Source of the DNA: Thiorhodococcus sp.
Lineage (GTDB): Bacteria; Pseudomonadota; Gammaproteobacteria; Chromatiales; Chromatiaceae
Length of the DNA stretch: 64,000 bases
Direction of reading: 5' to 3'
Assembly: GCA_029257385.1 (NCBI GenBank)
Contig: JARIBS010000078.1
Span: 1-64,000, forward strand
Shown: piece after piece, positions 1 to 64,000 of the stretch
Numbering within the stretch: the stretch's first letter is position 1
Layout of the letters: the number at the start of each line of letters is the position of its first letter
Notes under the pieces: generated by a model
Databases searched by the model: none
The model's input: the letters and a program-made list of their open reading frames with translations, nothing else
Told to the model about the DNA's origin: nothing
Made by a program: the position numbers and the translations under genes

Positions 1-127
1 TGATCGCGATCAAAACGCGGCGATCAACACGCTCATGGCTGGGGTCGGAACGACCCTCGAACGGGACGTGCGGCATGTCGCATGATCCCGCCCGGAATCC
101 CCCGGCTTTAGCCGTGGGGAGGTTCAA
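1..127 (+). mobile_element. 3' (right) end of an IS200/IS605-family element: TnpB C-terminus plus right-end hairpin ending in TCAA
   Basis: Frame from base 2 reads DRDQNAAINTLMAGVGTTLERDVRHVA*, resembling the TnpB 'DRDxNAAxNI' C-terminal motif. It is followed by the hairpin CCCCCGGCTTTAGCCGTGGGG and GGTTCAA, as in IS605-type right ends. The 5' part lies outside the window. Confidence 0.8.
2..85 (+). CDS. tnpB: RNA-guided endonuclease TnpB-family protein, C-terminal fragment (truncated by window edge)
   Basis: DRDQNAAINTL motif; stop TGA at 83-85. Confidence 0.75.
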   Translation, partial: DRDQNAAINTLMAGVGTTLERDVRHVA

Positions 128-154
128 TGATTCGATCGCGTTGGCGCATCCCGG

Positions 155-1195
155 TCAATCGGCCTGCCGTGGGACATGCTCGCTATAGCGCTCCATGAGA
201 TAACACAGACAATCCTGCCTGATCACCGTCTCGTCGAGTGTGAGCATGGAGGGCATCATGGGTTGTTTGAGCCGAAGCTCGCCGTCCTGGATGCTGAAAT
301 AGTGCTCGCTCACATCTCGTCCCAGCTCGTCGCGTACATCCAGGCTGGCCGCAGCGTTCTTGCCCAAGGTTGCAAAGCGGGTTCCGCGCGGCAGCTCGCG
401 GAAGTTCATCCACTCTAACTCCGGGTCCAGCAGCAGATCCGCCTCTCCCGGCGAGAATCCGAAACTCAGCGTCTCGGGCACCTTGACCTGGGCGACGGTG
501 TGGAAAAGATCGATATCTTGAGGCGGTGGCGGGTAGTCCGGTATCTCGGTCAGATGCAGGGCCGCGTCGATGAAGTCGCGTGCATGCTCGACACCCTGCG
601 CGTCACCGACTTTCCCGCATTCTACGGTCACGGCTGGACAGAGCTTCGACATGGCTAGGGACTGCACACCGGTCGGGCGAATAAAGTAGACCAGGGTGCG
701 GCTGAACAGTCGCGCGAGGTGGAGAAACTGGGCGTCGATGCGGTTGATGCAAGCGTAGTGTGGATTCAAACCGGTATTGTTGTGCAGATCCAGGCTCGCG
801 AAGATCCCGCGCCCGGCCATGATCTCGACGACCCGCGCCATCAGCGTGTGCTCTAGGGTGATCGGTTCAAGCTCGGTGCCGGGCCACACCCGATTATAGT
901 CCGGCTGTCCGGGCAGACGTCTGACCCCGCTGGCCGCTGCGCTGACGTTGCCGATAAAGAGACTCAGCGCACGCGGCAGGCGCAGCTCGCCGAACCGCTC
1001 GAGCCTCTCGCGCAGCAGCACGCGCATGGCGTCCCAGCCGACCGTCTCATTGCCGTGCATGAGCACCGAGACGAACAACGGCGGCTCGCGCGTTCCGCTC
1101 AGATGGATCAGCGTTGGCGCGCCGAGCAGGGCGTCGAGATTGCGGCTGTCGGTGTCGAGAAGCGTCTCTGGCAGTCTGTCGAACTCTTGCAGCAT
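155..1195 (-). CDS. M14-family succinylglutamate desuccinylase/aspartoacylase-like protein
   Basis: 346 aa; contains SVLMHGNETVGWDA (HxxE-type zinc motif) and SLDLHNNTG. Confidence 0.75.
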   Translation of the reverse strand: MLQEFDRLPETLLDTDSRNLDALLGAPTLIHLSGTREPPLFVSVLMHGNETVGWDAMRVLLRERLERFGELRLPRALSLFIGNVSAAASGVRRLPGQPDYNRVWPGTELEPITLEHTLMARVVEIMAGRGIFASLDLHNNTGLNPHYACINRIDAQFLHLARLFSRTLVYFIRPTGVQSLAMSKLCPAVTVECGKVGDAQGVEHARDFIDAALHLTEIPDYPPPPQDIDLFHTVAQVKVPETLSFGFSPGEADLLLDPELEWMNFRELPRGTRFATLGKNAAASLDVRDELGRDVSEHYFSIQDGELRLKQPMMPSMLTLDETVIRQDCLCYLMERYSEHVPRQAD

Positions 1196-1280
1196 GTGAA
1201 CCTGTGTGGGATAGCTAATCTGGAAAGGGCGTTATTTAAGTGACCTGCTTATCAGGTCTATGTTTTATAAAGTTTTTAAT

Positions 1281-2702
1281 TTATTCGAGTGTCCATTCAT
1301 GGACCGGTCGACCGCTCGCTTGGCGCTCTAAATAGCTCTCCATCAACCCGGTCATGTCCGGTCCGTGGCGCGCGACCCAGGCGCGTTGCCAGCGTGCGCC
1401 GGTCTGTCCGGATTTCAGCCGATTGTCGATAATGCCGAGCCAATGCGCGACCTCGGTCGCCTCGACGCCGACCTCCAGCAGCCCTCGCTTGGCGCGCGGC
1501 AGCAGATCGTCGGCGAGAATGCGCGTGACTGGCAGACTCTTGCCGTCCAGCCAGGGGATCTCGGCGTCTAAGCCCGCGCGGGCGCAAGTGTAGAAGCCCT
1601 TCTGGGCATGCAGGAACATCAGCCGCGATTCGGGCGGTCGCTCCTCGTGTGCCAGATCGCGCATCAGGCCGAAGTAGAAAGCGGCGTTGGCGATGGCGTC
1701 CGACACCGATGGCCCGGCCGGGACCACACGATGCTCAATGCGCAGGTGTGGGCGCCCATCCGGCCCGAACCCGATCAGCGGGCGATTCCAGCGCCAGATG
1801 GTGCCGTTGTGCAGGCGCAGATGCGCGAGCAGCTCAGGCGGATCGTCCATCAGGTGCGGGAGCAGCACGGGATAGCGATCGACGTTGGAGCGAAAGGTCT
1901 CCAGGATCGACTCTCGAGCGTAGCCAAAGCCGAAGTTGACGCGCTCCTGCAGCACCGCGCCCCCAACCGAGACGGACTGCTCGAACAGCGGGATGCGCGT
2001 CTCGTCCCAGAGGTCTTGCCCGAACAAATAGGGCGAGTTGGCGCTGATGGCCACCATCGGGCCGCTCACGATCTTGGAGGCGTTATAAACCCGCGCGGCC
2101 TCATCAGGGCGAACCTTGAGATGGATCTGAAACGACGTTGCCCCCGCCTCCAGCATCACATCGTGCCAGAGTAGCTCCAGCCGGTCGCGGCCCTCAATGA
2201 GCAGCTTGAGCGGGCGCTCATGACGCAGCGCGAAGACCTGCTCATTGAGCGCCCGGTAGCGATCACGCGGCGTCATGAACTCAAGCGTCAGATGTTGTGG
2301 GCGGACCGTCGGCAGGATGCCGATCATGGCCAGACGAGTGTTGAGTTGCGCGGCTGCGGCGTTGGTCTGTGCGAGCGTCGCCTCAAGCTCCAGCGCCAGC
2401 TTGGAAAACACATCGTCGCACAGCGCCGTGGGCGTTCCATTGAACTCGATATTGAACGTGGCAAGCTCGGGCACGACCAGCGGATTGTCCAGTCGTTCGA
2501 GCAGTTCTTCCACGCGCGGCGCGGGGGTCGCATCCGGCTTGATCAACCAGGCTTCCAGCTCGAACCCGACGCTTGGGGCGCCATCGTCGAAGCGGCCCTC
2601 GTCGAACCAGCGCTCCAGCAGGCTGGTCTCTTGGCGCAACCGCGCGGAGAACCTGGAAAAGTCCCGTTCGGTGAACTGCGATGCAGCGATATCTCGGCCC
2701 AT
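1281..2702 (-). CDS. Glutamate--cysteine ligase (GCS2-like) family protein
   Basis: 473 aa; VGFELEAWLI...LATFNIEFNGTP, HLTLEFMTPRDRY, RIEHRVVPAGPSVSDAIANAAF. Confidence 0.75.
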   Translation of the reverse strand: MGRDIAASQFTERDFSRFSARLRQETSLLERWFDEGRFDDGAPSVGFELEAWLIKPDATPAPRVEELLERLDNPLVVPELATFNIEFNGTPTALCDDVFSKLALELEATLAQTNAAAAQLNTRLAMIGILPTVRPQHLTLEFMTPRDRYRALNEQVFALRHERPLKLLIEGRDRLELLWHDVMLEAGATSFQIHLKVRPDEAARVYNASKIVSGPMVAISANSPYLFGQDLWDETRIPLFEQSVSVGGAVLQERVNFGFGYARESILETFRSNVDRYPVLLPHLMDDPPELLAHLRLHNGTIWRWNRPLIGFGPDGRPHLRIEHRVVPAGPSVSDAIANAAFYFGLMRDLAHEERPPESRLMFLHAQKGFYTCARAGLDAEIPWLDGKSLPVTRILADDLLPRAKRGLLEVGVEATEVAHWLGIIDNRLKSGQTGARWQRAWVARHGPDMTGLMESYLERQASGRPVHEWTLE

Positions 2703-2802
2703 GCATTCTGCCCGGCGGTGTTTGACGATGACCTGATTATGATGGAGACAAACAAAAACGCACGGATTCCTTGAGCGTATCGCGTGCCGGTAAAGACCGT
2801 CC

Positions 2803-5227
<2,425 letters not shown>

Positions 5228-5396
5228 GGGCCGATGAAGTCCTGTCGGAAGCGAGCGGGTGCGGCGGGCCGAACACGCCCGAGTCCGTTATGGTAGTGGC
5301 TTGTGAGGTCGATGTGAATGCGTGTGCCGGGTTTGGGCGCGTCGTATTGGCATGCTAGCCTCCCAGCCGATCGCCTCGCAACGGAGACTATTCTCT

Positions 5397-6214
5397 TGCT
5401 CAAGATTCTGTCTTTTAACGTCAATGGTATTCGCGCCCGACCTCACCAGGTCGAGGCTGTGAAGGCCGCCCACGATCCCGACATCTTGGGGCTTCAGGAG
5501 TGCAAGGTCGCCGATGAGCAGTTCCCGCTCCAATGGGCGCGGGGGCTTGGTTACGCCACCCATATTTATGGCCAGAAGGGTCACTACGGCGTTGCCTTGT
5601 TCAGCAAGCGCGAACCGCTCTGCGTGGCCAAGGGCTTTCCCGGCGATCCGGCGGACGCCCAGCGACGCGCCATGACCGCCCGCTACGCGCTACCCGACGG
5701 GACAGAGATCAGCGTCGTCAACGGCTACTTCCCACAGGGCGAGAGCCGCGATCATCCGGTCAAGTTTCCGGGCAAGCGTCAATTTTATGCCGATCTGCTT
5801 GAGTATCTGCGCGCGTCCTTCTCGCCGGGAGACAATCTGGTCGTGATGGGTGATATGAACGTCGCGCCCTTGGATCTGGATATCGGCATCGGCGCCGATA
5901 ACGCCAAGCGCTGGCTCAGAACCGGCAAATGCAGCTTTCTGCCGGAAGAACGCGACTGGCTCAAGGCCATCACCGAGTGGGGCCTGACGGATGCCTATCG
6001 CGCCGTCTATCCGCACGTCGACGACCAGTTCAGTTGGTTCGACTACCGCTCGCGCGGCTTCGAGCGCGAGCCTAAGCGCGGTCTGAGGATCGATCATCTG
6101 CTCATCTCCGCGCCGCTGAGCGAGCGTCTTCTCGATGCCGGCATCGACTACGCGATTCGCGCCATGGACAAGCCCTCGGATCATTGCCCGGTGTGGGCCA
6201 CGTTCGATCTCTGA
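5397..6214 (+). CDS. xthA: Exodeoxyribonuclease III
   Basis: LLKILSFNVNGIRARPHQ...DILGLQECKV...GDMNVAPLDLDIG...RIDHLL...SDHCPVWATFDL; TTG start at 5397 preferred. Confidence 0.9.
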
Positions 6215-6247
6215 GGCGCATCGTCACCAGGAAATGTGCGGGCGCTC

Positions 6248-7420
6248 TCAAGGCCGATGCAGATCACGATCGACGATCGCCGCGATCACCAGGTCGCCCC
6301 AAACGTTGATGGCCGTGATCGGATAGTCGAAGAAGCGGTCCACGACCAGATAGAGCGCGAGATAGGTCTGCGGCAGACCGAGCAGATCCAGCATGAAGGC
6401 CATCATGGCAATACCCCCGCCCGGAATGCCCGCCGTACCGGCCGATGAGGCCATGGTGAGCAGAACGATGAAGAGCGCCTGGAGTGCCGTCAGATCGGCA
6501 CCCGCGAGTTGGGACATGAAAATCAGCAGAATCGACTGATAAAGCGCCGAGCCGTCCATGTTGAGCGTAGCGCCCAGCGGCAGGGTGAAGCTGGTGACGC
6601 GCTCGGCGACGCCCTGTTGCTCCAGCGTCTGCTTGGAGAGCGGATAGGTCGCCGAGCTGGAGGCAGTCGAGAGCGCCGTCAGCAGTGGTGCGCGACAGGC
6701 GGCGACGAATGGCCAGGGGGAGCGCCCGGTGCGCACGCGATAGAGCAGCGGCAGCGCAACTAGCGCGTGCAGCCCGGCGGCCAGCGCGACCGCCCAGACG
6801 AAGGCGCGCAGCTCGAAGACGCCCGTCCAGTCCATGCCCGCGAGGCTGGTATAGACCAGCGCCGCAATACCGGCTGGCGCCAGCGCAAGCACGCCGCGCA
6901 GCAGTTGCATCAGCAGCGCATCCAGCGCGCGGGCGCCGCCGAGCAGGGTCTCGTGCGCATGTTGGGCGATGCGTCGCGAAGCAAGCGCCGCGACCAGTGC
7001 GACGAAGACAATGTGCAGGATGTTGCCGTCGGCCAGCGAGGCGAACAGGTTGGTCGGAATGAGATTGCCGATCAGGCGCTCCAAACTGAACACGGCTCCG
7101 CTCTGATCGACCTGTTCCAGATTCAGCAGACCCGACGGCAGTCCCGTCGAGAAGGTCAAGCCGATCAAAACCCCCAGCGTTGCGGCGATGACGGATGTGG
7201 TCAGATAGTAGAGCAGGGCGCGTCCGCCGATGCGTTTGAGGTCGGCCCCGCCGGAGAGCGAGGCATAGATGGAAACCAGGATCAGGGGCAGGATCAGCAG
7301 CTTGAGCAGCGAGAGAAAGATCTGACCGAGCCAGCCGACGTAGGATGCACCGCTGGGAAAGACCACCGCGAGCAGAATGCCGAGCAGCAAGCCGACCGGG
7401 ATGGAGTAGAGCTTGCGCAT
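6248..7420 (-). CDS. Dicarboxylate/amino acid:cation symporter (DAACS family)
   Basis: Hydrophobic protein MRKLYSIPVGLLLGILLAV...; LPLGATLNMDGSALYQ and AGIPGGGIAMM motifs; start trimmed to ATG 7418-7420. Confidence 0.85.
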   Translation of the reverse strand: MRKLYSIPVGLLLGILLAVVFPSGASYVGWLGQIFLSLLKLLILPLILVSIYASLSGGADLKRIGGRALLYYLTTSVIAATLGVLIGLTFSTGLPSGLLNLEQVDQSGAVFSLERLIGNLIPTNLFASLADGNILHIVFVALVAALASRRIAQHAHETLLGGARALDALLMQLLRGVLALAPAGIAALVYTSLAGMDWTGVFELRAFVWAVALAAGLHALVALPLLYRVRTGRSPWPFVAACRAPLLTALSTASSSATYPLSKQTLEQQGVAERVTSFTLPLGATLNMDGSALYQSILLIFMSQLAGADLTALQALFIVLLTMASSAGTAGIPGGGIAMMAFMLDLLGLPQTYLALYLVVDRFFDYPITAINVWGDLVIAAIVDRDLHRP

Positions 7421-7457
7421 GCGTGTCCTCTGTGTCACCCGAGCCTGGTCTAGTGCG

Positions 7458-8894
7458 TCAGATCCAGCCGAGTCGGCGGGCATTGCGCTCGACCTCATCC
7501 TGGTCGCTGTAATAGCGCTTGTGTCCGTCCTGGTCGATATAGCGCTCGTGGCCCTTGCCGGCGATGACCGCGATCCAGTGCTCCTTGGCCGGGCGGGCCG
7601 CGAGCAGGTCGAACAGATGGGCAATCGCCGCTGGTCGCTCGACGATAACTTCGCTAATCCCCGCTGGTATGCCCGCAAGGATGTCGGCGATAATCCGCTC
7701 CGGGTCCTCGGTGCGGGGGTTGTCAGAGGTGACGATGACGCAGTCGGAGTGGCGTGAGGCGGCCTCGCCCATGAGTGGGCGCTTGGTGCGATCGCGATCC
7801 CCGCCGCAACCAAATAGCGCCAGGACGTGCGCCTGCGGGAAGCCGGAGCGGATGGCGGTCAGGATGGCCTCCAGAGCATCCGGCGTGTGGGCGAAGTCGA
7901 TGACGAGGGTTCGTTTGCCGAACACTCGGCACTCGAAGCGTCCGTCAACCGCCTCCAGGTGTTGCCAATACGGCTGGTCGTGTGTTTCCAATAGCCGGTC
8001 GGCCAGGGCCGTGGCCAGGGCCAGATTCTGGCGATTGAAGTCGAGCGCCAGAAAGGGCTTGGCCGCCAGCGCCTCGGGACCAACGATGGCGGGCGGCAGA
8101 GAGTCGATCGGGACGTGTCGGGTCGTCTGTCCGACGAGTCGATCGGCGACCGCCCGGCTGGTGCAGTAGAGTCGCCCACCGTCCTGGATGAGGTCGAGAA
8201 TCCGCGCCTTGGCGCTGAAATAAGACGCCTCATCGTGGTGGTAGTCCAGGTGGTCCTGCGTGAAATTGGTCCAGCCGGCGTTCTCAAACGGGATGCCTTG
8301 GACCCGGCCCTGATCCAGCGCATGACTGCTGGTCTCCATCACCACCACATCGAAGCCTGATTGGTGGGTGTGCAGTAGACGACGCAACTCGATCAGCGGC
8401 GGCGAGGTGAAGCCGGTCTCGACCAGTCGCTCGCCCGCGAGAAAGACGCCCAGGGTGCCGATCGAGAGCACCCGCTGGCCGTGCGCCGAGAGGATGGACT
8501 CCAGATACTTGACTGTGGTCGTCTTGCCGTTGGTGCCGGTCACGCCGATGAATCGCACGCCCGACTTCAGTGGATAGAGGATGTCACAGAAACGGCGCAC
8601 CACCTCCGCCCAGTCACCGGGGCGGGTCACATAGATGGCCTTCTCCGGTATGCGCTCGAAGCACTCGAGCATGCGGTTGGTGACCAGAACCGCGCAGGGA
8701 CAGCGCGCGAGATAGCGCGTGTAGATCTCGCTGTCGGACTTGTCGTCGTCGAAGCGCTGGAAGAAGAGGACCGAGCCGCTATCGCAGCGATCGGCGCGCC
8801 ATTGGATGTTGGTCAGACTGCAGGCCGTCGCCGACTCGCGCCGCCACGCAAAGTCGGTTGTCCTGAGCAGGCGTGAGAGCGGGTCGGTTGGCAT
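7458..8894 (-). CDS. murE: UDP-N-acetylmuramoyl-tripeptide synthetase (MurE-like Mur ligase)
   Basis: VTGTNGKTTTVKYLESIL P-loop; TSDNPRTEDPE (DNPR motif of meso-DAP-adding MurE); divergent N-terminus; start placed at ATG 8892-8894. Confidence 0.8.
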   Translation of the reverse strand: MPTDPLSRLLRTTDFAWRRESATACSLTNIQWRADRCDSGSVLFFQRFDDDKSDSEIYTRYLARCPCAVLVTNRMLECFERIPEKAIYVTRPGDWAEVVRRFCDILYPLKSGVRFIGVTGTNGKTTTVKYLESILSAHGQRVLSIGTLGVFLAGERLVETGFTSPPLIELRRLLHTHQSGFDVVVMETSSHALDQGRVQGIPFENAGWTNFTQDHLDYHHDEASYFSAKARILDLIQDGGRLYCTSRAVADRLVGQTTRHVPIDSLPPAIVGPEALAAKPFLALDFNRQNLALATALADRLLETHDQPYWQHLEAVDGRFECRVFGKRTLVIDFAHTPDALEAILTAIRSGFPQAHVLALFGCGGDRDRTKRPLMGEAASRHSDCVIVTSDNPRTEDPERIIADILAGIPAGISEVIVERPAAIAHLFDLLAARPAKEHWIAVIAGKGHERYIDQDGHKRYYSDQDEVERNARRLGWI

Positions 8895-9084
8895 GCAGCT
8901 GGACCAGGTTGATTGAGAAGACAGCGTTCGTTCACCTATTCTCGCCGACGCGCTGGTGTGCGTCTTGCTCAATTCGATCCTCAAAAAGTCTGTCAGAATC
9001 GACAGTGCGTCTCTTGCCATCAGGGTTTTATACTCGATAGTAAACGGCCGTCATTTATCCATTCAACCGCGAGGCCAGTAGCCG

Positions 9085-9507
9085 ATGCAATTTGCAACTC
9101 CGCAAGACGTTGAGGACGCCTACTACGACGCACTCGAAACCGGCGATGCACAGGCCATGGCAAGCATCTGGGACGCATCCGAGGATGCCGTCTGTCTGCT
9201 GCCCATGACGCCTCTGGTCACCGGCGCGCGGATTCAGCGGTTGTGGCAGGCGATCTTCGAGCAGGGCGGCACGTTCGATATCCAGGTGCGTCATCTGATC
9301 TGGATTGAGGGCGAGGAGGTGGCGATCCACCTCGTCGAGGAGCATAGCGGCCAGGATCAGCACGAAGGCCAGGCGCTAGCGCCCATCTATGCGACCAATG
9401 TCTTCCGGCGTGGCCCGGACGGCTGGCGGTTGCTCTTGCATCAGAACTCGCCGACGCCGCCTCCGCCCCCGGCCGTGCCCACAAACGGGCGCACCGCAGT
9501 GGCTTGA
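9085..9507 (+). CDS. NTF2-like/SnoaL-type nuclear transport factor 2 family protein
   Basis: 140 aa; EDAYYDALETGDAQAMASIWD...ATNVFRRGPDGWRLLLHQNS. Confidence 0.8.
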   Translation: MQFATPQDVEDAYYDALETGDAQAMASIWDASEDAVCLLPMTPLVTGARIQRLWQAIFEQGGTFDIQVRHLIWIEGEEVAIHLVEEHSGQDQHEGQALAPIYATNVFRRGPDGWRLLLHQNSPTPPPPPAVPTNGRTAVA

Positions 9508-10859
9508 TGACCGACTCCGCCCGCCATGCCCCGCTCGCCGTAACGCGATCCAAAAAGGTCAAGCTCCAGACGCTCGGCTGCCGCCTCAACGAGGCGGAGC
9601 TGGAGGCTTGGGGCGAGGAATTCCAGCGCCGGGGATTTGAGGTCGTGCGTGATGACGCGCCAGCCGATCTCATCGTCGTCAACACCTGCGCCGTGACACA
9701 GGAGGCGGTGCGCAAGTCGCGCCAGATCCTGCGCAGGAGCCATCGCCGCAATCCTCACGCTAAGCTCGTCATCAGCGGTTGTCTGGCCGCGCTTGAGGGT
9801 GAGGCGCTGGCCCGGGAGTCCGGCGTCGATCTGGTTATCGGTAATGTCGACAAGGATCGGTTGGTCGAGATCGCGCTCGCGGCCCTGGACATCCCGTCCA
9901 TGCCTGAACTGGCGATCACCGATAGCGCTGGAGCGCTGTTTACGCGCGGGCGCCAGCGCGCCTTCGTCAAGGTGCAGGATGGCTGTCGCTATCAATGTAC
10001 CTTCTGTATCACCACTCAGGCCCGTGGCGCGGAGCGCAGCCGCCCGTCCGGCGAGGTGATCGCGGCCATCGATCGGCTCCAACGCAACGGCATTGACGAG
10101 GTGGTACTGGCCGGGGTCCATCTCGGCGGATACGGGCACGACCGGGGCGGCGATCTGGCCATGCTCATCCGGCGCATTCTTGCTGAGACACAGGTCGCAC
10201 GCATCCGGCTCGGCTCGCTGGAGCCTTGGGATCTACCCGAGTCGTTCTGGTCGCTATTTGAGAATCCCCGACTGATGCCGCACCTGCATCTGCCGCTTCA
10301 GAGCGGATCGGACACGGTACTCAAGCGCATGGCGCGCCGCTGCAAGACCGGGGAGTTCGCCCGCTTGGTCGCGGCCGGTCGCGCTGCTGTCCCCGATCTC
10401 AATGTCACCACGGATGTCATCGTCGGCTTTTCGGGGGAGGGCGACGACGACTGGCGCCGCACGTTGGAGTTTGTGGAGGCCATGCGCTTTGGACATGTCC
10501 ATGTCTTCAGCTACTCACCGCGCGCCGGCACCCGCGCGGCCGAACTCCCAGGGCGGGTGGATGCAGCGACCAAGATGGCACGCTGCACGGCGTTGCGGGA
10601 TCTCGCCTCACGCCTGCGGCTTGCGGTGATGCGGGCGCAGATCGGCAAGCGTGTGAGCCTGCTCTACGAGGGCGCAGCCGAGTTCTCGCGAGCTGGCTAC
10701 ACGCCTAACTATCTGCCGGTAAATCTAGCGGGGACAGAGCCGCTGGCGCCGAATCAGTTGCTCGCGGTCGAGCTGACCGGTGTCGATGAGCACAACGCAG
10801 TGCTGATCGGTGAGCTTGCGAGCGGTGCACCCAGCTTGCGGGTTCAGGGTCGTCCTTAA
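9507..10859 (+). CDS. mtaB: tRNA (N6-threonylcarbamoyladenosine(37)-C2)-methylthiotransferase MtaB-like
   Basis: VKLQTLGCRLNEAE...VVNTCAVTQEAVRKSRQ...DGCRYQCTFCITTQARG (radical SAM CxxxCxxC). Confidence 0.85.
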   Translation: MTDSARHAPLAVTRSKKVKLQTLGCRLNEAELEAWGEEFQRRGFEVVRDDAPADLIVVNTCAVTQEAVRKSRQILRRSHRRNPHAKLVISGCLAALEGEALARESGVDLVIGNVDKDRLVEIALAALDIPSMPELAITDSAGALFTRGRQRAFVKVQDGCRYQCTFCITTQARGAERSRPSGEVIAAIDRLQRNGIDEVVLAGVHLGGYGHDRGGDLAMLIRRILAETQVARIRLGSLEPWDLPESFWSLFENPRLMPHLHLPLQSGSDTVLKRMARRCKTGEFARLVAAGRAAVPDLNVTTDVIVGFSGEGDDDWRRTLEFVEAMRFGHVHVFSYSPRAGTRAAELPGRVDAATKMARCTALRDLASRLRLAVMRAQIGKRVSLLYEGAAEFSRAGYTPNYLPVNLAGTEPLAPNQLLAVELTGVDEHNAVLIGELASGAPSLRVQGRP

Positions 10860-11380
10860 CCCAGACGACTCAGGGTCAGCGCCTGGAATTCTTGGGCCAT
10901 GCTCGGCGAGGAGATTTCAGCGCTCAGTGCATCGATCGCCGATCGGAGATCTTTCGCCTCCCCGAGCTGATCCTCGCAGACGAGTGCGGCGATGGGTCCG
11001 ACAAATTCCGCTAGGCAGTCCTGGAGTACGTTGCGTTGGTGCTGGGTGAGACACGCGGCCCCAGGGCTTGAGACCGCTGCTCTGTCGTTTTTCCTCAATA
11101 GGTTGAGAATGGCCGCGGTCGCCGGAAGTTGCATGCGATTTGCGCAAACCCTGCCTTCCTGGAAGCGGTAGCGACCTGCGGCAATGCTCGGCAGCAGATC
11201 GAGCGCCTCGACACCGCGTTTGTTGGCATAAGAGAGATAAATGATTTCGCCCTTTTCCAGCATGACATGCACACTACGGTTCGCATCGGTCGCGACGAAC
11301 AGGGTGCCAGTCGCCTTAGCCCTGTACAGCCTGGCGAGTTCTCCTACGATCTCCGGGAAGGGAATGTAGTCTTCTGACAT
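10856..11380 (-). CDS. Small protein with possible DUF4388/PATAN-like domain
   Basis: 174 aa; FPEIVGELARLYRAKATGTLFVATDANRSVHVMLEKGEIIYLSYANKRGVEAL resembles DUF4388-type sequences. Confidence 0.5.
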   Translation of the reverse strand: MSEDYIPFPEIVGELARLYRAKATGTLFVATDANRSVHVMLEKGEIIYLSYANKRGVEALDLLPSIAAGRYRFQEGRVCANRMQLPATAAILNLLRKNDRAAVSSPGAACLTQHQRNVLQDCLAEFVGPIAALVCEDQLGEAKDLRSAIDALSAEISSPSMAQEFQALTLSRLG

Positions 11381-11386
11381 GTTGAC

Positions 11387-12478
11387 TCACCGTTTGCGTA
11401 AGCGCTCGAGCGCCATCTGGAGGCTGACGCGCATCCGCTCGATGCCCCTGGCCAATGCCCCGATCTCATCGTTGCGACCAGTCTCGACGATCTCTGCGTC
11501 GAGCTTGCCCCGGCTGATCTCATCGGCGAGCGCCGTCAGATGCCGAATCGGCGTGCTCATACGCCTTGCCAGCAGCAGTGCGATGATGACCACGGCAAGG
11601 AGCGTTACGCCCAACAACAGCAGGGCGTTGGTCAGCGCCGCGTTGGCGGCTGCATAGGCCTCATCGTGATCCTGTTGCAGAATAAGCGTCCACCCTTGAT
11701 CGAGTGTCTTTGCATGAGCGACGATGCGCTTGCCGTTGTAGTCGAGGGCGCGGGCGGCAGTGCCGGCGTCTCGATCCACGTGCAGTGCTGGATGGTCGCT
11801 GAAGTCCTGAAGCTCCGAAGAGACCTCGCCGTCGCCATGAGCGATCAAACGGTTAGCCTCGTCAAGCAGGATGGCGAATCCGGTTTGGCCAATGCGTGTT
11901 TTGGTGATCGTCTTGGACAGGTCTTCGAGGGTCATGGCGATCGCGATCACGCCTGCCATCTTAGCGTTAGCGCCCTTGATCGGTTTGGCGAGGATCAGCG
12001 CCGGCTTCTTCGACGTCTTGCCCATCACCACCTGTCGGCCTAGGTCCGCGCCGTCCATGACCTGTCGGAAATAGTCGCGGTCGCCGTAGAAGGTTTGCGG
12101 ATTCCCATCGCTACGTCCCAGGTTCTCGCCGTTCGGGCGTACCGTGAATGCGAGGTAGATCCACGAATAGGTCTCGCTGATGGTCTCGAGCGCGGCGTCT
12201 TGCGAGCCGTCCTGCATACCCCGAATCGCCGGTGTCGCGGCGTTCTGCTCCAGGATGCGGAGATTCGCCGTGGTCCACTGCTCGACGCTGTAACCAAGGG
12301 ACTCGGTGTTCTCGTCCAGGCTTTGGGAGATATTGGCGGTCCACTCGCGCGTGGAGTCATAAATGCTGATGTACCAGAGACCGACCATTGGGATGAGCGC
12401 CACCACGCACATGGTCAGTAGAATCTGATAAAAAATCGGGAATTTGATCGTCTTGCGGTCTCGTGCTGTCATGCCCAC
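11387..12478 (-). CDS. Membrane-anchored Cache-HAMP sensor protein lacking an output domain
   Basis: TM1, Cache-like periplasmic region (GRSDGNPQTFYGDRDYFRQ...GVIAIAMTLEDLS), TM2, HAMP (RRMSTPIRHLTALADEISRGKLDAEI); ends right after HAMP. Confidence 0.8.
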   Translation of the reverse strand: MGMTARDRKTIKFPIFYQILLTMCVVALIPMVGLWYISIYDSTREWTANISQSLDENTESLGYSVEQWTTANLRILEQNAATPAIRGMQDGSQDAALETISETYSWIYLAFTVRPNGENLGRSDGNPQTFYGDRDYFRQVMDGADLGRQVVMGKTSKKPALILAKPIKGANAKMAGVIAIAMTLEDLSKTITKTRIGQTGFAILLDEANRLIAHGDGEVSSELQDFSDHPALHVDRDAGTAARALDYNGKRIVAHAKTLDQGWTLILQQDHDEAYAAANAALTNALLLLGVTLLAVVIIALLLARRMSTPIRHLTALADEISRGKLDAEIVETGRNDEIGALARGIERMRVSLQMALERLRKR

Positions 12479-12860
12479 TGCTGCCTCTAATCACGTCAAA
12501 GAGATATCAACGCATTCTGATCCGCCGTTCAATTCGGTCCGCTGACATTGCATCGGATCGAATAACCGAAGACGACCGTATGCGCTGGATCGTAGCGGCG
12601 AGGCGGATGATGGGCAAGACGGTTTCGGTTAAGTATGGTGCTGATCCTTCAGCTTTTTCTGTTTCTTTGCTGGGCGTCACAGTTTCCTCGCCTGGGTTTC
12701 CGCCTGCCGCCTCGACCAGAAGCGCGGCAAGGATGGCCATGCGCTCCGCGCCTGGTGTTGTTCGGCGGCGGTGTATCTCCGTTACAACCGCTTGCACCCG
12801 AGTCGAGCGGGAATTGCTGACTGCTCGGCAGAACCTAAGACACAGACGTTGGCACTCAGG

Positions 12861-12866
12861 TATAAT
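12861..12866 (+). promoter_or_regulatory. Candidate -10 element (TATAAT) for rnpB
   Basis: TATAAT about 8-12 nt upstream of the predicted RNase P RNA 5' end; no convincing -35. Confidence 0.5.
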
Positions 12867-12872
12867 GATCGG

Positions 12873-13246
12873 CTGGGAGTCGGCCAGGCAGCCGCTCTTT
12901 TCTAGATGGGAAAGGGAGGAAAGTCCGGGCTCCATTGGGCAGGGTGCCAGGTAATGCCTGGGGGGCGTGAGTCCACGGAAAGTGCCACAGAAAACATACC
13001 GCCGATCCCATCGCTGCGATGGGAGGTAAGGGTGAAATGGTGCGGTAAGAGCGCACCGCGCTGGTGGCAACACCAGTGGCAGGGTAAACCCCACCCGGAG
13101 CAAGACCAAATAGGGGGACTCGCGGCCTCGGCCGCAGCGCGCGGCCCGTGCGCGTCCCCGGGTAGGTCGCTTGAGGCGCGCGGTGACGCGTGTCCTAGAT
13201 GAATGGCTGCCCTCGACAGAACCCGGCTTATCGGCCGACTCCTTCC
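12873..13246 (+). ncRNA. rnpB: RNase P RNA, bacterial class A
   Basis: GAGTCGGCC...GGCCGACTC terminal pairing; GAGGAAAGTCCGGGCTCC, CCACAGAAAACATACCG, GGTAAGGGTGAAATGGTGCGGTAAGAGCGCACCG, GGTAAACCCCACCCGGAGCAAGACCAAATAGG. Confidence 0.95.
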
Positions 13247-13266
13247 TTCTATCAGTACTCCCCTTC

Positions 13267-13293
13267 ATGGCGCGTTTGCGCCATTCTATTTTT
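13267..13293 (+). terminator. Rho-independent terminator after rnpB
   Basis: ATGGCGC-GTTT-GCGCCAT followed by TCTATTTTT. Confidence 0.8.
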
Positions 13294-13437
13294 CTCCAAG
13301 TTAGCGCATATATCTAAAGTCATTTCTGAGCTTTGCTGGTCAGCTCTTTGAAAGCGGCTCTTTTCTTTCGCTTCCTATCGCACCCCAACTTTGGCTTGTA
13401 AGCCGCTGAGTATCAAGACTTAAAGCACAAGGATTTC

Positions 13438-13466
13438 TTGACGCTGTCGATATCCCTCTCTAACAT
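13438..13466 (+). promoter_or_regulatory. Sigma70-type promoter of the mraZ/dcw operon
   Basis: TTGACG-N17-TAACAT. Confidence 0.65.
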
Positions 13467-13475
13467 GAGGCTGAA

Positions 13476-13500
13476 GTGGGTGAGAGTGGGGAAATGGGGA
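13476..13500 (+). promoter_or_regulatory. Putative MraZ operator (three direct repeats at 10-bp period)
   Basis: GTGGG-TGAGA-GTGGG-GAAAT-GGGGA just downstream of the promoter and upstream of mraZ. Confidence 0.7.
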
Positions 13501-13537
13501 ACTTTTTGCTGCGGGCGGATCGTCAAGAGGTGCGCTG

Positions 13538-13993
13538 GTGTTTCGGGGGGTCTCCATTGTCAATCTGGACGCTAAGGGGCGTCTTGCGATTCCATCCAGG
13601 CATCGTGAGCGTCTGCGAGAAATCTGTGGCGCCCATCTCATCGTCACCGTAGATCGGGACCGCTGTCTCCTGCTGTATCCAGAGCCAGAATGGGAAATCA
13701 TTGAGCGTAAGTTCTCCGCACTTCCCGCTCTCGACCCCACTGCCCGTTCTCTTCAGCGTCTCTATGTCGGTAACGCACAGGATGTGGACATTGATGCTCA
13801 AGGCAGGATTTTACTGCCGCAGTATCTGCGCGAGTTTGCATCACTGGATAGACGTGTCGCGTTCGTTGGGCAGGGTATCAAATTCGAGTTGTGGGACGAG
13901 CACGCCTGGAACGCCCGCAACGAGGCGGCGCTAAATGATGCCGCGATCGGGGATCTGGCCCTGCAAGCCGGGCTCGGTTCCCTCACGCTGTGA
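13538..13993 (+). CDS. mraZ: Transcriptional regulator MraZ
   Basis: MFRGVSIVNLDAKGRLAIPSRHRERL...; first gene of the dcw cluster; GTG start. Confidence 0.95.
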   Translation: MFRGVSIVNLDAKGRLAIPSRHRERLREICGAHLIVTVDRDRCLLLYPEPEWEIIERKFSALPALDPTARSLQRLYVGNAQDVDIDAQGRILLPQYLREFASLDRRVAFVGQGIKFELWDEHAWNARNEAALNDAAIGDLALQAGLGSLTL

Positions 13994-14967
13994 GTCGGGA
14001 GTCGGGCCGCCGCGATTTTGATCATGTGGGGAATAGCCAGTTGGCGCATAAGCCCGTACTTTTGGAGGAGAGCGTGTCAGCCTTGGTGTTGTATCCAGAC
14101 GGGGTTTATGTCGACGCCACCTTTGGCCGGGGCGGGCACAGTCGCGCCATTCTTGAACGACTGAGCATGGCTGGCCGGCTGATTGGTCTCGATCGCGATC
14201 CGGACGCGATCGAGGCGGGTCGCGCCCTGGCGCATTCCGATCGTCGGTTCTCGATCGTCCAAGGCTCCTTCGCCACGCTCACCGAGCGCCTGGCGGAAGC
14301 CGACGTGCAGGGTCGTCAGGTGAGCGGGATACTGCTCGATCTTGGTGTGTCCTCGCCCCAGTTGGATCAGGCGGAGCGCGGGTTCAGTTTTGCCGCAGAC
14401 GGGCCACTGGATATGCGCATGGACCCAAGCTCGGGGATGTCGGCGGCGCAATGGCTGATGCGTGCGGACCAGTCCGAGATCGCCACCGTGCTGCGCGAGC
14501 TTGGCGAGGAGCGCCATGCCAGACGCATCGCGCGCGTGATCGTGGAAACGCGCCTACAGACGCCGATCGTCACGACTTCTCAGCTCGCCGCGCTAGTCTC
14601 GCGCACCATTGGGCGGCATGAACCCGGCAAGCATCCCGCGACCCGCACTTTTCAGGCATTGCGCATCCAGATCAACGACGAACTCGGCGCGCTACGCGCC
14701 TGTCTGGCTCAGGTCTGCGATCTGCTGGAGACGACAGGGCGTCTGGTCGTCATCAGCTTCCATTCCTTAGAAGACCGCATCGTCAAGCGGTTCATCCGCA
14801 CCGAATCCCAGGGACCGATGCTCCCGAAAGGACTGCCCGTGCCGGCCACCGATGCCCAGGGGCGACTGCGGGCGCTCGGCAAGCCGCTGAGGGCGTGCGC
14901 CGATGAGGTGTCGATCAACCCCAGATCCCGGAGCGCCATCATGCGCGTGGCCGAGCGTCTGTCATGA
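13990..14967 (+). CDS. rsmH: 16S rRNA (cytosine(1402)-N4)-methyltransferase
   Basis: HKPVLLEESVSALV...DATFGRGGHSRAIL...GILLDLGVSSPQLDQAERGFSF. Confidence 0.95.
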   Translation: MSRESGRRDFDHVGNSQLAHKPVLLEESVSALVLYPDGVYVDATFGRGGHSRAILERLSMAGRLIGLDRDPDAIEAGRALAHSDRRFSIVQGSFATLTERLAEADVQGRQVSGILLDLGVSSPQLDQAERGFSFAADGPLDMRMDPSSGMSAAQWLMRADQSEIATVLRELGEERHARRIARVIVETRLQTPIVTTSQLAALVSRTIGRHEPGKHPATRTFQALRIQINDELGALRACLAQVCDLLETTGRLVVISFHSLEDRIVKRFIRTESQGPMLPKGLPVPATDAQGRLRALGKPLRACADEVSINPRSRSAIMRVAERLS

Positions 14968-15254
14968 CCAAAAACCATTTGCTGATCATCGCTGGCCTGG
15001 TCTGTGCCGCCATCCTGACGGCGGTTGGGGTCGTGCACACCAAATATCTGACACGGGTCCACTTTGCACAACTTCAGGATTTGCGGGCGCAGCGTGATGC
15101 CATCGATGTCGAGTGGAACCGCTTGCGTCTCGACGAGGCCGCTCTCTCCACCCATGCGCGTGTCGAACGCAAAGCACGACATGAGCTTGGCATGTTCGCC
15201 CCAAGGGTCGGCGACGTACTACTGATTGAGGACACTGGTCATGGCCACCCGTAA
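14964..15254 (+). CDS. ftsL: Cell division protein FtsL
   Basis: Small single-TM coiled-coil protein between rsmH and ftsI. Confidence 0.9.
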   Translation: MTKNHLLIIAGLVCAAILTAVGVVHTKYLTRVHFAQLQDLRAQRDAIDVEWNRLRLDEAALSTHARVERKARHELGMFAPRVGDVLLIEDTGHGHP

Positions 15255-17007
15255 TCGTCGCTCACGCAAGGTTGCGAGCCAAAAGCCTAAACCGAACCTG
15301 CGGTTACGGCGTCAACTCTTGGTTGGCGTCATGACGCTGGCCTTTGTGACGCTGTCGGCGGGAGTCTTCTATCGCCAGGTCGTGCAAACCGAGTTCCTGC
15401 GCAAAGAGGGCGAATCTCGTTATCTGCGCACCGCAGAGATCGCGGCGCGCCGTGGCATGATCACCGATCGCAACGGCGAGCCGCTGGCCGTCAGCACGCC
15501 GGTTGAGACGGTCTCGGCACAGCCGCGCAAGCTGGTCGAGCGTCTGGACGCTTTGCCCGCGCTTGCCCAAGCGCTCGGGATGGACGCTGCTCAACTGCGC
15601 GAGAAGGTCGAATCCAATCGGGAACGCGGGTTCATCTATCTCAAGCGTCGTGTCAGCTTCGGTGAGGCGGATGCGGTCAAGGCGGTGGTCTCCGGGTACA
15701 AGATCGAAGGCGTGAATTTCGATACCGAATATCGTCGCTACTATCCCGGCGCAGAGTTTTTTGGACAGGTCATCGGGTTTACCGATATCGAGGATCGCGG
15801 CCAGGAAGGCATCGAATTGGCGTATGACGCTGCGCTCAAAGCCGAACCAGGACTCCACCGTGTCATTCGCGACGGCCGCAACCGCGTGGTGGAGGAGATC
15901 GAGCAGATCAGACCGCCGCGCCCAGGCAGAGACCTCGTTCTGAGTCTGGATCGTCGCTTGCAGTTCCTGGCCTATCGCGAGCTGAAGGCGGCGGTGGTGA
16001 AGCATCGCGCCAAGGGCGGCAGCGCCGTGGTGCTCGATGTCGCCACGGGAGAGGTGCTGGCGATGGTCAACCAGCCCGGATTCAACCCCAACACCGATCG
16101 CACAGGCAGTAGCGAACGCCGCCGCAACCGTGCGCTGACCGACGTCATGGAACCGGGTTCGACGGTGAAGCCGCTGGTCGTCGCGGCGGCACTCGAGAAA
16201 GGCAGGATCTCGCCACGAACACCGATCGCGACCGCGCCAGGCTTCTACAAGGTCGCTCGCAACACCGTCAAAGACGTCCGCAATTACGGCACCTTAGATG
16301 TGACTGGCGTCATCACCAAATCGAGCAATGTGGGTGTCGTGAAAATCGCTCAAAAGATCGGCTACGCCGATCTGTGGGGGATCTATGACCAGGTTGGCTT
16401 CGGACGCACCAGCGGGATCGGCTTTCCGGGCGAGAGCAGAGGACGGTTGAGAAATCACAGTACTTGGCGGCCGTTCGAGCACGCCACACACGCTTTCGGC
16501 TACGGCCTGTCGGTGACCGCGCTTCAGTTGGCACAGTCCTATGGCGTGCTCGCCGCCGACGGCATCAAGCGCCCCGTGACGCTGTTCAAGCACGACTCAT
16601 CCGCGCCTCACTCAAGCCGTGTTCCGGTGCGTGTGCTGAGCGAAGATACGGCGCGCAAGGTGCGCGCAATGATGGAGACCGTCGTCTCCGAGAAAGGCAC
16701 CGCCGCCAAGGCCGCGATCACCGGCTACCGGGTTGCGGGTAAGACGGGCACGGCAAAGAAGGCCAGCAGTTCCGGCTACTCGGGGCGGCGCTATCAATCG
16801 GTGTTTGCCGGCTTCGTTCCGGCCGGTCGACCGCGCTTGGTCATGGTCGTCATGATCGACGAACCCGGTGGCAAGTCCTATTACGGCGGCATCGTAGCCG
16901 CACCGGTGTTTCAGAAGGTCATGGAAGGCGCCCTGCGCCTGTTTAACGTACCGCCCGATGATCCCACACCCTCCATGCTGCTGGCGCACCGCGAGCCCGC
17001 TCAATGA
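15241..17007 (+). CDS. ftsI: Peptidoglycan transpeptidase FtsI (PBP3)
   Basis: PBP dimer and transpeptidase domains; EPGSTVKPL (SxxK), SSN, KTGTAKK. Confidence 0.95.
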   Translation: MATRNRRSRKVASQKPKPNLRLRRQLLVGVMTLAFVTLSAGVFYRQVVQTEFLRKEGESRYLRTAEIAARRGMITDRNGEPLAVSTPVETVSAQPRKLVERLDALPALAQALGMDAAQLREKVESNRERGFIYLKRRVSFGEADAVKAVVSGYKIEGVNFDTEYRRYYPGAEFFGQVIGFTDIEDRGQEGIELAYDAALKAEPGLHRVIRDGRNRVVEEIEQIRPPRPGRDLVLSLDRRLQFLAYRELKAAVVKHRAKGGSAVVLDVATGEVLAMVNQPGFNPNTDRTGSSERRRNRALTDVMEPGSTVKPLVVAAALEKGRISPRTPIATAPGFYKVARNTVKDVRNYGTLDVTGVITKSSNVGVVKIAQKIGYADLWGIYDQVGFGRTSGIGFPGESRGRLRNHSTWRPFEHATHAFGYGLSVTALQLAQSYGVLAADGIKRPVTLFKHDSSAPHSSRVPVRVLSEDTARKVRAMMETVVSEKGTAAKAAITGYRVAGKTGTAKKASSSGYSGRRYQSVFAGFVPAGRPRLVMVVMIDEPGGKSYYGGIVAAPVFQKVMEGALRLFNVPPDDPTPSMLLAHREPAQ

Positions 17008-18383
17008 GTTCATCGGCACGCATGATGTGGACCCTGAGTCATGCCACCAAGCAGGTCGGCGGAACGCTGCACGGGACGGATGCGCGCTTTAGCGCCGTCG
17101 GCACAGATTCGCGCACCGATTGCAGCGGCCAGCTTTTTATTGCGCTGCGTGGCGAGCATTTTGACGCACACGCCTACGTCGCACAGGCTCGCGAGCATGG
17201 CGCTGTCGCTGCCATGGTGGATCACCCGCTGGAGATCGATCTGCCCCAGTGGATCGTCGACGACACGCGGCTTGGACTGGGCCAGCTGGCCGCCGCCTGG
17301 CGTGATCGTTTTGCGGGCAGAATCGTCGCGATCACCGGCAGCAACGGCAAGACCACGGTCAAGGAGATGGTCGCGGCCATCCTCTCGCACAGCGGGTCCA
17401 CGCTGGCCACCAAAGGCAATTTGAACAACGACATCGGCATGCCGCTGACCCTGCTTGGCGCGCGTGACGAGGACTATCTGGTGCTGGAGATGGGCGCCAA
17501 CCATGCCGACGAGATCGGCTACATGACCGATATCGCCCGCCCGGACCTGGCGCTCATCACCAATGCCGGTCGCGCGCACCTGGAAGGATTCGGCACGCTT
17601 GAGGGCGTAGCACGTGCCAAGGGCGAGATCGCGCGCGGTCTCGACAGCGCGGGTGTGTTGGTCGTCGATGGCGACTCGCCCTTCATCGCGCTCTGGCGCG
17701 AACTCGCCGGGACACGCCGAGTGCTCGAATTCGGACTCAGCGATGCCTCGGAGGTGAGCGCGGATCCGGCGAGCGCGCGAGTCGCTTGGGACGAGGACGG
17801 CTTTCGCACCGAGTTCTCGGCGCGCGTTGCCGGACGCTCGATGCCGCTGGCGCTGCGTCTGACAGGTCAGCACAACGTACGCAATGCACTGGCGGCTGTC
17901 GCCGTCGCGACGGCCTTGGGAGTCGAGGCATCCGCCATTCGCGATGGCCTGGCATCGCTGCATCCAGTCAAGGGGCGCCTGTACCCGTGCCCGTGCGCGG
18001 GGCTGGGCGTAATCGACGACACCTACAACGCCAATCCAGACTCCATTGCCGCCGCGATTGAGGTCTTGGCGGGACTGAGCGGCCAGCGCTGGCTGGTCAT
18101 CGGCGATCTGGGTGAGTTAGGCGCCGACGCGCTTGCGCTGCATCACGAGATCGGCGAGCGTGCGCGCTCCGCCGGTGTCGAACGCATGGCGACGGTCGGA
18201 AGCTCAAGTGCGGAGACCAGCCGCGCCTTCGGTCGCGGCGCGGCGCATTTCGCCGATCAGACAGCGTTGATTGCCCACCTGAAATCGGAGCTGGGCCGAG
18301 ACGACCGCGTCCTGGTCAAAGGGTCGCGCCTGGCGCGGATGGAACATGTCGTGGAAGCGCTGTGCGCTGAGGTAAAACCTTAA
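17004..18383 (+). CDS. murF: UDP-N-acetylmuramoyl-tripeptide--D-alanyl-D-alanine ligase
   Basis: [16 protein letters not shown]...[15 protein letters not shown]. Confidence 0.95.
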
Positions 18384-19465
18384 TGCTGTTGTATTTGACC
18401 GATTGGCTCGCAGAGCACTATAGGGTCTTCGGTATCTTCCGTTACCTGACCTTGCGGGCGATTTTTGGCGTGCTCACTGCGCTGATGATTGCCTTGCTGG
18501 TCGGGCGGCCAATGATCCGCCGACTGCGCGCCTACAAGATCGGGCAGACCGTTCGCAACGATGGCCCGCAGAGCCACCTGTCCAAGTCCGGCACGCCGAC
18601 CATGGGCGGCGCCCTGATCCTGGTCGCCGTCTGCATCGCGACGCTGCTGTGGTCGGATCTGAGCAACCATTATGTCTGGATCGTGCTGCTGACGACCCTC
18701 GCCTTCGGCACCATCGGTCTGGTCGATGACTACAAAAAACTGGTCCAGCGCGATCCGCGCGGACTCATCGCCCGCTGGAAGTATTTCTGGCAGACCATCG
18801 CCGGTCTGGCCGCAGCGGTGGCCTTTTATCTGACGGCCAACTCACCGGCCGAAACGGCGCTGCTCATTCCATACGCAAAGAATCTGGCAATCCAGCTCGG
18901 CCCCTGGTTCATCGTGTTGACCTATTTCGTGATCGTCGGGACCAGCAACGCCGTCAATCTCACCGATGGGCTGGATGGGTTGGCGATCATGCCGACCGTG
19001 CTGATCGCCGGTGCGCTGGCGATCTTCATCTATGCCGCGGGGCATGTCCAGATCGCCAACTATCTCCTTATCCCGCACATCCCCGAGGCCGGCGAACTGG
19101 TGATCTTCTGCGCCACCCTAGTGGGCGCGGGACTCGGCTTTCTGTGGTTCAACGCCTATCCGGCGCAGGTCTTCATGGGCGACGTGGGCGCCTTGGCCCT
19201 GGGTGCGGCATTGGGCGCGGTCGCGGTCGCCGCGCGTCAGGAGTTGGTGCTGTTCATCATGGGCGGCGTCTTTGTCATGGAGACCCTGTCGGTGATGCTG
19301 CAAGTGCTGTCGTTCAAGCTGACCGGGAAACGGATCTTTCGCATGGCACCGCTGCATCACCATTTCGAACTCAAAGGTTGGCCAGAGCCACGGGTCATCG
19401 TGCGGTTCTGGATCGTGACGGTGATTTTGGTGCTCATCGGGCTTGCGAGCCTGAAGATCAGGTGA
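18383..19465 (+). CDS. mraY: Phospho-N-acetylmuramoyl-pentapeptide transferase
   Basis: [10 protein letters not shown]...[13 protein letters not shown]...[11 protein letters not shown]...[13 protein letters not shown]. Confidence 0.97.
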
Positions 19466-19472
19466 CGCCACA

Positions 19473-20855
19473 ATGACGCCCCCAGTCCAACCCCGCGAAA
19501 CGCTGCTGCAAGCGCCGCCCCAGACCAGAATATTGGTGGTCGGTCTTGGCACGACGGGGCTGTCCTGCGTGCGCTATCTCAGAGCGCAAGGGGTGATGGT
19601 GGCGGTCACTGACAGCCGAGCGAGACCGCCTGGATTGGATGCACTGCAAACCGATATGCCGGAGATCGCGGTCTTCCTCGGCGGGTTCGAGCCGGAGGTC
19701 TTCGCTGCGGCGTCCGAGCTGGTCGTAAGCCCCGGCGTTGCGGTCAGTGAACCGCTGATCCAGCAGGCAATCGCGCGTGGTGTGGCGGTGACCGGCGACG
19801 TGGAGCTCTTCGTGCGCGCCGTGCGCGCCCCGCTATGCGCCATTACCGGCTCTAACGGCAAGAGCACGGTGACGACACTCGTTGGCATGATGGCGCAACT
19901 GGCCGGACAGCGGGTGGCGGTCGGCGGCAACCTCGGCGAACCCGTGCTCGATCTGATCGACCCAGCCATTGAGCGCTATGTGATCGAGTTGTCCAGTTTT
20001 CAGCTCGAGACGACGCCGGGACTGCGGGCGGATGGCGCCGTGGTGCTCAATATCTCGGCCGATCATCTCGATCGCTATCCCAATCTGGCCACCTATGTCG
20101 CGACCAAGGCCCAGATCTATCGCGGAGCGCGCGTCGCCGTCGTCAACCGCGACGATCCGTTGGTGGCGGCCATGCCACACCAGGCCGAGCGCGAAATCGG
20201 TTTCACGCTTGGCGAGCCGGGCGCGGGCGACTTCGGGCTGAGATCGCTCGAGGGTCAGGTCTGGATCTGTCACGGTCGTGAGCCGCTGATGCCGGCGAGC
20301 GAGGTGCGTATCCCCGGACGGCACAATCTGGCCAACGCACTGGCGGCGCTGGCGCTGGCGCTGGCAAGCGCAATCCCGATGCACTCGGCCTGTGAGGCGC
20401 TGAGACGCTTTCCCGGTCTGGCGCATCGCAGCGCCCTGGTCACGGAGCGCGCCGGGGTGCGCTGGTACGACGACTCCAAGGGGACCAATCCAGGCGCGAC
20501 GGTGGCGGCCCTAGATGGGTTGGTGGCAGATGAGACCTCCGCCCGGGCCGTCCTGATCGCGGGCGGTGAGGGCAAGGGCGCCGATTTCACACCCTTGCGC
20601 ACGGCAGTCGCGCGGGCCGCGCGGGCCGTGGTGCTCATCGGCCGGGACGCCCCCTTGATCGAGGCGGCCATCGCCGGTGCCGCTCCGATCACTCACGCGA
20701 CGGACATGACCGACGCAGTCACCCAAGCCGCCGCACTTGCCGAGCCGGGCGATTGCGTACTGCTCTCGCCGGCGTGTGCGAGCTTTGACATGTTTGAGAA
20801 TTACGAACATCGCGGTCGGGTCTTCTCCGAGGCGGTGCGGGGGCTCGGGTCATGA
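19473..20855 (+). CDS. murD: UDP-N-acetylmuramoylalanine--D-glutamate ligase
   Basis: ITGSNGKSTVTTLVGMMAQ...YDDSKGTNPGATVAAL...LLSPACASFDMFENYEHRG. Confidence 0.96.
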   Translation: MTPPVQPRETLLQAPPQTRILVVGLGTTGLSCVRYLRAQGVMVAVTDSRARPPGLDALQTDMPEIAVFLGGFEPEVFAAASELVVSPGVAVSEPLIQQAIARGVAVTGDVELFVRAVRAPLCAITGSNGKSTVTTLVGMMAQLAGQRVAVGGNLGEPVLDLIDPAIERYVIELSSFQLETTPGLRADGAVVLNISADHLDRYPNLATYVATKAQIYRGARVAVVNRDDPLVAAMPHQAEREIGFTLGEPGAGDFGLRSLEGQVWICHGREPLMPASEVRIPGRHNLANALAALALALASAIPMHSACEALRRFPGLAHRSALVTERAGVRWYDDSKGTNPGATVAALDGLVADETSARAVLIAGGEGKGADFTPLRTAVARAARAVVLIGRDAPLIEAAIAGAAPITHATDMTDAVTQAAALAEPGDCVLLSPACASFDMFENYEHRGRVFSEAVRGLGS

Positions 20856-22048
20856 CCGCCGCCGTTCGCTCCAAACGCGCCGGCCAGCCTAGACGTGAAC
20901 GCACGGCCACATTGGATTACCCGCTGCTGTGCTGCGCGCTGGCCCTGCTGGCATTCGGGCTGGTGATGGTGACATCGGCGTCCATGTCAATTGCGGAGCG
21001 CTGCTGCGGCGATCCTTTCTTTTATGCGCTGCGCCACGCGCTGGCACTGGGCCTCGCTCTGGGCGCGGGTGCTGTGGCCTACAGCGTGCCCACCGAATGG
21101 TGGAAGCGCTACGGAACCTGGCTGCTCCTGTTGGGCTTGCTGGCACTGGTGCTGGTGCTGGTGCCGGGCATCGGACGAACGGTTAATGGCGCCACCCGCT
21201 GGATTCCGCTCGGCCCCTTAAACCTCCAGCCATCGGAATTCCTCAAGCTGTTCGCCGTCCTCTATGTGGCGGGCTATCTCGTGCGTCATGCTGACCGGAT
21301 TGCCAATCAAATTTCGGGCTTCATGCGTCCCATGCTCCTGATCGGGATCGCTGCGGCGCTGATTCTCATGCAGCCTGATTTTGGGACTGCCGCCGTCATG
21401 CTGGCGACCGTGATGGGGATGCTGTATCTGGGCGGTGTCAGTCTCATGCCCTTCATTCTGCTGCTGGGGGTCGTCGCGGTTGGGCTGGTGACTCTGATCA
21501 TCGTGTCACCCTATCGATTGGAACGCGTGATCTCGTTCGTCGATCCCTGGAAGGACCCCTTCAACTCAGGCTATCAACTCAGTCAGGCGCTGATTGCCTT
21601 CGGGCGCGGAGAGTGGGTCGGCGTCGGACTCGGCAATGGCATCCAGAAACAGTTTTTTCTCCCCGAGGCGCACACCGATTTTCTCGCCTCTGTGATCGGC
21701 GAGGAGTTCGGCCTGGTCGGTATGCTGGTGCTGATCGCCGCGTTCGGGTTCTTGAGCTGGCGCGCGATCTCTATCGGCGTGCGGGCTGAGGCGGTCAAAC
21801 GGCCCTTTGAGTCCTTCGTAGCGCAGGGCATCGGGCTTTGGCTGGGCCTACAAGCCTTCGTCAACCTGGGCGTCAATGTCGGCATTTTGCCAACCAAGGG
21901 CCTGACACTGCCGTTCATGAGCTATGGCAGCAACAGCCTCATCGTCGGCTGTATGGCGATCGCCATCGTGTTGCGCATCGATCTGCTGGTGCGTCAACTC
22001 GAGCTTGAGGCTGGACCGAAACGGAGGTTGAAATGGGCACGTGCATAG
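20852..22048 (+). CDS. ftsW: Peptidoglycan glycosyltransferase FtsW
   Basis: SEDS-family membrane protein; GLTLPFMSYGSNSLIVGCMAIAIVLRID. Confidence 0.95.
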   Translation: MTAAVRSKRAGQPRRERTATLDYPLLCCALALLAFGLVMVTSASMSIAERCCGDPFFYALRHALALGLALGAGAVAYSVPTEWWKRYGTWLLLLGLLALVLVLVPGIGRTVNGATRWIPLGPLNLQPSEFLKLFAVLYVAGYLVRHADRIANQISGFMRPMLLIGIAAALILMQPDFGTAAVMLATVMGMLYLGGVSLMPFILLLGVVAVGLVTLIIVSPYRLERVISFVDPWKDPFNSGYQLSQALIAFGRGEWVGVGLGNGIQKQFFLPEAHTDFLASVIGEEFGLVGMLVLIAAFGFLSWRAISIGVRAEAVKRPFESFVAQGIGLWLGLQAFVNLGVNVGILPTKGLTLPFMSYGSNSLIVGCMAIAIVLRIDLLVRQLELEAGPKRRLKWARA

Positions 22049-23169
22049 GTGTCATGGCCGGCGGAACCGGCGGGCACGTGTTTCCAGCCCTAGCCGTCGC
22101 GGAAATCCTGCGCAGCCAGGATGTGCAGGTATTCTGGATCGGCACGCATGCCGGGATGGAGTCGCGTCTGGTGCCCGAGCACGGTTTTGAGATCGAGTGG
22201 ATTCGCATCGAAGGTCTGCGCGGCAAGGGCATCGGCCAGATGCTCAAGACACCCTTCAAGCTCGCGGCCGCGCTCTGGCAGGCACGCGGCATTTTGCGTC
22301 GGCGGCGTCCCGCGCTGGTGATCGGCATGGGCGGATTCGTGTCCGGACCGGGCGGCCTGGCCGCGCGCGGACTCGGTCTGCCGCTGGTCGTCCATGAGCA
22401 GAACTCCATCCCCGGAATGACCAACCAGTGGCTGGCGCGAATCGCCACGGCGGTATTCGAGGCCTTTCCGGGGAGCTTTCCCGCTGCGCGCGGCGCTGTC
22501 GCGAGCGGTAACCCGGTGCGTCAGGCGATCCTGGATCTGCCTGAGCCGCGTACGCGCTACGCTGGGCGCGCTGGCGCGCCGCGTCTCTTGGTCTTCGGCG
22601 GATCGCTGGGTGCGCGAGCGCTCAACGAGACCCTGCCTCAGGCGCTGGCTGGGCTGCCCAAGGCACTGCGACCCGAGATTCGCCATCAGGCTGGGGAGCG
22701 CACGCTCGAGGTGGCGCGCGACGCCTATCGGGGGGCCGGTATCGAGGCCGAAATCATGCCCTTCATCGACGATATGGCCGAAGCTTATGCCTGGGCGGAT
22801 CTCGTTGTGTGCCGAGCTGGAGCCTTGACCATCTCCGAATTGGCCGCGGCTGGGGTTGCCTCCGTTCTGGTTCCTTATCCCTTTGCGGTCGACGATCATC
22901 AGGTCGGCAATGCCCGCTATCTGACCGATGCAGGCGCCGCGCGGATGGTGCTGCAGCGCGACCTTACCACGCAGGCTCTGACGAACTTACTCACCGAGCT
23001 GCTCGGCGATCGCGCGCTCTTGCTGTCGATGGCCGAGGCGGCGCGCTCACGCGCGCAACCCGATGCCGTCGCCCAGATCGCCACGGCCTGTCTCGCGCTG
23101 GCCCGCGATGAGAGCAAGACTGGGGGAGCGACTCCGGCTGTCCCAACGCAAGCGGGGCGGCGCGCATGA
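22033..23169 (+). CDS. murG: UDP-GlcNAc:lipid I GlcNAc transferase
   Basis: [18 protein letters not shown]...[18 protein letters not shown]. Confidence 0.96.
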
Positions 23170-24593
23170 ATGCGCATCGCCAACATACCGCCGCCCGGAT
23201 GGGGCGGGTTCGCCGACTGCACTTCATCGGTATCGGCGGCGCGGGCATGAGCGGAATTGCCGAGCTGATGGCCAATCTGGGCTACACGGTGACCGGCTCC
23301 GATTTGCGCGAGAGCGCCGTGACGCGGCGGCTGCGCGCGCTGGGTGTCGAGATTTTCATCGGGCACCGGGCCGAGCAAGTCAGCGAAGCCGACGCGGTCG
23401 TGGTTTCAACGGCGGTCGACGAGACCAATCCCGAGATTCAGCAAGCGCGCGGCGCGCGTCTCCCAGTTGTGCGCCGCGCCGAGATGCTCGCGGAGCTGAT
23501 GCGCTTTTACTACGGTGTGGCGGTGGCCGGAACTCACGGTAAAACGACCACGACCAGCCTGGTCGCGAGCATTCTCGCCGAGGGCGGATTGGATCCGACC
23601 TTCGTCATCGGTGGCAAGCTCAACAGCGCCGGGGCCAACGCCAAGTTGGGAACGACCAAGTACCTGGTGGCCGAAGCCGACGAAAGCGACGCCTCCTTCC
23701 TCTATCTACAGCCGATGGTGTCGATCGTTACCAACATTGACGCCGATCACATGAGTGCCTACGAGAACGACTTCAGTCGGCTGCGCAGCTCGTTTATGGA
23801 GTTCCTGCATCATTTGCCCTTCTATGGGCTGGCAGTGCTGTGTATCGACGACGACGAGGTCCGGGCGATGGTGCCGATGGTCGCGCGTGCGGTGCGCACC
23901 TATGGGACACATCCCGAGGCCGATGTGCGCGCCAGCGACATCCACCAGGAGGGTATGCGCACCGCCTTTCTCGTCCATTGCAGTGAACTCGACCGCCCCT
24001 TGGCGGTCACGGTCAATCTGCCGGGTCGGCACAACGTACTCAACGCGCTCGCCGCAATCTGTGTCGCCCTAGAGCTTGGCGTTGATGCGCGGGCCATTAG
24101 CCGGGCTTTGTCCGAATTTCAGGGTGTGGATCGACGCTTCGTCGCGACTGAGATCATCGATCACGCCGGGCGTCGACTCTTGATCGTGGACGACTACGGC
24201 CATCATCCGCGTGAACTGGCCGCTACGCTGACTGCGGCACGCGACGGCTGGCCTGGACGCAGACTGATGCTGGTTTTCCAACCACATCGCTATAGCCGAA
24301 CTCAGGAGCATTTCGAGGATTTTGTCGAGGTGTTCTCTATGGCGGACATGCTGCTGCTCTGCGAGGTCTATCCGGCGGGCGAGATGCCGATTGTGGGCGC
24401 CGACGCACGCGCACTCAGCCGCGCGATGCGCATGCGTGGCGATGTGGAACCCGTCTTCGCCCAGGATCTCCACATGGTGCCGGCGCTGGTGGACCATCTG
24501 GCCCAGGATGGCGATATCGTGCTGGTGGCGGGTGCGGGCGACATCGGTGCACTTGCCGCGCGCTTGCCCGGACTGCTCCAGGAGGGTGGCTAG
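23166..24593 (+). CDS. murC: UDP-N-acetylmuramate--L-alanine ligase
   Basis: [18 protein letters not shown]...[16 protein letters not shown]...[15 protein letters not shown]. Confidence 0.97.
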
Positions 24594-24677
24594 TGACGAA
24601 TCTATCCAAGCGTCACGGCGGGCACGGCCCCACCGGCCCGTCCAGGTGTTATCTGAGCGTGTCGAGAGGGCGCTGAC

Positions 24678-25562
24678 ATGATCGAGCTGCGAGGGGAACT
24701 GCGCGCGCATGAGCCACTGGCCGGTTACACCAGCTGGCGGGTCGGTGGGGTTGCGAAACAGTGCTATCGACCTGCCGATGTCGAGGATCTGGCCGTGTTT
24801 CTGCGTCGACTCGATCCGCACGAGCCGCTACTGTGGCTGGGGCTGGGCAGCAACCTCCTGATTGATGACGACGGGTTTGCGGGAACCGTGATTCTGACGC
24901 GAGGGTGCCTGAGCGCAATGGAGCGTCGCGCCGACAACCGCATCTACGCTGAAGCGGGTACGAGCTGCGCTAAACTCGCGCGTTTTGCATCCAGAGAGAA
25001 TCTGGTCGGGGTCGAGTTCTTGGCCGGGATTCCCGGCACCATGGGCGGCGCTCTGGCGATGAACGCCGGTGCATGGGGCGGCGAGACCTGGCCGCACGTT
25101 TGCCGGGTCTGGACTATCGACCGTGCGGGTGTTGTCAGGGAGCGCGATGCAGCAGATTTCTCGCCGGGTTATCGGGAGATCGCGGGGCCTGCCGGTGAGT
25201 GGTTCGTGGCGGTCGAGCTTGGGCTGGAGCATGGCGACGGTCGCGCCGGGATGGAGCGGATGCGCGCCCTGCTTGCGCGCCGCGCCGCGACCCAGCCGAT
25301 CGGGCAGCCGAGTTGTGGCTCGGTGTTTCGCAACCCGCCTGGGGATCACGCGGCCAGATTGATCGAGTCACTGGGCCTGAAGGGCCAGCGAATCGGCGGT
25401 GCGCAAGTCTCCGAGAAGCACGCCAATTTCATCATCAACACGGGCGATGCGACGGCATCGGACATCGCGGCCTTGATCGGCCACGTTCAAGATGCGGTCG
25501 AGCAGCATACGGGTGTCCGGTTGATTGCCGAGGTCAGACGCAGCGCTGGAGAGGGGGCATGA
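24678..25562 (+). CDS. murB: UDP-N-acetylenolpyruvoylglucosamine reductase
   Basis: YTSWRVGGVAKQ...GLGSNLLI...AGIPGTMGGALAMNAGAWGGE...CGSVFRNPPGDHAARLIESLGLKG. Confidence 0.95.
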   Translation: MIELRGELRAHEPLAGYTSWRVGGVAKQCYRPADVEDLAVFLRRLDPHEPLLWLGLGSNLLIDDDGFAGTVILTRGCLSAMERRADNRIYAEAGTSCAKLARFASRENLVGVEFLAGIPGTMGGALAMNAGAWGGETWPHVCRVWTIDRAGVVRERDAADFSPGYREIAGPAGEWFVAVELGLEHGDGRAGMERMRALLARRAATQPIGQPSCGSVFRNPPGDHAARLIESLGLKGQRIGGAQVSEKHANFIINTGDATASDIAALIGHVQDAVEQHTGVRLIAEVRRSAGEGA

Positions 25563-26515
25563 CGACACAGACGGCTCAGGTATCCAAGGCGACTGCCGAG
25601 CGCGTTGAGCGGCTCGGTAAGGTTGCTGTGCTGCTCGGCGGGCGCGCCGCCGAGCGCGAGGTCTCGCTCAAGAGCGGGCGCGCCGTGCTCGATGCACTGC
25701 TACGATGTGGAGTCGACGCCCACCCGCTCGATCCCGACGAGCGGGTTCTGGAACATCTGCGCGCGGGGGGCTTTGAGCGCGCCTTCATCATCCTGCATGG
25801 ACGCGGCGGCGAAGACGGGCAGATCCAGGGTGCGCTGGAGACCATCGCGATGCCCTATACGGGATCTGGCGTGCTCGGCTCCGCACTGGGGATGGACAAA
25901 TACCGCTGCAAACTGGTCTGGGAGGCCGTTGGGCTGCCGACTGCGGAGTCGGTCCTGCTGCGCGGGGCATCCGATCTGCCTGCCGCCGCCGCGCTCGGCT
26001 TTCCGCTGATGATCAAACCGGTACATGAGGGCTCGAGTATCGGCATGGCCAAGGTCGAAACGGTCGCTGCGCTTGAGCGCGCCTGGCGTGTGGCCGCGCA
26101 GTTTGACGCATCGGTTCTGGCCGAGCGCTGGATTGCCGGAGACGAGCTGACCTGTGCCGTCCTGGGGCATGAGACATTGCCAATCATCCGCCTTGAAACG
26201 CCCAACGCATTCTACGATTACGCGGCCAAATACCAGGCAACAACCACGCGTTATCACTGCCCCAGCGGACTTGATGAGGCCACCGAGACACGCTTGCGTG
26301 AGTTGGCGCTGAAGGCCTTCGAGGTCGCCGGTGCGGTTGGTTGGGGGCGTGTCGACCTGATGCTCGATGCCGCGGGACAACCCTACTTGCTCGAGATCAA
26401 TACAGTTCCCGGCATGACTGACCACAGCCTGGTCCCGATAGCCGCGCGCGCCGCCGGAGTCGACTTCGATGCCCTGGTCCTGCGCATCCTGGAAACGAGC
26501 CTAGACCGTGGCTGA
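25559..26515 (+). CDS. ddl: D-alanine--D-alanine ligase
   Basis: KVAVLLGGRAAEREVSLKSG...HGRGGEDGQIQGALE...EINTVPGMTDHSLVP; start trimmed to ATG 25559. Confidence 0.95.
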   Translation: MTTQTAQVSKATAERVERLGKVAVLLGGRAAEREVSLKSGRAVLDALLRCGVDAHPLDPDERVLEHLRAGGFERAFIILHGRGGEDGQIQGALETIAMPYTGSGVLGSALGMDKYRCKLVWEAVGLPTAESVLLRGASDLPAAAALGFPLMIKPVHEGSSIGMAKVETVAALERAWRVAAQFDASVLAERWIAGDELTCAVLGHETLPIIRLETPNAFYDYAAKYQATTTRYHCPSGLDEATETRLRELALKAFEVAGAVGWGRVDLMLDAAGQPYLLEINTVPGMTDHSLVPIAARAAGVDFDALVLRILETSLDRG

Positions 26516-27296
26516 GAGCATCCGTAAAGCTCAGACTGCTCAACGGACCGGCATCGGCTCACGATTGCTGGCGTTGCTTGGGGTGCTCCTGTTTATGGCA
26601 ATAGGCGCCGGTGCCTGGCTATTTGGCCATTGGGAGTCGCGCATTTTGCCCATTATGCTGATTGAGGTCGAAGGTGAACTCCATCATCATTCTTCACGCT
26701 TGCTCCAAGAGACGCTCAGCGAGCGCCTAAACGGCGGGATTCTGACCACGGATTTGGCCGCTCTCAAGCGCGCGGCCGAGGAGCTTCCATGGGTGGGACG
26801 TGCGAGTGTGCGTCGGGTCTGGCCCGACCGGCTGCGCGTGCGTGTCGAAGAGCATCGACCGATTGCCCGCTGGAACACCGATGGACTCGTCACCGCCGAG
26901 GGCGTCGTGTTCCATCCAAATAGTGGCACCGTGCCAGCGGGCCTGCCGCTGCTCGAGGGTGACGACAAACAGGCACCGAAGATCGCTGCACGCTATCTAA
27001 AGTGGCGCGATGAGCTGATGCTGGTCGGGCACCTGATTCAGACGTTGTCGGTCGATCCGCGCGGGGACTGGCGCGTCGAACTGGTTATGGGAACGACGCT
27101 GCGGCTGGGGACTGGCCCTGTCGAGGAGCGCTTGGCGCGCTTTATCGCCAGTACGCCTCAGCTTGAGGCCGCTGGACAACCGACGGTGGTCGATTTGCGC
27201 TACAGCAACGGCTTCTCGGTCAAATGGGCAACAAGCGCGGACACTAAGATCCGCGCGCACAGCGATCGCATCGTGCGATCCGGTCATCGAGGATAA
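26508..27296 (+). CDS. ftsQ: Cell division protein FtsQ
   Basis: TM plus POTRA/FtsQ domain; position between ddl and ftsA. Confidence 0.92.
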   Translation: MAESIRKAQTAQRTGIGSRLLALLGVLLFMAIGAGAWLFGHWESRILPIMLIEVEGELHHHSSRLLQETLSERLNGGILTTDLAALKRAAEELPWVGRASVRRVWPDRLRVRVEEHRPIARWNTDGLVTAEGVVFHPNSGTVPAGLPLLEGDDKQAPKIAARYLKWRDELMLVGHLIQTLSVDPRGDWRVELVMGTTLRLGTGPVEERLARFIASTPQLEAAGQPTVVDLRYSNGFSVKWATSADTKIRAHSDRIVRSGHRG

Positions 27297-27302
27297 TTCT
27301 GG

Positions 27303-28538
27303 ATGTCGCGACGTAACGACAAAAACTTATTGGTTGGTCTGGATATCGGCACATCGAAGATCGCTGCCTTGGTCGGAGAGCTCAAGGATGACGATCAGAT
27401 CGAGATCATCGGCTTTGGAACCCATCCTTCGCGGGGCCTGAAGAAGGGCGTGGTGGTCGATATCGAGTCTACCGTGCAATCGATCCAGCGGGCCGTCGAG
27501 GAGGCGGAGCTGATGGCTGGCTGCGAGATCCACTCCGTCCATGCCGGGATCGCGGGCAGCCATGTGCGCAGCCTCAACTCCCACGGCATCACGGCGATCA
27601 AGGAGGTCGAGGTCTCGCAGGCCGATGTCGACCGTGTTATCGATGCGGCGCGCGCGGTGGCCATTCCGGCCGATCAGAAGATTCTGCACATCCTCCCGCA
27701 GGAATTCATCATCGATGAGCAGGAGGGCATCCGAGAGCCTATTGGTATGTGCGGCGTGCGTCTGGAGGCACGCGTGCACATGGTGACCGGCGCGGTAAGT
27801 GCAGCACAGAACATCATCAAGTGCATCCGGCGCTGCGGACTGGAGGTCGACGACCTGGTCCTCGCTCAGCTCAGCTCCAGCTACTCGGTGCTCGGCGAGG
27901 ACGAGAAAGAACTCGGTGTCTGTGTCGTCGACATCGGTGGCGGAACGACCGATCTGGCGGTCTTCACGGATGGGGCTATTCGCCATACGGCGGTCATTCC
28001 AATCGCCGGCGATCAGGTGACCAACGACATCGCAGTGGCCTTGCGCACACCGACGCAGCATGCCGAACAGATCAAAGTCCGCCACGCCTGCGCCCTGACC
28101 CAGCTCGCGGCTAATGGCGACACGATCGAGGTCCCGAGCATCGGTGATCGCCCGCCGCGGCGCCTGTCGCGCCAGACGCTGGCCGAGGTGGTCGAGCCAA
28201 GGTACGAAGAGTTGCTGACGCTGCTGCACAACGAGCTGCGGCGCAGCGGATTCGAGGACTTGGTCGCGGGCGGGGTGGTGCTGACCGGCGGCAGCGCGAA
28301 GATGCAAGGGCTCATCGAGCTGGCCGAGGAGGTCTTCCACATGCCGGTGCGGTTGGGTGTGCCGAATTATGTCATCGGCATGGAGGAGGTCGTCAATAAC
28401 CCAATCCACTCCACAGGCGTCGGACTGCTGATGTACGCGCGTCAGCACCGCTTCGCAAGACGCCCGGAGCTGGCCGAAAATCTAGGCTTGAAAGCGGCTT
28501 TGGCGCGCATGAGAAGCTGGTTTCAAGGCAACTTTTAG
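27303..28538 (+). CDS. ftsA: Cell division protein FtsA
   Basis: LLVGLDIGTSKIAALVGE...VVDIGGGTTDLAVF...VLTGGSAKMQGL. Confidence 0.97.
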   Translation: MSRRNDKNLLVGLDIGTSKIAALVGELKDDDQIEIIGFGTHPSRGLKKGVVVDIESTVQSIQRAVEEAELMAGCEIHSVHAGIAGSHVRSLNSHGITAIKEVEVSQADVDRVIDAARAVAIPADQKILHILPQEFIIDEQEGIREPIGMCGVRLEARVHMVTGAVSAAQNIIKCIRRCGLEVDDLVLAQLSSSYSVLGEDEKELGVCVVDIGGGTTDLAVFTDGAIRHTAVIPIAGDQVTNDIAVALRTPTQHAEQIKVRHACALTQLAANGDTIEVPSIGDRPPRRLSRQTLAEVVEPRYEELLTLLHNELRRSGFEDLVAGGVVLTGGSAKMQGLIELAEEVFHMPVRLGVPNYVIGMEEVVNNPIHSTGVGLLMYARQHRFARRPELAENLGLKAALARMRSWFQGNF

Positions 28539-28668
28539 GCTGACGCTCGCAGCGCCCTCCGTGCTGACGCACGCGTGGGTGCTGCCAGATGCGCAGTGGT
28601 TTCGAGAGCGCCTGATTGCTGGGCGGCGAGAATAGGGGTCCAGGGCGTGGGACTCGGTCGAAAACGCA

Positions 28669-28688
28669 GGCCGCATCATCATGCGGCC
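28669..28688 (+). repeat. Perfect inverted repeat in ftsA-ftsZ spacer
   Basis: GGCCGCAT-CATC-ATGCGGCC. Confidence 0.75.
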
Positions 28689-28771
28689 TTGGGCTTGGGG
28701 CGTCTCTAACGTCCCGGTCGTGTCGGGGGCGGCTGCATACGTTTGTATGTAGCTGAATTACGTTTTCTAGG

Positions 28772-28790
28772 TTGCGCACTGGGTGCGCAA
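28772..28790 (+). promoter_or_regulatory. Perfect 8-bp hairpin abutting the ftsZ Shine-Dalgarno sequence
   Basis: TTGCGCAC-TGG-GTGCGCAA, then GAGGAG (SD) and ATG at 28805. Confidence 0.65.
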
Positions 28791-28804
28791 GAGGAGAAAA
28801 ATCA

Positions 28805-29974
28805 ATGTTCGAATTGATGGATACCCATAGTCAGAATGCCGTCATCAAAGTCATTGGCGTTGGCGGTGGCGGAAGCAATGCGGTCAATCACATGATTGCC
28901 TCGACCATCGAGGGCGTCGAATTCATCTGCGCCAACACCGATGCCCAGGCATTGAAGAGTTCGGGCGTCAAGACCGTTCTTCAATTAGGCGCGGGGATCA
29001 CCAGGGGTTTGGGTGCAGGCGCGGATCCAGAGGTTGGGCGGCAAGCCGCGATTGAGGACAGGGACCGCATCCAGGAGGCGCTCGATGGCGCCGATATGGT
29101 CTTCATCACGGCCGGCATGGGCGGTGGCACCGGAACGGGTGCAGCGCCTGTTGTCGCACAGGTCGCCAAAGCACTGGGCATTCTCACGGTTGCGGTCGTC
29201 ACTAAGCCGTTTCCGTTCGAGGGTGCCAAGCGTCGCCGCATCGCCGATGAAGGCATCGCCGAGCTTGCCGAACATGTCGACTCATTGATCACCATCCCCA
29301 ACGAAAAGCTCCTGGCCGTGCTTGGCAAGGACATGAGTCTACTCGACGCATTCAAAGCCGCCAACGATGTACTGCTCAACGCGACCCAGGGTATCGCCGA
29401 ACTCATCACCTGCCGCGGCTTGATTAACGTCGACTTCGCGGATGTCAAAACGGTCATGTCCAACATGGGTGTGGCCATGATGGGCACCGGTTCGGCAAGA
29501 GGCGAGAATCGTGCGCGCGAGGCTGCCGAAGCCGCGATCAAGAGCCCGCTACTGGAAGATATCGATCTCGCTGGAGCCAAGGGTATCCTGGTCAATATCA
29601 CTGCGGGTCTGACCCTGACCATTGGCGAGTTTGATGAGGTCGGCAACACCGTGCGCGACTTCGCCGATGATGATGCGACCGTCGTGGTGGGCACTGTCGT
29701 CGATCCCGAACTCGAAGATGATCTGCGTGTCACGGTCGTCGCCACCGGGCTTGGCGAGCGACGTGTGATGGTTAAGCGTCCGAGCAGCGAGGCGGCCATG
29801 CGTCTGGTCTCCGGTGACTCAGAAGACGCCACGCCCGACTACCGTGAGATGGATCGCCGCCCAGCGATCTACCGCAAGAGCGGCGGTAGTGCTCCAGCAC
29901 CTGCTGATTCCTCGCCAGAAAGCGATCCGGATTACTTGGATATCCCGGCGTTTCTGCGTCGTCAGGCCGATTGA
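28805..29974 (+). CDS. ftsZ: Cell division protein FtsZ
   Basis: GVGGGGSNAVNHMI...GMGGGTGTGAAPVVA...C-terminal peptide PDYLDIPAFLRRQAD. Confidence 0.98.
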   Translation: MFELMDTHSQNAVIKVIGVGGGGSNAVNHMIASTIEGVEFICANTDAQALKSSGVKTVLQLGAGITRGLGAGADPEVGRQAAIEDRDRIQEALDGADMVFITAGMGGGTGTGAAPVVAQVAKALGILTVAVVTKPFPFEGAKRRRIADEGIAELAEHVDSLITIPNEKLLAVLGKDMSLLDAFKAANDVLLNATQGIAELITCRGLINVDFADVKTVMSNMGVAMMGTGSARGENRAREAAEAAIKSPLLEDIDLAGAKGILVNITAGLTLTIGEFDEVGNTVRDFADDDATVVVGTVVDPELEDDLRVTVVATGLGERRVMVKRPSSEAAMRLVSGDSEDATPDYREMDRRPAIYRKSGGSAPAPADSSPESDPDYLDIPAFLRRQAD

Positions 29975-29976
29975 TC

Positions 29977-29998
29977 AGGGGTTTCCCCTAAATAAGAT
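29977..29998 (+). terminator. Possible weak terminator after ftsZ
   Basis: AGGGG-TTT-CCCCT then AAATAAGATTTTCTTTT; short stem. Confidence 0.35.
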
Positions 29999-30042
29999 TT
30001 TCTTTTAAAAACAAAGATATGGTGATCTTATTCAAGTAAAGC

Positions 30043-30071
30043 TTGAAAACATCTCGGGAAAACCCTAGCAT
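30043..30071 (+). promoter_or_regulatory. Candidate sigma70 promoter for lpxC
   Basis: TTGAAA-N17-TAGCAT. Confidence 0.5.
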
Positions 30072-30191
30072 CGTGCACAGTGCGCTTCCATCTGGAAGCG
30101 CGGGGCACGTTCGAGCGGATCGAAGGTGCATCTTGATCAGCACACTGACGGCGCCGCAAGCCGCCTGGGATTGCAAAGGGGGTCCCGACCC

Positions 30192-31106
30192 ATGCTCAAG
30201 CAGCGTACCTTGAAGAATGTGATCCGCACGACCGGCGTCGGCCTGCATGCAGGTGAGAAAGTCGAGCTGACGCTACGCCCAGCCGCGCCTGATACGGGCA
30301 TTCTGTTCCGGCGGGTCGACTTCGACACGCCCGTCGAAATCAAGGCTACACCGTTTAGTGTGGGCGACACGCGCTTGTCGACCACCCTCGTTTCGGGCGA
30401 GGTGAAGGTCTCGACGGTCGAGCACCTGCTGGCGGCCTTTGCCGGCCTTGGCATCGACAACGCCTATGTCGACCTCAGCGGCGCCGAAGTGCCGATCATG
30501 GATGGCAGCGCGGCACCCTTTGTTTTTCTACTGCAATCGGCTGGTGTGCAGGAGCAAAGTCGGCCCAAGCGGTTCATTCGTATCAAGCGCCCGATTGAGG
30601 TGCGCGATGGGGATAAATTCGCGAAATTTACACCTTACGATGGATTCAAGGTGGAATTTTCAATCGATTTCGATCATCCTGCATTCGACACTCGTATGAA
30701 TCACGCCGCCATCGATTTCTCGACGACGTCTTTCGTACGTGAATTGAGTCGTGCCAGAACATTCGGATTCTTGAGTGAGATCGAGGCTCTGAGGCAGCAG
30801 AATTTGGCTCTGGGCGGAAGTTTGGACAATGCCGTCGTGGTCGATGAATACCGCATCCTGAATGAAGAGGGATTGCGCTATGAGGACGAGTTCGTCAAGC
30901 ACAAGATCCTTGATGCCATCGGCGATCTCTATTTACTCGGCCATACGCTGATTGGCGCGTTCTGCGGTCATAAATCAGGCCATGGACTCAATAATCGGCT
31001 CCTGCGCGCGCTTGCCGCAGACGCCTCCGCATGGGAAGAGGTGGTCTACGAAGATTCATCGGCAGCGCCAATCTGCTATGCGCAGCCGATGCCAGCCATC
31101 TATTAG
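30192..31106 (+). CDS. lpxC: UDP-3-O-acyl-N-acetylglucosamine deacetylase
   Basis: [31 protein letters not shown]...[14 protein letters not shown]. Confidence 0.97.
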
Positions 31107-31586
31107 CTAGTCTTCATCGGCCGATGTCCGTCGTGCATGGCGGCTCGCAAGCCGTCTAAACGCTGCGCTCAAGCTCGGATCGCTCTGCTGATCGGCCGCC
31201 TCGTGGAGATGTGAAACCACCTCTTCTGAGAGTCCTCGCATGGTCTGCGTTGCGTTTGATTGCGTAGGCCGACTCATGATGCGCTGACGAACCTTAAAAC
31301 GAGCCTCGTCGATGCCATGGGCGCTCAACGAAGAGACGATTTGCGCGGCGAGAAATCGCGCGCGTGTCGACCATGCTGGAGAATCGAGAAACACGGTCAC
31401 GACCGTCCCAGTCACACCGATGTCGAGACAGTGAGCGCTCACGGACTCCGGCAATGCGGCGCGTACCAGCGTAACGATTTCTTGTTGCACGTGCTCCTGT
31501 TCGAGCGAGGCGCGCACGGCTTCGTGGTGCCGCAATAGATCCCGGACATGCAAAAAACGCGTGCGCACGATATGGTTGCCTTTCAT
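31107..31586 (-). CDS. dciA: DciA-like (DUF721) replicative helicase loader
   Basis: DUF721-like small basic protein in the conserved lpxC-dciA-M23-secA position, antisense orientation. Confidence 0.7.
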   Translation of the reverse strand: MKGNHIVRTRFLHVRDLLRHHEAVRASLEQEHVQQEIVTLVRAALPESVSAHCLDIGVTGTVVTVFLDSPAWSTRARFLAAQIVSSLSAHGIDEARFKVRQRIMSRPTQSNATQTMRGLSEEVVSHLHEAADQQSDPSLSAAFRRLASRHARRTSADED

Positions 31587-31684
31587 TGCGGATTGGTTCG
31601 AGTCTCGGCAAACGCCGCAGCGCGAGCCAGACGCTATTCATCGTGCACGCAATCTTGACGATTGACTAGCAGCAGAGATAAGTC

Positions 31685-32611
31685 ATGCTCCAAACTAGCA
31701 GCGGTAAACTGATACGCGGACATGCAGTGGTCATGCTCTTGGCGATCCTGGCGTTCTCTCTGGCCGGAGCGGGGTTGGGCTTTTGGGCTGGGCAATATTA
31801 CGCTGGCCCAAGCGTCGCGCGCATTACGCTTGATCATTCTTGGACGAGCAGGCCCGTTGACGTGCGCTCAACCCAAGCCCAGGTGGCGCCGACGAGCGAA
31901 GCTATCATTGTCCGCTTAGGCGAAATGCAGGCGCAGCTCCTCAGGCTCGACGCGCTCGGCGAGCGGCTGGTGCGGATGTCCGGCCTCAATGTCGAAGAGT
32001 TCGATTTCGAGAATCCACCTGCGCAGGGCGGCGCCGAGCAAGGCGCGGTCATGGATTACACCATCAAGGAACTCGCCAGCGAATTGGCCAGTGTCGTAAG
32101 TCTCATTGAGGATCGCGAGCGTAAGCTCGATATCATCCAGGATCTCATCATGGAGAAAGATCTGAGCGCTCAGGCGCTGCCGACTGGATGGCCGGTTAAA
32201 TCGGGCTATGTCTCCTCGAACTATGGCTTTCGCGTACATCCAATCAAAAAGGTGCGTCTCTTTCACGATGGTATCGATTTCGCCAGTCCGCGCGGCACTC
32301 CGGTGTTTGCTGTTGCCGACGGGATCGTAACATTCAGCGGGCGCAAAGGCGGTTATGGCAATACCGTGGATGTTCGTCACATCAACGGACTCGTCACTCG
32401 CTATGGTCACAACGCCAAAAATATTGTTAAGGTCGGCCAGATGATTCATCGGGATCAACAGATCGCTACCGTCGGTTCCACCGGCGTGGCAACTGGCCCG
32501 CACGTGCATTTCGAAGTCAGAAAAAACGACAAGGCAATCGATCCAATGCCCTATTTGCGCTCAAAACCCAGACAAGCTCTGGCGGGCACTGCCTCGGAAC
32601 TTGAGGGCTGA
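31685..32611 (+). CDS. M23-family metallopeptidase (membrane-anchored)
   Basis: TM, coiled coil, SSNYGFRVHPIKKVRLFHDGIDFASPRGTPV...GVATGPHVHFEVRKN. Confidence 0.92.
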   Translation: MLQTSSGKLIRGHAVVMLLAILAFSLAGAGLGFWAGQYYAGPSVARITLDHSWTSRPVDVRSTQAQVAPTSEAIIVRLGEMQAQLLRLDALGERLVRMSGLNVEEFDFENPPAQGGAEQGAVMDYTIKELASELASVVSLIEDRERKLDIIQDLIMEKDLSAQALPTGWPVKSGYVSSNYGFRVHPIKKVRLFHDGIDFASPRGTPVFAVADGIVTFSGRKGGYGNTVDVRHINGLVTRYGHNAKNIVKVGQMIHRDQQIATVGSTGVATGPHVHFEVRKNDKAIDPMPYLRSKPRQALAGTASELEG

Positions 32612-32728
32612 ACTCAAAACCGTGCGCGACTTAGCGTAACGGCGTCACAGCGCGCAACCCCTTCCAACCTTCGTCAGCGAAATCCGGTATCATCCGCCGA
32701 TTTCCGCGACAGACCCTGATCTCATTTG

Positions 32729-35566
<2,838 letters not shown>

Positions 35567-35640
35567 AAAAGATGCTCTGGACACATCATTCTGGCGGCAC
35601 GGGGCACCGGGCCAATCCCGCCCTCTGGCACTGAAAGCGC

Positions 35641-36852
35641 ATGAGCGACTCCAATCCGCCCTTCTTCCCGGTGCCTGGTGTGCGTCTGGCCAGCACTGCG
35701 GCTGCGATCCGCTACCAGGAGCGCGATGACCTCCTAGTGCTGGAGCTGCGACCTGGTAGCGTCTGTGCCGCTGTTTTCACACGCAACGCCTTCTGTGCCG
35801 CCCCAGTGACCCTGGCCCGTCATCATTTGGCGCAGTGCGCACCGCGTTACCTGCTGATCAATGCCGGCAATGCCAATGCCGGGACCGGCAGGCAGGGTCT
35901 TGCAGCCGCGCATGCCTCCTGCGAGGCATTGGCGGATCTTGCGGACTGTCGCGCCGAGCAGGTACTGCCGTTTTCGACCGGCGTCATCGGCGAGCATCTG
36001 CCCGTTGAGCGTATCGCGAGCGCCTTACCCACCGCGCTCAAGCGGCTCGACGCAGCAGCCTGGCCCGATGCCGCACGCGCCATCATGACCACCGACACCG
36101 TGCCCAAACTGCGTAGCCAGCGGTTTCTGCTCAATGGCCAGCAGGCCACAGTGACCGGCATCGCTAAGGGCGCCGGGATGATCTGTCCCGACATGGCGAC
36201 CATGCTTGCCTTTTTGGCCACCGATGTCGCTATCGCACCCGAGCTGCTGCAGCACTGTCTGCAATCGGCGGCCGATCGGTCCTTCAACAGCATTACCGTG
36301 GACGGCGACACCTCCACCAATGACGCCTGCGTGCTCGTCGCGACCGGGGCGCTCGGTAATCCAGCCGTCACGGATGCCGCGAGCGCGGAGTATACCGCCG
36401 TGCTGTCGGCAGTAGAGACCGTCTGCACAGATCTGGCAACCGCGATCGTCCGCGACGCCGAGGGAGCTACTAAGCTGGTCACGGTCGAGGTCGAAGAGGC
36501 ACGCGATCACGCCGAGGCGCGCAACGTCGCCTACACGGTCGCCCATTCGCCGCTGGTGAAAACGGCACTCTTCGCCTCCGACCCCAACTGGGGGCGCATT
36601 CTGGCAGCCGTCGGACGCGCCGGTATCGATGAGTTGGACATCGAAGGCGTTCATATCGATCTAGGCGATGTGCGGATCGTCGAAGCGGGCGCACGCGCAT
36701 CGAGCTATACAGAGACATTGGGTGCTGCGGTCATGGCTAAACCCGAAATCCTGATCCGTATTCTGCTCGGACGTGGCAATGCACAGACGCGGGTGCTGAC
36801 CTGCGACTTCTCCTACGACTATGTCCGTATCAACGCCGAATACCGCAGTTAA
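35641..36852 (+). CDS. argJ: Bifunctional glutamate N-acetyltransferase/amino-acid acetyltransferase
   Basis: NAGNANAGTG; KGAGMICPDMATMLAFLATD (autocleavage motif); FASDPNWGRILAAVGRAG. Confidence 0.96.
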   Translation: MSDSNPPFFPVPGVRLASTAAAIRYQERDDLLVLELRPGSVCAAVFTRNAFCAAPVTLARHHLAQCAPRYLLINAGNANAGTGRQGLAAAHASCEALADLADCRAEQVLPFSTGVIGEHLPVERIASALPTALKRLDAAAWPDAARAIMTTDTVPKLRSQRFLLNGQQATVTGIAKGAGMICPDMATMLAFLATDVAIAPELLQHCLQSAADRSFNSITVDGDTSTNDACVLVATGALGNPAVTDAASAEYTAVLSAVETVCTDLATAIVRDAEGATKLVTVEVEEARDHAEARNVAYTVAHSPLVKTALFASDPNWGRILAAVGRAGIDELDIEGVHIDLGDVRIVEAGARASSYTETLGAAVMAKPEILIRILLGRGNAQTRVLTCDFSYDYVRINAEYRS

Positions 36853-37795
36853 CCGCGAAGTCGTTCATGTGATGGCTGGAGCCATCGCGGACACCGCTGG
36901 ACGCATTCTGGTCGCCAAGCGCCCGGAGCATGTGCATCAAGGCGGGCTATGGGAATTCCCGGGCGGGAAACTGGAGTCGGGCGAGTCTCCGCTGCATGGG
37001 CTGAGGCGCGAGCTGAGCGAGGAGCTTGGCATTGAGGTCCGCGCCAGCCGACCGCTGATCCGTGTCCATCACGACTACGGCGATCGCCAGGTGTTGCTCG
37101 ATGTTCATCGCGTCAGTGACTACTCGGGATTGCCGCGCGGGCGCGAGGGCCAGCCGCTCGCCTGGCTGCACCCGGATACGATGGAAGCTGCGTATTTTCC
37201 AGCCGCCGATCGCCCGATCATCAACGCCCTGCGCCTGCCTTCGCTCCTTTTGGTCACTGGCGCGGGGTCCGCTCGCCCGGATATATTTCTCGCGCGCCTC
37301 GCCCGTGCGCTTGCAAACGGGGTCCGGCTCGTGCAACTGCGCGCGCATGATCTGTCCGACAGTGCGTATCGCAGCCTGTCCGCGCGCGCCCATGCGCTCT
37401 GCCAACAGCATCGGGCGCGTCTATTGCTCAACCGGCATCCAGATCTGATCGCCGATATTCCGCGCCACGGTATCCATCTGAGCGGCCTGCATCTCGGGGA
37501 GCTTTCGACACGGCCGGGGCGGGCGGACGATCTGGTTGGTGCATCCTGTCACGATGCGGCGGATCTACAGCGGGCCGAGGCGCTGGGGCTGGAATATGCA
37601 TTGCTGTCCCCGGTGAAACAGACCGCCAGCCATCCTAATGCACTTGCGCTAGGCTGGCCAAGGTTTGCGAGTCTGGTGGAGCCGGTGTCGCTGCCTGTCT
37701 ACGCCTTGGGTGGCCTGACACCAGGCGATCTCGACACGGCATTCATGCATGGTGCTCAGGGGATTGCGGCGATTCGCGGACTCTGGCCCGACTGA
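36821..37795 (+). CDS. Nudix hydrolase (MutT) fused to thiamine phosphate synthase-like domain
   Basis: GGKLESGESPLHGLRRELSEELGIE Nudix box; C-terminal ThiE-like GASCHDAADLQRAEALGLEYALLSPVKQTASHPNALALGW. Confidence 0.92.
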   Translation: MSVSTPNTAVNREVVHVMAGAIADTAGRILVAKRPEHVHQGGLWEFPGGKLESGESPLHGLRRELSEELGIEVRASRPLIRVHHDYGDRQVLLDVHRVSDYSGLPRGREGQPLAWLHPDTMEAAYFPAADRPIINALRLPSLLLVTGAGSARPDIFLARLARALANGVRLVQLRAHDLSDSAYRSLSARAHALCQQHRARLLLNRHPDLIADIPRHGIHLSGLHLGELSTRPGRADDLVGASCHDAADLQRAEALGLEYALLSPVKQTASHPNALALGWPRFASLVEPVSLPVYALGGLTPGDLDTAFMHGAQGIAAIRGLWPD

Positions 37796-37811
37796 GTGTC
37801 GCCCACTCAGT
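37791..37811. terminator. Inverted repeat across the stop codons of convergent mutT/thiE and yacG
   Basis: ACTGAGTG-TCGCC-CACTCAGT; 8-bp perfect stem, no clear U-tract. Confidence 0.45.
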
Positions 37812-38007
37812 GGCGCGGCTCATGGTCCTCGGACGGAGGCGGATCCTCGCTGGCGGCGTCCGTGGGATCGGCGATCCGATGCCGCTCCTCGATCCAGTCA
37901 CCCAAATCGATCAGCCGACAGCGCTCGCTACAGAAAGGACGCCAGGTGGCGGCTTCGGTCCACTCCACAGGACGACCACAATGGGGACAGGCAACGCGTG
38001 TGACCAT
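37807..38007 (-). CDS. yacG: DNA gyrase inhibitor YacG
   Basis: [41 protein letters not shown]. Confidence 0.93.
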
Positions 38008-38011
38008 ATTC

Positions 38012-38779
38012 TTAGAACACGCAGCAGGTGAGTCTGAACATGACGTCTTCGAAGTGCTGTTTGGCGCGCCCGCGAGATTCAGCGCTCATGAAGCGAATGC
38101 TGAAGCGGTTCTTGTGCCCGCTGATCTCGGGAAAGATGTCTTGTTCCACGGCGACACTGACGCGCAGCATCTGCGCCGGGATCATGGCATCGAGCGCTTC
38201 TTGATAGAAGCCGCCCTCGGCGAGCATCTGGCGTGGGGCGGAACTTGAGCGCACCAGCGAGAGCGCAAGCTCAATCGCCACGATTGCCGGCTTGAGATCC
38301 TTTAGCCATTCGAGAAACCTGGCTTGGCGCAGCTCCGGCTCTTGGAGCAGCCAGTAATGGAAGTGCGGCAGATCGAAGCTGCATGTTCCACCTGGAATAC
38401 TGCTGCGCAGTGCGATGGACTTGAGAAACTCGTCCTCTCTGGCGCTGTGTCCAATCGGGCCGTTCAGTGCATGAATGGCGTCGACGGTGCGTTTGAGATT
38501 GTCCATCACCGCAGCGAGGGCATCCGGATCAATACCGCGCTGCGAGGACAGTCGATCGAGGTTGCCAATGTAGCGGTCAAGTTCCTTGATCAGCTCATTC
38601 TTGACATCTGCCCGCGCCGTGATAGCAATGATGTCCATCAAGATTGTGACGGCGCTACGCGACGCCCTAGGGTCTTCCTGGTAGACGAGAAAGTCCAGTT
38701 GCCGGAACAGATGATCGAGCCGCAGGAAGGTTCGGATGCGTTCGTTAAGTGGGTGTTCGAATGTGATCAATGTTGACAC
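38012..38779 (-). CDS. zapD: Cell division protein ZapD
   Basis: [21 protein letters not shown]...; adjacent to yacG. Confidence 0.93.
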
Positions 38780-39157
38780 GGCCTTGTCTCAAAGCTGGCC
38801 AGTCGCGATCCATATCGACGCGGCTCGCCAGGTGACCAAATAAGAGTTGTGAAAGCGCCGATCCGGCCGGCAATGCCTATGGAACTGGGAAGATCCGCCG
38901 TGGACACGCATCCTTGGAGCGACACTGCAAGCGCGTTCGCGCGCGCTCCACGCCGACTCTGCCGCCCATCTGGATGGGCCGACCAGCACCCCTTTAAGTG
39001 TCGCACAGATACCGAACAAGAATTGTCCCGGTTTCGGCGGCTCATGTCACGGGGAGAGATGCCCGAAAAGCGCGGCCAACACAAAACGCGGGGGCGATGT
39101 TCAATTGCGCGCGGTTCGGCAGCGGCGCTCAATAGCCCTCGCCGTATCGGCGCGTGC

Positions 39158-41134
39158 TTATCCAAGTCTCAGGGACTGTTTATAGAATCGCGGGATGGCA
39201 TCTGGGTCGGTCGTCATCAGGATCTGATCGATCAGCCAGGCTGGCACCCGATTCTGTTGAGCCATTGCGTCGAGCTGAATCCGCAAGCCCTCCCAATAGA
39301 AATCTCCGTCGGAGCCGTCGAAAAAGACGATGGGGCCAGCCTCGATCACACCGAGCTTCATGTCGGTCAGGGTCAGTCCGACCTCTTCAAGCGTCCCCAC
39401 ACCGCCGACCAGGAACAGATGAAAGCTTGCGATCTCGAACCAGCGTTGACGCGCTTGCCGACTGCGGGCCTGAAACGTCTGGTAGAAGTCGGCGCATTGG
39501 TTGGTCGCCTGATCGACCGTCTCGATGAAGCTGGAGCCGACCATCAGCCCGAGCTTGTGCGCGACATCGGTGACCTGCTGCATCGCCCCCGGACCACCGC
39601 CGGTGAGGATACCGATGTCGTTGCCGAACAGCGCGAGCAGATTCTTGAGCACCCGCTCGACCTGATCCACTGCTTGATCGTCGAGTGGTTTGGTCGAGCC
39701 ATAGACGCCGAAGATCAGACAGGAGCGGAAACGATCGACCTGGTCTGGCGTCGTGAAATAGCCGCGCAGCCCTCTGAAGACGTGTCGGACGATTTGATTA
39801 CGGTGCTCGTTGCACCAGAAGACCTCCAGTCCGAGTCCTTCATAATCGGCGAGCCGCCCATGGTCGCGTGATGACAGAAAGGAGCCGTGCTCGAAGGACG
39901 CGCGCCGAAAAACGATGCGTGCGATGCGCTGATTGAGAGCGGCGGCGCAGATCTCGGTATGCTCGATGAGGTTGGGGAAGTAGCTCAGCAGCAACGTGGC
40001 CTTGGCGCCATCGGGCAACGTGGCGAGGAGTTGGGTTCCATATGCCACATGCCTGTCGATCTCTAGCTCTTCGGCGAGCAGTCCAGCCGCCAGATCGGTC
40101 CCGTTGCTCGGATCCCTGGGAGCCTGGGGTTGGGTCCAGATCAACTCCGGGGCGGCACCGTCGAGCAGCGCCTGCGGATCATGGGTCGCTGCAACCATGC
40201 GGTGTGAATAGCGATCATGTGCCAGGTTGACCTCAAGGCGATCGAAGACCTCAGCGAGCGCCTTGCAGCCGGTCTCGTCCGTTGCTTCGCGTGGCTCTGG
40301 GTGATCGGTCGCATGTCCGTGCCAATAGCGGGGGCTGGGCTTGATCTGAACGGCCTCGTGTACCGAGGCGGCCACGCTAGGATTGATGATGAGTTGCTCA
40401 GTGCGGTTGACAAACTCCAGATAGACGTTGGTTCCGCGTGTGGAGACCGGGTCCAGCACCGTGGCTTGCAGATGGACCCCGAGCGACTCATCGAGATTGC
40501 GCAGCACCACATAATGGCGGTGCAGAAACATCGAGCAGGCGGTGACTAGCCCGTCTCGCGGGAGCAGCGCGATATGCTCGACCTGCTTGCGGGTCTGTAA
40601 CCGGTTCAGTCGACTCTTGCCGTCGACATGTGTCGCGATGGCGGTGACATCGTCCTGTGTCAGCGGTTTTGGGAAGTGAAAGATCTGCTGCTGAGGCCGA
40701 ATGATGAGATGGCCGTTGCCATCAATCGAGAATCCAGCCGGAACCTGGAGGCTGTTATCGCGAATCAGCCCATGAATGCGCGCCGAGTCGAGCCGATTGT
40801 CCTCTGGGCAGAACACCAGGCGTCCGACCCGCAGACCGGGCACCACGATGCGCTCCAGATAGGCCGCGATCCCGTAGGAGCGGATAGCGGCCAGGATGCG
40901 CAGCTCGATGTCGCAATGGCGTCCGTTGAAGGCGGGCGTGCCCAGCGGGAGGATGTTGATCCCGATGCGCGCCAGGCGACTGCGTGCCGCAAAGACCAGA
41001 TCCGTCTCGCGCCCCCCCGCTAATGCACGAAAAGCGGCTGAGATGGGAAAGCGCGCGGCGACGACGAAGCTCGTCTCCTCGGTGTCGGTGACATGGGTAA
41101 TCCAGCCGTCGTCGGTTTCAGGGGTCGTGTACAT
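39158..41134 (-). CDS. Large protein with C-terminal LOG/TIGR00730-type Rossmann domain and uncharacterised N-terminal half
   Basis: C-terminal GNDIGILTGGGPGAMQQVTDVAHKLG...LFLVGGVGTLEEVGLTLTDMKLG; about 430 aa upstream not recognised. Confidence 0.75.
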   Translation of the reverse strand: MYTTPETDDGWITHVTDTEETSFVVAARFPISAAFRALAGGRETDLVFAARSRLARIGINILPLGTPAFNGRHCDIELRILAAIRSYGIAAYLERIVVPGLRVGRLVFCPEDNRLDSARIHGLIRDNSLQVPAGFSIDGNGHLIIRPQQQIFHFPKPLTQDDVTAIATHVDGKSRLNRLQTRKQVEHIALLPRDGLVTACSMFLHRHYVVLRNLDESLGVHLQATVLDPVSTRGTNVYLEFVNRTEQLIINPSVAASVHEAVQIKPSPRYWHGHATDHPEPREATDETGCKALAEVFDRLEVNLAHDRYSHRMVAATHDPQALLDGAAPELIWTQPQAPRDPSNGTDLAAGLLAEELEIDRHVAYGTQLLATLPDGAKATLLLSYFPNLIEHTEICAAALNQRIARIVFRRASFEHGSFLSSRDHGRLADYEGLGLEVFWCNEHRNQIVRHVFRGLRGYFTTPDQVDRFRSCLIFGVYGSTKPLDDQAVDQVERVLKNLLALFGNDIGILTGGGPGAMQQVTDVAHKLGLMVGSSFIETVDQATNQCADFYQTFQARSRQARQRWFEIASFHLFLVGGVGTLEEVGLTLTDMKLGVIEAGPIVFFDGSDGDFYWEGLRIQLDAMAQQNRVPAWLIDQILMTTDPDAIPRFYKQSLRLG

Positions 41135-41277
41135 GTTGGACTCTTGGGAGGCTTGTCGGTAGACAGTTGCTCAAGGATGCGGATGAGGAGATTAACACAA
41201 GCGCGGCGAAGCCTCAGGCCAGCGCACTGCCTCAGCACGTCCCGCGACCGGCACGCAGCGGGACGTCTCAGGCTGGC

Positions 41278-42786
41278 TCAACGCACCCCCGCGACGGGAC
41301 GCATCTCCTTGTCGCAGACGCCGCCGACGCTCACAGAGCGCGTGGAGCCACCGCTGCGGCAGGATTCGCCGCGATCCGTGACCCGACAGTTGATCTCGAC
41401 CGGCTTGCCGGCGCTCAGCCAGTTCGGCACCTTACGATAGCGCCCCGCCCCGCCCGAACGGCAGCCGCTGGGGATGCCATAGGCCGGGCAGTCACTGGGC
41501 TTGCGCAACGAGACCTTGCGCGCATCGACCCGGAAGCCTGGGTAGTTGTCGCGGATGCTGACGATATCGCGATCCGGTGCCTCCTCAAACAGAAACTCCT
41601 TGAAGGCATACCCGTCTCCAGATTTGGAGCCGACCTGGATTCGAGTGTTGGCGACGAGCGCGAAGTCCCCGCCATTGCGTGCGACCGCGCCAGACATGTA
41701 CTCGACCCGGTCATGGTTTGGGAAACACTTACCCATGGCCGGTGCGTGGTAGTAGTGGCGCGTAGAGGTCAGATCGGACAGGCGATTGTCGGGGAAGACG
41801 TCGCGCAGACCGGCATCGCCGCCGTAGAGAATGCGCTCGGCGTCGGGCACTGTCTGGGCGTACATCGCCTGGATCTTGGCGTAGTAGTCGTTGCTCGACA
41901 GATCTGGCCTGAGAAAACAGGACGTCAGCCCGGAGATCTGGGTCAGATACTCATCCCAGATGTTGTACTGCGACACCGAGGAGGAGACCCCTTGGAAATC
42001 GCCTGGGAAGGAACAGCCCTGCCCACGCAGGCATTGTCCCACCGCGCGGTTGCGGATGGACAGGATGATGGTGTTGCGCTCGCAGGCGCCATAGGCATTG
42101 CAGCCGCGCCCGAGATGCCCCTCGTAGAGCGCGGTGCGCATGGCGTAGTCCAGATGCTTGGCGCGCGCCAGGGTGGTCTCGGAGCCGAGGTCGGAGCGCT
42201 TGCGGATGAAGCCGTCCCAGGCCCGTTCCAGGGCCGGACGTCGGCGTGTCAGGTTGCGGTTCACACCGGCGCAATCGCCCGAGGCATGAAAGGCCCGGAC
42301 GATGCGGTCCAACTGGCTGTCGCCGGCGCTCCCGCCACGTGCACCGGTGGGCGGCGGATCGAAGAAGGGTGCCTTTTCCAACGCATAGAGGTTGCGGACG
42401 CTGATGACGTTGCGCACCCCAGCCGAACAATGATGATTGCGGGCCTTCATCCCCTTGCGTGCCGCCACGGCGCGCTTGAAGACATCGGTCGATCCGGGGG
42501 AAGCCTTTCTGGGATCGACCACGATCTCGAAGCCGACATAGGGCGTACCGCCGCTGTCGGTGAGCGGTGCGCCGTTGCGGATCATCAGACAGGGAATGAG
42601 CGATGTCCCCTGTGTCAAAGTCCCCGCGCGCGAGGCGGTCCCGGAGCGGGCGAAACGATCGGCGTCGTAGTAAGGCGCCTCCATCGGGCCATTGAACTGG
42701 TAGACCGTCATCACTGGCGTTGCGGGAATCGCCGACCAGGACGGCGCGGAGACGAGTAGTGCGAGCGCGCCCAACACTTTGCGCAT
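41278..42786 (-). CDS. Secreted Cys-rich hypothetical protein
   Basis: Signal peptide MRKVLGALALLVSAPSWSA; 502 aa; many paired Cys; no recognised family. Confidence 0.65.
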   Translation of the reverse strand: MRKVLGALALLVSAPSWSAIPATPVMTVYQFNGPMEAPYYDADRFARSGTASRAGTLTQGTSLIPCLMIRNGAPLTDSGGTPYVGFEIVVDPRKASPGSTDVFKRAVAARKGMKARNHHCSAGVRNVISVRNLYALEKAPFFDPPPTGARGGSAGDSQLDRIVRAFHASGDCAGVNRNLTRRRPALERAWDGFIRKRSDLGSETTLARAKHLDYAMRTALYEGHLGRGCNAYGACERNTIILSIRNRAVGQCLRGQGCSFPGDFQGVSSSVSQYNIWDEYLTQISGLTSCFLRPDLSSNDYYAKIQAMYAQTVPDAERILYGGDAGLRDVFPDNRLSDLTSTRHYYHAPAMGKCFPNHDRVEYMSGAVARNGGDFALVANTRIQVGSKSGDGYAFKEFLFEEAPDRDIVSIRDNYPGFRVDARKVSLRKPSDCPAYGIPSGCRSGGAGRYRKVPNWLSAGKPVEINCRVTDRGESCRSGGSTRSVSVGGVCDKEMRPVAGVR

Positions 42787-43088
42787 TGCAGAATTTCCTT
42801 ATTTGATTGAGATTTTTCGATCAGACTAGGCTAGAGCAAGTGTCGCCGCGAATCCACTCGCCGCCGCGGGTCGGGCGGCCCGGTTGATTTCCCGGTGTCT
42901 GCGCCTGCCCGTCGCAAGCCGGATCTGCCGTTCAGTTACCGTTCACGTGCCCGCCCGTATCTTATGGACTCGTCACCCGATCACCGTGCCATCACATTGG
43001 TGATGCGAGTCGCTGGCTCTCGATGCCAGGCACTCGCCCGATCGAGGGCTGAACCCAAAGGGTCTCCAATCCGATGAGGTCATCGCAG

Positions 43089-43430
43089 ATGAAACGAACA
43101 ATGCTTACAGTCACGATCCTGACAGCGCTGTCGACGGGTCTAACCACCGCGAGCGCCCACGCAAACGATCCCGGCGCAGCAGCAGGTTTTCTCGGCGGAC
43201 TGGTCGGCGGGCTGCTCTTGGGCGGTCCGCCACCACCGCTACATCCACCGGCCACCGTGGTCATCGAGCGGCACGGACCTCCGCCGCCCGCTTATTATGA
43301 CTACTACGATCGCCCGCCGCGGCATCATGGGCACCGTCCGCCCCGGCATCATAAGCACCGCCCACCCCGCCATTCACGCCACCATTGGCGCGAGATGCAG
43401 CGTGGTTCACGTCCGCACTGGGATGACTAG
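43089..43430 (+). CDS. Secreted His/Pro-rich repeat protein
   Basis: Signal peptide MKRTMLTVTILTALSTGLTTASAHA; Gly-rich segment; PPRHHGHRPPRHHKHRPPRHSRHH. Confidence 0.65.
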   Translation: MKRTMLTVTILTALSTGLTTASAHANDPGAAAGFLGGLVGGLLLGGPPPPLHPPATVVIERHGPPPPAYYDYYDRPPRHHGHRPPRHHKHRPPRHSRHHWREMQRGSRPHWDD

Positions 43431-43481
43431 CGTACTGTCGCGGATACGCCATGTTGGAACCTTTCCCTGACGTACCCATCT

Positions 43482-43507
43482 GATGCTGCATTGCAGCATC
43501 GTCATTT
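43482..43507 (+). terminator. Possible terminator after the His-rich gene
   Basis: GATGCTGC-ATT-GCAGCATC then GTCATTTTA. Confidence 0.45.
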
Positions 43508-43553
43508 TAGGACGCGGTCAGCGTCACGGTGCGCCACTCGGCGGAGATTCGCC

Positions 43554-44321
43554 ATGTTTGACTACATTACAGGTACCGTACGGCAGGATCGCGACAGCCT
43601 GCTCAGGGACGGGACCCCTTACCGCATTCGCCCGATCGGCGTCGATGACCGGCATTTGATGCTTGCGTGTTTCGAGCGTCTCTCGCCAGAATCACGCCGC
43701 TCGCGGTTCTTTGCCGTCAAACCCGCGCTCAGCGAGAGCGATCTGGCCTTTCTGACAAGCGCGGACGGGTTCGATCATCTCGCTCTGGGAGCGATCCGGC
43801 TCGATGCGCGGGGCGAAGAAGTCGAGCTGCTCGGAGCGGCGCGCTGCATTCGTCTCGGTGCGGACTCAGACAGCAGCGAGCTGGCCTTAGCGGTCGCCGA
43901 CAAGGCACAAGGCCAAGGCGTCGGGCGATTGTTGCTCACGCATCTGACCGAAGATGCGCGCGCGCGGGGGATACGTCGCTTTCGCTGCGAGGTGCTCGCC
44001 ACCAACGACGGCATGCGCGCCCTACTCGCTGGGCCGGACAGTCGTGTCAGCTGGCTCGATAACGGAACACTCGAGTACGACTATTTTTTCCCGGAGCCGC
44101 AAGATCACGCACAGACGTTATGGCCTTACCTGGTCGATCCGCTGTTCGCCGCAAGGCTGGGCGCGGACGCCTGGGCGTCGGTGCAGGAGCAGATCTTGGA
44201 CGACTCTTTTTCCGCTGGTAAGACCCTGCTTGGATTCTGGGTAGGCCGTTGGCCGATCGGCTCGTGCCCGTTGTCCGAGACGATCGCGCACGCGCCGCGT
44301 CCCGAACCGGAGCTTGCCTAA
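43554..44321 (+). CDS. GNAT-family N-acetyltransferase
   Basis: YRIRPIGVDDRHLMLACFERLSPESRRSRFF...QGQGVGRLLLTHLTEDARARGIRRFRCEVLATN; start at ATG 43554. Confidence 0.82.
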   Translation: MFDYITGTVRQDRDSLLRDGTPYRIRPIGVDDRHLMLACFERLSPESRRSRFFAVKPALSESDLAFLTSADGFDHLALGAIRLDARGEEVELLGAARCIRLGADSDSSELALAVADKAQGQGVGRLLLTHLTEDARARGIRRFRCEVLATNDGMRALLAGPDSRVSWLDNGTLEYDYFFPEPQDHAQTLWPYLVDPLFAARLGADAWASVQEQILDDSFSAGKTLLGFWVGRWPIGSCPLSETIAHAPRPEPELA

Positions 44322-44349
44322 CGCCCAAACGCGTCGGGCAGCGCGCCCG

Positions 44350-44940
44350 CTAGCGTATCGCGGCGCGATAGCGCGCCCAGTCGAAGGCCGCCCCAGGGTC
44401 CGTCTTGCGCTCGGGTGCGATGTCGCTGTGACCGGTGATGCGCTCGGCGTTGATCGCGCGATAGCGGCGCTGGATTCGCCGTGTGCAGTCGATCAGAACC
44501 CGGTACTGCGCGTCGCTGAAGGGGATTAGATCGGTCCCTTCCAGCTCGATTCCGATCGAATAGTCGTTACAGCGCTCGCGCCCCTGAAAGCAAGATGTAC
44601 CGGCATGCCAGGCGCGCTGCGCGCAGGCGACGTACTGAATTAACTGACCGTCGCGACGAATCAGCAAATGGGCCGAGACACGCACCCTGGCGATCGGCTC
44701 AAAATAAGGGTGGGCGTTGGGGTCGAGCCGATTGAGGAAAAGATCGTCAATCCAATCGCCGGTGAATTCTCCTGGCGGAAGGCTGATGTTATGGATAACC
44801 AGCAGGTCGATCTCAGTGCCCGGCGGACGGGCATCGAAATTGGTGCAGGGCCGTCTCAACGCCCCGGCCAGCCAGCCCTCGGCATCAATGTCTGTAATCT
44901 TCGTCTGGAGGGGATCAACGCGCTCGGTCATCTGTTTCAT
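44350..44940 (-). CDS. ampD: 1,6-anhydro-N-acetylmuramyl-L-alanine amidase AmpD
   Basis: [14 protein letters not shown]...[16 protein letters not shown]...[27 protein letters not shown]...[21 protein letters not shown]. Confidence 0.93.
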
Positions 44941-45030
44941 TTCGCCAACTTATTGAGCGGTGCAAGGTCGCCTTGCCCCATGCTATCGCCTCGCACTATC
45001 CGAGCGCTAAACCAATGGTCCGCAAACGAC

Positions 45031-45918
45031 ATGCCGACAGAGTCCGAAATACCCTCATCACCATGCTTCGATCCACGTGGCCGTCTGCCTGATCGCGCCC
45101 TGATCGAGGCCCAGGCGCGCGCCGCGCTCGTCGAGGATCTCGGCGACGGCGATCTGACCGCGAAACTCTTGTCCGAGCATCAGCGCTCGCGTGCCGAGCT
45201 GATCACGCGCGAGGCGGCAACACTTGCCGGCTGCGCCTGGTTTGAGATGGTTTTTCGGCTACTGGATCCACGCATCGAGATGCACTGGGGAGCGCAGGAC
45301 GGCGATCGCGTGAGCGCCGGACAGCGACTGTGCGTGCTGGAGGGCAGCTCGCGTGCACTGCTGAGCGGCGAGCGCGCGGCGATGAACTATCTCCAGACGC
45401 TCTCGGGCACGGCGAGCCGGGCGCGACGCTATGCCGATGCCGTCGCAGGGCTTGCCGTGCGGGTGCTGGATACACGCAAGACTCTGCCGGGGCTGCGTAT
45501 ACAGCAGAAGTACGCCGTTCTGTGTGGGGGCTGTCACAATCACCGCCAGGGGCTCTTCGATGCCATTCTCATCAAGGAAAACCATATTCTGGCCGCTGGC
45601 TCGATCCCAGCCGCGCTCGCTGCGGCGCGGGCGTTGGGGCGCGATGTGCCGATCGAGATCGAGGTCGAAACCCTCGATGAGTTCGACATCGCCCTCACGG
45701 CTGGTGCGCGGCTGGTGCTACTCGATAATTTTTCGCTCGATGATCTGCGCTGGGCGGTCGTCGCGAGCGCGGGACGAGCGCTGCTGGAAGCCTCTGGTGG
45801 CGTGACGCTTGAGACCATCCGCGCGATCGCCGAGACCGGCGTGGATCGCATTTCGGTCGGCGATCTCACCAAGGATGTCACGGCGATTGATCTATCGATG
45901 CGCTTCGTCGTGCTATAG
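45031..45918 (+). CDS. nadC: Nicotinate-nucleotide pyrophosphorylase (carboxylating)
   Basis: [13 protein letters not shown]...[17 protein letters not shown]...[39 protein letters not shown]; start at ATG 45031. Confidence 0.95.
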
Positions 45919-45959
45919 GCGTCGGCTATGCTTGCCGCATCATCGAGGTCGGCGCGGGA

Positions 45960-47339
45960 TCAGTCGATGATCAGCTTGCGCCCGAAAGGTTGCTGCATGT
46001 CTGCGTGGGCCGAGGGCACCGTCCACAAAACCGGGAAGCTGGGACGGTAGTCGGTGCGTCCGTCCAGGTCGGTCAGGAAGACACCCATGTCCGGGGCGAA
46101 ACGCTCGGCCTCGCGCAGCAGGGGCGTGAACTCGGTTCCGCCGCCGCCCTGGAAGCAGATGCCGCGCAGGTTCGAGCGTCCGGGCTCGAAGACCTGGACA
46201 TCGGCCACCCGGTCGTCGCCGATGATGACCACGACCCTGGACTCCAGCCTGCGGGTGATGGCCTCGATCTCGCGGGCGAAGCGCTCCAGTAGCGGGTTAT
46301 CAATAGAACCCGAGACATCCACCATGACGGCCAGCCGTGCCACCGACTTGGTGGCGGAGTAGCCCGGCTCCCAAGGCATTCGCATGCCCTGGCCTCGCGG
46401 GCCGATACGCCCCTGGTTGGCGACGTAAGAGCGCGCGGGCCGCGACCAGGAGAGATCCGGCTTGTGAGACAGCCCGCGTGTGAGTTGCGTGCGCAGCAAC
46501 TGCTCCCAGGGGGTGCGGACCTTGGGCAGATCCGCGAGCAGGGTCCGCAGCATGGAATGCGCGCCATCGCCGGCATGGGCGCGGGTGATGCGCTCACGCC
46601 ATTCGCGCGCTTGCTCGGTCTCCAGCTCAGGGTGTTCGGCATCGGCGGCCGGGAGCAAGTCGCGGATGATCCCCGAACCCAGGCAGCGTGCCTGGAATGC
46701 GCGTGGACCGTCCTCTTTCGGCGTCGCGCGTCCGTCCTCGCTGGCCTCTTGACCGCCAGGTCCGTCGCCCGTCGCGGATTCGCGCCGTGGGCCTTCTCCG
46801 TGACGCGAACCGTCGCGCCCGCCGCGCGTCTGACGGTCGTCGAGCGCCCGGTAGAGTCGCTCCAGATCCCATTCGAGCAACGCCGACTCAGCGCCCTGCC
46901 GATGCTCGAGTGTCCCGGCAAGCAGCGTTTCGAGCCGCACCGAGTATGCCGGCAGTTCCAGCCAGCTCAGGTGGCCCAGGGCGCTGTTGACGATGGCATC
47001 GGCGCAGATGTTGTAAAGCTCGGCATCCACCTCGCCGATCAGCCGACGCAGCGCCAGCATGCGTTGCGGGTGGCGCAACGCCACATGCATCGCCTCGTGG
47101 GCGACCAGGCCGACTTGAACGGCCAGCGGCAGGGTCTCGAACTGGGGACCATAGTAGATGGTCGCGCCGTCGTTGGCGGCGAACAGGGCGACCTCGGCGT
47201 CGTCGACATCCAGATGGCGCATCCACAGCGCCAATCCGCCGGTGGACGGCGCGAATTCCACCATCTTCTGGATAGCGCGCGTCCCACGGTGAATATAGAG
47301 ACCGGCCCCTGGGGCGGTCTCAGCCAGTCGCTTGGTCAT
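45960..47339 (-). CDS. VWA-like/DUF2201 putative metallopeptidase-domain protein
   Basis: LVAHEAMHVALRHPQRM (HExxH-like) and LAVMVDVSGSIDNPLLERFAREIEAI (VWA MIDAS-like); directly after a MoxR-like ATPase gene. Confidence 0.8.
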   Translation of the reverse strand: MTKRLAETAPGAGLYIHRGTRAIQKMVEFAPSTGGLALWMRHLDVDDAEVALFAANDGATIYYGPQFETLPLAVQVGLVAHEAMHVALRHPQRMLALRRLIGEVDAELYNICADAIVNSALGHLSWLELPAYSVRLETLLAGTLEHRQGAESALLEWDLERLYRALDDRQTRGGRDGSRHGEGPRRESATGDGPGGQEASEDGRATPKEDGPRAFQARCLGSGIIRDLLPAADAEHPELETEQAREWRERITRAHAGDGAHSMLRTLLADLPKVRTPWEQLLRTQLTRGLSHKPDLSWSRPARSYVANQGRIGPRGQGMRMPWEPGYSATKSVARLAVMVDVSGSIDNPLLERFAREIEAITRRLESRVVVIIGDDRVADVQVFEPGRSNLRGICFQGGGGTEFTPLLREAERFAPDMGVFLTDLDGRTDYRPSFPVLWTVPSAHADMQQPFGRKLIID

Positions 47340-48417
47340 CGGCGGCGCGTTGCTCAGCATAGCGTTGGTAGACCGGGCTTTCGAGCACGGCGCCCTCCAG
47401 ACCGCGCTCCAACGCGCGCTGGAAGATCAGCTCCATGGCCAGGGTCTGGGACTCGCGGATCGGCAGCGGCTCGCGCGTGTCGGTGTCCGGGAGCTGATCG
47501 ACGATCTCCAGCGCGCGGGTCATACGTGCGGCATCCGTGGCCGCAGCGAGCAGCGCGTAGATCATGCCGTAGAGACCGTCCAGAGTTTTCGGCAACAGGG
47601 CCGCTGTTTCTGGTCCCATGGGCGCGGCGAGCAGGGCGATCACATCCGTCCCGGCGCGGATCTCGCGCAGCACGCCGAAGAACTCCGCCGCGTTGGCCGC
47701 GCCGATGCGGCCCTGGACAAAAAGACGCTTGCCGGACTCGGAGAGTCCGGACTGGAGGACGTTGGAGACGTCTTCCCAGCCGCGTGGGCTGGCGCCGATC
47801 AGATAGTCGTTGGCGAGTTGGCTCTGGGTGTCGTCGAGCTTGTCTGGGCGCACCTTGAGATAGGCCATCACCTCGGGTGCGAGAGCATTCGCGAGGGCGT
47901 AGTCGAGAAAGGCGTCGATGACGCTCTGGACGTTGAAATGAAACATACGGTCCGCCAGCGCCGTACCCATGTCGTGGCTCACGGCCCCGTGGAAGGCGGC
48001 GTTGCCGGCGGCGATGACTTGCCAGCCATCCGGCAGGCGGTAGTTGCCGACCCGCCGATCGAGGATCAGCGAGTAGGCCGAGATCTGTAGCCGCTGGTCG
48101 GCGGCCGTCAGTTCATCGAGAAAAAGGAGACCCTCGGGCTGATCCGGCGTGGGCAGGAACTCGGGCGGAAACCAGACCGTCTGCTGGCGGATGTCGTCGG
48201 CATAGATGGCGCCGCGGATGTCGACCGGCTCGATGGTCGTGAGCCGTAGATCCACCAGCGGCGCATCAAAGTGCGCCGCGACCTGACGGACGATGGAGGA
48301 CTTGCCGACGCCGCGCGTTCCCCACAGCATTGATGCCCGGTGGCGCAGCCTGGGGTGCTGATACTGCTCGATCAGCGCCTGTTTTACCGCCGCGATCGAG
48401 ACCGGCGGGATGTTCAT
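47320..48417 (-). CDS. MoxR-like AAA+ ATPase
   Basis: LWGTRGVGKSSIVRQVAAHF (Walker A), GLLFLDELTAAD (Walker B), VIAAGN sensor; start at ATG 48415-48417. Confidence 0.88.
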   Translation of the reverse strand: MNIPPVSIAAVKQALIEQYQHPRLRHRASMLWGTRGVGKSSIVRQVAAHFDAPLVDLRLTTIEPVDIRGAIYADDIRQQTVWFPPEFLPTPDQPEGLLFLDELTAADQRLQISAYSLILDRRVGNYRLPDGWQVIAAGNAAFHGAVSHDMGTALADRMFHFNVQSVIDAFLDYALANALAPEVMAYLKVRPDKLDDTQSQLANDYLIGASPRGWEDVSNVLQSGLSESGKRLFVQGRIGAANAAEFFGVLREIRAGTDVIALLAAPMGPETAALLPKTLDGLYGMIYALLAAATDAARMTRALEIVDQLPDTDTREPLPIRESQTLAMELIFQRALERGLEGAVLESPVYQRYAEQRAADDQATG

Positions 48418-48470
48418 CGGGTTACCCTGCAAGAGCGGCTCCTGGTGGTCGAGCTGAAGGTTTCAGAGGC

Positions 48471-49553
48471 TCAGGTGTCGGCGGTCATGGACGTTGGCTT
48501 GGTCGTCTCTCCCTGCTGTGCAACCGCGATCACCCAGGCATCATTGGTGAGTGGTCGGGGAATTGGCGGGATCTCGATGCGCGGGATCTCGCGCATCATG
48601 AATAGCGCAGCCATCATTAGCGGTGGCGCATGAAAGATCAGCATCCGCAGGATGGAACCATCCGACATCTCGATCCATTGAATGGCGGGTGTGAGTGCGA
48701 TGACCAGTAACCCGATGCCAAGTGGCAGCGCCCGCTGAAAGGTCACCCGCCAGCGCGCACGCTTGTAGGTGCGGTGGAATTGCGCAGGCGGTGTTTCCAG
48801 GGTGCGTGCCAGGTGGATAATCGTGCGACCGATCTTGTGCTCGATATCGGTGGCGCGTTGCGGACCCTTCGAGACGACACGAATGCTGCCGCGCCATAGC
48901 GTGACGAACTCGTGCAACGGCCGCCAGTGCCAGCCGATCACCGCCGTCAGGTCCTGCGGGAGAACCAGCTGACTGCCGGCATCGGCAGTCAGCCGCAGAT
49001 CGAGCACATGGGTGACGTAGCCGTCTGATTTGATCTCTAGGTTGATGCCGCCGATATAGGCTCTGGCTTCGGTCAGCAGAACCTGGACCGAGGCGAGGCC
49101 GTCGTTCTGTGCACTCTCCTTGACCTCTTCGATCAGATAGCTGCGCGCTACTGGGATATCGGCATAAATCTGGAATTGCCGCTGTGCGGGAACGGCCTCG
49201 ATCCGCTCCAGCAGTCGACCGGCATCCGTGCCTTCCGCCGTCAAAGTGGATATCAGGCCCGAGTCATCCCGCATGCACCTGACCAGCTTCAGGGTGCCAG
49301 ATTCCGAAACCTCCAGTGACAAGGACTCCAGCAGACGTAGCGGCAACTCCGGCGTGGGCGCGTGCTCGATAGACTTGAAGACCAGGCGGCGCTCGACGCG
49401 CTGGCTGGCGGCCAGATCCGCGTGTCTGCCCCGTTGCGTGAAAGGCGCCATGAGCGACAGAATCTCATGGTGCGTCAGCGGTCTTAACTGTGGGCGCTGG
49501 TCGCTGTCATCGACCAGCGGTGCGGGAGTATGCAGGATGCGGATCTTAGTCAT
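48471..49553 (-). CDS. Hypothetical membrane protein with two C-terminal TM segments
   Basis: 360 aa from ATG 49551-49553; hydrophobic ALPLGIGLLVIALTPAI and MLIFHAPPLMMAALFMM; upstream of and co-directional with the MoxR/VWA pair. Confidence 0.65.
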   Translation of the reverse strand: MTKIRILHTPAPLVDDSDQRPQLRPLTHHEILSLMAPFTQRGRHADLAASQRVERRLVFKSIEHAPTPELPLRLLESLSLEVSESGTLKLVRCMRDDSGLISTLTAEGTDAGRLLERIEAVPAQRQFQIYADIPVARSYLIEEVKESAQNDGLASVQVLLTEARAYIGGINLEIKSDGYVTHVLDLRLTADAGSQLVLPQDLTAVIGWHWRPLHEFVTLWRGSIRVVSKGPQRATDIEHKIGRTIIHLARTLETPPAQFHRTYKRARWRVTFQRALPLGIGLLVIALTPAIQWIEMSDGSILRMLIFHAPPLMMAALFMMREIPRIEIPPIPRPLTNDAWVIAVAQQGETTKPTSMTADT

Positions 49554-49681
49554 GATGGGGAGATAAGGGACGTGCGCCAAAAATCCAATTGCACGCCTGC
49601 TAGATTGAGTCAAGGCGCTTTATGTCTTTCAGGCAGCTTCCAAAAGCGGCGACGCGTGTTTCTCAAATGCGTACCCAGCAC

Positions 49682-49709
49682 TTGAAATTCGCTTGAAAAT
49701 AGCTATGAT
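49682..49709 (+). promoter_or_regulatory. Candidate sigma70 promoter for tpiA-secG
   Basis: TTGAAA-N16-TATGAT. Confidence 0.55.
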
Positions 49710-49737
49710 TATCGGCTCGCCTTTAAGGAGCATCATT

Positions 49738-50502
49738 ATGCGCCAGCCTCTCATTGCCGGAAATTGGAAAATGAACGGCACCAGATCGAGTGCCGAAGCG
49801 CTGATGAAGGCCGTGCTGCAAGGCACGAGCGCGATTGAAAAATCGGAAATCGTCGTCTGTCCGCCGTTTCCGTTCCTTGCGCTTGGTGAGCAAGTGCTGG
49901 GTGCAAGCGCAGTACGGCTTGGCGCTCAAAATGTCTGCACCGAAGCAAGCGGTGCATACACTGGCGAGGTGTCGGCACAGATGCTCGCCGAGTTCGGCTG
50001 CCATTATATTATTTGTGGCCACTCTGAGCGGCGTGAGCATTACGGTGAGACGGATGCCATCGTCGCGAAAAAACTCGCGCTGACGATCGACCAAGGCATG
50101 ACGCCGATCCTGTGTGTCGGTGAGACGCTTGAACAACGCGAGCAAGGTCGCATGGAAGACGTTATCGCCGGGCAGATCGACGAGATCATCAATCGCAACA
50201 CAATCGCCTCTTTCGGTCAGCTCGAGATCGCTTACGAGCCGGTCTGGGCGATCGGGACGGGTAAGACAGCGACGCCCGCGCAAGCGCAGGCCGTGCACAA
50301 TTTCATTCGTCGACGGATTGCGGATCATGATCCGGCGATCGCGGCAAAAGTTCGGATTCTCTATGGTGGCAGCATGAAGCCCGGCAATGCCTTGGAGCTG
50401 CTGTCCCAAGCGGACATTGATGGCGGATTGATCGGTGGGGCGGCATTGGTTGCCGAGGATTTTCTGGCGATCTGTCAGGCCGGGGGCACCGCCGCGGGTT
50501 AA
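49738..50502 (+). CDS. tpiA: Triosephosphate isomerase
   Basis: MRQPLIAGNWKMNGTRSS...CGHSERREHYGETDAIV...AYEPVWAIGTGKTATP...ILYGGSMKPGNA. Confidence 0.97.
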   Translation: MRQPLIAGNWKMNGTRSSAEALMKAVLQGTSAIEKSEIVVCPPFPFLALGEQVLGASAVRLGAQNVCTEASGAYTGEVSAQMLAEFGCHYIICGHSERREHYGETDAIVAKKLALTIDQGMTPILCVGETLEQREQGRMEDVIAGQIDEIINRNTIASFGQLEIAYEPVWAIGTGKTATPAQAQAVHNFIRRRIADHDPAIAAKVRILYGGSMKPGNALELLSQADIDGGLIGGAALVAEDFLAICQAGGTAAG

Positions 50503-50525
50503 GCTCTTCGGCCTGTGAGTGACAC

Positions 50526-50963
50526 ATGCAAACGCAAACGATTCTGACAGTTGTTCAAGTCTTTCTCTCGCTGGGCCTGATCGGTCTGGTCTTGATCCAG
50601 CACGGTAAGGGTGCGGATGCCGGCGCTGCTTTTGGCAGCGGGGCTTCCTCAACGGTTTTCGGCGCGCAGGGATCGGGTTCGTTTTTGACACGGTTGACTG
50701 CTATCATTGCCACCCTGTTCTTCCTGACCAGTATGGCATTGGCCTACTTTGCGACTCAGGGGGCAGCGCCATCCGGCTTGATGGACCAAGTCGAAGACGC
50801 CGTGGTTATTCCGGCCCCATCGCCGATGACCGATGTTCCCGTAGCGCCAGGGGCTGCTGCGCAAACGGATTCTGACGTACCAGCAGCTCCGCCCACTAAT
50901 ATGATTGATGAAGAAACTGCCGATGCGATCCCATCTGCGGACGAGGGCGAGCGCGGTAATTGA
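50526..50963 (+). CDS. secG: Protein-export membrane protein SecG
   Basis: LTVVQVFLSLGLIGLVLIQHGKGADAGAAFGSGASSTVFGAQGSGSFLTRLTA. Confidence 0.95.
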   Translation: MQTQTILTVVQVFLSLGLIGLVLIQHGKGADAGAAFGSGASSTVFGAQGSGSFLTRLTAIIATLFFLTSMALAYFATQGAAPSGLMDQVEDAVVIPAPSPMTDVPVAPGAAAQTDSDVPAAPPTNMIDEETADAIPSADEGERGN

Positions 50964-50974
50964 GGTTTGAAAAA

Positions 50975-51059
50975 GCCGACGTGGTGAAATTGGTAGACAC
51001 GCTATCTTGAGGGGGTAGTGGCGAAAGCCGTGCCAGTTCGAGTCTGGCCGTCGGCACCA
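50975..51059 (+). tRNA. tRNA-Leu (anticodon GAG), CCA encoded
   Basis: GCCGACG...CGTCGGCACCA acceptor; anticodon stem CTATC/GGTAG with loop TTGAGGG; variable arm; GTTCGAGTC T-loop. Confidence 0.95.
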
Positions 51060-51065
51060 TCAGCA

Positions 51066-51099
51066 AACGGCATGCCATGCGAATGGCATGCCGTTTTTT
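51066..51099 (+). terminator. Strong Rho-independent terminator after secG/tRNA-Leu
   Basis: ACGGCATGCCAT-GCGA-ATGGCATGCCGT (12-bp perfect stem) then TTTTT. Confidence 0.9.
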
Positions 51100-51156
51100 A
51101 TGTGTTTAATTGTTCTAAATCATTGAAATTATTAATGGTTTTTATTGGTGCTTGGG

Positions 51157-51186
51157 TTGACACTGCACTAATGGGTGCACTAGACT
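51157..51186 (+). promoter_or_regulatory. Candidate promoter of nuo operon
   Basis: TTGACA-N18-TAGACT upstream of nuoA. Confidence 0.5.
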
Positions 51187-51232
51187 CGCACTCCGGCCAC
51201 GACTATTAAAATAAAAGATTAGCGAGGAGACA

Positions 51233-51589
51233 GTGCTAGACACCTATCTGCCAATCCTGATTTTCATCCTTGTCGGGATGCTGGTGGGGGTCGGTCCGCT
51301 CGTGCTTGGTTATGTGCTTGGTCCACGCCGCCCTGACAGCGAAAAGGACTCTCCCTACGAGTGTGGCTTCGAAGCGTTCGAAACGGCGCGTTTGAAATTC
51401 GACGTGCGCTATTATCTGGTCGCCATTCTGTTCATTGTCTTCGATCTGGAGATTGCATTCCTCTTCCCCTGGGCGGTCGTGCTCGAGGAACTCGGGATCT
51501 TTGCCTTCTGGGCCATGGTCATATTTCTTGCGATCCTGGTCGTTGGCTTTATCTATGAGTGGAAGAAAGGGGCGCTGGAATGGGAATAG
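51233..51589 (+). CDS. nuoA: NADH-quinone oxidoreductase subunit A
   Basis: [45 protein letters not shown]. Confidence 0.96.
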
Positions 51590-52071
51590 AAGGTCTTCTC
51601 GAAGAAGGTTTTGTCACGACATCGGCTGACAAACTGATCAACTGGGCGCGCACCGGCTCAATGTGGCCGATGACCTTTGGCTTGGCCTGCTGTGCGATCG
51701 AAATGATGCATGCCGGAGCCTCGCGCTACGACATGGACAGGTTCGGGATGATCTTTCGCCCAAGCCCGCGTCAGTCCGACGTGATGATCGTCGCCGGCAC
51801 CCTGGTCAACAAGATGGCCCCTGCGCTGCGCAAGGTCTACGACCAGATGGCGGAGCCGCGCTGGGTTATCTCGATGGGTTCGTGCGCGAATGGTGGCGGT
51901 TACTATCACTACTCCTATTCGGTCGTGCGTGGCTGCGACCGCATCGTACCCGTGGACATTTATGTCCCCGGTTGTCCACCTACGGCTGAGGCGCTGCTCT
52001 ACGGTGTTCTGCAGCTTCAAGACAAGATCCGCAGAACCAATACCATCGCCCGCCCGCTGAGCCGTACCTGA
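51580..52071 (+). CDS. nuoB: NADH-quinone oxidoreductase subunit B
   Basis: [20 protein letters not shown]...[19 protein letters not shown]. Confidence 0.97.
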
Positions 52072-52090
52072 GAGTGTCGTACCCGAGAAC

Positions 52091-52798
52091 ATGGTGAAAA
52101 ACTCCCTGACCCGCAACGCTAGGCTGGACGCGCTCGCCACCGCTATCGGCGAAACATTCGTACACCAGGAGTGCGAGCTGCTCAATGAATTCGGTGAGTT
52201 GACGCTCATTGTGCCCGCCGAGCACCTGCTCGCTGTTTCCCGCGCGCTGCGCGATCAGGCGGAGTTCCGTTTCGAGCAGCTTATGGATCTCTGCGGCGTC
52301 GATTATGCAGCCTACGGCCAGTCGGAGTGGGAGACGGAAGAGGCGTCTTTCACTGGCTTCGGGCGCGGCGTCGATCGTGATCTGGATGTGATGACGGACG
52401 ATCCCAAGCGCTTTGCCGTGGCCATTCACCTGCTGTCGCTCGCGCACAATCTACGCCTGCGTCTGCGCGTGTATGTCGGTGGCGATCGGCCGATGGTCGA
52501 CTCGCTGACCCCGGTTTGGGAGTCAGCCAACTGGTTCGAGCGCGAGGCGTTCGATCTCTTCGGAATCCTCTTTCGCGGACACCCGGATCTGCGTCGCATC
52601 CTCACTGACTACGGCTTTGTCGGCCATCCTTTTCGTAAAGACTTTCCACTGATCGGGCAAGTCGAGATGCGCTATGATCCCGAGTTGCGCCGCGTTATTT
52701 ACGAGCCGGTCTCGATCGCGCAGCGCGTGCTCGTCCCCCGCGTGATTCGCGAAGACAGCCGCTACGTCGAGACCAGCCAGGGGACGGGCGATGCCTGA
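52091..52798 (+). CDS. nuoC: NADH-quinone oxidoreductase subunit C
   Basis: [42 protein letters not shown]. Confidence 0.96.
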
Positions 52799-54050
52799 GA
52801 TTCGCAATTACACGCTGAACTTCGGACCGCAGCATCCCGCCGCCCATGGCGTTCTGCGTCTGGTGCTGGAGATGAACGGCGAGGTCATCGAGCGCGCCGA
52901 TCCGCACGTCGGTCTCCTGCATCGCGGGACCGAGAAGCTCGCCGAGTACAAGCCCTACAATCAAACCATCGGCTATATGGATCGGCTCGATTATGTGTCC
53001 ATGATGTGTAACGAGCACGGTTACGTGCTCGCCATCGAGAAACTGCTCGGTGTCGAGCCGCCGGAGCGCGCCGAGTACATCCGAACCTTATTCGACGAGA
53101 TTACGCGCATCCTCAACCATCTCATGTGGCTTGCCGCGCATGCGATTGATATCGGCGCTATGAGCGTTTTCATCTATTGTTTTCGCGAGCGCGAGGATCT
53201 GCTCGATTGCTACGAGGCGGTCTCGGGTGCGCGGATGCATGCGACTTACTACCGCCCGGGCGGTGTCCATCGCGATCTTCCCGATCGGATGCCGCGCTAC
53301 GACGAGAGCGGCTCCAAGTGGCATAGCAAGCGTGCCATTGCCAAGCGCAATAGTGCTCGCGAGGGTTCGCTGCTCGATTTTATTGAGGACTTCACCGAGC
53401 GCTTCACGGGCCATGTCGACGAGTACGAGACCCTGCTGACCGACAACCGCATCTGGAAGCAGCGCACCGTCGATATCGGCGTGGTCTCACCCGAGCGCGC
53501 GCTTCAGCTCGGCTTCACCGGTCCTATGCTGCGTGGCTCCGGCGTGGAATGGGATCTGCGCAAGAAACAGCCCTATGCGGCCTATCACAAAGTCGACTTC
53601 GACATCCCGGTCGGGGTCAACGGCGATTGTTACGATCGCTATCTGGTGCGCATGGAAGAGATGCGCCAGTCCAATGGCATCATCAGACAATGTGTGGCGT
53701 GGCTGCGCGCGAATCCGGGTCCGGTGTCCATTGAGGATCACAAAATCGTACCGCCTAGCCGCACGGCCATGAAGGAGGACATGGAAGCCCTGATCCATCA
53801 CTTCAAGCTCTTCACCGAGGGTTATTGCCCGCCGCCCGGCGAGGTCTATGCGGCCGTGGAGGCGCCAAAGGGTGAGTTTGGTTGCTACATCGTCTCAGAT
53901 GGTGCCAACAAGCCGTATCGTCTGAAGATTCGCCCACCGGGCTTTCCGCATCTCGCCGCGATCGACGAGATGTCCAGGGGGCATATGTTGTCCGACGTTG
54001 TCGCGATCATCGGGACGCTGGATGTGGTGTTCGGGGAGGTCGATCGCTGA
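52791..54050 (+). CDS. nuoD: NADH-quinone oxidoreductase subunit D
   Basis: [42 protein letters not shown]. Confidence 0.97.
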
Positions 54051-54577
54051 TGAGCCTCCGTAACGTGCCGCTTGCAGTCGACCACGACCAGGACAAATCG
54101 ACGCTCTTCACACCTGATATCCGCGCCCAGATCGACGCCTCGATCGCCATGTACCCGCCGGAATGGAAGCAATCCGCCGTGATGCCCGCGCTCACCATCG
54201 TCCAGGACGCCAATGGCGGCTGGCTCACACAAGCGCTGATGGATGATGTCGCGGCCTATCTGGATATGCCGCCCTTGGCCGTCTACGAGGCCGCGACCTT
54301 CTACGGCATGTACGACCTGGAACCACATGGCAGGCACAAGGTCTGTGTCTGCAACAGTATTTCCTGTCTCTTGCAAGGTTCCGAGGACATCATCGAGCAC
54401 GTCGAGCGCCGCTACGGCGTGAAGCCCGGCGAGACGACTGAGGATGGGCGCTTCACGTTCAAAGAGGTCGAGTGCCTTGGCGCCTGCCGTCATGCGCCCG
54501 TCGTGCTGGCGGACAAGGCTTACCACGAGAACTTGTCCCCGGATGCGCTCGACAAGCTGATCGACGACTTGGAGTAA
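54050..54577 (+). CDS. nuoE: NADH-quinone oxidoreductase subunit E
   Basis: 24-kDa [2Fe-2S] subunit: [17 protein letters not shown]...[12 protein letters not shown]. Confidence 0.96.
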
Positions 54578-54581
54578 GTGC

Positions 54582-55865
54582 GTGGTCCAGAATCAAAATA
54601 CCGTCTGCTTCCGTACGATGCACCTCCCGGAGGGTGCGCGCCACACCCTGGACGCTTACCGCAGTGTCGGCGGCTATGTTCAGTGGGAGCGAATTCTGCG
54701 CGACCGGCCCGATCCGGGCGATCTGATCGAAGAGGTCAAGCTCTCCAATCTGCGCGGGCGCGGCGGCGCGGGCTTCCCGACCGGACTGAAGTGGAGCTTC
54801 ATGCCACGCACGGCGCCGGGCCAGAAGTACATCATCTGCAATTCCGACGAGGGTGAGCCGGGAACCTGCAAGGATCGCGACATTCTGCGCTATAACCCGC
54901 ATCAAGTGATCGAGGGGATGGCGATCGCCGGTTACTGCATCGGCGCGACCATTGGCTACAACTACATCCGTGGTGAGTTCTACGAGCCGATCGAGCGTTG
55001 CGAAGGCGCGCTCCGCGAAGCTTATGCGGCCGGTCTGCTGGGCAAGAATATCCAGGGTTCAGGGGTCGATCTCGACCTCTACAATCACCTCGGGGCGGGC
55101 AGCTATATCTGCGGCGAGGAGACCGCGCTGCTTGAGTCTCTTGAGGGCAAGAAGGGGCAGCCGCGCTTCAAGCCGCCATTCCCGGCCCAGTTCGGACTCT
55201 ACGGTCGCCCGACCACCATCAACAACACGGAGTCACTGGCCTCGGTACCGGTAATTCTGGAGAAGGGCGGCAAGTGGTTCCTCGAGCTGGGACGTCCAAA
55301 CAACGGTGGACTGAAGCTCTTCTCAGTCACCGGACACGTCAACAGGCCCGATAATTTCGAAGTGCCTATGGGTATCCCGTTCAGGGATCTGCTTGAGATG
55401 TCCGGGGGGGTTAAGAACGGCAGGGCGCTCAAGGCGGTGATCCCCGGCGGTACCTCGGTGCCGGTCGTTCCTGGCGAGATCATGATGGATGTCGACATGG
55501 ACTACGACTCCATCGCCAAGGCGGGCTCCATGCTCGGTTCCGGCGCTGTCATTGTGATCGCCGAGGGTACCTGCATGGTGAAGGTGCTGCATAATCTGTC
55601 GCACTTCTACATGCTGGAGTCCTGCGGTCAGTGCACACCCTGTCGTGAGGGAACCGGCTGGCTTGCCCGAGTCCTGCGCCGCATCCTCGACGGTCAGGGC
55701 CGGATGGAGGATCTGGATTTACTCGACAGCGTGGCCGGGCGTATCGGCGGGCGGACCATCTGCGCTTTTGGCGATGCTGCGGCGATGCCGGTTCAGAGCT
55801 TCCTGAAACACTATCGGCACGAGTTCGCCTACAGGGTCGAGCATGGCCGCAGCCTGGCGGCCTGA
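54582..55865 (+). CDS. nuoF: NADH-quinone oxidoreductase subunit F
   Basis: [17 protein letters not shown]...[16 protein letters not shown]...[16 protein letters not shown]. Confidence 0.97.
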
Positions 55866-56053
55866 TGTTGCCCGGCCGATCCATTTCGATGCGGGGCGCC
55901 TGCTGGCATGGCGTTGCGCTAACTTATAAGCATAATCAGGCAGAATTCGCCATAGCCGGTGGCGTGGCGATCGCTGCTCGCCGAGGTCGCGGAGACTTCG
56001 CCGACCGCACCCTGATCGCTGCGCAACTGGTGCCGATCGAGAGAGCCAAATGA
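55865..56053 (+). CDS. Candidate 62-aa ORF translationally coupled between nuoF and nuoG
   Basis: ATG overlaps the nuoF stop (TGATG) and its TGA overlaps the nuoG ATG (ATGA); no recognised family. Confidence 0.4.
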   Translation: MLPGRSISMRGACWHGVALTYKHNQAEFAIAGGVAIAARRGRGDFADRTLIAAQLVPIERAK

Positions 56054-58461
56054 CGGACAAGATCAACATCGAGATCGACGGCTGCCTCTGTGAAGCAGTG
56101 CCGGGAGAGATGCTCATCGCGGTCGCCGACCGAGAGGGCATCTCGATTCCCCGGTTCTGCTATCACAAGAAGCTGTCCATTGCGGCCAATTGCCGCATGT
56201 GTCTGGTCGAGGCCGAGCAGGGCGGTCGTCCCTTCCCCAAGCCCTTGCCGGCCTGCGCGACACCGGTCGGCGAGGGCATGAAGGTGTGGACCCGCTCGCC
56301 CAAGGCGCTTGATGCCCAGAAGGGCACCATGGAGTTTCTGCTCATCAATCACCCGCTCGACTGTCCGATCTGCGATCAGGGCGGGGAGTGCGAGCTGCAG
56401 GATGTGGCCATGGGCTACGGCGAAGACGTCTCGCGCTTCGTCGAGCGCAAGCGCGTGGTCAAGGACGAAGATCTGGGTCCGCTGATCGCGACCGACATGA
56501 CCCGCTGTATCCACTGCACCCGCTGTGTGCGCTTCGGCGCCGAGATCGCCGGGGTGCGGGAGCTGGGCGCGATCGGTCGCGGCGAGGACATGCGCATTGG
56601 GAATTTCCTCGCACAGAGCGTCACGCACGAACTCTCGGGCAACGTCATCGATCTCTGTCCGGTCGGGGCGCTGACCTCCAAACCCTACCGCTATACCGCG
56701 CGAGCCTGGGAGCTGACTGGGCGCGATGGGATCGCGCCTCACGATGGCATAGGCTCGAACATCCGTCTGCATGTGCGCGACAACCAAGTCATGCGCGTCC
56801 ACCCCCGTGACAACGAGGCGATCAACGAGACTTGGATCTCCGATCGCGACCGCTACAGCTATGCTGGTCTCTACAGTGATGAGCGCCTCACCGCGCCCAT
56901 GCTCAAGCGTGACGGTGTCTGGCGCGAGGTCGAATGGATCGAAGCATTGACCTATGCCGCCGAACGCTTAAAGACTGCTGATGCCTCCGATACGGGCTGG
57001 CTCATGGCCCCTAACGCGACACTCGAAGAGCTGTATCTCGCCGCGCGTATCGCACGGGACCTCGGCTGTGAGAATGTCGATCATCGGCTCCGGCAACAGG
57101 ATTTTCGCGGTGATGGGACCGACCCGCTGCTGCCGTGGCTGGGTGTGCCGATCGCCGAACTGGAGCTTCAGCGAGGCGTGTTGCTGATCGGCTCGGATAT
57201 CCGCCAAGAACAGCCGCTGCTTGCCCATCGCATTCGCCAAGCAGCCTTGTCCGGCGCCCAGGTCTTCTGTGTTAACCCGCTGACTCTGGAGCTGAACCAC
57301 CCGGCTCGGCAGTGCGTCGGAACGCCGGCGCGAATGCTGGCCGACCTGGCCGCGATTGCCAAGATCGTGGGCGCCAGCGGCTCCTCCGACATCAACGATC
57401 ACATCGGCATGAGTGAGCCGACCGAGGCGCATACGGCCGCAGCTGAGGCCCTGACCCAGAGCGGACAGCAAGGCACCGGTTTGGTCCTGCTCGGGGCCTT
57501 GGCCACTGCACATCCAGATTACAGTCTGCTGAAGGCGTTGGCGTATGCGATCGCCGATGCGGCCAGTTGCCGGGTGGGATATCTGCCCGCGTCGGCCAAC
57601 AGTGTCGGCGCTTATTTAGCCGGCGCTCATCCCCGACGACTGCCCGGTGCCAAACCGGTAGCGACTGAATCAGGGCTGGCGGCTGCTGAGATGCTGGCTG
57701 GCCAGCTCAAGACGCTGATCCTGTGGGGGCTGGAGCCGGATCTGGATGTGATGGACGCAGCGGGCGCGATGCAGACCCTGTCCAAGACGGACTCTGTCAT
57801 CGTCTGCTCGGCCTTTCGCAGTGCCGGCCTAGAGCGCGTGGCCGATGTGCTGTTGCCGATCGGCGCCTTCGCCGAGACCTCCGGCACGTTCGTCAACGCC
57901 GACGGAACCTGGCAGCGTTTCCAGGGCGCGGTAGCGCCACCTGGCGAGGCTCGACCTGGCTGGAAGGTGCTGCGCGTGCTCGGCAATCTGCTCGACCTCA
58001 AGGGTTTTGAGTATCGCGATGGCGCCGAGGTGCGCGACGAGCTGGCCGTGCTCTGTGCCGACACGCCGCTCGACAATAGTCCGCAAGCTGTCCAGGGGCT
58101 GGATGGCATAGCATCATCCGATACGGACCTGATACGCATCGGAACGATTCCAATCTACGCCGCCGATGCCTTGGTGCGCAGAGCGCCAGCGCTTCAGCAG
58201 ATGTGCCTGCCGGGTTCGGCCTTCGGCGTCTATCTGCACCCAGATCAGGCCGCGACCGAGGGATTGGCCTCGGGGGATCTGGTGCTGGTCCGCCAGGGCG
58301 AGGCGAGCGCCGAGGCCGGGGTGATCTTGGACGCACAAGTTCCCATGGGCTGTGCGAGGATTCCCGCCGGTGTGGCTGGAAGCGAAGGGCTTGGGCCTCT
58401 GATCGGTCCAGTTAGCCTTGAGCGGATGGCTGACCGCTCGATCGCCAGCGCGCAGCGATGA
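56050..58461 (+). CDS. nuoG: NADH-quinone oxidoreductase subunit G
   Basis: Ferredoxin-like N-terminus (CRMCLVEAE), [29 protein letters not shown]; molybdopterin-type fold. Confidence 0.96.
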
Positions 58462-58468
58462 GGCAGAA

Positions 58469-59503
58469 ATGATCGAACTTTGGAACGCACTCCCGCTGGT
58501 GATCCAGATCCTGTTCAAGATCACCGCAATCGTTTTGCCCTTGATGGGCTTGGTTGCCTATTACACCTATGCCGAGCGCAAGATAATCGGCTACATGCAG
58601 GTGCGCATCGGTCCCAACCGCGTCGGCTGGCGGGGCTGGCTTCAGCCCATCGCGGATGCGATCAAGCTGATGATGAAAGAGATCATCATCCCGACGAAGG
58701 CCGATAAAACGCTCTTTCTGCTGGCGCCCATGATCACCATTGCGCCCGCGATGGCCGTCTGGGCGGTCGTGCCCTTCGATGAGGGGCTGGTGCTGGCCGA
58801 CATCAACGCCGGACTCCTGTATATCCTGGCGCTGAGTTCTCTCGGGGTCTACGGTGTCATCATTGCCGGTTGGGCCTCCAACTCCAAATATGCCTTGCTG
58901 GGGGCGATGCGCTCAGCGGCCCAGCTGGTCGCTTATGAGATCGCCATGGGCTTTGCGCTGGTAGGGGTGCTGATTGCCGCCGGAAGCTTGAACCTGGGGG
59001 CCATCGTCAACGCGCAGCAGGGCAGCCTGTTGACCTGGTTCTGGCTGCCACTCCTGCCGCTGTTCGGGGTCTATCTGATCTCCGGCGTGGCGGAGACCAA
59101 TCGGGCGCCGTTTGACGTGGCAGAGGGCGAGTCAGAGATCGTGGCTGGTTTCCATGTAGAGTACTCGGGCATGGGCTTCGCGGTCTTCTTTCTTGCCGAG
59201 TATGCCAACATGATCCTCATCGCGACCTTGTCGGCGCTGCTGTTCATGGGGGGCTGGCTCTCGCCGCTTCCGCAGGCGTGGGTCGCGGGCATCTGGGTGC
59301 TCGATGACGGCTTCCATTGGCTGCTGCTCAAGACCTTTTTCTTTATGTTCGCCTTTCTCTGGTTGCGGGCGACCTTTCCGCGCTACCGTTACGATCAGAT
59401 CATGCGACTGGGCTGGAAAGTGTTCATTCCGATCACGATCGTCTGGATCCTGGTTGTGGCGCTCGCGGTAATCTACCGACTGCCGCCCTGGTGGTCTGCT
59501 TGA
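58469..59503 (+). CDS. nuoH: NADH-quinone oxidoreductase subunit H
   Basis: [34 protein letters not shown]...[28 protein letters not shown]. Confidence 0.97.
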
Positions 59504-59517
59504 GCCGGAGAACAACG

Positions 59518-60009
59518 ATGCTGAATACTACGCGCGACTATCTCCATAGCCTGATGCTGGTGGAGCTGTTCAAAGGGCTGCGTCTGACCGGCGGTTATCT
59601 CTTCAAGCGTAAGTTCACTGTCCAGTACCCGGAGGAGAAGGCGCCGATCTCGCCACGCTTTCGTGGTCTGCATGCATTGCGCCGCTATCCAAACGGCGAG
59701 GAGCGTTGTATCGCCTGCAAGCTCTGCGAGGCGGTTTGTCCGGCGCTGGCCATCACGATCGAGGCCGCGCCGCGCGAAGATGGGTCGCGCCGTACCACCC
59801 GATACGATATCGATCTGTTCAAGTGCATCTACTGTGGTTTCTGCGAAGAGTCCTGTCCGGTCGACTCCATCGTCGAGACCGGAATCTATGAGTATCACTT
59901 CGAGAATCGCGGTGAGAACATCATGACCAAGGACAAGCTGCTCGCGATCGGGGATAAGTACGAGACCGAGATTGCCGCCGCCCGCGCGGCCGATGCGCCG
60001 TATCGCTAG
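59518..60009 (+). CDS. nuoI: NADH-quinone oxidoreductase subunit I
   Basis: Two 4Fe-4S motifs: [12 protein letters not shown] and [12 protein letters not shown]; start at ATG 59518. Confidence 0.96.
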
Positions 60010-60038
60010 AGACGCTTGGTCGCTAATCGAGAAGAATC

Positions 60039-60692
60039 ATGGGCTTTGAGAAATTCCTCTTCTACGTCTTCGCGCTGATAACCCTATGGGCATCAGGGAT
60101 GGTCATTACTCGCAGGAATCCGGTGCATTCGGTGCTCTTCCTGGTGCTTGCCTTTGTCGCCAGCGCGGCGCTGTGGATTCTGTTGGAAGCTGAATTCCTC
60201 GGAATTGTGTTAGTGCTGGTCTATGTCGGCGCGGTGATGGTGCTCTTTGTGTTCGTCATCATGATGCTCGATGTCGACATTGCGACCATGCGCGCCGGCT
60301 TCATCCGCTATCTGCCGCTGGGGATTGTGATTGCCTCAGTCATGGCGGTCGAAATCTTCCTGGTTGTCGGTCCCGGAAACTTCGGACTCGCGGCTTTTCC
60401 GCCACCCGAGCCAGCCGCTGCGGGCGTGAGTAACGTCGAGAATCTCGGTCGGCTGCTCTATACCGTCTATGTCTATCCAGTCGAGATCGCTGCGGTGATT
60501 TTGCTGGTGGCCATCGTTGCGGCCATTCGTCTGACGCTGCGCCGGCGTCCTGATAGCAAGTATGTCAATCCAGCCCGCCAGGTCCGCGTCAAAAAGGGTC
60601 CAGATCGGGTCCGGCTGGTCAAGATGGCCACAGAGGATGTCGTCGCGGCTCCGGCTGGCGTCAACCATTCGGATGCGGGGGAGAACCCATGA
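60039..60692 (+). CDS. nuoJ: NADH-quinone oxidoreductase subunit J
   Basis: Hydrophobic; [51 protein letters not shown]. Confidence 0.95.
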
Positions 60693-60994
60693 TCGCGCTC
60701 TCGGATTATCTGATTCTGGGCGGTCTGCTCTTCTCCATCGCCGTCACCGGCATCTTTCTCAACCGCAAGAACATTATCCTGCTGTTGATGTGCATCGAGC
60801 TGATGCTGCTGGCGGTGAACATGAACTTCGTCGCCTTTTCGCATTTTCGCGGTGATATGACCGGGCAGGTCTTCGTCTTTTTCATTCTTACCGTCGCCGC
60901 CGCCGAGGCCGCCATCGGCTTGGCTATCCTGGTGGTGGTCTTCCGTAGCCGACGCAGTATCAATGTCGAGGATCTCGATACCCTCAAGGGTTGA
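60689..60994 (+). CDS. nuoK: NADH-quinone oxidoreductase subunit K
   Basis: [28 protein letters not shown]...[17 protein letters not shown]. Confidence 0.96.
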
Positions 60995-61116
60995 GGTCTT
61001 GCGTCCTCGCCCTATTGGCGATTGCTTGCGCCAGCGGCATGGATTCTGGATGCCAAAGGTGAAAACCGGTCTCCGCAGGCGGCTGCGGTGAACATAGCCA
61101 AAGAGCCCACGAAGAG

Positions 61117-63123
61117 ATGGAAAACGTCTACCTGATCATTGTGCTCGCGCCGCTCCTCGGCGCCATCGTCGCCGGTTTTTTCGGTGGCAGGATCGGCCGT
61201 CATGGCGCGCATTCAGTGACCATCGCCGGGGTCACCGTCTCGACGGTGCTCTCGCTGTGGGTGCTGTCGCGCTTCATCTGGGGCGATCTGGCGGTCTTCA
61301 ACGGCGCCGTCTACACCTGGATGATCGTCGACGGGATGCACTTCGAGGTCGGCTTTCTGGTCGATAAGCTCACCGCGCTGATGATGGCTACGGTGACCTT
61401 CGTCTCGTTGATGGTGCACATCTACACCATCGGCTACATGGCCGACGACGAGCACAACTGGCCCCAGGGCGCGCTCATCGGCAAAAACAGCTATCAGCGC
61501 TTCTTCAGCTATATCTCGCTGTTTACCTTCTCCATGCTGATGCTGGTGATGTCGAACAACTTCATGCAGTTGTTCTTCGGCTGGGAGGCAGTCGGGCTGG
61601 TCTCCTATCTGCTGATTGGCTTCTGGTCGACCCGTGAGAGCGCCATCTTCGCCAACCTCAAGGCGTTTCTGGTCAACCGTGTGGGCGACTTCGGATTCAT
61701 TTTAGGCATTGCCGCGATCGGCATGTATTTCGGCTCAATGGACTATGCCGAGGTGTTTGCCATGGCGCCCGGACAGGCCGGCACTCAGGTCGCGGTCTTC
61801 GGCGGTGTCTCGCTGATGTCGCTGATCTGCATTCTGCTGTTCATCGGCGCCATGGGTAAATCGGCCCAGGTTCCGCTGCATGTCTGGCTGCCGGACTCGA
61901 TGGAAGGCCCGACCCCGATCTCGGCGCTGATCCATGCCGCGACCATGGTCACCGCGGGCGTGTTCATGGTGGCGCGCATGTCGCCGCTCTATGAGCTTTC
62001 GGAGACTGCGCTGAGCTTTGTGATGATCATCGGTGCGACCACCGCCTTCTTCATGGGGCTCGTCGGTTTGGTGCAGAACGACATCAAGCGTGTGGTCGCC
62101 TACTCGACCCTCTCGCAGCTCGGTTACATGGTGGCGGCGCTCGGCGCCTCGGCCTACGCGGCGGGTATCTTCCATCTCATGACCCATGCCTTCTTCAAGG
62201 CGCTACTGTTCCTGGCCGCAGGCTCGGTGATCATCGCCCTGCACCACAAGCAAGACATCCGCGAGATGGGCGGTCTGCGCAAATACATGCCCATCACTTG
62301 GGTTACTGCGCTGCTCGGTTCGCTTGCTCTGATCGGCTTCCCTGGCTTCTCGGGCTTCTTTTCCAAGGATGCCATCATTGAGGCCGTGGGTGCGTCCCAG
62401 ATCTTCGGCTCTGGTTACGCCACGCTCCTGCTCACGGTCGGCGTGCTGATCACGGCGCTCTACAGTTTTCGTATGTATTTCCTGGTCTTCCACGGCAAGG
62501 AGCGCATGGACGAGCACACCAAACGCCATCTGCATGAACCCTCCTGGGTGGTGACGGTTCCGCTGGTGCTGTTGGCGATCCCCTCGGTCTTTATCGGCTG
62601 GTACACCATTGAGCCGCTGTTGATCGGCGACTGGCTGGCCTCGGGCGACTGGAATCCAATCGTGGTGGCCCCGGCGCACGATACGCTCGCGCATCTGCGC
62701 GAGCATTGGAGCGGCCAGGCGGGCTTCATCCATCATGGATTGAGTGCGGCGCCGTTCTTTCTATCCATGCTTGGGCTGGTGATTGCCGCCGTCGTCTGGT
62801 GGCTGGTCCATGCCTGGAATCCGCGCATCGACGATCAGCTGCAGGCGCTCGGTGGTCCCGTAACGCGTATCCTCCAGGACAAGTACGGATTCGACGACTT
62901 TAATCAGCGGGTCTTCGCCGGCGGCATACGCAGTCTTGGCCGCACGCTCTGGATGACCGGTGATCGTCGGGTGATCGATGGCGCGCTCGTCAACGGCTCG
63001 GCGCGCTCGGTCGGGCGAATCGCCCAACGGGTGCGCCATCTGCAGACCGGCTATCTCTACCACTACGCTATCGCGATGATCGTTGGGCTGGTCGGCCTGA
63101 TGACGATTTTCGTGGCATTCTGA
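61117..63123 (+). CDS. nuoL: NADH-quinone oxidoreductase subunit L
   Basis: ND5-type antiporter-like subunit; GWEAVGLVSYLLIGFW...KSAQVPLHVWLPDSMEGPTPISALIHAATMVTAGVF. Confidence 0.96.
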   Translation: MENVYLIIVLAPLLGAIVAGFFGGRIGRHGAHSVTIAGVTVSTVLSLWVLSRFIWGDLAVFNGAVYTWMIVDGMHFEVGFLVDKLTALMMATVTFVSLMVHIYTIGYMADDEHNWPQGALIGKNSYQRFFSYISLFTFSMLMLVMSNNFMQLFFGWEAVGLVSYLLIGFWSTRESAIFANLKAFLVNRVGDFGFILGIAAIGMYFGSMDYAEVFAMAPGQAGTQVAVFGGVSLMSLICILLFIGAMGKSAQVPLHVWLPDSMEGPTPISALIHAATMVTAGVFMVARMSPLYELSETALSFVMIIGATTAFFMGLVGLVQNDIKRVVAYSTLSQLGYMVAALGASAYAAGIFHLMTHAFFKALLFLAAGSVIIALHHKQDIREMGGLRKYMPITWVTALLGSLALIGFPGFSGFFSKDAIIEAVGASQIFGSGYATLLLTVGVLITALYSFRMYFLVFHGKERMDEHTKRHLHEPSWVVTVPLVLLAIPSVFIGWYTIEPLLIGDWLASGDWNPIVVAPAHDTLAHLREHWSGQAGFIHHGLSAAPFFLSMLGLVIAAVVWWLVHAWNPRIDDQLQALGGPVTRILQDKYGFDDFNQRVFAGGIRSLGRTLWMTGDRRVIDGALVNGSARSVGRIAQRVRHLQTGYLYHYAIAMIVGLVGLMTIFVAF

Positions 63124-63145
63124 CGCCGAAGGGAGACGACCGAGC

Positions 63146-64000
63146 ATGAACGAGTTCCCCCTGCTGACGCTGATCATCTGGCTGCCGATCCTTGGCGGTC
63201 TGGTGGTGCTGGCGAGCGGCGACGAAGAGACGCCCGCCTCCAAGTGGATGGCGCTGGGAGTTGCGATCCTGACCTTTCTGGTGAGCCTCGGCCTCTGGAT
63301 CGGATTTGACGCGGATACGGCGCAGATGCAGTTCGTCGAACGCTCGCCCTGGATCCCGACCTTCGATGCCGAGTATTTTCTAGGCGTCGACGGCATCTCC
63401 ATGCCGCTGATCATCCTCACGACCTTCATCACCATCTTTGTCATCATCGCCGGCTGGGAGACCATCACCTACAAGCCGAGCCAGTACATGGCGGCCTTCC
63501 TGATTATGGAAGGGATCATGGTGGGCGTTTTCTCGGCCTTGGATGCCGTGCTTTTCTACGTCTTTTGGGAGTCGATGCTGATTCCGATGTTCATCATCAT
63601 CGGGGTCTGGGGCGGACCGAACCGGGTCTACGCGACCATCAAGTTCTTCCTCTACACTTTCTTTGGCTCGGTGTTCATGCTGATCGCTCTGATCTACATG
63701 TACTTCCAGTCGGGCAGCTTCAGCATCCTGGACTTTCACGCGCTCGAGTTGGGCATGACCGCCCAGATCCTGATCTTCATCGCCTTCCTGCTCGCCTTCG
63801 CGGTCAAGGTGCCGATGTTCCCGGTCCACACCTGGCTGCCGGACGCCCATGTTGAGGCGCCGACCGGCGGCTCGGTGATCCTGGCAGCCATTATGCTCAA
63901 GATCGGCGGCTACGGCTTCCTGCGCTTCTCGTTGCCGATCACGCCCGATGCCAGCGCCTCACTTGACTGGCTGATCATCGCTCTGTCGCTCATCGCCATC
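63146..64000 (+). CDS. nuoM: NADH-quinone oxidoreductase subunit M (truncated by window end)
   Basis: ND4-type: YFLGVDGISMPLIILTTF...AVKVPMFPVHTWLPDAHVEAPTGGSVILAAIMLKIGGYGFLRFSLP; no stop before 64000. Confidence 0.95.
   Translation, partial: MNEFPLLTLIIWLPILGGLVVLASGDEETPASKWMALGVAILTFLVSLGLWIGFDADTAQMQFVERSPWIPTFDAEYFLGVDGISMPLIILTTFITIFVIIAGWETITYKPSQYMAAFLIMEGIMVGVFSALDAVLFYVFWESMLIPMFIIIGVWGGPNRVYATIKFFLYTFFGSVFMLIALIYMYFQSGSFSILDFHALELGMTAQILIFIAFLLAFAVKVPMFPVHTWLPDAHVEAPTGGSVILAAIMLKIGGYGFLRFSLPITPDASASLDWLIIALSLIAI

What the first reader, a model, noticed from the sequence alone, without database searches (positions are those of the whole stretch)
1..145. TnpB/omegaRNA remnant with a readable guide pointing into flanking DNA
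The window opens with a TnpB C-terminus, an IS605-type right-end hairpin and a TCAA end. In characterised TnpB systems the omegaRNA reads through the right end and takes its guide from the DNA just beyond it, here about 128-143 (TGATTCGATCGCGTTG). That would make this a candidate compact RNA-guided nuclease whose guide matches its donor-joint target.
Basis: partly seen in the sequence, partly recalled or inferred. Interest (0 to 1): 0.6.

Follow-up and report, generated by a model that had tools for sequence, protein, structure and literature searches.

The report
Right end of a TnpB insertion element
The first 127 bases are the right-hand end of an ordinary multi-copy IS200/IS605-type insertion element, cut off where the assembly breaks. 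Its TnpB family is slightly unusual because it lacks the usual second catalytic residue, so calling it an active RNA-guided nuclease is not established.

Summary
Window 2-85 encodes the last 27 residues of a TnpB, 99-119 is a right-end hairpin, and the element ends with TTCAA at exactly 127. Five other copies in the same genome share the sequence up to 127 and then diverge. Window base 1 is the first base of its contig, and two sister copies start at the same base. The missing TnpB is therefore an assembly break, not evidence of a remnant. An intact 351-aa homologue with both ends lies in Thiobaca trueperi. Unoccupied orthologous sites place insertion after (T)TGAA, so the DNA beyond the right end is the donor-joint target, as in other TnpB systems. 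Guide 128-143 is readable and has no second perfect site in the genome. This copy's left flank is unassembled, so its own joint is unproven. 'Compact RNA-guided nuclease' is the weak part: the family lacks the RuvC-II glutamate at both described positions, although the two RuvC aspartates are invariant and two other acidic residues (D247, E285) are nearly so. The rearrangement may belong to an already catalogued class. Verdict: an ordinary mobile element, and a new member of a known kind with a non-canonical RuvC-II site. Relatives lie in 37 metagenomic viral contigs.

The parts
2..85 (+). 3' end of tnpB (27 codons plus stop TGA), including the RuvC-III motif DRDQNAAIN; the gene is cut by the contig start
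99..119 (+). right-end hairpin CCCC-CGGC-TTTA-GCCG-T-GGGG (last stem of the putative omegaRNA and the subterminal palindrome of the element)
123..127 (+). element terminus TTCAA; the boundary with host DNA lies after 127
   Evidence: six copies diverge here; the same TCAA end in viral relatives
128..143 (+). predicted guide (host DNA next to the right end); could run to about 147 for a 20-nt guide. Predicted target is TGAA followed by this sequence
   Evidence: boundary; no other perfect match in the genome; inferred from the Thiobaca joint
155..1195 (-). neighbouring host gene, AstE/AspA-type (succinylglutamate desuccinylase/aspartoacylase catalytic domain); the element lies 27 bp beyond its stop codon

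Best explanation
Window 1-127 is the right end of one of at least six copies of an IS200/IS605-type insertion element carrying tnpB, truncated here by the contig break. A Y1 transposase encoded by elements with the same left end probably moves it as single-stranded DNA, inserting it 3' of (T)TGAA. The transcript running through the tnpB 3' end and past the right end would give an omegaRNA whose guide is the host DNA from 128 on. TnpB with that RNA would recognise TGAA plus that guide in the vacated site and help keep the element in the genome. Shown: the right-end boundary, the copy number, the left end, the target site in a relative, the family and the fold. Inferred: transcription, omegaRNA processing, transposition by the shared-end TnpA, and DNA cleavage. 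Cleavage would have to use a rearranged RuvC-II site, with D247 and/or E285 in place of the canonical glutamate.
For: Multi-copy right end with a sharp boundary and unrelated flanks. Contigs C3, C14 and C15 all start at the same base, as expected for a collapsed repeat. Left ends carrying a hairpin and TGAAC lie at the ends of several contigs, in some cases leading into a Y1 TnpA reading frame. Thiobaca trueperi has left end + 351-aa TnpB + right end. The empty-site comparison gives insertion after TTGAA. TnpB families match over their full length, and the predicted fold matches ISFba1 and ISDra2 TnpB (model pLDDT 84). Right-end hairpin covariation. RuvC-I and RuvC-III aspartates and all four zinc-finger cysteines are invariant across 34 distinct sequences.
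Against: This copy's tnpB body, left end and left flank are not assembled, so its completeness is unknown. No expression data. Canonical RuvC-II Glu is absent (S245 at ISDra2 E278), and the alternative Glu six residues before the zinc finger is absent too. Whether tnpA and tnpB sit in one element in this genome is unresolved.
Confidence: 0.85

Rival explanations
1. The TnpB family is nuclease-dead and acts only as an RNA-guided DNA binder, a TldR-like repressor.
For: No glutamate at either described RuvC-II position in any of 33-34 aligned sequences. Nuclease-dead, phage-encoded TnpB relatives (TldR) exist (PMC13418256), and relatives of this family sit in viral contigs.
Against: RuvC-I D173 and RuvC-III D327 are invariant, and acidic D247 and E285 are nearly so, which is unlike loss of an active site. 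Copies are mobile with flank-specific guides, not a fixed regulatory guide. A TnpB with a rearranged RuvC-II site has been shown to cleave (RII-r5 clade, PMC10278001).
Confidence: 0.2
2. The window copy is a decayed remnant with no functional tnpB, like the degenerate copies on C80, C85 and C100 in the same genome.
For: Degenerate and internally deleted copies do exist, and the copy is incomplete in this assembly.
Against: The window's right end is 100% identical to C15 and 94-98% identical to four other copies, with an open C-terminal frame, whereas the decayed copies are only 86-88% identical. Truncation coincides with the contig end.
Confidence: 0.2
3. The hairpin and TCAA are chance, or a transcription terminator of the neighbouring gene rather than an element end.
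For: The hairpin alone is not unusually stable and it lies just beyond the astE stop.
Against: Six copies with unrelated flanks end at the same base, the hairpin covaries across the family, and no run of T follows.
Confidence: 0.01

Closest known systems
TnpB element of Thiobaca trueperi DSM 13587 (L044:2264-3474)
   Same: TnpB 87% identical to the best window-genome copy over 143 residues; same left and right ends; same TTCAA terminus
   Different: Complete, contains no tnpA, and sits at the start codon of an SbcD-like gene
ISDra2 / IS608 (IS200/IS605 family) and ISDra2 TnpB (8exa, 8bf8)
   Same: Subterminal hairpins, TCAA-type right end, insertion 3' of a short target, same TnpB fold. The ISDra2 TAM TTGAT is from PMC10278001; the IS608 details are from general knowledge
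   Different: Target (T)TGAA rather than TTGAT. Ser at the E278 position, with D247 and E285 as candidate substitutes
TnpBs with rearranged RuvC-II (RII-r clades, PMC10278001; Ealt/Fanzor-type, PMC10711439)
   Same: Canonical Glu missing; DPG at RuvC-I as in the DPG/Ealt group; closest plasmid homologues (about 33% identical) have Ealt
   Different: This family has Ser (sometimes Pro or Asn) at the Ealt position, a conserved Glu three residues further upstream, and an invariant Asp two residues after the canonical position. Whether this equals one of the numbered RII-r classes could not be checked
TnpB homologues in IMG/VR contigs (L082-L118)
   Same: 58-75% identical TnpB; most with the same type of right end and differing flanks
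   Different: Carried in viral contigs; a few lack a recognisable right end

Membership tests
IS200/IS605-type insertion element | Subterminal hairpin and TCAA-type right end at a fixed boundary | tested here: met
IS200/IS605-type insertion element | Left end with subterminal hairpin | tested here: met
   Met for other copies and for Thiobaca; this copy's left end is not assembled
IS200/IS605-type insertion element | Insertion 3' of a short target without target duplication | tested here: met
   Thiobaca joint against empty orthologous sites, TTGAA|ATTCAT; not testable for the window copy
IS200/IS605-type insertion element | Y1 TnpA in the same element or acting in trans | tested here: inconclusive
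   The same left end leads into a Y1 TnpA frame on C54, C4, C50, C89 and C106; the element bodies are unassembled, and the Thiobaca copy has no tnpA
TnpB (OMEGA) RNA-guided nuclease | TnpB protein family and fold | tested here: met
   NF040570 205.5 bits against a cut-off of 100; PDB fold hits 8iaz, 8h1j, 8exa
TnpB (OMEGA) RNA-guided nuclease | RuvC-I Asp and RuvC-III Asp | tested here: met
   D173 and D327 invariant; RuvC-III is also in the window at 2-10
TnpB (OMEGA) RNA-guided nuclease | RuvC-II catalytic Glu at the canonical or alternative position | tested here: not met
   Ser/Thr/Leu at the canonical site, Ser/Pro/Asn at the alternative site; D247 and E285 are candidate replacements
TnpB (OMEGA) RNA-guided nuclease | CxxC...CxxC zinc finger | tested here: met
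   Four Cys invariant in 34 of 34; outside the window for this copy
TnpB (OMEGA) RNA-guided nuclease | omegaRNA crossing the right end with a guide from the flank | not testable with these tools
   No RNA data; only the hairpin and boundary are shown
TldR (nuclease-dead TnpB repressor) | Loss of RuvC aspartates | tested here: not met
   Both Asp invariant
TldR (nuclease-dead TnpB repressor) | Immobile, fixed guide against a host gene | tested here: not met
   Copies are mobile with a different flank each

The most novel reading that the evidence does not exclude
This TnpB subfamily, moved between phages and purple sulfur bacteria, uses a third arrangement of the RuvC-II site (D247 and/or E285, with neither the canonical nor the Fanzor-type glutamate). 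It is either a nuclease with a new catalytic geometry or a TnpB that targets something other than double-stranded DNA.
Probability: 0.25. Interest if true: 0.5.

Novelty: new member of a known kind. Interest (0 to 1): 0.25.

Why it matters
As found, it is a routine transposon end. What could matter is the family behind it. TnpB-Cas12-Fanzor enzymes are thought to need D-E-D, and the rearrangement described in detail moves the glutamate to one known alternative place. A mobile, conserved subfamily with neither glutamate would test how far the RuvC-II site can shift while still cutting, or show that some mobile TnpBs only bind. A 351-aa protein with a defined end and target site would be easy to test.

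Tried and rejected
I tried to find C3's left partner by synteny. Same-genus relatives have a DUF218-type gene and lipA after astE, but this genome has no close orthologue of the former, its lipA is on C76, and no left-end contig matched. Other targets of the guide: only 2-mismatch sites, none preceded by TGAA. Rfam has no omegaRNA match here. The window 1-127 DNA is absent from PLSDB plasmids and from 37 other genomes of related genera and families. Fixed-guide, TldR-like domestication was considered and rejected for the mobile copies. Active-site distances in the predicted model could not be measured because no coordinates are returned. The 2023 PNAS TnpB/Cas12 classification, which I recall as defining the RII-r classes, is not held.

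Full report
What is there. The window begins with 28 codons in frame 2-85 (27 residues and a stop), DRDQNAAINTLMAGVGTTLERDVRHVA. This is the C-terminal end of a TnpB, starting inside the RuvC-III motif. Longer frames on other contigs of the same genome carry the same end and hit PF07282 and NF040570. A hairpin follows at 99-119, and TTCAA at 123-127.

Boundary and copy number. A search of the window's own genome with 1-145 gave nine places. C3 (the window), C15, C14, C113, C55 and C43 are 94-100% identical up to window base 127 and diverge immediately after it. That fixes the right end. C80 and C85 are decayed copies (86-88%), and C100 matches only over about 35 bp. The window is G000:C3:1-64000, so window base 1 is the first base of a contig, and C14 and C15 start at the same base. 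The truncation is therefore an assembly break at a repeat. It says nothing about whether this copy's tnpB is intact.

The complete element. Thiobaca trueperi has a complete relative: a left end with a hairpin, a 351-aa TnpB (P0001) 87% identical to the C113 fragment, the right-end hairpin and TTCAA. The same left end is found at the ends of several contigs of the window's genome. On C54, C4, C50, C89 (start) and C106 it leads into a Y1 TnpA frame; on C62 and C89 (end) it leads into a different upstream region, apparently a tnpB-only form. Six right ends attached to tnpB against seven left ends at contig ends (five of the tnpA type) suggest that some elements carry both genes. That is an inference from counting only.

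Target site and guide. Joining the Thiobaca flanks gives GAGATTGAA|ATTCATCCACGCGG, which reads TTG AAA TTC ATC, the start of an SbcD-like gene. Unoccupied orthologous sites in relatives read TTTTGAA|ATTCATACACGC and, in the window's own genome, TAGTGAA|GTTCATCCACGC. Insertion therefore follows (T)TGAA, the element starts with C and ends with TTCAA, and the DNA beyond the right end is the target at the vacated site. That is the general rule for TnpB systems (5' TAM and guide-dependent cleavage, PMC10278001; derivation of the guide from the flank is established knowledge of the family). For the window copy the guide would be 128-143 (up to about 147). It has no second perfect match in the genome, and the five two-mismatch sites are not preceded by TGAA. 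Its own left flank could not be found, so the donor joint of this copy is predicted, not shown.

RNA. The hairpin covaries across 21 right ends of the family (84.6% of cells paired against 66.4 in shuffles; covariation score 0.441 against 0.165; no shuffle as high). This supports a conserved hairpin but does not separate a DNA role in transposition from an RNA role. The window's 64-nt piece is not unusually stable; the 194-nt piece of the C113 copy is (z -3.23).

Is it a nuclease? P0001 matches the TnpB family over its full length (205.5 bits against a cut-off of 100). Its predicted structure (pLDDT 84) matches ISFba1 and ISDra2 TnpB. A scan of viral contigs gave 37 loci with relatives 58-75% identical. 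Across 34 distinct sequences RuvC-I D173, RuvC-III D327 and the four zinc-finger cysteines are invariant wherever the sequence reaches them. But the residue at ISDra2 E278 is Ser (30 of 33; otherwise Thr or Leu). The alternative position six residues before the zinc finger, defined in PMC10711439, is Ser, Pro or Asn. The closest plasmid homologues, about 33% identical, have the alternative Glu. D247, two residues after the canonical position, is 33 of 33, and E285, three residues before the alternative position, is 33 of 34. One RII-r5 TnpB with a rearranged RuvC-II site is known to cleave (PMC10278001), so the family may well be active. Neither activity nor inactivity is shown.

Judgement. 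The copy is one of several, is cut by the assembly and is not demonstrably a remnant. The readable guide is normal for the family. The nuclease claim needs the caveat about RuvC-II. I rate it a new member of a known kind with low interest, and keep the rearranged RuvC-II site as the reading worth testing.

Noticed in passing
IMG/VR loci L082-L118: 37 viral contigs carry full or partial relatives (58-75% identical) of this TnpB, while among 274 sampled genomes of the same class only two have one at E <= 1e-50. Most have a right-end hairpin, TCAA and differing flanks, so they look mobile.
   Followed up: partly
L105:2501-4623 (also L106): A TnpB of this family lies between a DNA polymerase III alpha-like frame and an SbcD-like phosphoesterase in a viral contig (gene names judged by eye). 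Its stop overlaps the next start (TGATG) and there is no recognisable right end; it may be domesticated. L103, L107, L090, L092, L102, L112 and L115 also lack an obvious right end.
   Followed up: partly
L034 (G000:C100, about 68527-68770, minus strand): A mini-element of roughly 230 bp with the same kind of left-end and right-end hairpins, starting after TTGAA and ending in TTCAA, with no tnpB: a likely non-autonomous derivative.
   Followed up: partly
L025 (G000:C106:68-939): A left end of the tnpA-type element adjoins and interrupts another TnpB-like frame whose zinc finger is degenerate (TASWTGE) and whose canonical Glu position is not Glu.
   Followed up: no
L023 (G000:C113:478-1405): The C113 copy interrupts a gene that continues in frame across the right end (NLSDITIDHGYSALCGYTQQDLE), probably of the AAA-ATPase/PD-(D/E)XK type that occurs in several copies in such genomes (from memory).
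   Followed up: no
window 12876-13246: Bacterial RNase P RNA, class A (Rfam RF00010, 342.6 bits); ordinary.
   Followed up: no
L095 and L097, just after the right end: The same TnpB element sits upstream of the same gene (TAATGGCTACCGCAACG) in both contigs, but with different short DNA between the right end and that gene.
   Followed up: no
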